From Bacillota bacterium (GTDB lineage Bacteria > Sysuimicrobiota > Sysuimicrobiia > Sysuimicrobiales > Segetimicrobiaceae): a DNA stretch of 64,000 nt. The stretch lies in the NCBI GenBank assembly GCA_021324295.1, contig JAJPJJ010000011.1, forward strand, positions 1 through 64,000, given 5' to 3'. Below, in pieces: positions 1 to 64,000 of the stretch. The position numbers and the translations under genes were made by a program. The notes beneath the pieces were generated by a model, which was given only the letters and a program-made list of their open reading frames with translations, made no database searches and had not been told where the DNA came from. The first letter of the stretch is position 1; the number at the start of each line of letters is the position of its first letter.

Positions 1-1845
1 AGGCAGGCGCGTGCCCCAGGTGCGCTCGACCTGGTTCAGGATCCGCATCGCGGTCAGGGAGTCTCCCCCCAGATCGAAGAAGTTATCGCGGAGCCCGACG
101 GGCCGAATGCCGAGGATCGTCTCCCAGAGCTCCGCCACCTGTTGCTCCACGCGCCGGGTTGGGGCGACGGATGCGCGTTCCGGGCTCCCCTGCTCCCATA
201 CCGGCTCGGGCAGGGCCCCCCGGTCGAGCTTCCCGCCGGGCAGCAGCGGCAGGGCATCGAGCAAGACAAACACCGAGGGCACGGTGTAGGTCGGGAGCGC
301 GGCTCCCAGGAAGCGCCTCAGATCGTCGCTCCGCAGAGGCTCCCGGGGCACCACGTAGGCGACCAGCCGCGTGTCTCCGGACGCCGGATGGGCGCGCCCC
401 GCGACGGCCACGTCCTTGACATGCGGGTGCTCCCGCAGTGCCGCCTCGACCTCCGCTGGCTCCACGCGGTACCCCCTGATCTTCACCTGCGAGTCCTTAC
501 GCCCAAGGCAAACGAGGCAGCCATCCGGCAACATGCTGCCCAGGTCACCCGTCCGGTAGATCCGCTCGCCGCTGCCGTCCGGCGCGAAGCTGAAGACCTG
601 TCGGGTCAGCGCGGGCTCCCGCCAGTATCCTGAGGCGAGATACCGGCTCTGCACCGCGATCTCGCCGACCCCGCCGGTTGCGACCTCCCGGCCGGAGTCA
701 TCGAGCAGCCGGACCGCCATGCCGGGCACCGGGTGACCGGCCGGCACGAGGACGCCGTCGATAGGAGTCTCCCTGTCGATCACGAGCTGCCGGTACAGGC
801 CGGTCTCCGTGCTTGCGAGGGCGTGGAGGAGGACGCAACTCGCCTCTGTGACCCGGCGGTAGAGCTCAACGTCACGGCGCGAGACCGCCTCGCCTCCCAG
901 GTGAATGAGGCGAAGGGACGGAAACCGGACCGTGTGCGGCAGGCTCTCGGCTAAGGCGCGGAAGACCATGGGCGTCGAGTGGTAGACCGTGATCCGGTCC
1001 CGCCGGAGCGCGTCGGCGAGCGCCGCGAGGCCCCGCGCCCGGACGTCGAACGGCACTACGGTGGCGCCAGAGAGCAGAGCCCGGAAGACGTCGAGCAGGC
1101 CGGCGGCCTGGCTGTGGCTCGCGAGCAGAATCATTCGGTCGGCCGGACCGAGCCCGGTGACGTCCGCATAGGCCACGGCGCTGTGAAGCGTGGCACGATG
1201 CGTGTGCGCGACCCCTTTGGGGCGGCCTGTCGAACCCGACGTGTACACGATGCGGGCGACCGCGTCGGGCGCGATCGAGCGGCGGAGGTTGTCGGAAGAG
1301 CCGCCCGCCTCGGCCTCACCGGCGTCCAAGACCGGGAGCGCGTCTGCGCCCAGCTCCCTGGCGCGCGTGAGGAGCGCCGCCTCGGTCACGATCGCGGCGG
1401 CCCGCGAGTGCCGCAGGATGCCGGCGGTCCTCGCGTGCGGGTCGGAGGCATTCAGCGGCACCACGATCTTCCCGGCCTTGAGCGTCCCCAAGACCGCGAT
1501 GATTGCCCGCGCGCCCCGATCGAAGAGAAGGGCGATCGGTTCCGGCGACGGTCCGCGCGCCGCGACGAGGGCCCGGGCGACGCGATCGGCGGCCCGGTTC
1601 AGCGCGTCGTACGTGAGCGCCCGGTCCCCTGCCTCGATCGCGACGCGACCTGGGTGCTGCGCGACCTGCTGCTCGAAGCGCGCCGGGACCGATTGCTCGA
1701 GGGCCGGCCCGTGGTCCGAAGGGCGCGCGGACGCCACGCCCCCGCGGCCGGCGGCATCCGCCGGTCCCGTCGGAAGGCGTGTCTCCAGAGGTGCGGGTGG
1801 CCGCGTGTTTCTCACGCGTCGGCGTCCTGCATGGGTGCTCCCCAT
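1..1845 (-). CDS. NRPS-like adenylation (AMP-binding) domain followed by peptidyl carrier domain; C-terminus runs off the window edge
   Basis: Reverse strand reads openly from an ATG at 1845 to base 1 in one frame. Contains VARIVYTSGSTGRPKGVAHTHRA (A-domain core) and QVAELWETILGIRPVGLRDNFFDLGGDSLTAMRILNQVE (carrier DxGGDSL serine site). Missing from the ORF track because there is no stop in the window. Confidence 0.85.
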   Translation of the reverse strand, partial: MGSTHAGRRRVRNTRPPAPLETRLPTGPADAAGRGGVASARPSDHGPALEQSVPARFEQQVAQHPGRVAIEAGDRALTYDALNRAADRVARALVAARGPSPEPIALLFDRGARAIIAVLGTLKAGKIVVPLNASDPHARTAGILRHSRAAAIVTEAALLTRARELGADALPVLDAGEAEAGGSSDNLRRSIAPDAVARIVYTSGSTGRPKGVAHTHRATLHSAVAYADVTGLGPADRMILLASHSQAAGLLDVFRALLSGATVVPFDVRARGLAALADALRRDRITVYHSTPMVFRALAESLPHTVRFPSLRLIHLGGEAVSRRDVELYRRVTEASCVLLHALASTETGLYRQLVIDRETPIDGVLVPAGHPVPGMAVRLLDDSGREVATGGVGEIAVQSRYLASGYWREPALTRQVFSFAPDGSGERIYRTGDLGSMLPDGCLVCLGRKDSQVKIRGYRVEPAEVEAALREHPHVKDVAVAGRAHPASGDTRLVAYVVPREPLRSDDLRRFLGAALPTYTVPSVFVLLDALPLLPGGKLDRGALPEPVWEQGSPERASVAPTRRVEQQVAELWETILGIRPVGLRDNFFDLGGDSLTAMRILNQVERTWGTRLP

Positions 1846-2114
1846 ACTCCTCGGCGCGCGGCCTCCTCACCTGCCCCCTAACGAATGTCTACGGCCTCCG
1901 AAAGCGTCGCTCGAAAGATGCGCAAACGGCGCGGGCCGCGCGGCAGCGAGGACCCCGGTCGCGTGTACAGGGACGCGGCGGAGCCCGGCTCATCCCCTTG
2001 ATCCCGCCTGGTCAGAGCAGAGCACAGGCCCGCGGGGCCAACAGCCGAGCCGCCGAGCCCGGGCCGATGCCGCTACGGTGACCAGAGCGCTCCGTGAGGC
2101 AGGCGGGGCCGGCG

Positions 2115-3653
2115 TCAGCGCGCCCGCGCATGGCTGACCCAGCCGTAGATCAAATCCCCGGCTTCGGCTTCGACGGATATCGCATACCCGGCGGGCTTGG
2201 ACGCCAAGTCGCCTTTGGCCATGATGATGCGCCTCGGTGTTCTGTCGGCGAATGATCCGATATCGCCCCAGGTGCGCGCTTCAAAGATGGGCCGCCCGCT
2301 GTAGAAGAGCGCCGCCGGCCGGTACAACCCTGAGAAGACGATCAGCGGCTCCCGGTCGGCCGCGTTCCGGGAAGCGGCGGCGGCAAGTGAGGCGACAGGG
2401 GAAGCGCCTTCGCGATACAGAGGGCTGACGCTGCGCAGCCCCAACGCAAGCAGCACAAGGAAGGCGGATGCCGACACGACGCGGGCGTCGAGGGTCTTCC
2501 GAACCGACAGGACAAACAGTGCGGCCAGCGCGCAGAGGAGTAGGAGCCCGACCAGGGGGTTGCGGGCGAGCGCCCCAGCCGTGACGGCCGCGATGAGCAC
2601 GCCTGACAATGAGGATGCATCCGGCGACCTCGTCGCGGACGCGATCAGCCGTCCGGTCAGGATGGCCAGGGGCGGAAGCGCGGGCATGATGTAGTACGGC
2701 AACTTGGTGCGGGAGAACTGATACAATCCAAAGACCACCAAGATCACCGCGAGGAGGATCAGCGAGCGATATCGACCCATGAGATTTTCCTGCACCGCGA
2801 GCGAGACCGCAAACGGGAGGAGGTACACCCAGGGGAACATGCCACCGGCCAACACCCGAAGATAGAAGCGTTGATCCCCCGAATTTCCTTGCACGACAGA
2901 CAGCGCGTGGGCGACATGGAAGCCAAAGTAGTGGCTCCAAAAGGTCGGCCCATAGTGGGCGGCCATCAGCGCGTGCCAGGGTGCCGCTATGAGAAGGGCT
3001 CCCGCGAGGCCCAGGAAGAGATGCGTCGAGCGAAGCACGCCGCGCGCGCCGGGTGTTCCGCTCAGGAGCACCAGCAGCATGGCGGCCGGCGCAATCAGCG
3101 CGGCAAGCGACTTGACCATGACCGCGAGCGCACACGCACCGCAGACGCCGTACCACCAGCGCGGTTCGCCCTCCATCACCCGGATATATCCGTAGACGGC
3201 GAGGAGAACGAACATTGTGAGGGGGGCATCGGTCATGCCCCTGCGTGCGTATTTGAGGAACTCAAAGGTCGTCGCCAGGATCACCGCGGACATCAGCCCG
3301 GTCCGCCGGTCGAACAGGGCAGCGGCGATGAGGAACGTGAGGACGATCACGACCGCGCCGGCGAGGGCGGATGCTGCTCTGGCCCAGAACTCATGCACCC
3401 CGAACAGATGGAAGAGGAGCGCAGTGGACCACATTAATAGTGGCGGCTTGTCGACCCACGGTTTGTATTCATAATGAGGCTGGAGCCAGTCCCCCGTGGC
3501 GTTCATTTCCTTCGCCACTTGGGCGTAGATGGCTTCGTCCCAGTCGTGCAGGCTACCCATCCCCAGCCGCCAGAAGCTGGCGCCGACCGCGATCGCCAAC
3601 ACGAGCGCGATGAGGACATGGTGGGAACGATTCACCACGCGGGACCCGTTCAT
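2115..3653 (-). CDS. ArnT/PMT-family membrane glycosyltransferase
   Basis: MNGSRVV... then GSLHDWDEAIYAQVAKEMNATGDWLQPHYEYKPWVDKPPLLMW, typical PMT/ArnT N-terminus with many TM segments. Start moved from 3830 to the internal ATG at 3653. Confidence 0.8.
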   Translation of the reverse strand: MNGSRVVNRSHHVLIALVLAIAVGASFWRLGMGSLHDWDEAIYAQVAKEMNATGDWLQPHYEYKPWVDKPPLLMWSTALLFHLFGVHEFWARAASALAGAVVIVLTFLIAAALFDRRTGLMSAVILATTFEFLKYARRGMTDAPLTMFVLLAVYGYIRVMEGEPRWWYGVCGACALAVMVKSLAALIAPAAMLLVLLSGTPGARGVLRSTHLFLGLAGALLIAAPWHALMAAHYGPTFWSHYFGFHVAHALSVVQGNSGDQRFYLRVLAGGMFPWVYLLPFAVSLAVQENLMGRYRSLILLAVILVVFGLYQFSRTKLPYYIMPALPPLAILTGRLIASATRSPDASSLSGVLIAAVTAGALARNPLVGLLLLCALAALFVLSVRKTLDARVVSASAFLVLLALGLRSVSPLYREGASPVASLAAAASRNAADREPLIVFSGLYRPAALFYSGRPIFEARTWGDIGSFADRTPRRIIMAKGDLASKPAGYAISVEAEAGDLIYGWVSHARAR

Positions 3654-3865
3654 GTGTCGGCCGGCCCCCGAGCCGGCGTCGTTCCGGAGCGGGTCGCCGC
3701 AAGGGCACCCGGCACGCGCCGCATCTTCGATGGCCAGCTCCTGTTGACGCAGGAAGGACGCCTTCGGCTCGCCAGACCGCCCCCCCGCGCCCGACGCGCG
3801 GGAAGTGCTCGCGTCCCGGGACGTCTCCAACGCGGCGGGCGCTCGCCCCGGTTCGACGGGTTCCG

Positions 3866-4300
3866 TTACGGGCTATTGGTTGGCCTGCGCTCGATCAACT
3901 GGTACGAGATGCCGCCGGTCGTCTCTTCTCGGGTCCACGCGTTCAGCGTGTTCCCGATACGCCGTGGCTCCGCTGAGGTGGTCCGCACGCCGCGGGAGGC
4001 CAGGGTGGCGAGTGCGGCTCCGAGGTCGTCCACCTCGACCGCGATGTGCTCGATGCGCGCCCGCCGGCCGTTCCCCAGGCGCTGCCGCCGCAACTCGGGA
4101 TCGCCGATCTCGATAAGCTCGATGTCCGTACCGCCGCAGGCGTAGAACTCTCCTCGGATGCGGCCTTCGGGTAGATCCACCGACCTGCGCAGCGGCAGGC
4201 CGAACACGTCCGCCAGCCACCGGCGGGCCTCCGGGAGGTCGTCGACGACGACCCCGATGTGATCGACCCGCCGGAACATCGGACGAGGCGCCGGCTTCAC
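3866..4300 (-). CDS. VOC/glyoxalase-fold protein (methylmalonyl-CoA epimerase-like)
   Basis: FRRVDHIGVVVDDLPEARRWLADVFGLPL ... RIEHIAVEVDDLGAALATL, paired VOC beta-alpha-beta motifs. Confidence 0.8.
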   Translation of the reverse strand: MKPAPRPMFRRVDHIGVVVDDLPEARRWLADVFGLPLRRSVDLPEGRIRGEFYACGGTDIELIEIGDPELRRQRLGNGRRARIEHIAVEVDDLGAALATLASRGVRTTSAEPRRIGNTLNAWTREETTGGISYQLIERRPTNSP

Positions 4301-4472
4301 GGTTCATCCCCCTTTGTCGCGGTGTGATTGGAGCATACCACAAGGCCGCGTGGACCGACACGCACAGCGGGATTGCTCCGCGCGCTCACGTTAGGAAGGA
4401 CAGCGCACAGGGAAAAGCACTAAGTGGCTCTACCGCAGGATACGTCGGGCTACGCGGAGGAGGTGAGCGAGC

Positions 4473-4547
4473 ATGCCGTGGTGGATGACCGACCTGCTTG
4501 TGCTGATGGTGATCGGCGCGGCGACCGGTCACCTCGTGATGCGGTAG
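4473..4547 (+). CDS. 24-aa hydrophobic micropeptide MPWWMTDLLVLMVIGAATGHLVMR
   Basis: ATG at 4473, TAG at 4545-4547, preceded by GGAGGAGGTGA (4456-4466) at good spacing and followed by a strong hairpin at 4575-4606. Below the ORF-track length cutoff. Confidence 0.5.
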   Translation: MPWWMTDLLVLMVIGAATGHLVMR

Positions 4548-4574
4548 CCGCCGCTCGCACGCCCCGGAAGAGAC

Positions 4575-4606
4575 GGGGCCAGATCGGCCACGGCCGACCT
4601 GGCCCC
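4575..4606. terminator. Strong hairpin, putative bidirectional terminator
   Basis: GGGGCCAGATCGGC-CACG-GCCGACCTGGCCCC, 13 of 14 positions paired, between convergent ends (micropeptide ends 4547, regulator ends 4642). No U-tract. Confidence 0.5.
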
Positions 4607-4641
4607 GGCCACTGTCCGGCCCGGCCACCGCGGCTCGACTT

Positions 4642-6231
4642 CTATACCCGAACTCGATAGCCGCCGCGCTCGACGCAGATCGCCGCGCCCGATAGCGCCT
4701 CGATGGCTGAGAGCGGCACGTAGACGCGGCCTCTCAGCGCCTGCTTGAGGACCTCCCTGGCCTCCTGCTTCATCCCCGCTTCCATGAACCACATCGCCGC
4801 GCGGGTGGCCGCCGCGTCCGCGGCGTCGCACTCTCCCTGTGCCTCGTGAATTTCCATGAGCGCGCGCTCCGCCTGCGCCGCCAGCATGGGGTTAGGGATC
4901 TCCATCGCGATCTCGGAGCTGTGCCACAGCGCGTCCTTCGCGCGCCCCAGCTCCCCCGCGACCCCGTACAGGACTCCCCTGGAGTACAGGAGGCGCGCCT
5001 GTCCGAACGGGGTTCCACGATCCCAGACGCCCTCGACGGCGTTTACGATCTCCAGGCCCGGCGCCGGCAGCTCTTGGCGCGCGAACAGCCGGCCCGCGGC
5101 CGCGCGCACACAGAGCACATCGAGGGGCTCGCCTTCCCGCTCGGCCACCGGGAGCGCGCTCACGACGACATCGGTCGCCTGCTCCGGGGTTCCGTTGCGG
5201 TCGTGCATCGCGCTCTCGAACACGCCGGCCCACAGCCAGGGGCGGACGGCGCCGGCCTCCCGGGCATCCGCGCGGAGGAGCCGCATGCGCCCGGGCCTCC
5301 ACTCGCCTCCGCAGTGCCAGCGTGCCCATTCCTCGAGGACGAGCGCCGCGATCTCCGTCCGCCTGTCGACGGGCCCGAGCAGGTCGCGTACACGCAGGGT
5401 GTGCAGAACCCGGTCGAAGCGGCCCCGCTGCAGCCAGAGCAGGGCGTGGTCGAGCACGTCGTGGGTCCATGTCCTCGGCGTAACGGTGCCCGGCAGCAGG
5501 ATGCCGGCGTTCCTCACGAGGCCAACGACCACGGAGAACGGGAGCGCCTTCGTCCCGCTCGTCTCGAGGCGCGAGAGGGCCTGCACGCTCATGGCATCGC
5601 CGGCCACATCCGCCAGACGCAGCCCGACGGATGCGCGGGCGTCCCGCAGGCGGTCTCCGCGGATCCATACCGGACGGTCGACGCCACGCTCTCCGCCCGG
5701 CGACCCCGCCTTGTCCCTGGCAGCGGTCAAGCGCCGCGCGTTGCGTTGCGAGGCTCCGGACCGCCGCACGACGTCGTGGCGCCTGCGGCCGATGCCGCGG
5801 GCATCGCTGGCCGCATCGTGCCGTTCGACAACCTGCCGCGCGATCGCCGGACTGAGTATCGTACTGCCGCTGTGGACGGCTCTGATGGCGTGTACCAGGC
5901 TCGCCGGGGTGACGTCCTTGAGGAGGTAGCCGACGGCCCCCACCGCGGCGGCTTGGCGAAAGAGGTCCCGGCTCGCGCTGCCGGTGAGCACCAGCACACT
6001 CGTATCCGGGCACCGTGCCTTGATGCGCTGCACCGCGGCGATCCCGTTGCCGTCGGGCAACTCGACATCGATGAGCACGAGATCCGGGCGGAGGACGGCA
6101 GCCTGTTCGACCGCGTCGTCCCCGCCCGCGGCCACGCCGACCACCTCGAGGTCGCGCTCCACCTGCAGGACCCTCTTCAGCTCGTCCAGGACGAGCGCCT
6201 GCGCGTCGACGAGCAGCACGCGGATGCCCAT
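4642..6231 (-). CDS. Response-regulator receiver domain fused to XRE-like HTH and TPR-like C-terminus
   Basis: MGIRVLLVDAQALVLDELKRVL...PDLVLIDVELPDGNGIAAVQRIKARCPDTSVLVLTGSA...GAVGYLLKD (NarL-type REC), then GDRLRDARASVGLRLADVAGDAMSVQALSRLE (XRE-like), then TPR-like helices. Confidence 0.75.
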   Translation of the reverse strand: MGIRVLLVDAQALVLDELKRVLQVERDLEVVGVAAGGDDAVEQAAVLRPDLVLIDVELPDGNGIAAVQRIKARCPDTSVLVLTGSASRDLFRQAAAVGAVGYLLKDVTPASLVHAIRAVHSGSTILSPAIARQVVERHDAASDARGIGRRRHDVVRRSGASQRNARRLTAARDKAGSPGGERGVDRPVWIRGDRLRDARASVGLRLADVAGDAMSVQALSRLETSGTKALPFSVVVGLVRNAGILLPGTVTPRTWTHDVLDHALLWLQRGRFDRVLHTLRVRDLLGPVDRRTEIAALVLEEWARWHCGGEWRPGRMRLLRADAREAGAVRPWLWAGVFESAMHDRNGTPEQATDVVVSALPVAEREGEPLDVLCVRAAAGRLFARQELPAPGLEIVNAVEGVWDRGTPFGQARLLYSRGVLYGVAGELGRAKDALWHSSEIAMEIPNPMLAAQAERALMEIHEAQGECDAADAAATRAAMWFMEAGMKQEAREVLKQALRGRVYVPLSAIEALSGAAICVERGGYRVRV

Positions 6232-6466
6232 GCCACGCCCCCCGTGAACGATTGGGGACTCCGCGTCGGTCAGGCACTATGGCGAACAGCGGCCTCAGGC
6301 ACTACCGGCAGTGGTAAGGGTCGTCGGAACATGGGACCGACCCGCCGGTGAGAGCCATCGAGCATGCGTGGGACGCCCCTCAGCGACACGTTCGCGTGCC
6401 GCGGCGTTTCTCCTGCAGACCCGCGAGGAGGCCTGTGCCACCGTCGCCACCGCTACGGATTCGTGA

Positions 6467-6494
6467 GGCGGGGGGAAGGAGATTCGAACTCCCG
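6467..6494 (-). pseudogene. tRNA 3'-end remnant (tRNA-Ser-like T-arm and acceptor)
   Basis: Forward GGCGGGGGGAAGGAGATTCGAACTCCCG matches 26/28 with GGCGGAGGGAGGGAGATTCGAACTCCCG in tRNA-Ser at 9392-9419, same orientation. No 5' acceptor partner nearby. Confidence 0.55.
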
Positions 6495-6760
6495 CCCCCT
6501 GATCATCTTACCCCCGGCACCCGCATCAGACAAGGAGTCCGGCCGTCGTGCTCAGCCGCCCGTCCGCGGAGGACTGCGATGCCGGTGCCCGCACCGCACA
6601 GCCGGCCCCGGGCGCACCCGGGGATGGTCCTGCCGCCCCTGCCCCCGAGCGGACGAGACGCGGAGCCGGGAGGCCGAAGTCCGAAGCGTGGCGAAGGGGA
6701 ACGCGGCCGGCAGCCACCGGGACCGGCGGTGCATTGGACGCAAGAAAGGGCAGTGCTCCG

Positions 6761-8287
6761 ATGCGACACCTGAGCCTTCGCCGCAAGCGTGGAGATCACC
6801 CGGCGGGTCAGGACAGCAGCCCACGCCTTCTCGTGCCCCGTCGCGCCCTCGCATATCTCGGTCTCCTCCTCGCTGTGGGCGCCCTTCCAGGTCCGTCATC
6901 GCCCGCGTCGCTACCTGCCCCGCCTCCGTCTCAGGTCGGGTCGGACCTGAGGGTCAGCAGCAACGGGCGATACTTGGTGCAACACGATGGAACTCCGTTC
7001 TTCTGGATGGGGGACACGGCCTGGCAGCTGTTCGTGAAGCTCGACCGGCGGGACGCCGCCCTTTACTTGGAGGACCGGGCCCGCAGGGGCTTCACGGTGA
7101 TCCAGGCCGGCATCATCACGTGGGACGGGAACATCCCCAACGCGTACGGGCATCGCGCCTTCGACAGCGCCGACGTGTCTCGCCCCAACGACGCCTACTT
7201 CCGGCATGTGGACGCCGTCATCGATATGGCGGCGCAGCAGGGCCTCCATGTCGGCTTCCTGCCGGTGTTCCTCGGAAACCGGTCTTTGCAGTGGCTCGTG
7301 GACCGGGCGACCGCCTACACGTACGGCCGGTGGTTGGGGGCCCGTTATAGGTCCAAGCAGAACATCCTCTGGGTCCTGGGAGGAGACATCACCCCGGATT
7401 ATGAGCCGGCCGATGTCTGGCGGGCCCTGCGAGGCGGCGCCGTCGCCGCGGTGCGCGGCGGCGGGGTCGGGGACATCCGGCGGGCCCTCGGGCTGGCGAA
7501 GAGACTCGTCCTCGGCGTGAAGAGCGGCGGCGGGCCCACGGGCGTGTGGCGCGCGCTCGCGAAGGGCATCGCCGTCGGGGTGACGGGCTCGGAGGACTAC
7601 ACCAGGACCATCATGACGTACCACGCGTGCGGGAGCCCCTGCGTGTTTCACGGTGATCCGTGGTTCTCCCTCAACATGATCGAAGTGTATGAGGATCCGG
7701 CCCGCGTCTATCCTGCCGTGAGCCGCGACTATCACGCCACGCCGACCAAGCCGACGGGGATCGGAGAGGGTTTCTATGAAAACGACAACGATGGCCCCGG
7801 CACCCCCACGGGGACCGCGTACGACGTGCGACGGGAGGCCTACTGGAGCTTCTTGGCCGGCGGCTACTACACTTACGGCGCGCGGCCGATCTTCTTCTTC
7901 GGCGGCGGCTGGCAGCGCGCGCTGGATCTGCCCGGCGCTCGGCACATGAGCATCCGCAGGCGCTTGCTAACGTCCCGCCCATGGTGGACGTTCGTGCCCG
8001 ACCAGGGCATCCTTGCACGCGGGGAGGGGAGCGGCGATACCCTCAATGCCGCCGCCCGTTCGGCCGATGGCAGGAGCATCATCGTCTATCTGAGCCATCC
8101 GAGCGTGGTGTCCGTCAATATGGGAAAGATCACCGGCCGCCACATGGTGAAGGCCCAATGGTTCGATCCCGGAAGCGGACGGCGAACCGACGCCGGGGTC
8201 TTTCCCAATACCGGCACGCGCTCGTTTTTCACCCCCCGCGGATGGCGGGACGCTATCTTGCTTCTGGATGTCGCATCGCCTGCTTGA
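6761..8287 (+). CDS. Secreted DUF4038-type glycoside hydrolase (apiosidase-like TIM barrel)
   Basis: After a signal-like segment: LRVSSNGRYLVQHDGTPFFWMGDTAWQLFVKLDRRDAALYLEDRARRGFTVIQAGI...NILWVLGGDI...GFYEN, with C-terminal beta domain. Start at ATG 6761. Confidence 0.8.
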   Translation: MRHLSLRRKRGDHPAGQDSSPRLLVPRRALAYLGLLLAVGALPGPSSPASLPAPPPSQVGSDLRVSSNGRYLVQHDGTPFFWMGDTAWQLFVKLDRRDAALYLEDRARRGFTVIQAGIITWDGNIPNAYGHRAFDSADVSRPNDAYFRHVDAVIDMAAQQGLHVGFLPVFLGNRSLQWLVDRATAYTYGRWLGARYRSKQNILWVLGGDITPDYEPADVWRALRGGAVAAVRGGGVGDIRRALGLAKRLVLGVKSGGGPTGVWRALAKGIAVGVTGSEDYTRTIMTYHACGSPCVFHGDPWFSLNMIEVYEDPARVYPAVSRDYHATPTKPTGIGEGFYENDNDGPGTPTGTAYDVRREAYWSFLAGGYYTYGARPIFFFGGGWQRALDLPGARHMSIRRRLLTSRPWWTFVPDQGILARGEGSGDTLNAAARSADGRSIIVYLSHPSVVSVNMGKITGRHMVKAQWFDPGSGRRTDAGVFPNTGTRSFFTPRGWRDAILLLDVASPA

Positions 8288-9236
8288 TTTCGTCCGACGC
8301 CTTGCGTCGGCCGCCGCGGGCGTGACAGCGATCTCGGGCGGGACCGCTTCTGCCGGTCCCCGGCGGAGCCGAGCCCGATCGGGACGTGCGGGGGAGGTCG
8401 CGCGAGATATGGGGCGGGATTGGGCCTCCGGGCTCAGGGACGCAAGGCGGTACGCAGTGAGGGCGGCCCTGCGCCGCATGATACCGTGCCATCTCACGCT
8501 CTTACGGAAGATATTCAAGAGCTCTCCGATCGGATTGCCCTACTGGCTCTGCTGGCGACGGGCCTTGGGCCTCCTCACCAGGGCGCCCAACCCGTTGAGC
8601 CCGCCGCACGACCTGCTGTATCGTAGCGGCAGGCCGGTGGCCGTGCCAGAACTCGCGGGGTTGGTGACGGCGGACATGCTCAGCGGTTGGACGCTCGACG
8701 CCGAGAGCATCTCCTTAGTGTGGATGCTGCTGGGGCGGGACGCACCCTCCCTGATCCTCGAATGCGGCTCGGGGGTGAGCACGCTGGTCTTTGCCCGGTT
8801 TGCGTCGTTAGCCTGTTCCCGGGGTCGCCGTTGCAGCGTCATGTCCATGGAGCAGGACCAGCAGATCAGAGAGAAGGTGGACGTGGAGCTGGCGCAGGCC
8901 GGTCTCCGTCAATTTGCCAGAGTGTGTCACGTGCCTCTCCGCGACGGATCGGATTACGACGCGGAGGCCGTGGGCGCGGCGCTGGCGCTCGTGCCGCGTC
9001 GCCACGCGGACTTCGTGTTCATCGACGGACCGTACGGTCCACCCGGATGCCGCGCTCACACCCTCACCACGCTGCTTCCGTACCTGCGCAACGGTGCTCG
9101 ATGGCTCATGGACGATGCCTTTCGGGACGGCGAGCTGTCTATTCTGCGGCGGTGGGCGGCGTGCGAATCGCTTACGGTCACGGGGATCTACCCGATCGGC
9201 AAGGGATTGGCGACTGGTTCCGTACGCCTCGGATAG
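8268..9236 (+). CDS. Putative class I SAM-dependent methyltransferase-like protein
   Basis: LILECGSGVSTLVFARFA (motif I-like), HADFVFIDGPYGPPG (motif IV-like). True start may be internal. Confidence 0.55.
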   Translation: MSHRLLDFVRRLASAAAGVTAISGGTASAGPRRSRARSGRAGEVARDMGRDWASGLRDARRYAVRAALRRMIPCHLTLLRKIFKSSPIGLPYWLCWRRALGLLTRAPNPLSPPHDLLYRSGRPVAVPELAGLVTADMLSGWTLDAESISLVWMLLGRDAPSLILECGSGVSTLVFARFASLACSRGRRCSVMSMEQDQQIREKVDVELAQAGLRQFARVCHVPLRDGSDYDAEAVGAALALVPRRHADFVFIDGPYGPPGCRAHTLTTLLPYLRNGARWLMDDAFRDGELSILRRWAACESLTVTGIYPIGKGLATGSVRLG

Positions 9237-9390
9237 TTCAGAGCGGCAGGTGCGAGCTCGCACGCTCGCAGATCCGATCGCCACCGAAGCCCCGCCGGGT
9301 GATGCGTCACGGACGGCGCCGGTTTCGGATCGTGCGCCAGCGCCGACGGCAGCACCGACCACCGGGAGACCGCCACCCGCAAGACTTCGG

Positions 9391-9478
9391 TGGCGGAGGG
9401 AGGGAGATTCGAACTCCCGAGGGGTCACCCCCTAGCGGTTTTCAAGACCGCCGCATTCGCCCGCTCTGCCATCCCTCC
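9391..9478 (-). tRNA. tRNA-Ser(UGA)
   Basis: Reverse strand GGAGGGATGGCAGAGCGGGCGAATGCGGCGGTCTTGAAAACCGC...long variable arm...GGGAGTTCGAATCTCCCTCCCTCCGCCA; anticodon TGA, encoded CCA. Confidence 0.95.
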
Positions 9479-9539
9479 GGCGGCAGTATAGCATCCGCGT
9501 CTCGCCCGCCACAAGGATACGGCGCTCGCAGCGGTTGCC

Positions 9540-10808
9540 TCAGATCTGACTCCGGGACGATCCGATCGCGGCCGCGACGCCGAGGCCGGCTATGACGGCG
9601 GCCAGGCCCAGGGGCGCGCAGAGCACGAACGGCCCGACGATGCCCAACAGCGCCGCGGCGCCCCCCATGAGCGGGCCGATGAAGAACCCCAGGTCCCCGG
9701 AGCTGTTGTAGACTCCCATCGCGGTCGTGTAGCGGTCGCGCGGGCTGAGCCTGGCCATGAGCGTCGTGAATGTCACGGGCACGAGACCACCGACGAACCC
9801 GTAGACGGCCCCAGCCAGAAGCAGCGCCGTCGTGCTGTGGAGCAGGGGCACCAGCAACGCGATCGCGCTCCGGCCCGCGAGCCCGGGCAGGACCAACCGC
9901 TCCGGGCCCCACCGGTCTGCGAGGCGCCCGGTGGGGATCTGGACCAGCGCGTAGGTGAGGCCCTGCACCGCGAATACCTCTCCGACAACCAGCACCCCGA
10001 GCCCCTGCGTCGCGGCGTAGAGCGGCAGGAAGGTGGACCAGATCCCGGTCACCGCGTAGTACAGGTGGTTGGCGAGGCAGAGGCGGAAGACGGTGGGATG
10101 CCGGAGCACCGCCCCGACGCCGCTCGCCGTGAGCCGCAGCGTAGGCCGCCCGGGCGTCGTGGTCGCAAAGATGACCGGCAGGATGATCAGGCTGATCCCC
10201 GCGCCGAGGTAGAATACCACCCGGTCGCCGTAGCGAGCGCCGACCACGCCTCCGATCGCCGGGCCGGCCAGGAAGCCCACCGACGTGAGAAACCAGAACA
10301 CGCCAAACGCTCGGCCCCGCGTTTCCTCCGAAGCGGCGGCGGCGACCGACGCATGAAGCGGAGCCCACATCAACGCGCGAGAGGCGCCGACGCCCGCCAG
10401 CGCCCCGCCGACCGCGGCCGCGGCCCGCGCCTGCGCGACCCCGATCATCGCGGCCGCGTTGGCGAGCAGCCCGCCCAGCAGCGTCCAGCGCCTGCCGAAC
10501 ATCCCGGCGACGCGGCCGACCTCCAGCTCCACGATACCCATCGCCAGGCTCAACAGGCTGACGAGGATGCCGACCTGCGTGGCCGTGTAGCCGATGCGGG
10601 ACAGGTGCAGGGGGAGGACCGGCAGGACGACCTGCCAGGAGATCGCAAGCAGGAATCCGGTAGTCCCAAGGAGCGCGATGCGCACGGCCAGCGGTTGTCC
10701 CCTGGCGGCCGGCGCTCGCGCAACCGCGATGGCCTCCGGGACGGGTGCCTCGGAGGCGGGCGCTGGGCCGAAGGTCGCGGAAGGGTCGGGATCGTGGCTC
10801 GTTCCCAT
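9540..10808 (-). CDS. MFS transporter
   Basis: MGTSHDPDPS...; repeated TM helices, LPLHLSRIGYTATQVGILVSLLSLAMGIVELEVGRVAGMFGRR. Start trimmed from 11231 to ATG 10808. Confidence 0.8.
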   Translation of the reverse strand: MGTSHDPDPSATFGPAPASEAPVPEAIAVARAPAARGQPLAVRIALLGTTGFLLAISWQVVLPVLPLHLSRIGYTATQVGILVSLLSLAMGIVELEVGRVAGMFGRRWTLLGGLLANAAAMIGVAQARAAAAVGGALAGVGASRALMWAPLHASVAAAASEETRGRAFGVFWFLTSVGFLAGPAIGGVVGARYGDRVVFYLGAGISLIILPVIFATTTPGRPTLRLTASGVGAVLRHPTVFRLCLANHLYYAVTGIWSTFLPLYAATQGLGVLVVGEVFAVQGLTYALVQIPTGRLADRWGPERLVLPGLAGRSAIALLVPLLHSTTALLLAGAVYGFVGGLVPVTFTTLMARLSPRDRYTTAMGVYNSSGDLGFFIGPLMGGAAALLGIVGPFVLCAPLGLAAVIAGLGVAAAIGSSRSQI

Positions 10809-10898
10809 AACCGGGGGATAGTTCGGAGCCCGGCGCGGCGAGTCCTGGACCAGGGTAGTGAACGCCCGCGCCGCGGAAACCGTACACAGAGAGGAGAC

Positions 10899-11222
10899 AT
10901 GATCGGCAGCGTTTCCCCCTGGGCGCGTCCGCTCGCGGCGCTGGCAGCCGCCGGCCTGTTGGCCGTGCTGCCGGGGCGAGTCCCGGCGCCCGGCCGGCCC
11001 TTCGGTCCGCCGCTGCCGCCGGTGCTCGGGTCCACCGGCGATCAGCCGCTGGATGCTGAGGCGCTGGCCGGGCTTCCTTCGGTTCCTCCGCCGGCAGCGT
11101 GCCGGGGCCTTCAGGCTGGCCGCACGCGGTGGCACGCGGCCGAGAGCCTCCTCGATGCCGACCATGATCTGCTGCGCGCTTGTATCACGCGGATCGCGCT
11201 CCCTCCGCCCGGAAGCCTCTGA
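10899..11222 (+). CDS. Possible small secreted protein (107 aa), uncharacterised
   Basis: MIGSVSPWARPLAALAAAGLLAVLPGRVPAPG signal-like N-terminus; AGAGGAG just upstream but only 2 nt from ATG. Low complexity; may not be real. Confidence 0.25.
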   Translation: MIGSVSPWARPLAALAAAGLLAVLPGRVPAPGRPFGPPLPPVLGSTGDQPLDAEALAGLPSVPPPAACRGLQAGRTRWHAAESLLDADHDLLRACITRIALPPPGSL

Positions 11223-11323
11223 TCGGCCCACGCCTCGCCTGGATCACCGGCCCGCCGCCCCCGGCCGCGGAGCGCCGGTGGGGCCTGACTGCCTCGTGCA
11301 ATCCAGTAGGGAGGGAGGATACG

Positions 11324-11662
11324 ATGGGATTCATGGATCTCTTTCGCAAGGGGACGGGACGCCGCGCGATGCGCCTCATCGGGCGCATCGCCGACGAGCC
11401 GCAGATCGTCACCGTCGAGGGGTCGAAATACATGATCTTTCACATCGCCGAAGCGGCCGGAACAGAGTTCCGGCTGAAGATGCTGCCGACCACTCCGAGG
11501 CGGCGGAAGGGCGACAGGGTGGAGGTCACGTGGACCCCGAACGGCAGTGGCCCGGCCGTGGTGGAGACCCTCTACGCCGCGCCAGACACGGCCGCTGCCC
11601 GCAGGCGCAACCAGGAGTATCTTGCGAGCATCGAGGCGCAGGACGGCACCGACACGCGTTGA
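11324..11662 (+). CDS. Conserved-type small hypothetical protein (112 aa)
   Basis: ATG at 11324 with GGGAGGGAGGAT SD upstream; MGFMDLFRKGTGRRAMRLIGRIADEPQIVTVEGSKYMIFHIAEAAGTEFRLKMLP looks like a folded beta-rich domain. Confidence 0.6.
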   Translation: MGFMDLFRKGTGRRAMRLIGRIADEPQIVTVEGSKYMIFHIAEAAGTEFRLKMLPTTPRRRKGDRVEVTWTPNGSGPAVVETLYAAPDTAAARRRNQEYLASIEAQDGTDTR

Positions 11663-11704
11663 GACGGTCCGCCGCGGCGTCCCGCGCCTCGGCATCCCGG
11701 TTCT

Positions 11705-11733
11705 TTGACACGGTTGGGCGCCCCCGATATACT
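11705..11733 (+). promoter_or_regulatory. Sigma70-type promoter of tRNA-Ala
   Basis: TTGACA (11705-11710), 17-nt spacer, TATACT (11728-11733), 13 nt before the tRNA start. Confidence 0.8.
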
Positions 11734-11746
11734 TGGTCTGCGCCGT

Positions 11747-11821
11747 GGGGACGTAGCTCAGCGGGAGAGCACCTGCTTTGCACGCAGGGGGTCGCGGGTT
11801 CGAGTCCCGCCGTCTCCACCA
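11747..11821 (+). tRNA. tRNA-Ala(UGC)
   Basis: GGGGACGTAGCTCAGCGGGAGAGCACCTGCTTTGCACGCAGGGGGTCGCGGGTTCGAGTCCCGCCGTCTCCACCA; anticodon TGC, encoded CCA. Confidence 0.97.
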
Positions 11822-11835
11822 CAGGCCAAGACTAG

Positions 11836-12080
11836 CACGCCTTTCGCCTGCCCGCGGTGAGTGCGACGACGTGCGCCCAGCTTCACGGCCAGACAGTCGC
11901 CCTCCCGGTTGAACAGGAGCAGCGGATGGTGGCAGGTCGATTCAAAGTCCCGTTGTAGGCGCTCTGTCCCCGCTGACCATAGACGGGGATCTCGGTGCTG
12001 TCGATGTCGAGCACCACGCGCCGCGGGGACCCCATCGCTTCCACCCGCGCGCTCAGCTCCCGGTTGATCACGGCCGTCAC
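11836..12080 (-). pseudogene. IS1380-family-like transposase remnant (frameshifted)
   Basis: Frame 1: RRVVLDIDSTEIPVYGQRGQSAYNG; frame 2: RDFESTCHHPLLLFNREGDCLAVKLG. Together they read as a DDE transposase segment broken by a frameshift near 11950. Confidence 0.7.
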
Positions 12081-12353
12081 ACACGAACCACACGTACCCG
12101 TGGGACAACCGGGAAGTCCTCGTCCTGAGCGTACACTGGCAGGCCGTGCACTGCCGCGGTGCGGCGGCCCAGGCGTCCATGATCTTGGGGCGTCTACACA
12201 CCCCCGGGCCGCGTCTCCGGGGCATCCACCGCCTGCCGCGCGTGCCGGCGCGGGCGCGGGGCTCGGCAGGCGCGTTCATGGGAGAACAATGGGGGAGGCG
12301 ACGGCGACAGGCAAAGAGGAGCGAGGTTCGCCGCTCACCGGACGCGAACAGGC

Positions 12354-13397
12354 TCACCGAGTGTCAGCCGCAAGGCGGGGCATCACCTTTTCGGCGAAGG
12401 GCACGATCACCTTTTCGTGTTCCACTTCTGACCGCGGAGCGGAAAAACACCTCAGCCAGATCTCGTCGATGCCGAAGGAGTTGATCTCCTTGATCTTCTG
12501 GATGCAATCCTCGGCTGTGCCCGCGATCGAGAAGCGCTTGATGACATCGTCCGTGAGATACGTCCGGTCCCGATACGCCACCTCCAAGCCTGCCTGGCCC
12601 ATGCCGCGACACTTCCTGAGGAAAGACGGCAGTGCTTGGTCAAAGCCGTCAAGGATGACAGGATAGGCCGCGGGAGAAGTATTCAACAGTGCTTGGGTGA
12701 CGAACGGCCTGACGTTTTCCACGGCTTGCCGCCCGTCGTCCGAGATCGAGGTGTAGACCCACGAGATCAATCGCACGTCCTCCACGCGCCTGCCCGCCTT
12801 CTTGGCCCCGGCCCGCACGCGCTCGATCGCGAACGCCAGCTGCGCTCCCGACACGTAGGTCGCTATGATCGCGCCGTCTGCGATTTCGCCGGCGAGCTCG
12901 AGGTTCAGCGGACTTCTGCTTGCGACGAGTATCGGGATGTCCGGCCGTACGTCGAACCCCAGTCGGGCGTCGGTGAGCCTGTACAGGCGGCCGTCGAAGT
13001 TGACGGTTTCCCCGCGGAACAGCCCCCTGATCATCGTGACGGTCTCACGGAGCGCGTCGTTGACGTGCTTCCGCTCAAGATGCATCTGGGCGAAACCGGA
13101 TCCTCCGGCACCCAGGGCGAGCAGGGCCCGTCCCTCCGAAAGCTCGTCGAGGCTTGCGATCGCAACGGCCAGCATCGCAGGGATCCGGCAGAACGGATCG
13201 GACACGCATGGCCCGAGCTTGATCGTCGTGGTGTTCAGGGCGTCAGCTGCGAGCGTGACGAAGACGTCCTTCTCGCCCGAGAATCGCTGGTCGGCGTGCA
13301 CGAAGTGCTCGAAGCCGAGCTCCTCGGCCAGCTTCGCCAGCGAGGCCACCTTCTTCAGCGGTTCCACCGGCGCCATCCCTACGCCAAACCTGACCAT
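12354..13397 (-). CDS. LLM-class flavin/F420-dependent oxidoreductase (luciferase-like)
   Basis: MVRFGVGMAPVEPLKKVASLAKLAEELGFEHFVHADQRF...RIPAMLAVAIASLDELSEGRALLALGAGGSGF...; start ATG 13397. Confidence 0.85.
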   Translation of the reverse strand: MVRFGVGMAPVEPLKKVASLAKLAEELGFEHFVHADQRFSGEKDVFVTLAADALNTTTIKLGPCVSDPFCRIPAMLAVAIASLDELSEGRALLALGAGGSGFAQMHLERKHVNDALRETVTMIRGLFRGETVNFDGRLYRLTDARLGFDVRPDIPILVASRSPLNLELAGEIADGAIIATYVSGAQLAFAIERVRAGAKKAGRRVEDVRLISWVYTSISDDGRQAVENVRPFVTQALLNTSPAAYPVILDGFDQALPSFLRKCRGMGQAGLEVAYRDRTYLTDDVIKRFSIAGTAEDCIQKIKEINSFGIDEIWLRCFSAPRSEVEHEKVIVPFAEKVMPRLAADTR

Positions 13398-13404
13398 CGG
13401 GTCG

Positions 13405-13872
13405 TCAGGCGTTCCCGTCTCTCGACGCCAGGCTGATGCGCATTTTCTCGAAGCCTTCCCTCCGCATCCGCGGGGCCTCGCGCGCGAGCTCATCGATCCC
13501 CTCGGTGATCCTTCCGACGAGGTTCGTCGCCAGTGGGCCACTCATGCCCCTGATTGCGCTGTCACGCTCGTAGACGAATCCGATGACGAGGAAGTCGCGG
13601 ACGTGCCTCGGCCACTCGGGCTTGACGAAGATGGCGGGCTTGTAGTACACGATCAGATCCCCAACGGTCTGGTAGATCGTCTGATTCTCTTCCTCGATGT
13701 GATAGGGGGCATCGAGCACGACGTAGACCTCGCGGCCGTTCTCCATGCTGTGCACGGCCTGCCGCTCGATCGGAAGGATCCCCTTGAGCCATTTCGTCGT
13801 CTTGGGCGCGTTCTTCTCGTCGAGCTGCGCAAACGCCTCGACGCGGCCCAGCGTGATCCTGACCCTCGTCAT
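13405..13872 (-). CDS. Cyclophilin-like protein, DUF3830-type (paralog 1)
   Basis: MTRVRITLGRVEAFAQLDEKNAPKTTKWLKGILPIERQAVHSMENGREVYVVLDAP...GDLIVYYKP; ATGA overlap with the upstream gene. Confidence 0.65.
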   Translation of the reverse strand: MTRVRITLGRVEAFAQLDEKNAPKTTKWLKGILPIERQAVHSMENGREVYVVLDAPYHIEEENQTIYQTVGDLIVYYKPAIFVKPEWPRHVRDFLVIGFVYERDSAIRGMSGPLATNLVGRITEGIDELAREAPRMRREGFEKMRISLASRDGNA

Positions 13873-14387
13873 TGGCCGAGCCTTGTCACGAGCAGCCTCT
13901 GCAGACCGGTGTGACGGACGTCTTCGCACTTCCGCGCGAACTCCCTCGGGATGTCGATGAGGGTGGCGAACAGCGTCGAGACCTGCAGATTCGAGTCTCG
14001 GCCGCTGCGGGCCGGGTCGTCTGCGGCCAGGCCGCCGCCGGCAGGGTCGCCGTAGAAGATCGCGAGTTCTGAGAGCTCCCGCTGGAACTCGGAGCTGTAG
14101 GCCAACTGCTTGCCGCGGGACATCTGGGGGGATCGCCAGAAGTAGACGATGTCACCGGGAGCGGTGGTCCCGCGCCGGACCGGTCCTTCGGGGGGGAGCC
14201 GGAGTATCTTCTCGCCGTGAAGATGCAGCATGATCTCGCGACTCGACCAGTTGGCGTGGATCGCCATCCCTTCGACCGGAAGCACGCGCCAGACCGCGTC
14301 GCATGTCTTTGGCACGATGTCGTCGTGCATCTCGGCAACGGCCCTGGTTCCGCCCAGCTCAACGAGCAGCTTCCTCATCCGACTCAC
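13869..14387 (-). CDS. Cyclophilin-like protein, DUF3830-type (paralog 2)
   Basis: RKLLVELGGTRAVAEMHDDIVPKTCDAVWRVLPVEGMAIHANWSSREIMLHL...GDIVYFWRSP; GTG start, overlap with the upstream stop. Confidence 0.65.
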   Translation of the reverse strand: MSRMRKLLVELGGTRAVAEMHDDIVPKTCDAVWRVLPVEGMAIHANWSSREIMLHLHGEKILRLPPEGPVRRGTTAPGDIVYFWRSPQMSRGKQLAYSSEFQRELSELAIFYGDPAGGGLAADDPARSGRDSNLQVSTLFATLIDIPREFARKCEDVRHTGLQRLLVTRLGQ

Positions 14388-14875
14388 TCCAGCCTCTCGA
14401 GGATGAGATCCTTCTGGCCTCGGTAGATCATGTCCTCGCAGGCCCTCGCGAAGCCCTCGAGACCCGAGGAGATGGTCGCAAAGAGGTTCACGGCTTCCGG
14501 CCCTCGCGGTCCCTGCGGCCGCGTGTCCCTGTCATAAACGATCCCTATCTCCGCGGATTCGGATCTTCCATAGGGGGCGCCCCGAAAGTAGTTGCGCGGC
14601 CGGTAGTAGTAGAAGAGGTCGCCCGGGACGGGAAGGTAGGTGAGGACGTTCTCCGGCGGAAGCACAAATGTCGGGTCCAGATGGACCAATACCTGATGCC
14701 CCGACCAAATGTCGTGGATCGCCTTGACGCGCAGGGGCAAGAGATGCCAGATCGCCTCACACGTGTTCGGACAGTCCGCCTCGAGAAGATCTGCGACGGC
14801 AGAGATACCTTCATCCGGAAAGGAAATCCGGATCTTCCGGGACAGGACATGCGGATCACGTCGCGGATCGCACAC
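14384..14875 (-). CDS. Cyclophilin-like protein, DUF3830-type (paralog 3)
   Basis: RKIRISFPDEGISAVADLLEADCPNTCEAIWHLLPLRVKAIHDIWSGHQVLVHL...GDLFYYYRP; start codon uncertain. Confidence 0.65.
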   Translation of the reverse strand: MCDPRRDPHVLSRKIRISFPDEGISAVADLLEADCPNTCEAIWHLLPLRVKAIHDIWSGHQVLVHLDPTFVLPPENVLTYLPVPGDLFYYYRPRNYFRGAPYGRSESAEIGIVYDRDTRPQGPRGPEAVNLFATISSGLEGFARACEDMIYRGQKDLILERLE

Positions 14876-15019
14876 CGACGCACCCCGTTGTGTCAGGCGT
14901 CAGCGAAGACCGTTCGAATCTTTGCGCTCGCGCGTCGGGCTCGGCGCCCGGTTACGCGGCACGCCCGGCGCACTGCGGGATTACTCGGCCTCCGGCGTTG
15001 CTGGGCTCTGCCGCCCCCG

Positions 15020-16033
15020 CTACTTGATGAACTGGTTCGTCCACAGCACACCTTCGCGAGTATCCGCCTGCCCGTTCAGCGCGCCGATCGACGTGAGCAC
15101 GTCGACCTGGTTTCTGACCGCCTGCTGGCTCAGCCGTCCGCCCTTCTTGATTGCGGGAACGAGCGCGTTGAACGACAGCGCCAGCGTCGCGTCATCCGTC
15201 TCGGGGAAGTAGACTTTGAGGAGGCGCAGTGCGGTCGGCCGGTCCGTCAGCATCCAGTTGTAGGCCTCGTTGAGGGACCGCGTGTAGGCCTCCACGGTGG
15301 CGGCGTGCGCGTTCGCCCACGACTTCATCGTCGCGATCGACTCGAAGGCGAAGTCCGCAAACTCCTTGGGGCCCTGTCCCGCCGAGTTTTTGATGAGCAC
15401 GGTGCCGTCGCCGTCTTTCTCAAGGATGTACGGTGCCGGTGCGGAGAGCATGAACGCGTCGATCCGCTTGCTCTTCATCGCCGCGACAAGCGCCTGGCCC
15501 CCGCCGACCTGCACGAAGGTCGCGTCCTTTTCCGGGTCGTACCCGGCCTTCCGGAGTAGGTACTGCGGGAAGAGCTGCGTCACCGCGCCCGGCCGCGTAA
15601 TGCCGAACGTGAGGCCGCGGAGCGCCCTCAGCTTGCTGTCGAGGGACGAGGCGGGGGTGACATGCAGCCGCTTGAGTACATCGTTGCGGACGACGAGGTC
15701 CATCGTCAGCGAGTTCACCATGCTATAGATCAGGATCGGGTCCTTTCCTTCCTTCTGTAGCGCCACGATATCGTCGACGCCGAGGTCGACAAACTGGACG
15801 TTGCCGCTCAAGAGCGAGGCGACGCCGAGCTTCCCGCTGTCGATCTCGACGTATTCGAAGTCCAGGCCGTTCTTTTGAAAGATCCCCTTGGCCTTGGCGA
15901 GGAGCGGGACCGCCAGGTCGATCACCTTGAAGCCCGCCTGCCGGATCTTGGTGGGCGATTGCGTCTGCGCGGCGGGAGCCGCAAGAAGGACCGCCAGCAG
16001 CAGTCCCGTAATCACGAGCCCGCTCCGCTTCAT
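15020..16033 (-). CDS. ABC transporter substrate-binding protein, SsuA/NMT1-like
   Basis: MKRSGLVITGLLLAVLLAAPAAQTQ signal peptide; TKIRQAGFKVIDLAVPLLAKAKGIFQKNGLDFEYVEI; SD AGGAGGAGG upstream. Confidence 0.85.
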   Translation of the reverse strand: MKRSGLVITGLLLAVLLAAPAAQTQSPTKIRQAGFKVIDLAVPLLAKAKGIFQKNGLDFEYVEIDSGKLGVASLLSGNVQFVDLGVDDIVALQKEGKDPILIYSMVNSLTMDLVVRNDVLKRLHVTPASSLDSKLRALRGLTFGITRPGAVTQLFPQYLLRKAGYDPEKDATFVQVGGGQALVAAMKSKRIDAFMLSAPAPYILEKDGDGTVLIKNSAGQGPKEFADFAFESIATMKSWANAHAATVEAYTRSLNEAYNWMLTDRPTALRLLKVYFPETDDATLALSFNALVPAIKKGGRLSQQAVRNQVDVLTSIGALNGQADTREGVLWTNQFIK

Positions 16034-16085
16034 CGCACTCCTCCTCCTCTGCTGAATTGACGCCGTGCCCGTTCTCGCAGCGCCG

Positions 16086-16964
16086 TCACCCTTTCGCGGC
16101 CGGGACAAGGTCGCCCCGGGGTCGCCATCCGAGCAGCCGGTGCTCCAGGAGACCCAGCGCGGTGTCCATCGCGACAACGATCAACAGGAGCGCCACGATC
16201 GCCGCCAGCGTCGCCGCCGTGTTGAACTGTTCGGCCGCGGTGTTCAGGAGATACCCGAGACCCGCGTTGGCGGACATGAACTCGCCGATCACCGCTCCAA
16301 TCAGCGCTTCCGGCACGGCGATCCGCAGGCCGGTCATGAGGTAGGGGACGACGCTCGGCAGCGCGACCTTGCGGACGACGTCGATGCGGCGGGCGCCCAT
16401 CACTCGAACAACGTTGACGAGATCCGGGCTCACCTGATACAACCCCGCGGCCGTGTTCATGAACACCACGAAGAAGACGAAGATCGCGGCGAGGACGATC
16501 TTCGGCGTCGACCCGAGACCGAACCACATGATGAATAGCGGCGCGAGCGCGATCTTCGGGATCGAGTAGAAGGCGATCAAGAACGGGCGGAGCACGCGCT
16601 GCGCGGTTTCCTGGAACGCGACCACGACCGCCACGACGATGCCGAGCACCGCGCCGGTCGCGTAGCCGCTGAGCACCTCCGCGAGCGTCTGGATCAGGTT
16701 CGGCCAGAGCCGCCCCGTGGCCGCGAGCGTCCAGAACGCCCTCAGCACCTCGAGCGGATCGCTGATGAACTGGCGATCGGCGAGGCGGCCGGATGCGAAC
16801 GCCCACGCGCCGAGCGCCAGCGCGAAGACGGCGGCCCTGGCGGCGGCCATCGACGCGCGGCTCGCCGCATCTCGAGCGGCCGCCCGGCGGCCGATGTCCT
16901 CGTGCAGGCGCAGTTCGTGCGGGGACGCCGCCACGGCGCTCGCTCGACGAGCTCCTGCGGTCAC
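16086..16964 (-). CDS. ABC transporter permease, SsuC/TauC-like
   Basis: FYSIPKIALAPLFIMWFGLGSTPKIVLAAIFVFFVVFMNTAAGL; GLRIAVPEALIGAVIGEFMSANAGLGYL. Confidence 0.9.
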   Translation of the reverse strand: MTAGARRASAVAASPHELRLHEDIGRRAAARDAASRASMAAARAAVFALALGAWAFASGRLADRQFISDPLEVLRAFWTLAATGRLWPNLIQTLAEVLSGYATGAVLGIVVAVVVAFQETAQRVLRPFLIAFYSIPKIALAPLFIMWFGLGSTPKIVLAAIFVFFVVFMNTAAGLYQVSPDLVNVVRVMGARRIDVVRKVALPSVVPYLMTGLRIAVPEALIGAVIGEFMSANAGLGYLLNTAAEQFNTAATLAAIVALLLIVVAMDTALGLLEHRLLGWRPRGDLVPAAKG

Positions 16965-17626
16965 GGCGGCGGGGCCGCTCGTCGCCAGTGTTCGGCGACG
17001 AGGCGGGCCGGGACGACGTGTCCGAAGTAGCGGCGAAAATGGTCGAGCGTCATGGCCTGGACGCCCGGATCGGTCGCCGCGGTGCCGTCTTCTACGACGA
17101 CGACGTAGTACCCGAGTGCAAACGCGTGCTGCACGGTCGTCTGCACGCAGAGGTTCGTGACGACGCCGGTCGCGACCACCACGTCCACCTGTCGCGCGCG
17201 AAGCACCGCGTCGAGGTTGGTGCCCGCGAACCCGTCGTAGCTATGACGCACAACGGTAACATCGCCGGGGCGGGGAGGCGCGAGCTCGTCGTCGAGCGCG
17301 GCCCCCCAGCCGCCGGCCGCGCATAGGATCTCCTCGTCCATGCCGCGCGCGGCGTAGCGGGCCCGATAGTTGGGGGCGTCGACGTTGTGGCCGTGCTCCA
17401 TCGTGACGTAGCAGACGGGGACGGCGGCGGCTCGCGCGGCGGCGACGAGCCCGTTGATGACGGGGACCACACAGCGCAGCGGCGTCACGTCCGCCCCGTG
17501 GCGCGCGCTCCACCCGGCGGGGTGCACGAAGTCCCGCTGCACGTCGATGACGAGAAGCGCGCACCCGCCGGGCCGCAGCAGCTCGTCCAGGCTGGTCAGG
17601 ATCCGGGTCGCGGCGGGCTTATCCAA
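16961..17626 (-). CDS. Isochorismatase-like cysteine hydrolase
   Basis: CALLVIDVQRDFVHPAG ... VVVATGVVTNLCVQTTVQHAFALGYYVVVVEDGTAA (catalytic D and C motifs). Confidence 0.85.
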   Translation of the reverse strand: MDKPAATRILTSLDELLRPGGCALLVIDVQRDFVHPAGWSARHGADVTPLRCVVPVINGLVAAARAAAVPVCYVTMEHGHNVDAPNYRARYAARGMDEEILCAAGGWGAALDDELAPPRPGDVTVVRHSYDGFAGTNLDAVLRARQVDVVVATGVVTNLCVQTTVQHAFALGYYVVVVEDGTAATDPGVQAMTLDHFRRYFGHVVPARLVAEHWRRAAPPP

Positions 17627-18491
17627 GGGGACTGCGCTCCCGCGGCACCCACGGCAGCCACCAGCGCTCCAACGCCGAGACGCCCGCGTTCATCGCGAGC
17701 ACGACGATGAGGAGGCCGAGGATGCCGGCGAACACGTCCGCCGTCCGGTACCGAGAACTCGCAGCGTTGATGAGGTAGCCGACGCCGCGGTTGCTGCTGA
17801 TGAACTCCGCAACGATCGCGCCGATCAGCGCCGCCGGGATCGTGATGCGCAGCCCGGCGACGACGAACGGCATGGCGTTGGGCAGCACCACCTTCCGGAA
17901 CACGGCCGCCGGCGTCGCTCCCATGACGCGGACGACGTTCACGAGGCCGCCGCTGACCGTTCCGAGGCCCGCCATGGTGTTCAGGTACACGACGAAGAAC
18001 ACGAAGGTCGCGGCGAGGATGACCTTGGGGACGATGCCGATGCCGAACCACAGAATCATCAGCGGCGCGAGCGCGATCTTCGGCGTCGCGTAGGCCAGTA
18101 GAATCAGCGGGCGCAGGGCCGGTGCCGCTCCCGGAACGATCCACGTCCCGACGGCCGCAAGGAGACCGGACGATGCACCGAGCACGTAGCCGAGGAACGT
18201 CTCGGCCAGCGTGTACCGGAGATGAAACCACAGCGAACCGTCGACGACGATCCGCCAGAACGCGCGCGCGATGCTGACCGGGTCGCTGAGAAACAGCCGG
18301 TCCACAATGCGACCGGACGCCCCCCACCAACCCGCCAGCAGGGCGCTGAGCAGCAGGATCTGCCAGGCCACCACGGTGGTTCGCCTGTTGCGCTCCTGCC
18401 GCTCGGTGTTGGCCGCCTCCCGTCGTCGGACTTCCGCCTCACGCCCGGGAACGCTGTCGTCGGTCTCGACGGACCGCACGCGCTCAGCCAA
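17619..18491 (-). CDS. ABC transporter permease, SsuC/TauC-like (second)
   Basis: LAYATPKIALAPLMILWFGIGIVPKVILAATFVFFVVYLNTMAGL; GLRITIPAALIGAIVAEFISSNRGVGYLI. Start approximate (possible TTG near 18491). Confidence 0.85.
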   Translation of the reverse strand: MAERVRSVETDDSVPGREAEVRRREAANTERQERNRRTTVVAWQILLLSALLAGWWGASGRIVDRLFLSDPVSIARAFWRIVVDGSLWFHLRYTLAETFLGYVLGASSGLLAAVGTWIVPGAAPALRPLILLAYATPKIALAPLMILWFGIGIVPKVILAATFVFFVVYLNTMAGLGTVSGGLVNVVRVMGATPAAVFRKVVLPNAMPFVVAGLRITIPAALIGAIVAEFISSNRGVGYLINAASSRYRTADVFAGILGLLIVVLAMNAGVSALERWWLPWVPRERSPLG

Positions 18492-19353
18492 CGGAAGGCT
18501 CCGGGCCGCGCGAGATTTCCGCGCGGAGATCGTTCCAAAGCGGATCGTAGACCTCCACGAACCCGGGCGCCTCGTGGATGTGGAACACGTCACGGGGACG
18601 CCGGATCGGGACGTCACGGATTTCCTTGATCGTTCCCGGAGCCCTCGTGAAGACCGCGATCCGGTCGGACAGCGCGATCGCTTCCACGAGGTCGTGTGTC
18701 ACGAAGACGATCGTGCGGCCGCTGCCCTGCCACAGCTGGAGCAGCTCGTCCTGGAGGACCAGGCGCGTTTGCGCGTCCAGCGGGCCGAACGGCTCGTCCA
18801 TGAGGATCACGTTGACGCTGTCGTCCACGAGCGTCCGGACGATCGAGACCCTCTTGCGCATCCCGCCGGAGAGCTCATGCGGATAATGATGCTCAAAGCC
18901 CTTGAGGCCCACCCGCTCGAGGTAGGCCAGGGCCTTGTGCCTCCGCTCGACGCGCGGAACGCCCTTCAACTCGAGCGCGATCTCTACGTTCGCCAGCGTC
19001 GTGCGCCACGGCAGCAGGTTGTCGTCCTGCGTGACGTAGCCGCCGCGGGTGTTGATCCCGCGGATCGGACGCCCGTCGTGCAGCACCGTGCCGTCCGACG
19101 CCTCCGTCAGCCCGGCGAAGAGGTTCAACATGGTGGACTTACCGCACCCCGACGGGCCCACCAGCGTCAGAAACTCGCCCGGACGGACACCGAGGTTGAC
19201 GTCCCGGAGCGCGGTCATCACGCGGCGGCCGGCGCGACCCCGCGTCACGAACACCTTGTAGACGCCGCGCGCCTCGAGGACAAACGCCGACTCCGCCGGT
19301 GCAGGTGCGGAGCCGGTCGTGGTTACGTGGGTCCCAGGCGCGGGACGACTCAT
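18484..19353 (-). CDS. ABC transporter ATP-binding protein, SsuB/TauB-like
   Basis: LVGPSGCGKSTMLNLFAG, ELSGGMRKRVSIVRTLV, ILMDEPFGPLDAQTR. Confidence 0.92.
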   Translation of the reverse strand: MSRPAPGTHVTTTGSAPAPAESAFVLEARGVYKVFVTRGRAGRRVMTALRDVNLGVRPGEFLTLVGPSGCGKSTMLNLFAGLTEASDGTVLHDGRPIRGINTRGGYVTQDDNLLPWRTTLANVEIALELKGVPRVERRHKALAYLERVGLKGFEHHYPHELSGGMRKRVSIVRTLVDDSVNVILMDEPFGPLDAQTRLVLQDELLQLWQGSGRTIVFVTHDLVEAIALSDRIAVFTRAPGTIKEIRDVPIRRPRDVFHIHEAPGFVEVYDPLWNDLRAEISRGPEPSVG

Positions 19354-19358
19354 CGTGT

Positions 19359-20393
19359 CTATTTCACGATCGCGTTGGTCCAGAGCACGCCCTCACGCGG
19401 CGGCGCGGTCACCGACTGTCCGATGGCCTTGAAGATGTCGAGGTACCGGGCGACGCCGGCTTCGGTGAACCGGCCGTCGGGGCTGATCGCGGGAAGGGTC
19501 GCGTCGAGTGAGATCGCAAGGCTGTCGGCCGGCGTGTCCTGGAAGTACTTCTGACCCAGGATTCGGAGCGCCTCGGCCTTGTTGGTACGGATCCACGCAG
19601 TTGCCTTGGTCACGGCGCGCGCGTAGGCTCGCAGGGCCGGCGCGTTGTTGCGCAGGTAATCGGCCGACGTGAACAGCGTCGTATAGCTCGTGTCTTTGAA
19701 GTCCGGCACGTCACCTGCGGTGTCGCGAATGATGATCTGACCGAGATGCTCCCGCTCGAGCGTTTGCGGCAGCGGCGGAGACAGCAGGAATGCGTCGATG
19801 CGGCCGGAGCGGAACGCGGCGGCCAGGGCCGGCACGCCGCCGACCTGGACCAGATTCGCGTCCCGGTCGGGGTTCAACCCCGCCTTCACAAGAAAGTAGC
19901 GGGCAAACACATCCGTCGGCGCGCCGGGACGCGTGATGCCGATATTCAAGCCCTTCAGCACCGCGTAGCGCTTCGCGAGCGGCGAGAACCGGCTGACGCC
20001 GGTCCGCCGGATGACATCGTTCCGCACAATCAGATCGAGCGTCACGCGTGTCACAAGATTGTAGAAACTGATCACAGACTTGCCTTCCCTTTGCAGGTCC
20101 GCGATCCCGAGTGGGTCGAGGTCCGAGACTTGGGCCTGGCCGGAGACGACCGTCGCCGGCCCAAGCGCACCGCTGCTGATCTCTTGAAACGCGAAGTCGA
20201 CGCCTTCCTGCGCGAAGAATCCCTGCTCGAGCGCGACGTACATCGGCGCCATGTAGAGCACCCGGAACCCCGCCTGTCTGATCTTGTAGCGCATCGGTTG
20301 CGCCTGGCCGGTGGAGGGCACCAATCCACACGCGAGCAGCGCTGCAACGATCACGCTCAGGAATGCGGTCGGGAGTCCACACCGCCTGTTCAT
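19359..20393 (-). CDS. ABC transporter substrate-binding protein, SsuA/NMT1-like (second)
   Basis: Signal peptide, YKIRQAGFRVLYMAPMYVALEQGFFAQEGVDFAFQEISSGALGPATVVSGQAQVSDLD. Confidence 0.85.
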   Translation of the reverse strand: MNRRCGLPTAFLSVIVAALLACGLVPSTGQAQPMRYKIRQAGFRVLYMAPMYVALEQGFFAQEGVDFAFQEISSGALGPATVVSGQAQVSDLDPLGIADLQREGKSVISFYNLVTRVTLDLIVRNDVIRRTGVSRFSPLAKRYAVLKGLNIGITRPGAPTDVFARYFLVKAGLNPDRDANLVQVGGVPALAAAFRSGRIDAFLLSPPLPQTLEREHLGQIIIRDTAGDVPDFKDTSYTTLFTSADYLRNNAPALRAYARAVTKATAWIRTNKAEALRILGQKYFQDTPADSLAISLDATLPAISPDGRFTEAGVARYLDIFKAIGQSVTAPPREGVLWTNAIVK

Positions 20394-20419
20394 CGCCCCC
20401 TCCTCCGTATCTCGGCCGC

Positions 20420-21160
20420 GCTCATCGTGCGCGTTTGTCCGAGGCCCTCGCTCCCCCGGTTGCCGGCGCCGCCTTGGCGATCGACTCGGGATCCGCCGAC
20501 GTGTGGGGCCTCCATGAGCACTTGCAGGGTCTTGTCGTTGCGCCGGCGCATGAACTCGCCCGCCTCGTGCGCGCTTCCGGCCCGCGGCAACCGATGGACC
20601 TACCGGCGCCCGGCGGTGGACTCGACGGCGCGAGCGGGCAACCGTGGGTGCGCACGCCGATACGTTCGCTCAAATCCCATAGGCTCGCGGTCACTCGCTC
20701 GAGGATGGCATCCTAGGCGCCTCGATGCACCGCCATGTGGAAGGCCCGCTTACTCGCGGGGAGCGGTTCGAGGTCGCCCGCACGTGCCCGGTCCTCGACC
20801 GTGTCTCGAATTCGGGCGGTGCCGTCGAGCCCTGGTGCCGATAGCGGCTCCGTTGCAGGCTCGATGGTGTTCCCTTGCGGATGGGACCGCTGCGGATGGG
20901 ACCGCACAAAGTACAAATCAGGCATTTCACGAATGGGCGTCGGCGCTGCCGCGGTCCTGCGGTGGGGCATCACCGCGATCCCCCCATCGCTGTCCAGCCG
21001 CCCAAGCGCCGCTCGCACGGCATCCGGCTCATGCCGAGCTTGGCGCTGACCTCTGCCCGATCGATGCTCGTGTCCGGGGGGAGAGGGCCGTCAAGAATCC
21101 ACACTTGGGCTGGCCCCTTGGTCACGCCACGACCGCTTCGCTCACACAATGGATCACGTG
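20420..21160 (-). pseudogene. GntR/FCD-family transcriptional regulator, multiply frameshifted
   Basis: Pieces in different frames: WILDGPLPPDTSIDRAEVSAKLGMSRMP (wHTH); DGGIAVMPHRRTAAAPTPIREMPDLYFVR and TARIRDTVEDRARAGDLEPLPASKRAFHMAVH (FCD); VTASLWDLSERIGV; SAHEAGEFMRRRNDKTLQVLMEA. Confidence 0.7.
20876..20905. repeat. Perfect 15-bp tandem duplication (TGCGGATGGGACCGC x2)
   Basis: 20876-20890 and 20891-20905 are identical; lies inside the GntR pseudogene. Confidence 0.95.
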
Positions 21161-21422
21161 CTGCGTTGTTGCTGGGTATATAGGTATAATGGATCATAGA
21201 TCAAATATTAGCCATCGGTCAAGTCCCTGACCGGATGCAGAGGCGGTCGGGGGTACGTCAAGGGCGCGGAGAGGCAGGGTCCTCCGTAGCACGAAAGGGC
21301 GGCGCCTCTCCGCGGGCGGGAGGGCCGGGACGGGCGGCGGGCAGCTCCTCACCGGTACCCGCCTACGCCTCCCGACCAGGGGGACCGCCAGGGAAGCGAC
21401 CCCGCCCTCGACGCGCGCCCCT

Positions 21423-21447
21423 GCGGATCCCCGCACCGGGGATCCGC
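21423..21447. repeat. Perfect 11-bp inverted repeat, 3-nt loop
   Basis: GCGGATCCCCG-CAC-CGGGGATCCGC, with outer CCCCT/AGGGG pairing extending the stem. Confidence 0.85.
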
Positions 21448-21706
21448 CCGCAGGGGTCCGGGGTAGTCTCGAGCGAACCCCGCGCCTTCGAGCACCCTTT
21501 CGAGGGCGCCGGCCATCCTTCGGAGGGCAGGTGACGGAGCCGCCTTCGGAGGATGCCACCTCGTGGAGCAGGACCACGGAGGCGAGGCTCCCCGATTCGA
21601 TACGGCGGGGTGGCAGGCGGGGTTACCGTCGCGCGCCCGGATCGCGAGGCGGGATCGCGGGGCGCCGCAGGCTCGGCAGGCTCCGGAGACGAAGGAGACG
21701 CGCCAC

Positions 21707-22876
21707 ATGGACGCGAGGGGGTTGTACCGCATCCCCGGGCCGGTGCAGGAGCTGCTCTTGAAAGCGGCGCTGGGGCGGGGGGCAACGGCCGTCGCCGCAT
21801 GGGAGCAGTGGAAGCGGCAGGCGGACGTCGACCGGTTGGATGCCGACTCCCAGCGTCTCCTTCCCCAGCTCTACCTGGCCCTCCACGCGCGCCGGGCCTC
21901 GGACCCGCTGATGGGCCTGTTGAAGGGGTTCTATCGCCGCACGTGGTACGAGAACCAACTGCTGTTTCACGCGATGGCCCGTCCCCTGCGGTCGTTGCAC
22001 GACGCAGGCATCGAGACCATGCTCCTCAAGGGCGCCGCCCTCACCGTGACGCATTACCGGGACCACGGTCTGCGCCCGATGGGCGATTTCGACATCCTGG
22101 TTCGCGCGCACGATGCGCCCGAAGCTATCGGGCTGCTGGAGGCTCTGGGCTTCGCCCCCTCGCAGGCCTTCGGCCAGGCGATGCATTTCAGGGATGCCGC
22201 CGGGGCGGAGCTGGACCTCCACTGGCGCCTGTTCCCAGAATGCCCGCGGGACGTCGACATCGACGCGGAGTGCTGGGAGGGCGCGGTCCCGATCACGGTC
22301 CACGGGGTCTCGACCCGGGCGCTGAACCCGGCCGACCAGTTGCTCCATGTCATCGCGCACGGGCTCGTCCACGGGCCATTGTGGGCGGAGGTGGGCACGC
22401 TTCTCTGGCCCGCGGACGCCGCGGCGATCGTGCGGGCCTCCTCGGCGGAGCTGGACTGGGACCGGGTGCTCGCGCAAGCCCGCCGGTGCCGGCTCGGCCT
22501 GTCGGTCCGAGTCGCGCTGACGTACCTGCGCGAAGTCCTCGACGTGCCCATCCCTGTCGCGGTGATGGACCAGGCGCGCAAGACACCCGTATCGCTGGCC
22601 GAACGCATCGCCCATCGGGCACGGGCTCGTCCAGCGCGCCGTTGGGGACCCTGGCTGGCGCTGTGCGTCGCATACGTGCAGTACCGCTCGAGCCTGCCAG
22701 CCGACCTCGGGACCCTTCGCACGCTCGCGGGCGTGCCCGGGTTCTTCCAGCGAAAGTGGGGGCTCGGCCACCCGTGGTCGCTGTCGTGCGCGGCTCTCTT
22801 CCGGGGGACGCGGAGGATCGCGTGGGCCGTGAGCGGCGCGCGGCGCTATTCCCGGGCGGGGGACGGTGACGGATGA
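21707..22876 (+). CDS. Nucleotidyltransferase family protein (NTP_transf_5-type)
   Basis: IETMLLKGAALTVTHYRDHGLRPMGDFDILVRAHDAPEAIGLLEALGF...ELDLHWRLFPE; start ATG 21707. Confidence 0.8.
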   Translation: MDARGLYRIPGPVQELLLKAALGRGATAVAAWEQWKRQADVDRLDADSQRLLPQLYLALHARRASDPLMGLLKGFYRRTWYENQLLFHAMARPLRSLHDAGIETMLLKGAALTVTHYRDHGLRPMGDFDILVRAHDAPEAIGLLEALGFAPSQAFGQAMHFRDAAGAELDLHWRLFPECPRDVDIDAECWEGAVPITVHGVSTRALNPADQLLHVIAHGLVHGPLWAEVGTLLWPADAAAIVRASSAELDWDRVLAQARRCRLGLSVRVALTYLREVLDVPIPVAVMDQARKTPVSLAERIAHRARARPARRWGPWLALCVAYVQYRSSLPADLGTLRTLAGVPGFFQRKWGLGHPWSLSCAALFRGTRRIAWAVSGARRYSRAGDGDG

Positions 22877-23640
22877 GGCGGGGCGGGGCACGGCGCGCCT
22901 CCGGGCGGGGCCTCCTTCGCGCGCCGGCGATCCAGCGACGCCTTGAGGATCCTGGCGTAATCGGTTCTCGCGCCGCGTTCCCGGATCACCGTGTTGGTTG
23001 CGTGGATCCGCCTCAGCAGCACGACTTCGGGCAACATGAGGCTCTTCAACCCGTGCTCCATCGCCCTCGCATACCAATCGATGAACTCTCCCACGCGCCC
23101 CGCCGTGGTGAACGGTCCCACCCGCACGAACGACTCACGTTCGACCAGGAGCGTGCCGGCGGCAAACCCGGCGAGCACGTCCCCGGCTCCCGTCAACCTT
23201 CTGCGCGCGGCGTCGTCGAGGTCGGGGCTGTGGAACTGCCGGATATGGCCCAGGACCATGTCCCGCGTGGGGTCCGCCCGGAGGGCCGCCATCTGGCGCT
23301 CCAGCTTCTCCGGGGTCCACACGTCGTCGGCGTCGAGGAACGCCAGAAAGCGGCCCCGGGCCAGGCCCACCCCCCGATTGCGGGCTGCACCGGGCCCCGC
23401 GTGGAGCTGAACGCAGCAGCGGACGGCGGCGAAGCGACGGGCGACCGCGGCGCTGCCGTCAGACGAGCCATCGTCAACGACGACCACGTCGATCGGGCGA
23501 TACGTCTGGGCCAGGACACTCTCGATGGCCTCGCCGAGATACTTCGCGCCGTTGAAGACCGGGATCACGACGGTCACGAGCGGTGCCGGCTGCGGAGGTG
23601 CCGCCGGCCGCCGTCCCGCTCGCACCACCATCTTACTCAT
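22846..23640 (-). CDS. Glycosyltransferase family 2
   Basis: PLVTVVIPVFNGAKYLGEAIESVLAQTYRPIDVVVVDDGSSDGSA...ARNRGVGLARGRFLAFLDADDVW. Confidence 0.92.
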   Translation of the reverse strand: MSKMVVRAGRRPAAPPQPAPLVTVVIPVFNGAKYLGEAIESVLAQTYRPIDVVVVDDGSSDGSAAVARRFAAVRCCVQLHAGPGAARNRGVGLARGRFLAFLDADDVWTPEKLERQMAALRADPTRDMVLGHIRQFHSPDLDDAARRRLTGAGDVLAGFAAGTLLVERESFVRVGPFTTAGRVGEFIDWYARAMEHGLKSLMLPEVVLLRRIHATNTVIRERGARTDYARILKASLDRRRAKEAPPGGAPCPAPPHPSPSPARE

Positions 23641-24412
23641 CCTTGGACGGCGCGGGCGGCGCAGACGGTGCCCCTCCCCGCCTCGCCGCATCGAACAGGC
23701 TCGGGAGTGGCGCCGCCAGGCCCTGGTTCCGCCGCCGGCGGCGGTCCAGCGATCGTTTGAGGACGTCGAACACCCGAAGCTCCCGAATGTCCCGGCCACG
23801 TGTCATGTTGCCCGGGTGACGGCGGTAGAGCAGCGTCACGTCGTCCTGGACCAAAACCGGCGCACCGCCTTCCCGTGCGCGCATGAACCAGTCGGTGTCT
23901 TCCCCGTAGCGCAGGGCTTCGTCGAAGCCGCCGATCCGCTGAAAGGCCCGCCGGCGGAACAGCGCGGCCGTGGGAGACAGCAGCACGAACGGCGGCGAGC
24001 ACGGCTCGATCCGCGGTTCGGAATCGGCGCCGACGATGCGCCGCACGCACCGCGTTCGACCGAGAACGACATCGATCGACGGATCCTCGTCGAGGCATCG
24101 CAGCTGGCGGGCCAACCTGCCCGCCGGCCAGAGGTCATCGGCGTCCAGGAACCCGATCGCATCGCCGCGGGCCAGCGTCAACCCGTGGTTCCGCGCCCGC
24201 GCGGGCCCGCCGTTCTCCTGGTACACGTAGCGCACGTCGTCGCCCTGGAGGCCCCTGGCGACGTCCGCTGTGCGATCGGTCGATCCATCATCGACGATGA
24301 TCAACTCCAGGTCGGGATATGCCTGGCGGCGAAGGCTGTCGACCGCCTCGGCCAGGAACCCTTGGCAGTTGTAGACCGGGATGATCACGCTGACGCGGAG
24401 CTGGCTCGTCAT
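23633..24412 (-). CDS. Glycosyltransferase family 2
   Basis: MTSQLRVSVIIPVYNCQGFLAEAVDSLRRQAYPDLELIIVDDGSTDRTA...IGFLDADDLW...GEDTDWFMRA. Confidence 0.92.
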   Translation of the reverse strand: MTSQLRVSVIIPVYNCQGFLAEAVDSLRRQAYPDLELIIVDDGSTDRTADVARGLQGDDVRYVYQENGGPARARNHGLTLARGDAIGFLDADDLWPAGRLARQLRCLDEDPSIDVVLGRTRCVRRIVGADSEPRIEPCSPPFVLLSPTAALFRRRAFQRIGGFDEALRYGEDTDWFMRAREGGAPVLVQDDVTLLYRRHPGNMTRGRDIRELRVFDVLKRSLDRRRRRNQGLAAPLPSLFDAARRGGAPSAPPAPSKDE

Positions 24413-25500
24413 ACGGCACCGGGCGTCTCGCGGAGCACGTCCTGAATCGCGCGAGGAATGGTGGAGAGCATCGACCCGAGACGCAGCGCATAGCACGGCA
24501 CGCGCTTCACACACGCGGCCAGGATCCCCAGCGTGGCGTGATCAGCCCCCGCTAGAGGGAAGACCGTGCTGGGGGCGAGTGCCCTCATGGCCGTGGCCGG
24601 AGACACCGGGCATAACGTGGTCTCGGGGCATCCCGTGACCTGGGGGACCAGGATCGCCCGAATCGGGAACCCGGCCGCGAGACGATCCCGGTGGTCCCGG
24701 TACAGGAACGACAGCGCTTTGTCGGTCCCCGGGGCGTCCAGGATCCTCGGGGTGGCCGCCAGGACAGGGAATCGGCGAAAATCTTCCGCGTAGAGTTTGA
24801 CGCAGTTGTAAAGGCTGTGCACGTACGGGGACGGGTCCATCGACAGCAGGCAGTGATCGTCCGCAGCGTAGAGCAGCTCCGTGCCGAGGCAGGTGAGCGC
24901 CGCGGTGGACTTTCCGGACCCCCCCTTTCCGACGAGCAGTACGCCCCCGCGTCGATGGCCGACCGCTGCCGCATGTATCAGTTGCTTGCCCCGGCTGCGC
25001 ATCGTCCAATGCAGAAGCTGTTTGAGCGGCGCCCCACGCTCGTAACCCGGGAGCCGGCGAGCATCGCGAACGCAGTATACGCCCAGATGGCGGGCGGCGT
25101 CCCGCATGGAAAGCACGCCTGTAGCGACATCGAAATCGAACTGGACGCGTTCGTCGCAGTACCGTCGCGCCTCCCAGCGGTTGGCGTCCCCTCCCATCCG
25201 CCAGGGGGGAGCGGGGACGTCCGGGAGCATCGACTCGACATCCCACAGGCACACCGTCAGCGCCGGATGGGGATGAGGCGTCGCGGCCAGGTGCTCGAGC
25301 GCGGGGGCAACGAACGGCACAAGCGTGGAGCCCGCGAAGCGCAGCCGCACGGGGTAGCCGGCGATGCGGTACCAGCGGTCGACCGAGTGCCCCGCCGCCC
25401 GTACCGCACGCTCGAAGACGCGGTAGACGGTCTCGAAGAACGCGACCGGGTCCTGCGTGGAAGCCCCGGGAGGCACCGGCCCCGCCGCCCGCGGGCTCAC
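24409..25500 (-). CDS. HprK-like kinase-fold protein (RiPP-cluster type)
   Basis: LIHAAAVGHRRGGVLLVGKGGSGKSTAALTCLGTELLYAADDHCLLS; GTG start at 25500 overlapping the PqqD stop (GTGA). Confidence 0.75.
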   Translation of the reverse strand: MSPRAAGPVPPGASTQDPVAFFETVYRVFERAVRAAGHSVDRWYRIAGYPVRLRFAGSTLVPFVAPALEHLAATPHPHPALTVCLWDVESMLPDVPAPPWRMGGDANRWEARRYCDERVQFDFDVATGVLSMRDAARHLGVYCVRDARRLPGYERGAPLKQLLHWTMRSRGKQLIHAAAVGHRRGGVLLVGKGGSGKSTAALTCLGTELLYAADDHCLLSMDPSPYVHSLYNCVKLYAEDFRRFPVLAATPRILDAPGTDKALSFLYRDHRDRLAAGFPIRAILVPQVTGCPETTLCPVSPATAMRALAPSTVFPLAGADHATLGILAACVKRVPCYALRLGSMLSTIPRAIQDVLRETPGAV

Positions 25501-25976
25501 TCGCGGGGCTCTCCCGAAGACTCCGGACCGCCCTCGGGCCTCGTCGGCCAGCCCACCTCGTCGACGTCGTGGATCGGATCGAGGAGGAGCAACTCCTGCA
25601 TGTCGCTGTACTTGCGGAGCGTGGGCACGTCGAACCGTGGAGGGGACGATGCCGAATCCCCCGTCCACCGTCGGGACCCTTGGGCGTCCTCCCCCGCGTC
25701 TCCCTGACCGGGCACGATCAGGCCTTCGCTCCGTAGGGCGTCGAGAAACGGCAACACCGCCGCCTCGATATCGCGCCTCGGCATGCGGTACCGGGCCGTC
25801 AGGCCGTCGACGATGTCGTCCGTCGTCGCCCCTTCGATGCGAGTCCACACGTCGGCGGCGACGCCGTCCACGCTGTAGTACGTGCCGCTGCCGAGGTCGA
25901 CGATCACGACCTCGTCGTCGAAGACCTGGTAGACGACCGCGGGGCTGTTGATCCTGAAACACGCAGGTGCGCTCAT
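25497..25976 (-). CDS. PqqD/RRE-like protein with C-terminal precursor-like tail
   Basis: VVYQVFDDEVVIVDLGSGTYYSVDGVAADVWTRIEGATTDDIVDGLTARY (PqqD fold), then FDVPTLRKYSDMQELLLLDPIHDVDEVGWPTRPEGGPESSGEPRE. Confidence 0.8.
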   Translation of the reverse strand: MSAPACFRINSPAVVYQVFDDEVVIVDLGSGTYYSVDGVAADVWTRIEGATTDDIVDGLTARYRMPRRDIEAAVLPFLDALRSEGLIVPGQGDAGEDAQGSRRWTGDSASSPPRFDVPTLRKYSDMQELLLLDPIHDVDEVGWPTRPEGGPESSGEPRE

Positions 25977-26350
25977 CGTATGCACCGTCCGCGCCAGCGT
26001 TGCCCCCGCAGGCACGACGAAGCTCCGACCGCGGCGGGCGTTCGCAACGAGGCGTCCAGTTCGCCCATCCCCGAGGAAAGGCCTGCGCGCGCGATCGTGC
26101 GTTCGTCATTCGAACAGGCTTTTATCGCGCGCAGAAGACGCCTCGTTCGCGCAGGGGTGAGGCGGTCGTCCAGCGGCACAGTCGCGCCCGTCCGGTGCCG
26201 GCGCTTGCCCGGGAGCGCCCCGTCCAAGTAGACTTGGTTGGCGTAGGCTCGGCTGGTGGCGAGGGCCGTGGTCGCCCGACGGTGGCGGCTCGGAGCACGC
26301 TGGGGGACGGGCTGGGGTGAGAGCACCGGGCCGGGCTATGCTCCGATCGC

Positions 26351-27775
26351 GTGGCCCCGGGCGCTGACGTGGGCGTTCGATTGCTCCACGCTGCGCGCGA
26401 GCTCGGACGTCAGCTCGCGCAGGAGCTGCATGGGGCCGGGAGCCGCCTGAGCGGCGCGATCTCGGGCCGCGGCGGCGACGCGGAGGGCTGCGTGGCTCGG
26501 ATCCGCTCCCGGTTGCCGTCGATCCTGCGCCACGCTGAGCGGGATCTCGCCGAGAACGTCCTGCCGTTCTGGGCTCGGGCCTCCGACGGCGAGCACGGTG
26601 GATTCATCACACACCTCGACCGCGACGGCCGCCGCCTTGGGACTACGGACAAGTACCTGGTGATGCAGGCCCGGCTGGTGTGGACGTTCGCGGCCGCTCA
26701 CCGCCACGGGCTGACGCGCCACGGCTATCTCGCGCTGGCCGGCCGGGGCGTCCACTTCCTGCTGGACAAGATGTGGGATCGCGAGCACGGCGGGTTCTTC
26801 TGGATCGTCGGGCGCGACGGAGCCCCGCTCGACACGCGGAAGCGCGCCTACGGCCAGGGCTTCGCGATCTACGCGCTCGCCGAATACGCAGCCGCCGCGG
26901 GCGACCCGCGGGCCCTCGCGTGGGCGGAGCGGACGTTCGACCTCCTGATCGCGCACGCGGCTGACGGGGACCTCGGCTTCCGCGAGGAGTTCGTCCGCGA
27001 CTGGACTCCGGCCCCGCCTCCGCTCGGCGAGCGCAAGACGCTGGACACGCATCTCCACCTCTTGGAGATGCTGATAGCACTCGCCGGCACGACGAAGCGG
27101 GAGGCGCACGCGGCCGCGCTCACGCGGGTCCTCGACATCTTGCTCCGGAGGGTGGTCCACGGCCGGGATCGGTACGCCGCAGACCTGTTCGATCGATCGT
27201 GGCGGCCCAGCGACGACTGGCGACATCGCAGACGCGTGAACTACGGGCACGACGCCGAGCTTGCCTGGTTGGCCCTCGAGGCGGTCGATCTTCTCGGCCG
27301 TCCGCGGATCGAGATACGAGACCGCGTCCTGGGCCTGATCGATCACGCGCTCGCGTACGGCTTCGATCGTACACGGGGCGGGATCGCTCACTACGGTCCG
27401 CCGGCGGGCGCGGTGACCCACGCGATCTATCTGAACCCGGCGCGCCTGGCCAAGCTGTGGTGGCCGCAGGCTGAGATGCTCGTGGCCACCATCGAGGCGT
27501 ATCGCTGGACCGGCCGGGCGAGGTACCTCGTTGCATTTGAGAAGCAATTCGAGTGGGTGTGGCGGCATCAGGTCGACCACGAGGCTGGAGACTGGTTCGA
27601 GGCCGTCACGTGGCGCGAGGGCCGCCCCCTGAGCCTTAGAAAGGGCCACGACTGGAAGGACGCCTACCACCAGAGCCGTGCGTGGATGGAGGTGTCACGG
27701 CGCCTTCGGGCGATGGGCATCCGGCCCGGTGAGGAGACGGCCGAGTCCGCCGGCGCGGGATCCCGATCACTGTGA
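26351..27775 (+). CDS. AGE-family (N-acylglucosamine 2-epimerase-like) epimerase/isomerase
   Basis: NVLPFWARASDGEHGGFITHLDRDGRRLGTTDKYLVMQARLVWTFAAAHRHG...KTLDTHLHLLEMLIAL...NYGHDAELAWLALEA. Start may be internal. Confidence 0.85.
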   Translation: MAPGADVGVRLLHAARELGRQLAQELHGAGSRLSGAISGRGGDAEGCVARIRSRLPSILRHAERDLAENVLPFWARASDGEHGGFITHLDRDGRRLGTTDKYLVMQARLVWTFAAAHRHGLTRHGYLALAGRGVHFLLDKMWDREHGGFFWIVGRDGAPLDTRKRAYGQGFAIYALAEYAAAAGDPRALAWAERTFDLLIAHAADGDLGFREEFVRDWTPAPPPLGERKTLDTHLHLLEMLIALAGTTKREAHAAALTRVLDILLRRVVHGRDRYAADLFDRSWRPSDDWRHRRRVNYGHDAELAWLALEAVDLLGRPRIEIRDRVLGLIDHALAYGFDRTRGGIAHYGPPAGAVTHAIYLNPARLAKLWWPQAEMLVATIEAYRWTGRARYLVAFEKQFEWVWRHQVDHEAGDWFEAVTWREGRPLSLRKGHDWKDAYHQSRAWMEVSRRLRAMGIRPGEETAESAGAGSRSL

Positions 27776-29077
27776 TCCGCCGGCCCCGGGGCGAGGCTTC
27801 CTCATCGCCAGGAGACGCTTCGCCGCCGGGCTCAGGCCATATCGGACGGCGAGCCGCGCCGCCCGCAGCGGAGAGTACAGGAACCCGAACGGCCCGGGAA
27901 GCGGCAGCAAGCGTCTGTCTTTCTCCGTCGGAACCAGCAGGCGTGCGCATGGACGGAGGGCCAAGAGGACGCAGTTCCAGAGCCTGTCAGGAGCACGTTC
28001 GGCGAGGCGGAGCAGATAGCGGCGGCGTGCCCAGTCCGCTTTGAGCGAGCGCCACAGAGCAGGCTGGTCCGCTGAGGGGTCGCCATCGACCCGAAACAGC
28101 CATGTCCGCACCCACGCCGCGAGACGTCCGGCCCCCGCGTCGTGTCTGACCTCGGAACGGATGGCGTCCGGAAGGGGAGCTCCCAGGAGGTCGTGAGCGA
28201 GGAGCAGCCCAAGGGCGACCGCCCGCCAGCATCCCGATGGCTTTGCCAGCGCCCGCACCCGGTGCCAGTTCAGGTTCGGACACGCGCGCACCGCCTCGGC
28301 CACATCGCAGATCCACCGGAGCGACGCCCAGCAGTGCTTGCTGCCATGGACGCACAGCGTGAGCAGGCGCTCTTCCGGCGGAAGATCCGCGACCCAGGCG
28401 CCCGCCAGCCGCACCGGCTGCCGACGCTCCCCGAGGGAGGCGAGATCCAATGAGCCGAGAAAGCCCTCCGGGGTGATCCTCCAGCAGAGCTCTGCGCTGT
28501 GGCGGTCAGCTCTGTGCGTGAACGTGTACTCGTATTCCCCTGGCTCGGTCGGGCGCCCCCGCGCGTCGAGCTTGGTGCGCACCTCGTACCCCGCCGCGAG
28601 GAACAGGCTCTTGGCGCGCAGCGCGTCCCTCTCGTGGATCAGAATGTCGAGGTCCAGGAACTCGCGAAGGCAGAGGTCTCCATAGACCGCCGCCGCGAGC
28701 ACGGGACCCTTGAGGGGCACGGCGGGGATCGCGTGCGCATCGAGCAGCGCAAGTAGGCCGATGAGCCTCCCGGCGAGGTTGCGGTTGCGCGCTCCACACC
28801 TCCGCGCATACCGGTTGAGCTGCTCCCGGATGGCCGGCGGCACCGCCTCCGGGCACGCAGCCCGGAGGCTCCGATAGGCGAGGTTCAGCACGTCATGGGA
28901 GCGCGCCAGTCGAACGAACTCCATCCAGCTCAGGGGTCCGGAGGCGAGCCTCCGCACGCGCTCGGCGGTCTGCTGGTCGAGGCGGGTCCGGGCGCAGCAC
29001 AGCAGCAGGTCAACCGCAGGAGACGTGGAGCGCGGGCGAGCCGGCCCGGGTCCTTCAGATTCGAGGTCGCCCGGCAT
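27767..29077 (-). CDS. Nucleotidyltransferase family protein (NTP_transf_5-type)
   Basis: IPAVPLKGPVLAAAVYGDLCLREFLDLDILIHERDALRAKSLFLAAGYE...AELCWRITPE; start ATG 29077. Confidence 0.8.
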   Translation of the reverse strand: MPGDLESEGPGPARPRSTSPAVDLLLCCARTRLDQQTAERVRRLASGPLSWMEFVRLARSHDVLNLAYRSLRAACPEAVPPAIREQLNRYARRCGARNRNLAGRLIGLLALLDAHAIPAVPLKGPVLAAAVYGDLCLREFLDLDILIHERDALRAKSLFLAAGYEVRTKLDARGRPTEPGEYEYTFTHRADRHSAELCWRITPEGFLGSLDLASLGERRQPVRLAGAWVADLPPEERLLTLCVHGSKHCWASLRWICDVAEAVRACPNLNWHRVRALAKPSGCWRAVALGLLLAHDLLGAPLPDAIRSEVRHDAGAGRLAAWVRTWLFRVDGDPSADQPALWRSLKADWARRRYLLRLAERAPDRLWNCVLLALRPCARLLVPTEKDRRLLPLPGPFGFLYSPLRAARLAVRYGLSPAAKRLLAMRKPRPGAGGSQ

Positions 29078-30068
29078 CGCGACGCAGGAGGCTCCGCAGG
29101 AGGGAGGCGAGCCTTTCAAAATCGCGCCCCGTCTCCAGGCGGTAGCACGGGCATTCGCGCGCGAGGCGCGCCAGGACATCCAGGTGGGCCTGAGAGGAAC
29201 GGGGCTCGGTCGGAAGCAGATGAGCGATCAGCTCGGCGAACGCCTCGCCCCGATCCACAGGAGCCAGCGCGCTCGTGTCCACGCCCGCGACGCGGGGGAA
29301 GACCAGGGCCGCCGGTGTGCCTGCACGCCCGATCGCGGAGCCGTAGACCTCTTCCGGGTAGAGCAGCCGCTTGGGGCGGCGCGCCGGCGCCGCGCGGGCC
29401 AGGTGCGGCTGGACCTCCGGGAACAGGCTCGCCGTCTGGTCGGTGATGCCGGCCACGTCCGGGAACCCGAGCGCCTGCAGCCTGCCGTCGCGCGCGTCGA
29501 TGAACAGCACGTCGTCCGCCAGCAGGTCGAAGCCGGCCCGCAGCAGGGCGAGGACCAGGGTCGTCTTCCCCGCCCCGCTCGTGCCGGGCAGCACGAGGGC
29601 CTGCCCCCCGAGGCACAGCCCTGCCGCATGGAGCGGATACAGACCGTGGCGCTTCGCCAGCTCCATGAGCGCGATCGTGAACAGGACGTGGGCCGCGATC
29701 CAGGCGTTCTCGGGCGGGTGCGTGAGCAACGAGACCCGTACGTGCCCGTCCGAGGGACTGGCCAGGACCCTCACGCGCCCGCCGTAGTCCACGTAGAGCC
29801 GGTCGGACCCGTCGAGGTACAGCACCTCGGCGGACGGCAGGTGATCGTACACGGAGCGGGCCGGCCCCCGCGGTCGCTCGACGACGTGTCCCTGGGATGG
29901 ATCGACCCCGTAGAACTCGAACGCCGCGTCGGCACGGTCCCCCGGGCGCATGGGCGGAAAGTGTCTCAGCCTGGCGTCGAGCAGCCTGACGGGCCCGGGA
30001 TCGCCATAGATGGCGACGCGCAGCCCGTGGATGGAGTACGTGTGCCGCAGTGGCAGGGTGGCGATCAT
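29055..30068 (-). CDS. HprK-like kinase-fold protein (RiPP-cluster type)
   Basis: LYPLHAAGLCLGGQALVLPGTSGAGKTTLVLALLRAGFDLLADDVLFID (Walker A/B); start ATG 30068. Confidence 0.75.
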   Translation of the reverse strand: MIATLPLRHTYSIHGLRVAIYGDPGPVRLLDARLRHFPPMRPGDRADAAFEFYGVDPSQGHVVERPRGPARSVYDHLPSAEVLYLDGSDRLYVDYGGRVRVLASPSDGHVRVSLLTHPPENAWIAAHVLFTIALMELAKRHGLYPLHAAGLCLGGQALVLPGTSGAGKTTLVLALLRAGFDLLADDVLFIDARDGRLQALGFPDVAGITDQTASLFPEVQPHLARAAPARRPKRLLYPEEVYGSAIGRAGTPAALVFPRVAGVDTSALAPVDRGEAFAELIAHLLPTEPRSSQAHLDVLARLARECPCYRLETGRDFERLASLLRSLLRRDAGRPRI

Positions 30069-30547
30069 CCCGGCAGGCCCTGCCGGTTCCGCCACGGCAG
30101 CGGGGCACCCGATCGTCCCGATGGGAACCTGTACATCTCCGTGTAGCGGAGCCGCGGGTCCCGGGGCTCGAGAAACGGCTCGCCATCCCGCTCCAGCCAG
30201 CAGTGGCCGGCGAACCTGCCGTCGGGATAGCCGACCCCGAAGCACAGCGCGACATCCAGCGCGGCGCGCCTGAGGAAGTAGTACAGCGTGAGCCCGCGGG
30301 TCAGGCATCCCTGGTCGATGACCGGTCTCCCCAGGGCGCAGACGGCGTCGACGTACCGGACGATGCGGTCGACCTGATCCGGTTTCACGCGGCCGGCGGG
30401 CACTGGCGGGGTCAGCAGACGCTGCAGCTTCTCGAGTCCCAGCCGCGCGAGGAACGGCGCGACGGCGGCAAACGCGACGATCCGAGCCAGCAGCAGCGCG
30501 TCGCTCGGGCTACGGAGCTTCAGCAGCCCGTGCAGCCGCCGGCGCAC
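30065..30547 (-). CDS. Lasso peptide biosynthesis B2-type transglutaminase-like protease
   Basis: GRPVIDQGCLTRGLTLYYFLRRAALDVALCFGVGYPDGRFAGHCWLERDGEPFLE (Cys/His motif of B2 proteins). Confidence 0.82.
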   Translation of the reverse strand: MRRRLHGLLKLRSPSDALLLARIVAFAAVAPFLARLGLEKLQRLLTPPVPAGRVKPDQVDRIVRYVDAVCALGRPVIDQGCLTRGLTLYYFLRRAALDVALCFGVGYPDGRFAGHCWLERDGEPFLEPRDPRLRYTEMYRFPSGRSGAPLPWRNRQGLPG

Positions 30548-30815
30548 CCTCGGTCACCAGCCCTTCCGCTGCGAGCTCCTCGAGCAGCTCCAGCAGATCC
30601 TGCTCGACCTGCTGCGCCGGCGCGTCGAACTCCTGCCAGATCAGCGAGGCGATCTCCGGCGCGGAACGATGGCCGTCACAGAGCTCCCACACCCTCAGGC
30701 CCACGTCGTCGAGGCTGTAATACCGGCCGGTCCCGAGGTGGAGCAGCATCATCGTGCCCGAGACTTTCTGGGCGATCACCTGATCCGCGTGCGCGGGTCG
30801 CTCCGGTCGCGCCAC
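30510..30815 (-). CDS. PqqD/RRE-like protein (lasso B1-type)
   Basis: GTG start at 30815 with AAAGGAGGG SD; VIAQKVSGTMMLLHLGTGRYYSLDDVGLRVWELCDGHRSAPEIASLIWQEFDAPAQQVEQDLLELLEELAAEGLV. Confidence 0.85.
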   Translation of the reverse strand: MARPERPAHADQVIAQKVSGTMMLLHLGTGRYYSLDDVGLRVWELCDGHRSAPEIASLIWQEFDAPAQQVEQDLLELLEELAAEGLVTEGAPAAARAAEAP

Positions 30816-30895
30816 GCTCCCACCCTCCTTTCCGGCTCCCACGGCCGAGCACGCCGCGGCAGCACGGTCGAGACATGCGAGCCCCCGGGGCGCGA

Positions 30896-30922
30896 GGGAA
30901 CCGGCGGTGCCGCCGGGTTCCC
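30896..30922. terminator. Strong hairpin between candidate precursor ORF and PqqD gene
   Basis: GGGAACC-GGCGG-TG-CCGCC-GGGTTCCC with a single bulge; placed as an attenuator between the peptide (ends 30944) and PqqD (starts 30815). Confidence 0.45.
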
Positions 30923-30943
30923 GCCTGGCGGTCGCGACCGTGC

Positions 30944-31039
30944 CTAAGCTGTCGAGATACTGGGCGGCGTGAGTGTCTGCGTGATGCGGCTGATCGGCCC
31001 TAGCTTCCTGGGCACGGGCTTCTGGGAGGCTCGCTTCAT
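30944..31039 (-). CDS. Candidate RiPP precursor peptide, 31 aa: MKRASQKPVPRKLGPISRITQTLTPPSISTA
   Basis: ATG at 31039 with AGAAAGGAGGGGCGGG SD, TAG at 30944-30946; immediately upstream of PqqD-B2-HprK-nucleotidyltransferase genes. Contains a G-x4-[LI]-T leader-like pattern (GPISRIT). Confidence 0.6.
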   Translation of the reverse strand: MKRASQKPVPRKLGPISRITQTLTPPSISTA

Positions 31040-31377
31040 CCCGCCCCTCCTTTCTGCGGCGTCCGTCGGACGGTGCCCGGCGACCGCGGCGCACGCCCGG
31101 CTCGACGTGGATGCGCCGAAGAGAGCCCGCCTACCTGCCTCCTAAAGGATGAATCGACGCCTCGAAGGCGCCTAGTCGGAAGCGCGCGCAGCGCCCCGAG
31201 CGATTGAGGCGGGGTGAGGGCCGTGCTCACCGGCGCGTCGCGCCCGCTCAGCCGGCGCTGGCGAAAGCGGACCGGAGGAGAAGCTTTGCCTGCGCCGAAC
31301 GTCGGCCCCGAGGGCATGCTCGACGCAGCGTCCGCGCCGGCTACGCCGGTGCGGCCGGTGCTGGGATGTGGAGGCGG

Positions 31378-32394
31378 ATGCGGCGTCACGGCGCTCGGGG
31401 GGCGCCCGACCGGGCGGCTTTCCTGAGGCTCCACAACCTGAAGCGCGACAGGCCCGCTGAGGGCCGCACGGGCTTTCGCGGCGTCGATATCTGGCGGTGG
31501 CAGTACTTCCAAGACGTCGCGTGCCCGGCGTCGGTCGTCATCCCGATCAGCGACCCGGTCGCCTGGCCCCTCTACCCGGAGCACCGGAAGATCTACAACA
31601 AGCTCTTCGTCTGCGAGAGCCAGGGGGTCCGCCACGGCCCGCACGGGGTCCCGCCGGAGCGCTTCCCGGTCTTCAGCAAGCCCATCATCAATCTCGACGG
31701 GATGGGGTCGGGAGGGCGGATCATCCGGTCCCCGGGTGAGCTGGAGGCGCACTTCAGGTCCGGCCACATGTGGATGCAGCTCCTGCGGGGACAGCACGTC
31801 AGCACCGACGTCGTCCTCGCCGAGGGGGTGCCACGCTGGTGGCGTCACACCGTGGGATACCCGCGCCCCCGCGGGATGTTCGACTACTGGGCCGTGCTCG
31901 CGGCGCGCCGTCCGGCGCTCGAGGCGTACCTCGCGAGGTGGATCCGCGCGCACCTGCGCGGGCTCACGGGGGTCATCAACATCGAGACGATCGGTGGGAC
32001 GATCATCGAGTGCCACCTGCGGATGGCCGAGCAGTGGGCCGACCTGAACGGCCCCGGGTGGCTCGATGCGGTCGTCGAGCTGTACACGAGCGGCCGATGG
32101 CGGTACGCCGACCGGCGGCGGACGGGCTACAGCGTCGTCCTCTTCGCGCGGCACGGGCCGCGCTACTCGATCGATCCCGACGCGGCTGCCGCCCTGCGGG
32201 CGCACCCCGGCATCTCCAGCATCCAGATCACGTTCGACGTGCACGGCCCGCCGGAGCGCCACTCGATGCCGCCCGGCGGGTTCCGGCTGGCGATCGTCAA
32301 CTGCTGGGATCTCCGCGCCGGCCGCGCGGTGCGCGCGCGCCTGCGGCGCCTGTTCACGCCGGGCGCATCGGACGGCGCCGGCCGGGACCGGTAG
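31378..32394 (+). CDS. Uncharacterised protein, ATP-grasp-like C-terminal motifs
   Basis: FSKPIINLDGMGSGGRII...MWMQLLRGQHVSTDVVLAEGVPRWWRHTVGYP...VINIETIGGTIIECHLRMAEQWADL; start uncertain (ATG 31378 with GGAGG). Confidence 0.5.
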   Translation: MRRHGARGAPDRAAFLRLHNLKRDRPAEGRTGFRGVDIWRWQYFQDVACPASVVIPISDPVAWPLYPEHRKIYNKLFVCESQGVRHGPHGVPPERFPVFSKPIINLDGMGSGGRIIRSPGELEAHFRSGHMWMQLLRGQHVSTDVVLAEGVPRWWRHTVGYPRPRGMFDYWAVLAARRPALEAYLARWIRAHLRGLTGVINIETIGGTIIECHLRMAEQWADLNGPGWLDAVVELYTSGRWRYADRRRTGYSVVLFARHGPRYSIDPDAAAALRAHPGISSIQITFDVHGPPERHSMPPGGFRLAIVNCWDLRAGRAVRARLRRLFTPGASDGAGRDR

Positions 32395-32520
32395 GCGAGG
32401 CCGCCGCGCCGGAAGGGCCCCTCGGGTGCGCCGGAGAAGCCGCCAGTGCTCGCGTGCGCGTTCCTGCGCCCCCGCGCGATGGAGATGGGTCGCTCATAGC
32501 GTGGAAGGAGGCACCGCTGC

Positions 32521-34203
32521 ATGGCCAGGACGACTGCAGATCTGACGCGCCGCTCGGCGGCGGTCACGGAGGGGCCCGCGCGTGCGCCCCACCGCGCGAT
32601 GCTACGGGCCACCGGGCTCACGGACGAAGATCTCCGGAAGCCGCTCATCGGCGTCGCTTCCTCGTGGAACGAGGTGACGCCCTGCAACCTCCACCTGAAC
32701 GTGCTCGCCCGCCACGTGAAGGACGGGGTCCGGGCGGCGGGCGGGACCCCGATCGAGTTCACGACGATCGCGGTGAGCGATGCGATCGCGATGGGACACG
32801 AGGGGATGAAGGCGTCGCTCGTGAGCCGGGAGGTCATCGCGGACTCCGTCGAGCTGATGGTGCGGGCGGAGGCGTTCGACGGCCTGGTCGCGATCGCCGG
32901 GTGCGATAAGAGCCTGCCCGGCATGATGCTCGCGATCGCGCGGCTCAACGTGCCCGCGGTGTTCCTGTACGGTGGCACGATCATGCCGGGACGGTTCGAC
33001 GGCCGCGATGTCACGATCGTGGACGTGTTCGAGGCGGTCGGGAAGTACGCCCGGGGCCAGATGACCGCGGAGGAGCTGTACCGGCTCGAGTGCGTTGCCT
33101 GCCCCGGCGCCGGATCGTGCGGCGGCATGTACACGGCGAACACGATGGCGTCCTGTGTCGAGGCACTCGGGATGTCGCTGCCAGGCAGCGCGTCGATCCC
33201 GGCGCTCGACCCGCGGCGCGTTGAGGTCTGCCGCGCCGCCGGCGAGGCCGTGATGCGCCTGCTGCGCGACGGCATCCGGCCGTCGGACATCCTGACGCGC
33301 GAGGCCTTCGAGAACGCGATCGTCACCCTCGTCGCGATGGGCGGTTCGACGAACGGCGTGCTGCATCTCCTGGCGATCGCCCGGGAGGCCGGCGTGCCGC
33401 TCGAGCTCGCCGACTTCGACCGCATCGCCCGCCGCACGCCTCACATCGCCGATATGCACCCCGGCGGCCGGTACATGATGGTCGATCTCGATCGCGCGGG
33501 TGGGGTCGCGATCGTGCTGCGCGAGCTGCTTGAGGGGGGGCTCCTCCGCGGCGGCGCGCTGACCGTCACGGGCAAGACGATCGCAGAGAATCTGCGGGAG
33601 CTCCGCCGGCCGGAGGATCAGGACGTCGTACGCCCGCTGAGCCGGCCGATCGCGCCGAGCGGCACGCTGGCGGTGCTCAGCGGCACGCTCGCGCCGGAAG
33701 GCGCGGTGATCAAGACCGCCGGGCTCCACCGACAGACGTTCCGCGGTCCGGCGCGGGTCTTCGAGCGGGAGGAGGACGCGTTCGACGCGGTCGTGCACGG
33801 ACGGGTCTCGCCGGGCGACGTCGTCGTGATCCGCTACGAGGGGCCCCGGGGCGGCCCCGGGATGCGCGAGATGCTCGCGGTCACGGGCGCGCTGTACGGG
33901 GCCGGACTCGGCGAGGAGGTCGCGCTCATTACCGACGGTCGGTTCTCCGGCGGGTCCCACGGCTTCGTGATCGGACACGTCGCCCCCGAGGCTGCGCACG
34001 GTGGCCCGATCGCCGCGGTGAGGGACGGCGATACGATCAGCATCGACATCCCGAACCGGCGCCTGGACCTGGAGGTGCCGGCGGGCGAGCTCGAGGCCCG
34101 GCTGCGCGCCTGGACGCCGCCCGAGCCCCGATACCGGACGGGCGCCCTCGCGAAGTACGCCACGCTCGTGTCGTCCGCGGCGCACGGCGCCGTCTGCCGG
34201 TAG
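32521..34203 (+). CDS. ilvD: Dihydroxy-acid dehydratase
   Basis: [83 protein letters not shown]. Confidence 0.95.
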
Positions 34204-34225
34204 CGGGTCCGCGGGGCGAAAGGCA

Positions 34226-34258
34226 TCGACCGTCCGGGGCGCGCACCCGGACGGTCGA
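34226..34258. terminator. Perfect 13-bp hairpin between convergent genes
   Basis: TCGACCGTCCGGG-GCGCGCA-CCCGGACGGTCGA between ilvD (ends 34203) and the minus-strand gene ending 34294. Confidence 0.7.
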
Positions 34259-34293
34259 CGCGTGCTGGCGCGATCCCATCCGTCGATGGGCGT

Positions 34294-34497
34294 CTACTGC
34301 ACCATATTCTCCTGCCGGAACGGGTTGGTCGGGTTGTGGTACTCGCCCGCCATCGCGGTGCCCGTGGTCTGGGTTTCCGCGGCAGCGATCGACGGCACCT
34401 CGCCCGGCTGGGGCTGCACGCCGTCGTCCGCGAACGCTGCGGATGTGGCGGCGGCCAGCGCCCCGGTCAGGACGATCGCGGCAAGGGCCTTGCGCAT
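34294..34497 (-). CDS. Small secreted protein (67 aa), uncharacterised
   Basis: MRKALAAIVLTGALAAATSAAFADDG signal peptide with AxA-type site; AAAGGAGGA SD upstream. Confidence 0.65.
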   Translation of the reverse strand: MRKALAAIVLTGALAAATSAAFADDGVQPQPGEVPSIAAAETQTTGTAMAGEYHNPTNPFRQENMVQ

Positions 34498-34803
34498 CGG
34501 TGGTATCCTCCTTTCTGTGGGGCTTGAAGGAGCGGCCTGCGCCGTCTCCATGCGGTTCGCGAACCTGGGGGGAGCCGCATGCTCCCTTCTCCTCCAGCAC
34601 TCGGTCCAACCCCCACGCGCCGGCGGACATTCCCATCGGCGCGCATCTTAACGAAGTTGTTACGGCGGCTCTTGATAGTCCCGTTACACGGGGCGCGCGG
34701 CGCGCCGCGCGCTCGGACCCGCCCGCGCCGCCCGCGTCGGTCGCGGCGGGGGGCGCCGAGGGCGCTCGGCGGCCTCGCGAGGTGCGGCGCGCCGGCGCGC
34801 CGC

Positions 34804-35796
34804 CTACGCGACGCCGAGCCGGGGGAAGATACGCGCGGCGGTGCGGCCCGTGATCCCCGCGGCCACGGTCTCGGACAGGTCGAGCGCGCGGATCGTGCTG
34901 AGCGCGGCCTCCACGTCGCCGATGACGTGGGGATAGTCGGTGCCCATCACGATCTGCTCCGCGCCCACCGCGTCGATCGCGCACCGCAGGGACGGGATGG
35001 AAAAGGAGACCGTGTCGTAGAAGACGCGCCGCAGGTAGTGGCTGGGAGGGTGCGGGAGCGCGTCGCGCAGCTCGGGATACGCGCGGTACCCGTTGTCGAG
35101 GCGCTGCATCAGGTACGGGAGCGTGCCGCCGAGGTGGCCCAGGATCAGCACGAGCCGCGGGAGCCGTTCCAGGACGCCGGCGAGCACCAGCCGTGCGATG
35201 CTCGCGGAGGTGTCGAACACGAAGCCGAGCAGCGGCACGAGGCCGGGCGCGACGGTCGCATCCCGTGCGGCGGGCGGCATCGGATGGACGAGCAGCGGCA
35301 CGGCGAGCGCCTGCGCGTGCGCGTAGACGGGAAAGAACGCGGGGTCGTCGAGGTAGCGGCCCTCGATGTTGCTGCCGATGATGACGCCGGCCATCCCCAG
35401 CTCCCGCACGGCCCGTTCCATCTCCGCGACCGCGGCCTCGGGATCGGGCAGGGGGATGCTCGCGAGGCCGGCGAACCGGCGGGGGTGGCGCCGGACGAGC
35501 TCGGCCACGCCGTCGTTGGCCCGGCGGGCCAGATCGCGCCGTCGCGTCTGCGGGCCGATGTAGACGTTGGGGACCGTAAGGGAGACGAGCTGGAGGTCGA
35601 CCCCGCACCGCTCCATGTCGCGCAGGCGTTCCTCCGGGCTCGTCATCTGCGGCGTCATCGTGACGGCCCGCTGCCCGTGCAGCGTGAGGATCGTGCGGCC
35701 GAGCGCGTCCCGGCCGAACGCGTACGGCTCCGGGCTCCGCCGGAGCTCGTCCAGGTAGCCGTCCGGATAGAAGTGCGCGTGCACGTCGATGATCAT
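34804..35796 (-). CDS. Amidohydrolase (ACMSD-like, metal-dependent)
   Basis: MIIDVHAHFYPDGYLDELRR...VPLLVHPMPP...LVLILGHLGGTLPYL...IVMGTDYPHVIGD. Confidence 0.88.
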   Translation of the reverse strand: MIIDVHAHFYPDGYLDELRRSPEPYAFGRDALGRTILTLHGQRAVTMTPQMTSPEERLRDMERCGVDLQLVSLTVPNVYIGPQTRRRDLARRANDGVAELVRRHPRRFAGLASIPLPDPEAAVAEMERAVRELGMAGVIIGSNIEGRYLDDPAFFPVYAHAQALAVPLLVHPMPPAARDATVAPGLVPLLGFVFDTSASIARLVLAGVLERLPRLVLILGHLGGTLPYLMQRLDNGYRAYPELRDALPHPPSHYLRRVFYDTVSFSIPSLRCAIDAVGAEQIVMGTDYPHVIGDVEAALSTIRALDLSETVAAGITGRTAARIFPRLGVA

Positions 35797-35873
35797 GCGG
35801 ACCCCCTGCGTGCGGTGCTGGTACGCATCGACCCGGCGGCTGGGTCGCGCGCCGACGATCCGGTGCGGCGGGG

Positions 35874-36266
35874 TCAGCGGGCCAGCCGTCGCTTCCGGTA
35901 GGAGTCCTTCCGGTGGATCTTCCCGTCCCGGAACTCGAACAGATCGCAGCCCCGCGCTTCGATCCGGCTGCCGTCGGGCCGCGTCGCGATCATCGTGTAC
36001 TCCGAGATCCCACGATCGCCGCACACGGTGTGGCGGGCGTTGGCGAACCGGATGTCCGGCAGCATCTCGAAGATCTCGGCGATGGCTTCCCGCACCGCGG
36101 CCTGGCCCTCGTACCGGCGGCCCCACGGGTCGGGGCCCCCGGAGCTCTCGAAGATACAGTCGGGGGTCATCATCTCCATGATGGCATCGATGTCGTGGCG
36201 GCTCCAGGCGGCGGCGTGGGCGACAAGCAGGTCGCGGTATGCTGAGGTCCCAGACTGCGGGACCAT
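35874..36266 (-). CDS. NTF2/SnoaL-like protein
   Basis: YRDLLVAHAAAWSRHDIDAIMEMMTPDCIFESSGGPDPWGRRYEGQAAVREAIAEIFEMLPDIRF. Confidence 0.75.
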   Translation of the reverse strand: MVPQSGTSAYRDLLVAHAAAWSRHDIDAIMEMMTPDCIFESSGGPDPWGRRYEGQAAVREAIAEIFEMLPDIRFANARHTVCGDRGISEYTMIATRPDGSRIEARGCDLFEFRDGKIHRKDSYRKRRLAR

Positions 36267-36387
36267 GGCTGTCTCCCCCTCCTTATCGATGGGTCTTGCG
36301 ACGATGATTCTCTGCCACCCCGGAGACCCCTTGGCCCGCTTCCGCCCGGCAGGGGCGCCCCGGCGCCGCCGCGAAGAGCCCCCTGCG

Positions 36388-37401
36388 ATGCCTGCCCCGG
36401 CGACCCTCCACCTGTGGACAGGATGGCCCCACGTCCTGCGCTCCCAGCAGTTCGATCCCCCGGCGCTCGAGACCGTCTTCCGCGAGGCGCGGCTCGCCGA
36501 GGAGATCATCAACAGCGGCGGCAGCAACCTCCTCAAGGGGAAGATCGTCCTCACACTGTTCTACGAGCCGAGCACGCGGACGCGGCTGTCGTTCGAGTTC
36601 GCCACGTACCACCTCGGCGGCCGGGTGCTCTCCTCGGAGGCCGCGCGAGAGTTCTCCTCCGCGGCCAAGGGCGAGTCGATCGAGGACACGATCCGGGTGG
36701 TCTGCCGGTACCGTCCCGCCGCGATCGTGCTCCGGCACTACCAGGAGGGCGCGGCCGAGCGCGCCGCCGATGCCGCGCAGGACGCGCGCACGGGACGTCC
36801 AGTCCCGGTGTTCAACGCCGGGGACGGCCCCGGCCAGCACCCGACGCAGGCGCTGCTCGATGCGTACACGATCTGGCGCCACCGGGGCGCGCTGGAGGGG
36901 GTCACCGTGGCGGTCGCCGGAGACCTCCTCTTCGGCCGCACCGCGCGCTCGCTCTGCTATCTGCTGAGCAAGTACCCGGGCGTCTCGTTCCGGTTGATCG
37001 CGCCGCCGGCGGTCCAGATGAAAGACGACCTGCTGGCCTACCTGCGCCGGCACAGGGTGCCGTTCGTGCAGACCGACGACCTGACCGCGGGCGTGCGCGG
37101 CGCGGACGTGCTCTACGTGACGCGCATCCAGAAGGAGCGGTTCGAGGTGACCGAGGACTACGAGCGGGTGCGCAATGCCTTCTCGGTCACGCCCGCGGTC
37201 CTCGAGGCGCTCCCCGCGCACGCGATCGTGATGCACCCGCTGCCTCGCGTGGAGGGCCCGCATTCTGAGCTGCCGACCGCCGTGGACGCGGACCCGCGCG
37301 TCGTGATCTTCGACCAGACCGAGGCCGGGATGTACGTCCGGATGGCGCTGCTCAAGCTCACGTGCGCGGTGGAGCGGGGTCGGAGCTGGCCCGGCCGGTA
37401 G
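36388..37401 (+). CDS. pyrB: Aspartate carbamoyltransferase-like
   Basis: TLFYEPSTRTRLSFEFATYHLGG, GDGPGQHPTQALLDAYTI, VAGDLLFGRTARSL, VMHPLPRVEG. Confidence 0.8.
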   Translation: MPAPATLHLWTGWPHVLRSQQFDPPALETVFREARLAEEIINSGGSNLLKGKIVLTLFYEPSTRTRLSFEFATYHLGGRVLSSEAAREFSSAAKGESIEDTIRVVCRYRPAAIVLRHYQEGAAERAADAAQDARTGRPVPVFNAGDGPGQHPTQALLDAYTIWRHRGALEGVTVAVAGDLLFGRTARSLCYLLSKYPGVSFRLIAPPAVQMKDDLLAYLRRHRVPFVQTDDLTAGVRGADVLYVTRIQKERFEVTEDYERVRNAFSVTPAVLEALPAHAIVMHPLPRVEGPHSELPTAVDADPRVVIFDQTEAGMYVRMALLKLTCAVERGRSWPGR

Positions 37402-37571
37402 CCGCCCCGGCGCGATCCCGGACCCCGCATCGGCCGCCGCCCTGCGCCGGTGAGCGCCCGGCGCGCGCCGCGCCCGCCGGACGGCGGCGGGGAGTCCTCC
37501 CGGCGGCAGCGAATACCACGCTGGCGCGGCTCCGGGGGATCGCCGGCGGCCGGCCCCAGGAGGGAAGCGCG

Positions 37572-38762
37572 ATGCACCTGTCCCAGGCCGTACGCCATAT
37601 GACGCCGTCGATGACGATCGGCATGGACGACCGCGCCCGTGCGCTCCGGCGGCAGGGCGTCGACGTCGTGAGCTTCGCCGCCGGGGAGCCCGACTTCGAC
37701 ACGCCGGAGGCCATCAAGCAAGCGGCGATCCGGGCGATCCGGGAAGGCTTCACCAAGTACACGAGCCCCGCCGGCATCCCCGAGCTGAGGCAGGCCGTCG
37801 CCGAACGCCTGCGGCGGGACTACGGCGCCGACTACGCCCCCGACGAGATCGTGATCACGGCCGGCGGCAAGCCCGCCCTGTACTTCGCCCTCCGGGCGCT
37901 CTGCGAAGCCGGGGACGAGGTGCTCGTGCCGGTCCCGGCGTGGGTCTCGTACATCGAGCAGGTGCGGCTGGCGGGCGCCCGGCCCGTCGCGGTCCCCACC
38001 GACGGCGGTGACGGGTGGCAGCCGCGGACGGACCGGATCGTCCCGCTGCTCGGGCCGCGGACGCGCGCGATCATCGTCAACTCCCCGCACAACCCCACCG
38101 GCACGGTGTACACGCGCGAGACGCTCGCCGCGCTGGTGGAGGTCTCGCAGCGGCACGGTGTCTACCTGTTGAGCGACGAGATCTACGAGAGCATGGTGTA
38201 CGACGGCGCGCGGCACGTCTGCCTGCCCGGGGCGTGGCCGGAGGCGCGCGATCGCATCGTGCTGCTGAACTCGATGTCCAAGACCTACGCGATGACGGGG
38301 TGGCGCCTCGGCTACGTGGCGGCGCCGCGGCCGCTCGCGGACGGCATCGCCGCGCTGCAGGGCCACCTGAGCGGCAACCCCAACTCGATCGCGCAGAAGG
38401 CCGCCCTGTCCGCGCTGGCCGAGCGCGTGGAGCTCGGCGAGATGGTGGCCGAGTACGACCGGCGCCGGCGGTACGTCGTCGAGCGGCTCAACAGCCTGTC
38501 CGGCGTCGCGTGCGCCATGCCCCGGGGCGCGTTCTACGCGTTTCCCGACGTGCGCGGCGTGCTCGCGCGGCCCGGCGGCCCGACGACGTCTGCGGCGCTG
38601 GCCGAGTACCTGCTGGAGCAGGCGCACGTCGCGCTCGTGCCCGGCGAGGCCTTCGAGGCGCCGGGATTTCTCCGGCTCTCGTACGCGACGTCGATGGCGC
38701 GCATCGAGCAAGGGCTCGACCGCCTCGCGCAGGCGCTCGAACCGCTCGCGGCGCGGGTCTGA
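37572..38762 (+). CDS. PLP-dependent aminotransferase (class I)
   Basis: GEPDFDTPEAIKQAAIRAIREGFTKYTSPAGIPELRQAVAERL; SMSKTYAMTGWRLGYV. Confidence 0.92.
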   Translation: MHLSQAVRHMTPSMTIGMDDRARALRRQGVDVVSFAAGEPDFDTPEAIKQAAIRAIREGFTKYTSPAGIPELRQAVAERLRRDYGADYAPDEIVITAGGKPALYFALRALCEAGDEVLVPVPAWVSYIEQVRLAGARPVAVPTDGGDGWQPRTDRIVPLLGPRTRAIIVNSPHNPTGTVYTRETLAALVEVSQRHGVYLLSDEIYESMVYDGARHVCLPGAWPEARDRIVLLNSMSKTYAMTGWRLGYVAAPRPLADGIAALQGHLSGNPNSIAQKAALSALAERVELGEMVAEYDRRRRYVVERLNSLSGVACAMPRGAFYAFPDVRGVLARPGGPTTSAALAEYLLEQAHVALVPGEAFEAPGFLRLSYATSMARIEQGLDRLAQALEPLAARV

Positions 38763-38832
38763 CCGCGGGGTCCGGCCCGGGCGGGGACGCGGCGCGCCGG
38801 GGCGCGGCCGCCCGGTCCTGCAACCGAGGGGA

Positions 38833-40395
38833 GTGAGTGCGATGATGAGGCCCGCCGAGTTTCACAATGAGCCGCTCAGCGACTTCACGTCCGGGACGGT
38901 CCGGCAGGAGATGGAGCAGGCGCTGCGGTCCGTCGAGGCCGAGCTGGGTCGCGAGTTCCCCCTGCTGATCGGCGGCCGGGCCGTGCGGACGGAGCAGACG
39001 TTCCGGTCGATGAACCCCTCCCGCGCCGACCAGGTCGTCGCGGTGCTCCACCAGGCGGGCCCGCGCGAGGTCGACGCGGCGGTGGAGGCCGCCCTGCGCG
39101 CGTTCGAGTCGTGGCGGTGGGTGCCGGCCGAGGAGCGCGCGGCGCTCTTTCTGCGGGCCGCGCACGCTCTCCGGCGCCGGCGTCTGCACGCCGCGGCGTG
39201 GATGTGCTACGAGGTCGGCAAGAACTGGGCCGAGGCCGACGCGGACGTGGCCGAGGCGATCGACTTCGCCGAGTACTACGCCCGGGAGATCCTGCGCTAC
39301 GCGCCGGCCCGCCCGCTCCCGCCGGCCCCGGGAGAGATGAGCGAGTACCAGTACATCCCGCTCGGCGTCGTGGCCGTGATCTCGCCGTGGAACTTTCCGC
39401 TCGCGATCCCGGCGGGCATGGCGCTCGCGGCGATCGTCAGCGGCAACACGGTCGTGGTGAAACCGGCGAGCGACTCCGCCGCGACCACGTACCTGATCGC
39501 GGAAGCGCTCACCGACGCCGGTCTGCCGCCGGGTGTCCTGAACGTCATTACGGGCTCCGGCGCGGTCGTCGGCGAGGCGCTGGCGACGCACCCCAAGGTG
39601 CGGATGATCGCGTTCACGGGCTCGCGGGAGGTCGGGACGCACCTCTTCGAGCTCGCGGCCCGCACACCGCCGGGGCAGATCTGGCTCAAGCGGGTCATCG
39701 CGGAGATGGGCGGGAAGAACGCGGTGATCGTCGACGACGAGGCACCGCTCGACGAGGCGGTCGCGGGCATCATCGCGTCGGGCTATGGGTACCAGGGGCA
39801 GAAGTGCTCCGCCGGCTCGCGCGTCGTGGCGACCCCGCGCGCGTACGGCGAGGTCGTCGAGATGATCGCGGAGAGGGCGCGCCGCCTCGAGGTGGGCCCG
39901 GCGCCGGAGAACTTCCCGGCGGGGCCGGTCATCAACGCGGCGGCCGAGAGGAAGGTGCTGGAGTACGTGGAGGTGGGCCGGCGCGAGGGACGCCTCGCGG
40001 CCGGCGGCGGCCGAGCCCGGGAGGGCGGGTACTACATCGCGCCCACCGTGTTCGTGGACGTGCCCCCGGACGCCCGGATCGCGCAAGAAGAGATCTTCGG
40101 CCCCGTCGTGGCCGCGATCCCGGCCCGTGACTTCGACGATGCGCTGCGGATCGCCAACAGCACCGCGTTCGGGCTGACCGGTTCGGTGTACTCGCTCGAT
40201 CCCGTCAAGCTGGCCCGCGCCCGGCGCGAGTTCATGTGCGGCAACCTGTACCTGAACCGGAAGTGCACGGGCGCGCTCGTGGGTTCGCACCCGTTCGGCG
40301 GGTTCAACATGTCCGGCACCGACAGCAAGGCCGGCGGGCCGGACTACCTGCTCAACTTCCTCCAGCCGCGGGTGGTGTCGCACAAGTACCGCTGA
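38833..40395 (+). CDS. Aldehyde dehydrogenase, L-glutamate gamma-semialdehyde (P5C) dehydrogenase-like
   Basis: YIPLGVVAVISPWNFPLAIPAGM, YGYQGQKCSAGSRVV, KCTGALVGSHPFGGFNMSGTDSKAGGPDYLL. Confidence 0.88.
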   Translation: MSAMMRPAEFHNEPLSDFTSGTVRQEMEQALRSVEAELGREFPLLIGGRAVRTEQTFRSMNPSRADQVVAVLHQAGPREVDAAVEAALRAFESWRWVPAEERAALFLRAAHALRRRRLHAAAWMCYEVGKNWAEADADVAEAIDFAEYYAREILRYAPARPLPPAPGEMSEYQYIPLGVVAVISPWNFPLAIPAGMALAAIVSGNTVVVKPASDSAATTYLIAEALTDAGLPPGVLNVITGSGAVVGEALATHPKVRMIAFTGSREVGTHLFELAARTPPGQIWLKRVIAEMGGKNAVIVDDEAPLDEAVAGIIASGYGYQGQKCSAGSRVVATPRAYGEVVEMIAERARRLEVGPAPENFPAGPVINAAAERKVLEYVEVGRREGRLAAGGGRAREGGYYIAPTVFVDVPPDARIAQEEIFGPVVAAIPARDFDDALRIANSTAFGLTGSVYSLDPVKLARARREFMCGNLYLNRKCTGALVGSHPFGGFNMSGTDSKAGGPDYLLNFLQPRVVSHKYR

Positions 40396-40416
40396 GGGCC
40401 CGCTCCCGGCCAGCCC

Positions 40417-41766
40417 CTACCGGGCCCCCGCCTCGTCGGCGCCTCCGTCGGCGCCCGCGCGAGCCACGCTGCTTCCCGGAAGGCGCGGCGGCCCCGGCGC
40501 GGCTGCGGCCGGGCGCGTCGCGAGCCGCCACCGGAGCACCGCCGCCGTCGCCACGATGCCGATCGCCCCTCCCACGGCGAGAGCGCGGGGGGCGCCCCAG
40601 AGCTGCGCGAGCGTCCCGGAGACGAGCGCACCCGCCGGGGTCATCCCGCCCATGACGATCGCGTACATCGACATCATCCGCCCCCGCAGGTGGTCGGGAG
40701 ACGCGACCTGCAGCGTGGTGTTGGCGGTCGCCGTGAACATCACGAGGCTGGTGCCGGCCAGGCCGAGCACGGCCGCCGCCGGCGAAAACTGCCGGATCCC
40801 TGCGAGGATCAGCTCCGTCACCGCCAGCATCCCGGCGCCGCCGAACAGGAACACCGGCCGGGGGCCGAGGTGGCTGAGCGACGCCACGATCAGCGCGCCC
40901 AGCACGGCGCCGGCGCCCTGGGCGGACATGAGGAAGCCGAAGCCCGCGGCCTCCTGGTGCAGGACGTCCTTGGCGAACACGGGCACGAGGATGTTGAAGT
41001 TCAGCACGAAGACGCTCTGGGCGGCCACCAGCGCGACGACCTGGAGGGCCACCGGGGTCTGGCGCAGGTACGCGACCCCCTCGTAGAGGTGGGCCACGAG
41101 GCCGGCGCGCACCTCCACCATGTCGCCCCGCCGCACACGCATCATCAGGAGGGCGACGATCACCGGGACAAAGCTGATGCCGTTCGCCAGGAACGCCCAC
41201 GCCATCCCCAGCGTGCCGATGGCGGCGCCCGCGACTGCCGGGCCGAACAGCCGGGCCGCGTTGAAGATCGTGGAGTTGAGAGCCACCGCGTTCATCGTGT
41301 CGGCGCCCTCCACCATCTCGAAGATGAACGCCTGCCGGGTGGGGATGTCGAACGCCGAGGTGACCCCGAGCGCCGTGGCGAGCGCGATGACGTGGCCGTA
41401 GCGGATCGCGCCGGTGAGCACGAGGGTGCCCAGCGCGAGCGCCTGGAGCATCTGCAGCGTCTGGGTGACCACGAGGAGCCCGCGCTTGCTCACACGATCC
41501 GCCGTCACGCCGCCGATCATGGAGAAGAGCAGCACGGGCGTCCACTGGAGCGCGCCGACGACGCCCAGCAGAAACGGCGAGCCGGTGAGCTGCAGCACGA
41601 GCCACGCCTGGGCGATGCGCTGCATCCAGGTCCCGATGAGCGAGACGAGCTGCCCGACGAAGAACAGACGAAAGTTCCTGTGGCGGAGCGCGGCGAAGGG
41701 GTCTAGCCGCCGGCCGCCGGTCGGGTCGCCCGCCTGCGTCTGGGGCACGTAGAGGCGGGGACTCAC
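40417..41766 (-). CDS. MFS transporter (exporter-like)
   Basis: DPFAALRHRNFRLFFVGQLVSLIGTWMQRIAQAWLVLQLTGSPFLLGVVGALQWTPVLLFSMIGG; GTG start at 41766. Confidence 0.85.
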   Translation of the reverse strand: MSPRLYVPQTQAGDPTGGRRLDPFAALRHRNFRLFFVGQLVSLIGTWMQRIAQAWLVLQLTGSPFLLGVVGALQWTPVLLFSMIGGVTADRVSKRGLLVVTQTLQMLQALALGTLVLTGAIRYGHVIALATALGVTSAFDIPTRQAFIFEMVEGADTMNAVALNSTIFNAARLFGPAVAGAAIGTLGMAWAFLANGISFVPVIVALLMMRVRRGDMVEVRAGLVAHLYEGVAYLRQTPVALQVVALVAAQSVFVLNFNILVPVFAKDVLHQEAAGFGFLMSAQGAGAVLGALIVASLSHLGPRPVFLFGGAGMLAVTELILAGIRQFSPAAAVLGLAGTSLVMFTATANTTLQVASPDHLRGRMMSMYAIVMGGMTPAGALVSGTLAQLWGAPRALAVGGAIGIVATAAVLRWRLATRPAAAAPGPPRLPGSSVARAGADGGADEAGAR

Positions 41767-41985
41767 GGCCTCATCATAGCACCCCGTCTCCGCCCGTGGG
41801 CCGGGCCCGCGCGGCCCCGCCTTCGTCCCCTCCTCCGCGGAGGCGTGCGGCGGGGAGACCGTCCGGCGCGATGGCGCGGCGCGGGCGGGCACGCGCCCCG
41901 CGCGGGGTGTTTACGGGGCCGCCCGGATCTTGCTAAGCTGGCTACGGGATCGGGGCGTCCGGACGTGTTGCGGGAGGGTGTGTGG

Positions 41986-43422
41986 GTGTCGGAGCCGTTC
42001 GAACTGGGACTGACCTTCGACGATGTGCTGCTGGTGCCGCAGCGGTCAGGCGTGGCCACGCGCCGGCAGGTGGACACGCGGACACGCCTGTGCCGGGGGA
42101 TCGACCTCGCCATTCCTATCGTGAGCGCCAGCATGGATAGCGTCACGGAGTCGCGCATGGCGATCGCGATGGCTCGCGAAGGAGGGATCGGGATCATCCA
42201 CCGATTCGTGCCGATCGCGACCCACGTCGCGGAGGTGCAGCGGGTCAAACGGGCGGAGAGCGTGGTCATCGACAAGCCGTACACGGTCGGGCCGGAGGCC
42301 ACCGTCCGTCAGGCGGCCGCGTTCATGGAGGAGCACGGCTCGGCCGGCATCCTGGTGCTCGACCGGGACCGGCGCCTCCTCGGTATCGTGACCGCGCGCG
42401 ACGTGCTGTTCGAGACCGAGCTCGACCGGCCGATCGTCACGGTCATGACGCCGCGGGAGCGCCTCATCACGGCGCCTGTCGGCACGCCGGTCGAGGAGGC
42501 CAAGCAGATCCTGCACCGCCACCGGATCGAGAAGCTGCCGCTCGTGGACGCGGAGGGGCGCCTCCGGGGCCTCGTGACGAGCCGCGACATCCAGAGCCGC
42601 CTGCGCTACCCGCAGGCGACCAAGGACGAGAAGGGGCGGCTGCGTGTCGGCGCGGCGATCGGCGTGCGGGGCGACTACCTCGAGCGCGCGCAGGCGCTGG
42701 TGGAAGCGGAGGTAGACGTGCTCGTCATCGACGTCGCCCACGGCCACTCGGACCTGGCGGTGGCGACGGTCGAGGCCGTGCGCGCGCGGTGCGGCGACGT
42801 GCCGCTGATCGCCGGCAACGTCGCCACCCCCGAGGGCACGCGGGACCTGATCGCCTGCGGCGTCGACGGCGTGAAGGTCGGCGTCGGCCCCGGCTCGACG
42901 TGCACGACGCGGGTCGTGACCGGTGCGGGCGTCCCCCAGCTCACGGCGATCCTCACCTGCGCCGAGGCCGCGGCCGCCTCGGATATCCCCGTCATCGCCG
43001 ACGGCGGCATCCGCGGCTCCGGGGACCTCGTGAAGGCTCTCGCGGCGGGCGCGCAGACCGCCATGCTGGGCAACCTCCTGGCCGGCACCGAAGAGAGCCC
43101 GGGCGCGTTCGTCACCCGGAACGGCCGGCAGTACAAGGTGTACCGCGGGATGGCCAGTCTCTGGACCTCGGCGGAACGCCGCGACATGCCGCAGGAGGAC
43201 GAGCTGCTCTCGGAGATCGTGCCGGAGGGGATCGAGGCCCTCGTCCCCTACCGCGGCAGGCTCTCGTCGGTCCTGACGCAGCTCGTCGGCGGTCTGCGGT
43301 CCGGCATGAGCTACTGCGGAGCGACGACGCTCGCCGAGCTGCGCCGCAACGCGCGGTTCATGCGCGTCACGGACGCCGGCGTGCGCGAGGGGATGCCGCA
43401 CGATGTCGATGCCCTCTCCTGA
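41986..43422 (+). CDS. guaB: IMP dehydrogenase
   Basis: [13 protein letters not shown], two CBS repeats, [47 protein letters not shown] start. Confidence 0.95.
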
Positions 43423-43442
43423 GGGCCCGCGGCGGCGTACGC

Positions 43443-45218
43443 CTACGCCTTCCCCTCGACCGCCTGGAGGGCGCGCTCCATCGCCTCGGTCGCGGTGTCG
43501 ATCGCGTGCGTCACCTTGTTCCGCTCGCGCACAAGGCGCGTCTGCAGGACGCGGTATTCCATCGTCTCCGGGGCCATCGTGCGGAGGCGCGCCGCGGGCT
43601 GGAGCACGGGGATCGGGGGGACCGGCACGGCGCGGTCGTGGTCGAACGGACCCGAGGCCGTGTAGTTGATCGGGATCAGGGCCCGGCCGGCCCGGATCAG
43701 GGCATCGTTGATCGCCGCGGCCGCCGCGCGCTGCCTCCGCGTTCCCCGGCCACGCGTCCCGGCTGCGCGCACGCTGGCGGCCGCGGCGTTGAGGCGCGCG
43801 GCGGCCGCGGCGAGGCGTTCGACCGCCGCCAGCGCCGGTCGCAGGTCGAGCGCGTCGCCGGCGGCGCGCTCGATGTCCCGCAGCACCTCCCGCAGCTCTG
43901 CGGCCGTCGCCGCGTAATCGAGGGGCAGAACCGGCGCGGTGCACCAGCGCCACAGCACGAGCGCGTACACCTGCGCGTCCCGGTGGAGATGCGCGCGGTC
44001 GATCTTGTCGAGCGTGTCCTCGGTCGTGTGCCACCACCAGCCGAGCCCGCCGCTCTTGGATGCGCCGCCGCTGAGGGACGCGATCGCCGCGCCGGCGGGC
44101 GACTCGCCGGCCGGCTGGGCCGAGACGTCGACGAACATCGAGGGCAGCCCGATGCCCCAGAACGACTGGTCCCCCATCCTGCCGATCCGCCGCCGAACGA
44201 GGTCCTGGCCGGACACGTCCTTGATGCAGCGCGCCGCGGAGCCCCACGTCTCCGCCATCGTCTGGGCCTCGCTCAGCACCGTCGCGCCCTTGGCGCCGGC
44301 CGAGTCGACGTTGAGGTGCAGGACCGCGTGGCGGTAGAGGTCGTCCCAATGCGTGTCGGCGTACCACGTGGAGCCGGAGTAGCGCCCGTGCGAGTGGCCG
44401 GACCAGAACGCGAGCCGGATCCCGCGCCGGAGCCGCCGCTGGCGGCGGCTCATGATCCGCGCCATCTCCACCATCACGGCGTTGGCGCTGCCGTTGTCCA
44501 TCGCCCCGTAGTGCCACGAGTCCACGTGGCCGCTGAACAGCACGTACCGGTCCGGCTCCTCCCGGCCGCGAATGTCCGCGACGAGCAGCGGCGTCTGGCG
44601 CCACCGGGTGTCGACCTCGGCCCGCACCCGGACGCGCAGCGCCCCCTCGCGGGCGCGCGCCCGCAGCACGGCTCCGTCCGGCTCGCGGACCGAGACGGCG
44701 ACGATCTGCGGCAGCTGACGGACCGTCTCCGGCGTGGGGGCGCCCCACACCGTCGAGATGATCATCTCGTGCAGCTCCGGCGGGTTGACGAAGATCACGC
44801 CGATGGCGCCCGCGTCCTCGGCCGCCCGGGCCTGGACCGGGGTCGCGAGGCCGTCGACGAGCACGATCCGGCCGCGGACCTCCGCAGGCCGGTGCTCGCC
44901 GCCCGTGTCCACCACCTCCGCTTCGAGCCCGCCGGGCGGCGTGGGCGCGGCGAACGAGTGGGTAATGCACTCCACCTGCCGGGAGGGTGCGCCCAGGACC
45001 TCGAGCGAGGCGGGCCCGGGCCACGAGATCAGGGCGTCGTGCGTGTAGCGGTGGACGTCGAGTCCGAACCCGCGGAGGGTCGCCTCCAGATAGTCGAACG
45101 CGCGTGCCTCATCCTCGCTCCCCGACATGCGCACCCACCGGGAGATCTCGCGCGTGTACTCCATCAACCGGGACGCGGACACGGCCTGCCGGACCGCCTG
45201 CTCGGGATCTCTGGGCAT
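43443..45218 (-). CDS. M28-type peptidase with PA-like domain
   Basis: VLFSGHVDSWHYGAMDNGSANAVMVEMARIM...GIRLAFWSGHSHGRYSGSTWYADTHW...WWWHTTEDTLDKID; start trimmed to ATG 45218. Confidence 0.85.
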   Translation of the reverse strand: MPRDPEQAVRQAVSASRLMEYTREISRWVRMSGSEDEARAFDYLEATLRGFGLDVHRYTHDALISWPGPASLEVLGAPSRQVECITHSFAAPTPPGGLEAEVVDTGGEHRPAEVRGRIVLVDGLATPVQARAAEDAGAIGVIFVNPPELHEMIISTVWGAPTPETVRQLPQIVAVSVREPDGAVLRARAREGALRVRVRAEVDTRWRQTPLLVADIRGREEPDRYVLFSGHVDSWHYGAMDNGSANAVMVEMARIMSRRQRRLRRGIRLAFWSGHSHGRYSGSTWYADTHWDDLYRHAVLHLNVDSAGAKGATVLSEAQTMAETWGSAARCIKDVSGQDLVRRRIGRMGDQSFWGIGLPSMFVDVSAQPAGESPAGAAIASLSGGASKSGGLGWWWHTTEDTLDKIDRAHLHRDAQVYALVLWRWCTAPVLPLDYAATAAELREVLRDIERAAGDALDLRPALAAVERLAAAAARLNAAAASVRAAGTRGRGTRRQRAAAAAINDALIRAGRALIPINYTASGPFDHDRAVPVPPIPVLQPAARLRTMAPETMEYRVLQTRLVRERNKVTHAIDTATEAMERALQAVEGKA

Positions 45219-45298
45219 CTCTGCCTCCTCGGACGCGACCGCAACACCCTGTGATTCGCAGCCGCGCGCCGGCTTTCCTAGCGCGCGGCCGCGCACCG

Positions 45299-46276
45299 CT
45301 AGCGGAGGCCGGACGCGGCCTCTTCCACGGGCGGGGCCGCCGGAGCCGCGGCCGGCCCGCCCCGTCCCGCCACGAGGCCCTCGAGGGTGCCCACGATGCC
45401 CTGGCGGAACACCAGGATCACCGCGATGAAGATCGTCCCGGTCGCGATGCCCCACGCATCGGTCCACCGCGAGAGGAAGTCGCGCAGGAGCATCACGAGC
45501 GCCGCCCCGACGAGCGGCCCGAGCCGCGTGGCCATCCCCCCGAGCAGCACCATCACCACGACCGTGCCCGAGGTCGTCCAGTGCACCGCGTCCAGTGCGA
45601 CGAACCCGTGGTTCAGCACCCAGACGCCCCCGGCGAGGCCCGACAGCGCGCACGAGAGCACGGTGGCGATGAGCTTGTACCGGCTGACCGGGTAGCCGAG
45701 GCTCTGGGTCCGCACCTCGTTTTCGCGGATCGCCAGGAGCACGCGGCCGAACGGTGAGCGCACGATGCGCCAGCACAGCAGCAGCCCGAGCGCCACGAGC
45801 GGGAACGCCGCGTAGTAGTAGGCGACCGCCGGGGAGAGGCTCCAGCCGAGCACCTCCCCGCGGGGCACGCCGGTGATCCCGTTCTCCCCTCCGGTGAGGC
45901 TGCGCCAGGCGTTTGCGACGTAGAACACCATCTGCGCAAACGCGAGCGTGATCATCGCGAACGAGATTCCTGTCCGCCGGATGCTCAGGGCCATGAGCGG
46001 CAGCGCCAGGAGCGCGGCGGCCACCGCCCCCGCGACCGCGTCCCACGGGAACGCCACGCCCAGGCGCAGCGCGACGACCGCCGCCGCGTAGGCCCCGGTG
46101 CCGAAGAACGCCGCGTGCCCGAACGACAGAAGCCCCGTGCACCCGAGGAGGATGTCGAACGCGGCCGCGAACAGGCCCCACGCGAGGATGTCGACGGCCA
46201 GGACGGGGTAGATCAGCCACGGCAGCGCCAGGCCCACCGCCAGCAGCAGGCCCCAGCCCGCGGCGCGGGACCTCAT
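45299..46276 (-). CDS. livM: Branched-chain amino acid-type ABC permease
   Basis: LLGCTGLLSFGHAAFFGTGAYAAAV, SPFGRVLLAIRENEVRTQSLGYPVSRYKL. Confidence 0.9.
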   Translation of the reverse strand: MRSRAAGWGLLLAVGLALPWLIYPVLAVDILAWGLFAAAFDILLGCTGLLSFGHAAFFGTGAYAAAVVALRLGVAFPWDAVAGAVAAALLALPLMALSIRRTGISFAMITLAFAQMVFYVANAWRSLTGGENGITGVPRGEVLGWSLSPAVAYYYAAFPLVALGLLLCWRIVRSPFGRVLLAIRENEVRTQSLGYPVSRYKLIATVLSCALSGLAGGVWVLNHGFVALDAVHWTTSGTVVVMVLLGGMATRLGPLVGAALVMLLRDFLSRWTDAWGIATGTIFIAVILVFRQGIVGTLEGLVAGRGGPAAAPAAPPVEEAASGLR

Positions 46277-47142
46277 CCCGCCTCCGCGCTGCCGAACAGT
46301 CCCTGCGGCCGCAGCAGCAGGACGAGCGCCATCAGGATGAACACGAGCGTGTTGGCGATCGGCGGGTAGTACACAGCGCCGAGCGCGGCGGCGACGCCGA
46401 CGATGAATCCGGTGACCACCGACCCGAGGATCGAGCCCATGCCCCCGATCACGACGATGGCGAATGTGGTGATGATCAGATCCGCGCCCATCAACGGTGA
46501 GACGTTGCGCATCGGCGCAGCGAGGACGCCGGCGAGGCCGGCGAGCGCAACCCCGAACGCGAACACCGGCGGGATCCAGCGGTCCACGTCGATCCCCAGG
46601 GCGCGGGTCAGCATCGGCTTCTCGGTCGCCGCGCGGATCACCATGCCCACGCGGGTGCGTTCGATCACCCACCACGTGCCCAGGCAGACGAGGACCGAGA
46701 ACGCCAGGACGAACAGGCGGTAGGTCGGGAAGAACATCACGCCGATCTGAAGCGCGCCCTGGAGCTGCGGCGGCGCGCTGTACGGCACGCCCTGCATGCC
46801 GAAGCGGAGCCGCATGCCGTCCTGGATGGCCAGCGCCAGCCCGAAGGTGAGCAGCAGGTTGTACAGGGGATCCAGGTCGTACAGCCATCGCAGGAAGACG
46901 CGCTCCAGCAGGAAGCCGACCGCCGCGACCGCCAGCGGCGAGACGACGAGCGCCCACCAGAAGGAGAGCCCGAGCTCGGCCGTCAGCAGGTAGGCGCCGA
47001 ACGCACCGAGCATGTAGAGGGCGCCGTGCATGAAGTTGAGGACCCGCAGCATCCCGAAGATGACGGCAAGGCCCAGGCTGAGGAGGGCGTAGAACGCCCC
47101 GTTGATCAGCCCGTTGAATGCTTGCAGGAGGACGTTCTCCAT
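46273..47142 (-). CDS. livH: Branched-chain amino acid-type ABC permease
   Basis: QAFNGLINGAFYALLSLGLAVIFGMLRVLNFMHGALYMLGAFGAYLL; TRVGMVIRAATEKPMLTRALGIDVDR. Confidence 0.9.
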   Translation of the reverse strand: MENVLLQAFNGLINGAFYALLSLGLAVIFGMLRVLNFMHGALYMLGAFGAYLLTAELGLSFWWALVVSPLAVAAVGFLLERVFLRWLYDLDPLYNLLLTFGLALAIQDGMRLRFGMQGVPYSAPPQLQGALQIGVMFFPTYRLFVLAFSVLVCLGTWWVIERTRVGMVIRAATEKPMLTRALGIDVDRWIPPVFAFGVALAGLAGVLAAPMRNVSPLMGADLIITTFAIVVIGGMGSILGSVVTGFIVGVAAALGAVYYPPIANTLVFILMALVLLLRPQGLFGSAEAG

Positions 47143-47426
47143 CGCGAGCCCGATGCGCGCCGGGCCGCACCGGCGCAGGGGCGAGGGGCCCGACCGCCGG
47201 GCGCCCCGCAGCCCCTACGCCCGGGTGGCCGCTCGTAGGGCGTCGTGCACTTTCGACGAGGGGCCGCGGCCGGCCTGCGCTCCACGCCCTCCCGGGGCCC
47301 CCAGCGAATCGCCGTGCTCCCGCGATTCGTTGGGGTGGGGCGCCGTTCCTCGGTCGGAGGCGGCACCCCCGCGGCCGATCCGTCTCGCTGCACCCCGCCT
47401 CAGGCGTCGGAGATCGCGCACGAGGC

Positions 47427-48731
47427 TCACGCGCCCATCTTGCAGGTGCTCTGGCTCAAGGGCAGGAACGCCTCGCGCGCGGGGATCTTGCTCACGATCT
47501 CCACGTAATCCCACGGCTCCTTGACCTCGTTCGGCGCCTTGACCCGCGCGAGGTAGGCGTCGTGGACCACGAGGTGGTCCTGCTTGCGGATCCCGCCGTT
47601 CCGGATGAAGAAATCGCTGAATCGGTAGCCCTCGAGCGCGGCCACCACCTTCTCCGAGTCGTCGGTGCCCGCGCGGCGGACCGCCTCCAGGTACTGCCAC
47701 GTCGCGGAGTAGTCGCCGGCCATGACGAACGTCGGGCGGACCTTCGTGCGTGCCAGGAACCGGTCCGCCCACTCGCGTGCCTGCCGGTCCATGCTCCACT
47801 CCCACGCGGTCGTGTACAGGGTGCCCTGGTACGCCTGGACCCCGAGCGAGTGAATGTCGCTGAGGAACAGCAGGCCGATCGCGAGGTTGAGGCCCTGCTT
47901 GCGCAGGCCGAACTCGTTGTACTGCTTGACGAAGTTCACGAGGTCCTGGCCGGCGTGCATCGTGCCCACGATGTTGAGCAGCGGCCGCATCCCGCGGGCC
48001 TTGATCAGGTACGTGGAGAAGTCATCGTTGGGGAAGGGCGTGGCGTCGGCGAGCAGCACCTTGCCGCCGGCCTTCTGGATCGCCCGGGTGAACGACCGGT
48101 TCATGTCCTGGCCGAACGCGTAGTTGGGATAGACGATGTACCAGTTCTTGCCGATCTTCCGCGTGACTTCGGTCGCGGTGCCGTTGGCCAGCATCACCGT
48201 ATCGTACGCGTAGTGGAACGTGTACTTGTTGCAGTTGTCGTTGGTGAGGGCCGAGGTGGCCGCGCCCACGTTGATGTGGATCTTGCGCTTCTGCGCGGCG
48301 ACGTTGGCGACGGCGAGGCCGACGGACGAGGTGTCCACCCCGACGATCATCGACGCGCCGTCGCGGTCGTAGAACTCCTGGGCCTTCGCGCTCCCGAGGT
48401 CCGGCTTGTTCTGGTGATCCGCGGAGATCACCTCGATCGGGCCCCCCACGGCGTTCTGGCCGTACTTCTTCTGGAAGTCCTCGACGGCCATCTTGACCGC
48501 CTCGACCGCCTTGAGGCCCGCCAGATCGGCGTAGACACCGGACTGGTCGTTGATGATCCCGATCACGAGCTTGCCGTGCGTGAGCCGCACGGCGCCCTGG
48601 GCGCGGCTGACCCTGGGCCAGGGTGAGGCCAGCGGGGCCAGCGCCGCCCCCGCGACGCCCGCCCCGGCCGCCGTCAGGAACCGGCGCCGGGTGATCCCCG
48701 TGCGCGACTCCGCCGTCGTGCCCCGTGCCAT
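47427..48731 (-). CDS. Branched-chain amino acid-type ABC substrate-binding protein (Tat signal)
   Basis: TRRRFLTAAGAGVAGAALAPLA; LVIGIINDQSGVYADLAGLKAVEAVKMAVEDFQKKYG. Confidence 0.9.
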   Translation of the reverse strand: MARGTTAESRTGITRRRFLTAAGAGVAGAALAPLASPWPRVSRAQGAVRLTHGKLVIGIINDQSGVYADLAGLKAVEAVKMAVEDFQKKYGQNAVGGPIEVISADHQNKPDLGSAKAQEFYDRDGASMIVGVDTSSVGLAVANVAAQKRKIHINVGAATSALTNDNCNKYTFHYAYDTVMLANGTATEVTRKIGKNWYIVYPNYAFGQDMNRSFTRAIQKAGGKVLLADATPFPNDDFSTYLIKARGMRPLLNIVGTMHAGQDLVNFVKQYNEFGLRKQGLNLAIGLLFLSDIHSLGVQAYQGTLYTTAWEWSMDRQAREWADRFLARTKVRPTFVMAGDYSATWQYLEAVRRAGTDDSEKVVAALEGYRFSDFFIRNGGIRKQDHLVVHDAYLARVKAPNEVKEPWDYVEIVSKIPAREAFLPLSQSTCKMGA

Positions 48732-48826
48732 CCCGTCTCCCTCCTCCCGCTGCCGGCTCGTGTCGCCCGGCCATGTCTTCGCCACACCGCTGAGAACGGA
48801 GAGCCGCGCCGGCCGGTTCTCCGTCC

Positions 48827-49518
48827 CTACACGCCGAGGTACTCGAGCAGCTCCCGCTCGCGCTCGGCCACCGCCTGGTTGGACAGATCTTCGATGGTCC
48901 TGCCGTTCACGATCAGGTAGTGGCGGTCGGCCACCGTCGTCGCGAACCGGAGGTTCTGCTCCACGAGCAGGACCGTCAGGCCGTGGGATTTGATCTCCCG
49001 GATGATCTCGCCGACGCGGCGCACCAGCAGGGGAGCCAGTCCCTCCGTCGGCTCGTCCATCAGCAGGAGCCGGGCGCCCATCCGGAGGACCCGCGCGATC
49101 GCAAGCATCTGCTGCTCGCCGCCGGACAGCCGGGTGCCGGGATGGCGGGCGCGCTCGCGGAGCACCGGAAAGACCGCGAAGATCCTGTCCAGGCTCCACG
49201 CGTCGCCGCCCGCGATGGCCGGCAGCGTCAAGTTTTCGAGCACCGAGAGCGTGCTGTAGATCCCGCGGTCGTCCTGCACGTAGCCGACGCCGAGCCGGGC
49301 GATTCGCTGCGGCGGGAGCCGCGCGAGGTCGGTGCCATCGAGGCTGATGCGGCCCCGCTTCTGCCGGTGGATCCCCATGATGCACCGCAGCGTCGTGGTC
49401 TTGCCCGCGCCGTTGCGCCCCACCAGGGTCACGACTTCCCCGTCGCGGACTTCGAGCGTGACGCCGCGGAGCGCCTGGCTCTCCCCGTACCAGGCCTGGA
49501 GGTCGTCGACCACAAGCC

Positions 49519-49522
<4 letters not shown>
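48827..49522 (-). CDS. livF: ABC ATP-binding protein
   Basis: VTLVGRNGAGKTTTLRCIMGI, LSGGEQQMLAIARVLRMGARLLLMDEPTEGLAP. Confidence 0.92.
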
Positions 49523-50265
<743 letters not shown>

Positions 50266-50313
50266 GGACCGCGTGCGCCCCCGAACAATTGCCAGCCGCG
50301 GAGGCCAAACCCT

Positions 50314-51432
50314 TCAGGCGCCCCGGCCGCCGGGCCGGCGCGGCCCCGTCGCCACCTCTTCCTGCTCCGGGGGCGGAAGCGCCACCTCGGCCGGCTGGAT
50401 CTCCCGCGCGACCTCGGCCGCGATCACCTGGAGCGCCGCCGCCACCGGGACGGCCAGCAGGCCGCCGAGGATGCCGAGGAGCTTGATCCCGACGAGCAGG
50501 GCGAAGAGGGTCAGCAGCGGGGACATCCCCACCACCCGGAACATGATCCGGGGCACGAGGATGTGCGGCTCGAAGTTCATCACGGCGACGTAGAAGATCA
50601 CGACCGCCACGAGGCGCCAGAACGGCTGGGCGAGCGCGACGAGGATCGCCAGCGCGGCGCCGAGGGAGGGGCCGACCATCGGGATGAGCTCGCCCAACCC
50701 GGCCACGATGCCGAGGAGAAACGGGAATGGCATCCCGAGGGCGAGCAGGCCGATGGAGACGATGGCGGCCACCGAGAACGAGAGGAGGAGCTGGGCCCGC
50801 AGCCAGCCGCCGAACTTCACCCCGATCCGCTCCAGCACGCGGCTCACCCGCGGGCGCTGGGCTGCGGGAAAGAGCGCGAGAAACGCCGTCTTGATCTGCG
50901 CGCCCTCGAGCAGCATGTAGAACGCGAACACGAGGACCGCGACGACGTCCGCGAGGCCCCCGAAGAACCGAAACGCGGTCTCGGCCGCCCGGGGGCCGTA
51001 CCTCGATAGGCCGGCGATCTGGCTCGGGAGCCGGTCCAGCATGCCGGTCAGGTCGGGCACCCACGGCAGGCGCTCGTGGAGGTCCATCAGCCATCCCCGC
51101 ACCTGTGCGATGAGATCGGGGAGGTGCTGGACGAACCCGGTCGCCTCGCCCACCGCCGGCACGATGATCGCGGAGAGGATGCCGGCGACCGCGGCGAACA
51201 GGAGCACATAGAGGATGAAGATCGACACGCCGCGGGAGAGCCGCGTGCCCGTCGGGAGCCGCCAGCGCTCGAGAAGGCCGACGAGCGGGGCGAGGCCCGC
51301 CGCCAGGATCGCCGAGACGAGCATCAGGATGAGAACGTCGAGCGTCTGCCGGACGAACCACGCGATCCACCACGCGAACGCGAGCATCGCGAGGACCGTG
51401 GCCGTCCGGCCGATCAGCTCTCGTTGGGTCAC
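50314..51432 (-). CDS. AI-2E family transporter
   Basis: GRTATVLAMLAFAWWIAWFVRQTLDVLILMLVSAILAAGLAPLV...; MPFPFLLGIVAGLGELIPMVGPSLGA. Confidence 0.88.
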   Translation of the reverse strand: MTQRELIGRTATVLAMLAFAWWIAWFVRQTLDVLILMLVSAILAAGLAPLVGLLERWRLPTGTRLSRGVSIFILYVLLFAAVAGILSAIIVPAVGEATGFVQHLPDLIAQVRGWLMDLHERLPWVPDLTGMLDRLPSQIAGLSRYGPRAAETAFRFFGGLADVVAVLVFAFYMLLEGAQIKTAFLALFPAAQRPRVSRVLERIGVKFGGWLRAQLLLSFSVAAIVSIGLLALGMPFPFLLGIVAGLGELIPMVGPSLGAALAILVALAQPFWRLVAVVIFYVAVMNFEPHILVPRIMFRVVGMSPLLTLFALLVGIKLLGILGGLLAVPVAAALQVIAAEVAREIQPAEVALPPPEQEEVATGPRRPGGRGA

Positions 51433-51535
51433 GGTGCCGCCGGGCTGCTCATGATGGCAGAACAGTTCTCTGGCGCCTTCGGACCTCCCCTCCTGGCGCC
51501 GGCCGGGGTCGCGTGCTCCGCGGCGTAGCGCGGCC

Positions 51536-52795
51536 CTACAGGTGCCCGTCGAGGAGGGTTTCCGCCACCAGCCCGACCACGCCCGCCGCCAGGATCGCCG
51601 CCGAGAGCATCGCCAGCCGCATTGTCACGCGGCGGTCCAGGCCGAACATCTTCGCCATCGGGACGTGGAAGAGGACGCTCGCCATCGACGTCACCACGAC
51701 GCCGTAGCCCGCCAGCACGGGGCTGAGCGTCCCCTTGGCCGCCAGGATGCCGGCGGCGGCCGACGTCGAGGCGCTGCTGACCAGCCCGCCGACCGCCGCG
51801 ACCAGCAGGAAGCCCGGCTGGCCGAACGTGCGGTTCGCCAGCTCCGCGGCGAGCGTGATGAGGAGGAACAGCCCGCCGAAGGTGAGCGCGTGGCGAACGG
51901 AGATGGGCGACTGCATGCGGAGGGGGACCGTCTCCGCGTCCACACCGCGGAGCTGGTACGTGATGGCCGCGCTGACGATCAACATGAGGCCCACGGACAT
52001 CCAGCCGTAGGACAGCGCGGTGCTGTTGAACAGGCCGAGCACCAGGCCATTGCGGAGCAGCATCGCGGTGTTGGCGGTCAGCATGCCGATGAGGGCGAAC
52101 ACCGAGAGGCGGCCGGGGTCGGCCCGCGCCCGGCTGGCCAGCTCCGCCACCGTGGCCGTGCTGTTGACGAGGCCGCCCAGGAGCCCCGTCCAGCGGATGC
52201 CGCGGCTGCCGTACAGCCGCAGGAGGACGTAGTTCACGAACGCGATCGCCGAGATGACCAGGACGACCGTCCACGCCGACCGCAGATCGATGAGGTGCCA
52301 GGGATCCACCGGTCCCCGCGGGAGGAGCGGGTACACGACGAGGGCGATCACGCCGAGCAGCAGCGCCGCGCGGATTTCGTCGATCGTGACCTCGCCGGCG
52401 AACCTGACCACCTCCGCCTTCCAGGCGAGGAGCACGGTGATCACGACGCCGCACGCCGCCGCGACGAGGAACAAGCCCTGCCCGACCAGGATCCCGAGCA
52501 ACGCCGTGGCCAGCAGGGCGACCGAGGTGGTCATCTCGAGCGAGCCGTCCCGGGCGAAGCTGCGCCAGTTCATCAGGGTGATGAGCGGGATGAGGGCGGC
52601 CAGCAGGATGTAGCTCGCCACGGCCGAGATGGTCCAGGCCAGCGTGAAGGCGAGCGCGACGAACGCAAAGGTCCGCACACCCACTTCTTTGTGCGCCCAC
52701 TCGCGCTCCATGCCGATCATCATGCCGATCGCCAGCGACACGACGATCCGCTCCATGAGGACCAGGAAGGCGGTGTTCGACGGGGTGAGGTTCAT
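51536..52795 (-). CDS. MgtC/SapB-family plus DUF4010-type membrane protein
   Basis: VVSLAIGMMIGMEREWAHKEVGVRTFAFVALAFTLAW (MgtC N-terminus); LGGLVNSTATVAELASRAR, LVSSASTSAAAGILAAKG. Confidence 0.85.
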   Translation of the reverse strand: MNLTPSNTAFLVLMERIVVSLAIGMMIGMEREWAHKEVGVRTFAFVALAFTLAWTISAVASYILLAALIPLITLMNWRSFARDGSLEMTTSVALLATALLGILVGQGLFLVAAACGVVITVLLAWKAEVVRFAGEVTIDEIRAALLLGVIALVVYPLLPRGPVDPWHLIDLRSAWTVVLVISAIAFVNYVLLRLYGSRGIRWTGLLGGLVNSTATVAELASRARADPGRLSVFALIGMLTANTAMLLRNGLVLGLFNSTALSYGWMSVGLMLIVSAAITYQLRGVDAETVPLRMQSPISVRHALTFGGLFLLITLAAELANRTFGQPGFLLVAAVGGLVSSASTSAAAGILAAKGTLSPVLAGYGVVVTSMASVLFHVPMAKMFGLDRRVTMRLAMLSAAILAAGVVGLVAETLLDGHL

Positions 52796-52817
52796 CGGCG
52801 GGCCGCGCCGACGGTCC

Positions 52818-54038
52818 CTACTCGCCGGAAGGCCGCGGGCTCGGCGCGACCTCCGCGCCCCGGCCTACCGCGGCGACCGACGCGGCGGCGGTGAGCAGCA
52901 GGGCGATGGCGGCCGTCACGTACGGCAACCCGATGCCGAGGTGGTAGATCCATCCGCTCCAGGCGGGGCCCAGGATGCGGCCCAGGCTGTCGAACGAGTC
53001 CATGATCCCGATCGACAGGCCCTGGCCGCTCGTGGTGCGCTTGGAGATGAGCGAGGCCACGCTGGGCCGCATCAGCGAGTGCCCTGCGCCGGCGATCGCC
53101 GCGTAGATCGCGAGGGTGGCGACGCTGTGCGTCAGCACAATCAGCAGGTAGCCCGCCGCCGCGAGCACCAGGCCGCCCCGCACCAGCCGCTCCTCGCCCC
53201 ACCGGTTGATGAGTCGCCCGACGAGCCCGCCGAGGATCGCCGCCTGCACGAGCCCGACGACGACAAAGACCACGCCGATCGCTCCGGCGCCCGCGGCGCT
53301 GCTCAGGCGGAGCCGGTCCTGGGCGAAGAGCGCGTACGTCGCCTCGAGCCCGGCGAGCGCGAACGCGCCGGCGAGCGTCGCAAGGTAATAGAAGGCCAGC
53401 GGCCCGCCCAGGGCCAGGCGGATCGCGTCGGTCCGCGACGGCTGAGCCGCCGACGAGCCGCGCCGCCGCTCCGGCTCCGGGAGGGCGCCCCAGCTCAACG
53501 CCAGGGTCGCGAGCGCCAGCGCCGCGCCCACGAAGAACGGCAGAGCGAGGCTGTGGCGGCCCAGGACCCCGCCCACGCCTGGCCCGATCGTGAAGCCGAG
53601 CCCCATCGCGGCCCCCATCATCCCCATGCCACCGCCCCGGCGCTCCTCCGAGGTGGTGTCGCCGATGTAGGCCATCGCGGTCGGCAGCGTCGCGGCGCTG
53701 AGAATGCCTCCCAGGATCCGGGCGAGGAACAGCTCCCACACCTGGTGCGAGAGGCCGAAGAGGACGAAGGAGATCGCGTAGCCGAGGAGGCCCACGGAGA
53801 ACACGGGCTTGCGCCCGACGCGGTCGCTTGCGGCGCCCCACAGGGGCGCGAAGAGGAACTGCATGAAGGCGTAGCTGGTAGCCAGCAGCCCGATCTGGAA
53901 GGGCGTCGCCCCGACCGTTCGGGCGTAGAACTGCAGGACGGGGAGGACGATGCCGAACCCCATCATGACGATGAAGATTGCCATGAACAGGACGATCGCG
54001 CCGCGATGGGTGACGCGCGGCTGCGCGGGAGCGTGCAT
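52818..54038 (-). CDS. MFS transporter (drug-efflux type)
   Basis: IVLFMAIFIVMMGFGIVLPVLQFYARTVGATPFQIGLLATSYAFMQFLFAPLWGAASDRVGRKPVFSVGLLGY. Confidence 0.88.
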   Translation of the reverse strand: MHAPAQPRVTHRGAIVLFMAIFIVMMGFGIVLPVLQFYARTVGATPFQIGLLATSYAFMQFLFAPLWGAASDRVGRKPVFSVGLLGYAISFVLFGLSHQVWELFLARILGGILSAATLPTAMAYIGDTTSEERRGGGMGMMGAAMGLGFTIGPGVGGVLGRHSLALPFFVGAALALATLALSWGALPEPERRRGSSAAQPSRTDAIRLALGGPLAFYYLATLAGAFALAGLEATYALFAQDRLRLSSAAGAGAIGVVFVVVGLVQAAILGGLVGRLINRWGEERLVRGGLVLAAAGYLLIVLTHSVATLAIYAAIAGAGHSLMRPSVASLISKRTTSGQGLSIGIMDSFDSLGRILGPAWSGWIYHLGIGLPYVTAAIALLLTAAASVAAVGRGAEVAPSPRPSGE

Positions 54039-54167
54039 GGCGAGCCTCCTGTCCGAAACGGATTCATTATCCCCGCCTGTGCGCTGGGCTGTCAAGGCGC
54101 GCGGACGCGCCACGAAGGGCGCCGGCGCGCGTGGGGGCGGTCGGCGTCCCGGGCGCGGGTCGTCGTA

Positions 54168-54197
54168 TTGACACCCGATCGGGCGACTCCCTAGAAT
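54168..54197 (+). promoter_or_regulatory. Sigma70-type promoter of tRNA-Asn
   Basis: TTGACA (54168-54173), 18-nt spacer, TAGAAT (54192-54197). Confidence 0.75.
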
Positions 54198-54208
54198 CAG
54201 GGAGGCGT

Positions 54209-54283
54209 TCCTCGGTAGCTCAACGGTAGAGCATCCGGCTGTTAACCGGAGGGTTGCAGGTTCGAATCCTGCCCGAGGAGCCA
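54209..54283 (+). tRNA. tRNA-Asn(GUU)
   Basis: TCCTCGGTAGCTCAACGGTAGAGCATCCGGCTGTTAACCGGAGGGTTGCAGGTTCGAATCCTGCCCGAGGAGCCA; anticodon GTT, encoded CCA. Confidence 0.97.
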
Positions 54284-54683
54284 GACAAGGCTTTCAGCGC
54301 GGCCGGATTCCCCTGTACCTCGTTTCCGGAACGTCCTGCATCCGCGTGGCGCGTGCGCTTCACTCCTCGCCGATCCGGATACCGTGCCCGAGCGAGCTTC
54401 GTCGACACCGTACCCGATGAGGTCCTGCGCGCCCGGGCGGGCCTCCGGGCCGACGTCGGCCCAGCGGGCTACTTCGCGGTCGGTGGAGAGGCCGCGCAGC
54501 TTGGGTTCTGGCTCGGGAACCGGTTGAACGAGAAGCTCCGGGGTGGCGAGTCCGGGTACGCTCGGCGGCATGAAGCTGCTCCCCACGGGGGGACGAAGAG
54601 GCGGCAGTGCAATCGGGGGAAACCGTCACTGAGGGTGCCTCGTGTGGTCCTCGAAGGCCCGTTGCGATTCCCACTCCAAGGGG

Positions 54684-55019
54684 GTGTTCGCGTTGCGCTA
54701 CCTTGTGATCGGGAAGGCTGGTGGTGCCGGACCCGTCATGCAGCCTCAGCAGGTCCCGCAGATGCTTGACAGGATCATCGTGCCGAGCCTGGAGATGCTC
54801 GCACAGTGGGAGCGCGAGGGCCGAATCCACGGCGCGGCCTTCGCAGGGCGACGCGGCCACTGTATGATTGTCGATGCTGCGTCCAACGAGGAACTCAACG
54901 GCCTCCTGATGGGGCTCCCCTTCTGGGGCCTCCTTGAGTGGGAGATCACGCCGCTCACCTCGTATGAGAGCGCAGCAAACGGCGCGCGAGAGATCAGCCG
55001 ACGGCTGACGAGCCTCTAA
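54684..55019 (+). CDS. YCII/muconolactone-isomerase-like small protein
   Basis: LRYLVIGKAGGAGPVMQPQQVPQMLDRIIVPSLEMLAQWEREGRIHGAAFAGRRGHCMIVDAASNEELNGLLMGLPFWGLLEWEITPL; start uncertain. Confidence 0.6.
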   Translation: MFALRYLVIGKAGGAGPVMQPQQVPQMLDRIIVPSLEMLAQWEREGRIHGAAFAGRRGHCMIVDAASNEELNGLLMGLPFWGLLEWEITPLTSYESAANGAREISRRLTSL

Positions 55020-55033
55020 CCTGGCGGCCTCCC

Positions 55034-55939
55034 GTGGGCTCCTGGGAGGCGCGCGCCCGGGCTCGCCCATCGCCTGCCTCCGCGACGAGCCCGGGCGGCG
55101 CCCGACGCACGTCCCGCCGCAGCGCGGCGCCCCGCCGGGCCGCCCGGCGGGGCGCGACCCGCCTCGAACGCACCCTGGATGAAGTCGCCCGCCTCTTGCC
55201 CGGGGAGACCACATGGCTCGCGCAGCGGTTCGAGCGGCTGAGGGAGAAGGGACCGTTCAAGCTGCTGATCCAGATCGTCTTGAGCCACCAGACGACGATC
55301 CGGATCGAGGATCTCGCGATCGAGCGGCTCTGGACGCGGTTCCAGACGCCGCAGCAGTTCGCGCGCGCGAAGGTCGAGGACGTGGACGCGCTGATCGGCA
55401 ACGTCAACCTTCATTCGATGAAGGCGCGGCGGATCATCGCGATCGCGCGGTCGATCATCGAGAAGTGGGACGGGTCGTTGGAGTTCCTGCGCCGGCTCCC
55501 GCTCCGGCGCGCGCTCGAGGAGCTGACCGCGCTCCCCGGCGTGGGACGGAAGACCGCGGCGATCGTGCTGCTCGCGGTCTTCCGCCGCCCGATCCTGCCG
55601 GTGGACACCAACATCCTGCGGGCGGCGCGGGCGCTGGGGCTCGCGGGGGAGGCCGACACCCCCGATGCGGTGAGCGAGAAGCTGGAGGCGCTGCTGCCTC
55701 GCGATCCGCGCGTGCTCGCCAGGGCGCACACCCACCTGCTGGCCCTCGGCCGTGCGATCCGGTGGCCGGCCAATCGGTGGATGGTCGAGCGGCTGCGGTC
55801 GATGCGGTCGCCGGTCAGGCGACGAGCCGGTCCACCACCATCGCGGCGAAGAGCAGGGCAAGGTACACGATCGAGTATCCGAACAGCGCCATCTCGGCGC
55901 GGCGGCGCCGGTTCAGCACGGCCCACGCCAGCGCGATGA
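55034..55939 (+). CDS. Endonuclease III-like HhH-GPD glycosylase, no Cys cluster
   Basis: LLIQIVLSHQTTIRIEDLAIERL, ALEELTALPGVGRKTAAIVLLAVFRRPILPVDTNILR (HhH-GPD). No cysteines in the predicted protein. Confidence 0.8.
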   Translation: MGSWEARARARPSPASATSPGGARRTSRRSAAPRRAARRGATRLERTLDEVARLLPGETTWLAQRFERLREKGPFKLLIQIVLSHQTTIRIEDLAIERLWTRFQTPQQFARAKVEDVDALIGNVNLHSMKARRIIAIARSIIEKWDGSLEFLRRLPLRRALEELTALPGVGRKTAAIVLLAVFRRPILPVDTNILRAARALGLAGEADTPDAVSEKLEALLPRDPRVLARAHTHLLALGRAIRWPANRWMVERLRSMRSPVRRRAGPPPSRRRAGQGTRSSIRTAPSRRGGAGSARPTPAR

Positions 55940-57746
55940 AGGCGGCATCCAGGAGGGCCGCCGCCAGCAGGTACACGGCGCCGAGCGCGTGCAGCGGCAC
56001 GTATAGCAACAGCGTGGCCGCAGACAGCACGAGCGAGTACACGAAGATCTGCCACCGCGTCTCGCCGTCGCCACGCACCACCGGCAGCATCGGCACGCCG
56101 GCCGCGCGATAGTCGTCCGCCTTTCCCAGCGCGAGCGCCCAGAAGTGGGGGGGCGTCCACAGGAACACGATCGCAAAGAGCACCACCGCGGGGAGCCCGA
56201 TCTGCCCGGTGGCGGCGGCCCAGCCGACGAGCGGCGGGATCGCTCCGGCGGCGCCGCCGATCACGATGTTCTGCGGGGTCGTGCGCTTGAGCCAGAGCGT
56301 GTACACCCCGACGTAGAAGAGGATGCCGGCCGTGGACAGCGCGGCGGCTGTGAGGTTGACGCCCCACGCCATGACGACGATCGAGAGCAGCCCGGTCGCC
56401 GCGCCGAACGCGAGCGCCTGCGCCGGGCGGAGGCGCCCGGACGGAACCGGGCGGAGGCACGTCCGCCGCATCACCGCGTCGATGTCCCGGTCCACGTACA
56501 TGTTGAAGGCGTTGGCCGAGCCGGCCGCGAGCGTGCCTCCGAGCAGGGTGAGCAGCAGCGTCCCGAGCGCGAGGTGATGCGGCGCTGCGACGATCATCGT
56601 GGTGAACGTCGTGATGAGCAGCAGCACGATGATGCGCGGCTTCATCAGGGCCAGGTAGTCCCGGGCCGTGGCGAGGACGCTTCGTAGCGCGGCGGCGTGG
56701 GCGCCGCCCCACGGCAGCGCGTCGGCGGGATCGTCCACGGACCCGCCGGCGATCGTCGGGAGCGCGTCACGCCGTGCGCCGGCGCGGCGTCGGATATCCG
56801 CGGGAGCGCCGAGTGGGGTGGCGAGCGCGTTCAGCACCACGAGCGCCGCGAAGAGGGCAGCCGCGACCCCGAGGTGTGCGCCCTGGACGAGCGGCGCGAG
56901 CCGGCTCGCGACGTTGAGTGCGCCGAGCGCGATCTGCGCGAGGACGAGGGCCGCCGCGAGATGCGCGGTCCCCGTCACCGCGCGGAGGCCGGTGCGGGAG
57001 GCGCCCGCGGCCGTCGCCACGACGAGCAGGCCGACCACGAGGGCCCACCCGCGGTGCAGCATGTGGAGGTGCGCGGGCCAGTCGGGTGGGAGCAGCACGG
57101 AGCCCCGGCACATCGGGAGGTCGGGGCAGGCGAGCGCCGCGGCGCTCGAGCCGACGTACCCGCCGATCAGGATCATCACGTAGGTCGCCGCGGCCGCGAG
57201 GAGCGCGAGGCGCCGGAAGGCCGGGGCGGCCGGCGGCGCCGCGGAGGCGCGCAGGGCTACCACCGCCTGCACCAGGAGCCCGGCCAGGAACAACATCGCG
57301 ACCCCCAGGTGCGTGGCCACGAGCGCCGGGGTGAGCCGCAGCCTGACGGTCATGCCTCCCAGCACGATCTGCACGGCCACGAGCGCGAGGACGAGGAGCG
57401 CGACGCCGCGTGCTGCCGGCGAGGCGCGCCGGACGCGGAAGGCCGCCAGCGCGGTCGCGACTACGAGCGCGCTCACGGCGGCCGCCACGAGCCGGTGCGC
57501 GTATTCGATCAGGACACGGCCTTCGAGCGGCGGGATCGCGCGTCCGTGGCACAGCGGCCAGTCGGGGCACGCGAGCCCGGCGCCGCTGATGCGGACCAGG
57601 CCGCCGAGGAGCACGAGCAGGTAGGCGGCCAGGGCGGTCGCCACGGCGAGGATCCGGTAGATCCGCGCCGCGGGCACATCTATGGGACGGGGTTGCACGC
57701 GATCGGTGGCCTCCCGATTCGGAGGAATCCCGGGACCCTTCAGCAT
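55815..57746 (-). CDS. Fused heme A synthase (CtaA/Cox15) and protoheme IX farnesyltransferase (CtaB)
   Basis: N-half LLGGLVRISGAGLACPDWPLCHG...IEYAHRLVAA; C-half LMKPRIIVLLLITTFTTMIVA...ANAFNMYVDRDIDAVMRRTCLRPVPSG...WTPPHFWALAL. Start 57746 (ATG) or 57698 (GTG). Confidence 0.9.
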   Translation of the reverse strand: MLKGPGIPPNREATDRVQPRPIDVPAARIYRILAVATALAAYLLVLLGGLVRISGAGLACPDWPLCHGRAIPPLEGRVLIEYAHRLVAAAVSALVVATALAAFRVRRASPAARGVALLVLALVAVQIVLGGMTVRLRLTPALVATHLGVAMLFLAGLLVQAVVALRASAAPPAAPAFRRLALLAAAATYVMILIGGYVGSSAAALACPDLPMCRGSVLLPPDWPAHLHMLHRGWALVVGLLVVATAAGASRTGLRAVTGTAHLAAALVLAQIALGALNVASRLAPLVQGAHLGVAAALFAALVVLNALATPLGAPADIRRRAGARRDALPTIAGGSVDDPADALPWGGAHAAALRSVLATARDYLALMKPRIIVLLLITTFTTMIVAAPHHLALGTLLLTLLGGTLAAGSANAFNMYVDRDIDAVMRRTCLRPVPSGRLRPAQALAFGAATGLLSIVVMAWGVNLTAAALSTAGILFYVGVYTLWLKRTTPQNIVIGGAAGAIPPLVGWAAATGQIGLPAVVLFAIVFLWTPPHFWALALGKADDYRAAGVPMLPVVRGDGETRWQIFVYSLVLSAATLLLYVPLHALGAVYLLAAALLDAAFIALAWAVLNRRRRAEMALFGYSIVYLALLFAAMVVDRLVA

Positions 57747-57867
57747 TCGACGCCGCGGACCCTCCCCTCCTGTGGCGGGCCGCGCGCAGGCGCAGGCGGC
57801 GCGATTGATCGCGCACCGCCCGGGGGATATAACTATAGCACACCAGACGAGATCCGGTGCGTCCAGC

Positions 57868-58554
57868 GTGAGCCCCACGAAGCCCCGCGCCTCCCTGATG
57901 GCCGCTACCGCGGTCGCGATGGCCGTGCAGCTCGCGACCGCCGCGCCGCTCCCGACGGGCGACGAGGTGATCCACCGCATCCTCGGCGTCAACCGCAACA
58001 CCCCGGACATCATCTCGGCGGACGTGCTGTTCAAGTTCCGCTTCAGGAAGCCGGTCTCCGCGCCGCCGGACTGCGTCTTCAAGGGCACGGTCCGCGTGGA
58101 GCACGGCCACGAGCTCACCCTGACGGTCGGTCAGCGGACCGAGGGCCTGGCGTGCTGGGCGATCGACAAGTACGTCCTCGGCCGCCTCTTCGAGAGCCGG
58201 GAGCCCGTCGAGCGGATGATCTCGCGGTACGACTTCGAGGTCCTCGGGGAGAAGCTCGTGGACGGGCACCCGTACTACCTGGTCCGGGCGCGCGCGCGGG
58301 AGCCCAAGACCAACCCCCGCGGCTGGATCGGCTGGGTGGACTACGACCGGGGACTCGTGCCCGAGGGCACGGTCGAGTACGCGTGGGGCACGATCGACAC
58401 CGAGCAGAAGTACATGCAGGTCTCCGAGGCGTGGGTGCTCTCGTACCAGTATCTGTACACGCCGCGGTTCGACGCCTCGATGGAGGTGTTCTACAGCAAC
58501 TTCCACTTCGCGCCGCGCGCGTTTGCACCGTCGGCCGGCCTCGTCCCGCGGTGA
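57868..58554 (+). CDS. Secreted uncharacterised protein, possibly LolA/outer-membrane-lipoprotein-sorting-like
   Basis: MAATAVAMAVQLATAAPLPTGDEVIHRILGVNRNTPDIISADVLFKFRFRKP...; GTG start approximate. Confidence 0.55.
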   Translation: MSPTKPRASLMAATAVAMAVQLATAAPLPTGDEVIHRILGVNRNTPDIISADVLFKFRFRKPVSAPPDCVFKGTVRVEHGHELTLTVGQRTEGLACWAIDKYVLGRLFESREPVERMISRYDFEVLGEKLVDGHPYYLVRARAREPKTNPRGWIGWVDYDRGLVPEGTVEYAWGTIDTEQKYMQVSEAWVLSYQYLYTPRFDASMEVFYSNFHFAPRAFAPSAGLVPR

Positions 58555-58615
58555 AAGCCTCCGGGCACCCGCGTCCGAACGGCGCCCCGGGTGCTCGCCG
58601 CGGCCTGCACGCCGC

Positions 58616-59569
58616 TCAGCGGTGAAAGCCCCCGGAGGACCCGCGCAGCACGGCCTCGACCTCCTCCAGGGTGGCGTGGCACACATCCCCGGGGTACGTC
58701 TGCTTGAGGGCGGCGAGCGCCGTCCCGTAGCGCAGGCCCTCCGCGATCCCCCACTCGAGATACCCGTACAGGAATCCCGCCGCGAACGCGTCCCCCCGTC
58801 CGATGCGGTCCACGATCTCGACGGCGTACGCGGGCTGGCGGAGGCCGCCCGTCTCGCCGAGCGCGAAGGCGCCGTGCTCGCCGAGCGTCAGCACGAGCAC
58901 GCCGCAGCGAAACCGCGCGCGCAGCGAGGCGGCGACGTCCGCCGGATCGCCGTCCGCGCCGAAGACCGTCCGGGCGTCGCGGTCGTTCACGATAACGATG
59001 TCGAGGCCGCGGACCAGGGGCTCGATCGCCTCCCGCGCCGCCTCCGGAGGCCAGAGCGTCGACCGGTAGTTGACGTCGAACGAGACGCGGGCGTCCCGCC
59101 GCCGGGCCTCCGCGATGGCGCGCTCGACGAGGCGGCGCGGCCCGGCTCCGAGCCCGGGCGTGATCCCGGTGAGGTGCACGACGCGGGCGCCGTCCAGGCG
59201 CTGCCACTCGACCGCGTCCGGATCGATCTCCGCAAACGCGGAATCCCGGCGGTAGTAGAGGACCCCGCCCGGGCGCGGCGCCGCGCCCGGCTCGACGAAC
59301 ATCAGGCCGACGCGGCCGTCGGCCGCCCACAGCACGCCGCCCGTGTCGACGCCGCATCCGCGGACCACGCCGGCGACGCGGCGCCCGAGCGGGTTGCGCG
59401 GCAGCCGCGAGATCCAGGCGGTGGCCACGCCGAGCCGCGCCAGATTGGCGCACACGTTGGATTCCGCCCCGCCGACGTGGATCGTATAGGACGACGCCGA
59501 CTCGAGGGTCTCGCCGCCGCCCGGCGCGAGGCGGATCAGCGTCTCACCGATGCCGACGACCGTCGCCAT
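58616..59569 (-). CDS. PfkB-family sugar kinase (2-keto-3-deoxygluconate kinase-like)
   Basis: VVGIGETLIRLAPGGGETLESASSYTIHVGGAESNVCANLARLGV; IVDRIGRGDAFAAGFLYG. Confidence 0.88.
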   Translation of the reverse strand: MATVVGIGETLIRLAPGGGETLESASSYTIHVGGAESNVCANLARLGVATAWISRLPRNPLGRRVAGVVRGCGVDTGGVLWAADGRVGLMFVEPGAAPRPGGVLYYRRDSAFAEIDPDAVEWQRLDGARVVHLTGITPGLGAGPRRLVERAIAEARRRDARVSFDVNYRSTLWPPEAAREAIEPLVRGLDIVIVNDRDARTVFGADGDPADVAASLRARFRCGVLVLTLGEHGAFALGETGGLRQPAYAVEIVDRIGRGDAFAAGFLYGYLEWGIAEGLRYGTALAALKQTYPGDVCHATLEEVEAVLRGSSGGFHR

Positions 59570-59584
59570 CGCGCCCTCTCGGCG

Positions 59585-60235
59585 TCACGCATGAGGTGCG
59601 AGCGCGCGCAGGAGCGTGCCGATCCGCGCGCGCAGGGCCGCCGCGTCCACCGGCCGGTCGGCGGGGCCGACGAGCGCCGACCCGATCCCCACCGCCGCCG
59701 CGCCGGCCGCCAGCCACTCGCCGGCGCCCTCCGGGCGCACCCCGCCCGTCGGCAGGAGCCGCGCGTGGGGAAGGGGAGCGAGGAGGGCCCGGATGTATGA
59801 GGGCCCGCCGACGTCGGCAGGGAAGATCTTGACGAGCTCCGCGCCGTCCCCGAGCGCGGTGACGAGCTCGGTGGGGGTGTACGCGCCCGGGACCGCGAGC
59901 ACGCCGTGCGCGCGGGCGACCGCGACCATCCCCGGGGAGAGCGCCGGGCTGAGGAGGAACTGCGCCCCTGCCGCGACGGCGCGCTCGGCGGTCGCCGCGT
60001 CCGTCACCGTGCCGGCGCCGATCAACGTCGCGGGGAATCGCCGCCGCAACTGCGCGATCACCGCGTCCGCCCCCGGGACCGTGAACGTGACCTCGATCAC
60101 TCCGAGGCCGGCGGACGCCAGGATCTCGGCGATCTCCAGCGCCCACTCGGCCGACCGGGTCCGGATGATCGGGACGGCGCGGGCGCGCAGGATCGTCGCA
60201 AGCGCCCGCGCCGCCTCGGAGGTGGTCGCCGTCAT
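59585..60235 (-). CDS. eda: KDPG/KHG aldolase
   Basis: VPIIRTRSAEWALEIAEILASAGLGVIEVTFTVPGA, IGAGTVTDAATAERAVAAGAQFLLSP, AELVKIFPADVGGPSYIRAL. Confidence 0.88.
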   Translation of the reverse strand: MTATTSEAARALATILRARAVPIIRTRSAEWALEIAEILASAGLGVIEVTFTVPGADAVIAQLRRRFPATLIGAGTVTDAATAERAVAAGAQFLLSPALSPGMVAVARAHGVLAVPGAYTPTELVTALGDGAELVKIFPADVGGPSYIRALLAPLPHARLLPTGGVRPEGAGEWLAAGAAAVGIGSALVGPADRPVDAAALRARIGTLLRALAPHA

Positions 60236-61389
60236 GGCACCGCTCTCGCCTGGCGCCGGTGCCAGTCCTCGGTGAACAAGTTGAAGTGCTGCCGGCGGGC
60301 CGGGTGCTCGCGGACGACCTCTTCGCGCAGTGTCACCCCGAGGCCGGGCCCCGGCGGCAGCGGGAAGTACCCGTCGACGACGTCCGGCAGTCCGGAGGCA
60401 CACTCCCGCACGTGTGCCTCGGCGAAGTCGTTGAAGTACTCCTGGATCTTCAGGTTGGGCGTGCAGGCCGCAAGGTGCAGGGCGGCGGCCGTGCTCACGG
60501 ACGCGCCCACGTTGTGGGGCGCCACGAGCAGGCCGTGCGCTTCTGCCATCGCGGCGATCTTCTTCGTCTCGAGCAGGCCCCCGCAGTGCGTGATGTCCGG
60601 CTGGACGATATCGACGCCCCCCAGCGCGAACAGGTCGCGGAACGCCGCCCGGGTGTGCAGCCGTTCGCCGGTGGCGATCGGGACCGCGGTCCGGGCCGCC
60701 ACCTGCGCGAGGGCGGCGGGCTGATCCGGCGGGACCGGCTCCTCGATCCACCCCGGAGCGTAGCGCTCGAGCTCCCGGGCCAGCGCCGCCGCCTGCGCCG
60801 CGGTGAAGCGGCCGTGCATCTCGACGAAGATCTCGACGTCCGGGCCGACCGCGTCGCGCACCGCCTCGACGAGGGAGAGGGACCGCCGGTGCTCCTCGCG
60901 CTCGAGCTCCCCGGCCCCCGCCCCGAACGGGTCGAGCTTCAGCGCGCGGTAGCCCCGGGCCACGACGCGCCGGGCTGAGGCGGCGAACGCTTCGGGGGTC
61001 CGCTCGCCGGTGTACCAGCCGTTCGCGTAGGCTTTGATGCGCTCGCGGCACGCGCCGCCGAGCAGCCGGTAGACCGGCTGGCCGAGCGCTTTGCCCACGA
61101 TGTCCCAGCACGCGATCTCCACGATCGCGAGCGCCGTCATCTCTGTCGCGCCGGGCACCTCGTAGTCGTCGCGGACGATGCGGAGGACGAGGTCCTCGAT
61201 GTCGAACGGGTCGCTGCCGACAACGTACCGGTGCGCGATCGCCTCCAGGTAGGCGGCGACCGCCTCCTCCCGGTTGACCGGCCGTGCCTCGCCGACGCCT
61301 TCCAGCCCGTCATCGGTGCGCAGCCGGGCGAAGACGAAGTTCCGCCACGCCGACCCCATCGTGTAGACGGTGACGTCCGAGATCTTCAC
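60232..61389 (-). CDS. Mandelate racemase/enolase-superfamily sugar-acid dehydratase-like
   Basis: MKISDVTVYTMGSAWRNFVFARLRTDDGLEGVGEARPVNREEAV; ALKLDPFGAG; GWIEEPVPPDQPAALAQVAARTAVPIATGERLHTRAAFRDL. Confidence 0.88.
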   Translation of the reverse strand: MKISDVTVYTMGSAWRNFVFARLRTDDGLEGVGEARPVNREEAVAAYLEAIAHRYVVGSDPFDIEDLVLRIVRDDYEVPGATEMTALAIVEIACWDIVGKALGQPVYRLLGGACRERIKAYANGWYTGERTPEAFAASARRVVARGYRALKLDPFGAGAGELEREEHRRSLSLVEAVRDAVGPDVEIFVEMHGRFTAAQAAALARELERYAPGWIEEPVPPDQPAALAQVAARTAVPIATGERLHTRAAFRDLFALGGVDIVQPDITHCGGLLETKKIAAMAEAHGLLVAPHNVGASVSTAAALHLAACTPNLKIQEYFNDFAEAHVRECASGLPDVVDGYFPLPPGPGLGVTLREEVVREHPARRQHFNLFTEDWHRRQARAVP

Positions 61390-61453
61390 GGGAGCCTCCT
61401 CGCTGCCTCGCGCCTCAGTATTTGACGGCGCCGAAGGTCGGTCCTCGGGCCTC

Positions 61454-62502
61454 TCAGGTGAGCCGCCGGCTCAGCACGGTCTGCAGGGTGACCGAGATCA
61501 CGACGATCAACCCGTAGATGAGCTGGGTCCAGAACCCGGTCAGGCCGATGGCCACGATGCCCGCGTTGATCGCGCCGATGATGAAGCACGCCACGAACGT
61601 GCCCAGCACCGTCCCCGTTCCGCCGAACACGGACGTGCCGCCGAGGAACACGGAGGCAATCGTGGTCAGCAGGTATCCGTCTCCGAGCGTCGGCCAGAAG
61701 TAGGTGACCTCCAGGCTGGCCAGCAGCCCGGCGAACGCGGCGCCGAGCCCCATGAGCACGAACAGCAGCATCTTGCGCTGCCGGACGTTGATGCCCATCA
61801 GCCGGGCGCTCTCGATGTTGTCGCCGATGAGGTAGACGTGCGCACCGAAGCGGTGACGGTTCAGAAGAAAGGCGACGAGGAGGGCGACGAACACGGTCCA
61901 GAGCATCTGCGCCGGGATCGCGCCTGCCAGGCGTCCGACCATCGCGCTGTAGAAGGCGGTCCCCCGGGCCGGCACCAGCGAGACGCCGTTGCCGCCGGTG
62001 GCGACAGCACCACCCCGCGCCAGAAGAACTGCGTCCCGATCGTCGCCACGAGGGACGGGATCCCCAGCCCCGCCACGATGCCGCCGTTGACCAACCCGGC
62101 CAGGATCCCGGCGAGCCCGCAGGCCACGGACGCGAGGGCCAGGCTGTTCGTGTACACGAGCGCAAAGGAGAACGCCGCGGTCCCGAGCGCCATCACCGAC
62201 GGGAACGACAGGTCGATCTCGCCCGCGATCACGACCATCGTCAGCGGCAGGGCCATGATCGCAAAGAACGGCGTCGTCGACATGAACGCCTGGTAGATGT
62301 TGTACGAGAGGAACGTTCCGGGCGCGCCGACGACGAAGATGAGCCAGACGACCAGCCCGACCGCGACGGTGCCGATCTGCGCGGCGTGCCGGCGGCCGTA
62401 CCGGGCCACGGCGGCCCACGCGCCCGCGGGGGGCACCTGCGCTTCGACACGCGAGATCATGCCCTGCTCCTGCGCGGACCGGCTCAGCTCGTGGCCGCCC
62501 AT
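61454..62502 (-). pseudogene. Ribose-type ABC permease with apparent 1-nt frameshift near 62006
   Basis: 5' part in one frame ends ...IGTQFFWRGVVL; 3' part resumes in another as VATGGNGVSLVPARGTAFYSAM...LTQ-type RbsC C-terminus. Could be sequencing error. Confidence 0.75.
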
Positions 62503-63269
62503 GACCCGGAGAGCGTGCCGGTCTGGGCCACCTGCTGCAGCCGGTGGGTCAGCTCATCCAGCGTGATACGGTCCCGGAGGAACTCCCCCGCGATCCGGCC
62601 GCGGTCCAGGACGACGATGCGATCGACCACGGGATAGACGTGGAAGATGTTGTGGTCGATGAAGATGCACGACTTCCCGGCCTGCTTGATGCCGCGGACG
62701 AAGTCCAGCGTCTTCTGGGTCTCCGAGACGGACAGGCCCATCGTGGGCTCGTCCAGGATGATGAGCTCGGCCTGGAAGTAGAGGGCGCGCACGATGGCGA
62801 CCCCCTGCCGTTCCCCGCCGGACAGCGTGCGCACCAGGGTGTCCGGGGTGACGGCCGCCGACGTGAACCCCATCTGGTCGACCATCAACCGCCGCGTCTC
62901 CTCGCGCATGCGCGGGATGTCGAGGGCGCCCAGGACGGTCGTGATCTCGCGCCCCATGAAGATGTTCCGCCACAGCGTCTGCCTGTCGGCGAGCGCCTTC
63001 TCCTGGTACACGGTCTCGATCCCAAGGCGCCGCGCTTCGGCCACGGTGAGGTTTTCGATCCGCCGGCCCCTGAACAGGATCTCGGCCCCCGGATCAGGAC
63101 GGTGGTAGCCGGTGATGATCTTGATCAGCGTGGATTTCCCCGCGCCGTTATCCCCGAGCAGCCCGACGATCTCGTTCTGCCCGACGCGGAACTCGATATC
63201 CTGAAGCGCCCGCACCTCGCCGAACGTCTTGGAGACGCGGGACATCGCCAGCAGGTCGCCGCTGGCCAT
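62484..63269 (-). CDS. ABC ATP-binding protein, sugar type
   Basis: IVGLLGDNGAGKSTLIKIITGYHRPD, TLSGGERQGVAIVRALYFQAELIILDEPTMGLSVSET. Confidence 0.92.
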   Translation of the reverse strand: MASGDLLAMSRVSKTFGEVRALQDIEFRVGQNEIVGLLGDNGAGKSTLIKIITGYHRPDPGAEILFRGRRIENLTVAEARRLGIETVYQEKALADRQTLWRNIFMGREITTVLGALDIPRMREETRRLMVDQMGFTSAAVTPDTLVRTLSGGERQGVAIVRALYFQAELIILDEPTMGLSVSETQKTLDFVRGIKQAGKSCIFIDHNIFHVYPVVDRIVVLDRGRIAGEFLRDRITLDELTHRLQQVAQTGTLSGSWAATS

Positions 63270-63342
63270 CGTCGTCGCTCCCGGCGCGCGCGCGGCCGCC
63301 TCACGGGACCGGGTCCCGGCCCGCAGGCGCCCGGCGTGCCCT

Positions 63343-64000
<658 letters not shown>

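Follow-up and report, generated by a model that had tools for sequence, protein, structure and literature searches.

Linear polyphosphorylated peptides (LPPs), described from Bacillota in 2026, arise from clusters without a cyclase. Their linear precursors bear the leader motif YxxPxVLxHQxIxFETxxS, and Ser3 is the residue that the kinase LppK polyphosphorylates (PMC13381572). Threonine at this position (S3T) is not accepted by LppK (PMC13381572). Among lasso peptides, BsfK phosphorylates Ser3 of the core (PMC10368454), and in pseudomycoidin a nucleotidyltransferase adds hexoses to the phosphate on the C-terminal Ser (PMC8498205). Leaders of the [Y/W]xxP type are bound by RiPP recognition elements (RREs) and presented to the B2 peptidase (PMC5067487, PMC13381572). 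The residues Tyr(-17) and Leu(-12) are main RRE contacts.

Here, we describe a related locus in a 64,000-nt stretch of DNA (the window; contig JAJPJJ010000011.1 of assembly GCA_021324295.1, assigned to the Sysuimicrobiota in GTDB). A first-pass annotation of the window had pointed to an unannotated open reading frame (ORF) for a 31-aa peptide without Asp or Glu, placed behind a strong Shine-Dalgarno sequence and directly upstream of genes for a PqqD-family RRE, a B2 peptidase, an HprK-like kinase, and a nucleotidyltransferase (NTase). All of these features were confirmed (Table 1), with the PqqD start lying 128 bp downstream of the ORF. The encoded peptide has a net charge of +6 and divides into a leader, MKRASQKPVPRKLGPISRITQ, and a predicted core, TLTPPSISTA. 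We put at about two in three the probability that this ORF encodes the precursor of a linear RiPP whose pathway derives from that of lasso peptides but lacks a cyclase. The product is most likely linear, and probably phosphorylated, rather than a knotted lasso peptide.

Table 1. Features of the locus and candidate precursor peptides of homologous loci (coordinates are window positions)
Feature	Position	Strand	Evidence or remark
Candidate precursor peptide ORF, 31 aa	30944..31039	-	translation MKRASQKPVPRKLGPISRITQTLTPPSISTA, then stop
Shine-Dalgarno sequence AAAGGAGG	31046..31053	-	6 nt ahead of ATG
Stem-loop GGGAACCCGGCGGCACCGCCGGTTCCC	30896..30922	-	separates the precursor stop codon from PqqD; fold energy -25.3 kcal/mol, weak by z (-1.3); no T tract
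PqqD-family RRE (B1)	30510..30815	-	PF05402, 1.8e-19
B2 leader peptidase, transglutaminase-like	30065..30547	-	NF033537, 62.5 bits vs cut-off 33; PF13471
HprK-like kinase	29055..30068	-	TIGR04352, 8.1e-16, below cut-off; PDB HPrK P-loop match, 1.1e-4
Nucleotidyltransferase, NTP_transf_5	27767..29179	-	PF14907, 5.5e-59; true start may lie further downstream
PqqD2 (second module)	25497..25976	-	PF05402, 4.8e-17; precursor-like C-terminal tail FDVPTLRKYSDMQELLLLDPIHDVDEVGWP
HprK2-like kinase (second module)	24409..25629 (start uncertain)	-	TIGR04352, 8.7e-6, below cut-off; P-loop GKGGSGKST and ADD
Second NTP_transf_5 nucleotidyltransferase	21563-22876	+	Pfam
Family-2 glycosyltransferase	22846-23799	-	Pfam
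Family-2 glycosyltransferase	23633-24514	-	Pfam
L037 peptide			MSLKPYIKPKLRFLGLLRLLTKLSF; just before PqqD, behind a Shine-Dalgarno sequence
L039 peptide			MKKKAYEKPVLARHGPLRKLTKQTF; just before PqqD, behind a Shine-Dalgarno sequence
L040 peptide			MKKTYRKPSLRRLGLLRQITRFSF; just before PqqD, behind a Shine-Dalgarno sequence
L056 peptide			MVKKAYRKPSLRRLGLLRRVTRFSF; just before PqqD, behind a Shine-Dalgarno sequence

By their Pfam and NCBIfam matches, the PqqD, B2, and NTase assignments are firm. The best PDB match of the PqqD protein is the lasso RRE TbiB1 (5v1u, 3.8e-11), and B2 exceeds its family cut-off and carries Cys81 and His115 in invariant alignment columns, so that both lasso proteins, B1 (RRE) and B2, are represented. 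The B2 and HprK genes overlap as ATGA (positions 30065 to 30068), and the NTase gene comes next. The AlphaFold model of the HprK-like protein (mean pLDDT of 86) has the PEPCK/HPrK P-loop kinase superfamily as its fold match, and an alignment places H147, G162, G165, G167, K168, T169, D185, and D186 on the motif of the lasso kinase BsfK, with Ser170 of that motif replaced by Thr. In a tree of HprK sequences, the kinase groups with those of four homologous loci (L037, L039, L040, and L056; see below) and a Verrucomicrobial group, with low internal support. The absence of an exporter gene adjoining the PqqD-B2-HprK-NTase module counts against our reading. On the other side of the peptide gene, the divergent neighbor (31366-32394, +) gave no Pfam or PDB match, and its single-sequence AlphaFold model (pLDDT of 35) was uninformative.

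The contention that this peptide could not close a lasso ring proved correct and can be extended, since the ring acid is missing and the contig also lacks a cyclase gene. Asp or Glu at core position 7 to 9, a defining lasso feature, is absent from the peptide, and no Asn_synthase domain was detected on the window's contig (C115). The genome's only matches lie on four other contigs (C57, C82, C40, and C104), and a cyclase supplied from one of these would be useless without an acceptor acid. In a control lasso locus (genome G506), the Asn-synthetase gene lies beside B2, whereas among the homologous loci whose genomes were searched, a set without L070, L071, and L072, none has one on its contig. 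Because the cyclase and the ring acid, two defining features, both fail, the product is not a lasso peptide, and with neither of them present no macrolactam would form.

The proposed lasso-type leader fared less evenly. The peptide falls into the lasso-leader register with P8, G14, and I19-T20 (P-14, G-8, and T-2), spaced as in its relatives, but Tyr(-17) is replaced by Ser and Leu(-12) by Pro, and the loss of both main RRE contacts weighs against our reading. We trained a leader profile on the leader portions of seven peptides from other loci, leaving out the window peptide. Of 587 ORFs in the window, the peptide came first (9.7 bits, E value of 0.023; runner-up, 6.1 bits). This result is supportive, but the training peptides had been picked by a lasso-leader regular expression, so the test retains some dependence on the motif. 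Shuffling the residues (20,000 times) or the intergenic DNA by dinucleotides (3,000 times) never gave a score as high. The match is more than chance, and the hidden Markov model score is modest. Taken with the tail QTLTPPSISTA, which is longer than the tails of the related peptides, the two lost contacts mark the window peptide as a divergent member. No NCBIfam or Pfam family, NF033521 included, recognizes it; annotation and lasso mining miss such genes because they are short and the cyclase is absent.

A plain alignment of six B2 sequences was too diverse for a search for relatives. We therefore used a motif-steered B2 alignment, with invented filler between the conserved motifs, which served only to steer the search; tblastn and comparison over the full length bore out its four matches. 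These relatives (B2 identity of 43 to 50%) are L037 and L040 from Acidobacteriota, L038 from Verrucomicrobia, and L039 from Chloroflexi; all have the PqqD-B2-HprK order, with the NTase in most. Further searches added L056, from the class of L040, and three loci in relatives of the L038 genome (L070, L071, and L072). B2 retains the conserved Cys and His in every homologous locus. A search of genome contigs with HprK as a single protein found no match, and searches of viral contigs likewise gave none. Among plasmids, B2 had no relatives and the kinase only weak ones. Within the window's own family, the other genomes lack the cluster, as judged by B2, which is a point against our reading.

Lack of a conserved short ORF at the syntenic position had been named as the outcome that would refute the precursor, and this outcome did not arise: such an ORF is present in four of the seven evaluable loci (L072 and L057, at contig ends, were left out). 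The four peptides (Table 1) are basic and 24 to 25 aa long, with a shared leader pattern, YxxPxLxxxGxxxx[LIV]T, and then [KR]x[ST]F immediately before the stop. Beyond the leader Thr, they contain no Asp or Glu and a single Ser/Thr at exactly Tyr+18, one residue before the end, leaving cores of 3 to 4 residues. The L039 peptide exceeds the NCBIfam lasso-leader cut-off (NF033521; 22.6 bits vs 19). On the Verrucomicrobiota side, L038, L070, and L071 have PqqD-B2-HprK loci without a recognizable precursor, which again counts against our reading.

These three loci, the divergence at the two RRE-contact positions, and the lack of a curated family match would also fit a chance ORF of 31 untranslated codons, with the true substrate located elsewhere, for example, in the precursor-like tail of PqqD2. 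We regard this as quite unlikely given the position-conserved peptides in four loci, the strong Shine-Dalgarno sequence, and a profile rank that no shuffle equaled. Even less probable is a degenerate precursor in a decaying lasso cluster that has lost its cyclase: the missing cyclase, the absence from sister genomes, and the off-consensus peptide are compatible with decay, but each of the four enzymes is intact and keeps its catalytic residues, and the cyclase-less layout is found again, with cores free of acid residues, in other phyla.

Under the preferred reading of a linear RiPP, the steps can be sketched by analogy to described systems. The peptide would be expressed and bound through its leader by PqqD (RRE/B1), and the HprK-like kinase would phosphorylate a Ser/Thr just past the leader; phosphorylation of the Ser/Thr tail, as the first-pass annotation had suggested, is plausible, and the best candidate is Thr24, core position 3 in lasso (Bsf) numbering. 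B2 would cut after Thr20-Gln21 and free TLTPPSISTA, the NTP_transf_5 enzyme would attach a group to the phosphate, by analogy a sugar, and the product would presumably be exported. In support of this reading, the Ser/Thr at Tyr+18 in the four related peptides lies exactly as far from Tyr as the phospho-Ser does in the leader motif of LPPs. Two observations run against it: the Tyr+18 site of the window peptide is Leu23 rather than Ser/Thr, flanked by Thr22 and Thr24, and the candidate acceptor is a Thr, the residue that LppK refuses. Published homologues for each step, together with the Tyr+18 Ser/Thr and Thr24, lead us to interpret the locus as a phospho-RiPP pathway in which B2 is used and a cyclase is missing.

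The shrinkage of the relatives' cores to [KR]-x-[ST]-F implies a precursor that is little more than a recognition leader with one acceptor hydroxyl. On an alternative reading, such cores would be too short for a stand-alone product, and the peptide would stay uncleaved on PqqD as a carrier, on whose terminal Ser/Thr the kinase and the NTase, perhaps with the neighboring glycosyltransferases, build a phospho-sugar group; NTases and glycosyltransferases do lie close by. This arrangement is unlikely, since a B2 with its Cys and His kept in every homologous locus implies cleavage, and the window tail exceeds those of the relatives in length. Another possibility, suggested by the net charge of +6 to +9 across all five peptides, is that the whole basic peptide is a membrane-active product that the enzymes merely tune. 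It is very unlikely: the conserved residues are those of a leader for RRE binding and B2 cleavage, and no exporter lies beside the peptide. Beyond the cyclase-less pathway proposed for the window, we tentatively suggest an undescribed lasso-derived RiPP branch spanning several phyla, in which the precursor would consist of an RRE-binding leader and one phospho-acceptor and the product would be a phosphorylated or nucleotidylated tri- or tetrapeptide, or a group on an uncleaved scaffold, with the window peptide as a longer-tailed member.

The stem-loop between the precursor and PqqD genes is a possible attenuator or RNA stabilizer. In L037, L039, L040, and L056, the peptide gene has a stronger hairpin behind it (z of -2.4 to -3.0), and hairpins of this kind may set the precursor level above the enzyme levels. 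The window also contains a second module (Table 1), and an N-acylglucosamine 2-epimerase family gene (26351-27775, +; PF07221, 1.3e-51) lies between the two PqqD/HprK modules. The PqqD2 tail, FDVPTLRKYSDMQELLLLDPIHDVDEVGWP, has its own [YF]xxPxL motif and resembles a fused precursor. A PqqD protein encoded on a plasmid of Crinalium epipsammum ends in the same tail (FEKPMLEKFTDMEDLLLLDPIHEVD..GWP; 64% identity to the PqqD2 tail), and its gene is followed by genes for an NTase, an HPr kinase, an FkbM methyltransferase, and a glycosyltransferase. Judged from these sequences, PqqD2 is possibly an RRE fused to its own substrate.

Several other loci showed related arrangements. In L040 (3003-7460) and L056 (2853-8055), a second PqqD, a radical SAM/SPASM protein, and an HprK-like protein lie beside the leader-only module, and a secreted-looking protein of ∼490 aa, weakly like DUF3344, is encoded directly upstream of the peptide. 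Genome G263 has, around a PqqD-B2-radical SAM-HprK-NTase set on a contig without Asn-synthetase, four precursors (L026, 6052-6280 and 9812-10129) that combine lasso-type leaders with short cores (AQASIDTIE, ANGSTDT, AGDISGARG, and AANPSIT). Between B2 and HprK, L019 (4371-5160) encodes two putative precursors that are rich in Cys and have YxPP-type leaders, with candidate cores containing ...CTCVWS... and ...CLCSDVVCPVYC....

Set against the described systems, the locus resembles LPP clusters in its discrete RRE, HprK-like kinase, NTP transferase, [Y/W]xxP-type leader (with Ser in place of Tyr in the window peptide), lack of a macrolactam cyclase, and nearby glycosyltransferases. It differs in having a B2 cysteine peptidase where LPPs have an SpI-like (archaeal-type) peptidase, in lacking an adjacent MsbA-like exporter, in its origin outside Bacillota, in the Thr rather than Ser acceptor, and in a precursor of 31 aa (24 to 25 aa in relatives) compared with 35 to 200 aa. 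A Pfam scan of window genes around the island found no SpI-like signal peptidase, B2 being present instead; among the genes scanned nearby, there was no MsbA-like exporter, and the sole ABC genes belong to an NMT1-type uptake system at 15 to 20 kb. Because neither was found among the genes scanned nearby, the system is by definition not an LPP system, although it probably works like one. The Bsf-type phosphorylated lasso peptides of Bradymonas (PMC10368454) share the split B1/B2, the kinase motif residues, the NTase, the leader register (P-14 and residue -2), and a hydroxyl residue at core position 3; the window system lacks their cyclase C, core Gly1, Asp8, and transporter D, and has Thr rather than Ile at -2. 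Paeninodin and pseudomycoidin (PMC5067487, PMC8498205) likewise involve B1, B2, an HPr-kinase homologue, and a nucleotidyltransferase, but have a cyclase and a ring acid and are phosphorylated on a C-terminal Ser, whereas the window peptide ends in Ala. The HPr-rel-A system also pairs an HprK-related kinase with a PqqD-like protein, but the window proteins score far below its cut-offs (57.9 vs 200 bits for TIGR04352 and 15.7 vs 35 bits for TIGR04353).

The locus indicates that the lasso toolkit of RRE, B2, HprK-like kinase, and NTase is probably also deployed where no ring is closed, in bacteria other than Bacillota and in combination with a B2 peptidase, and the relatives in other phyla indicate that a precursor can be reduced nearly to its leader. 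Synthetic peptides of 24 to 31 aa would allow direct assays of leader binding by the RRE, of phosphorylation and cleavage, and of the NTase reaction.
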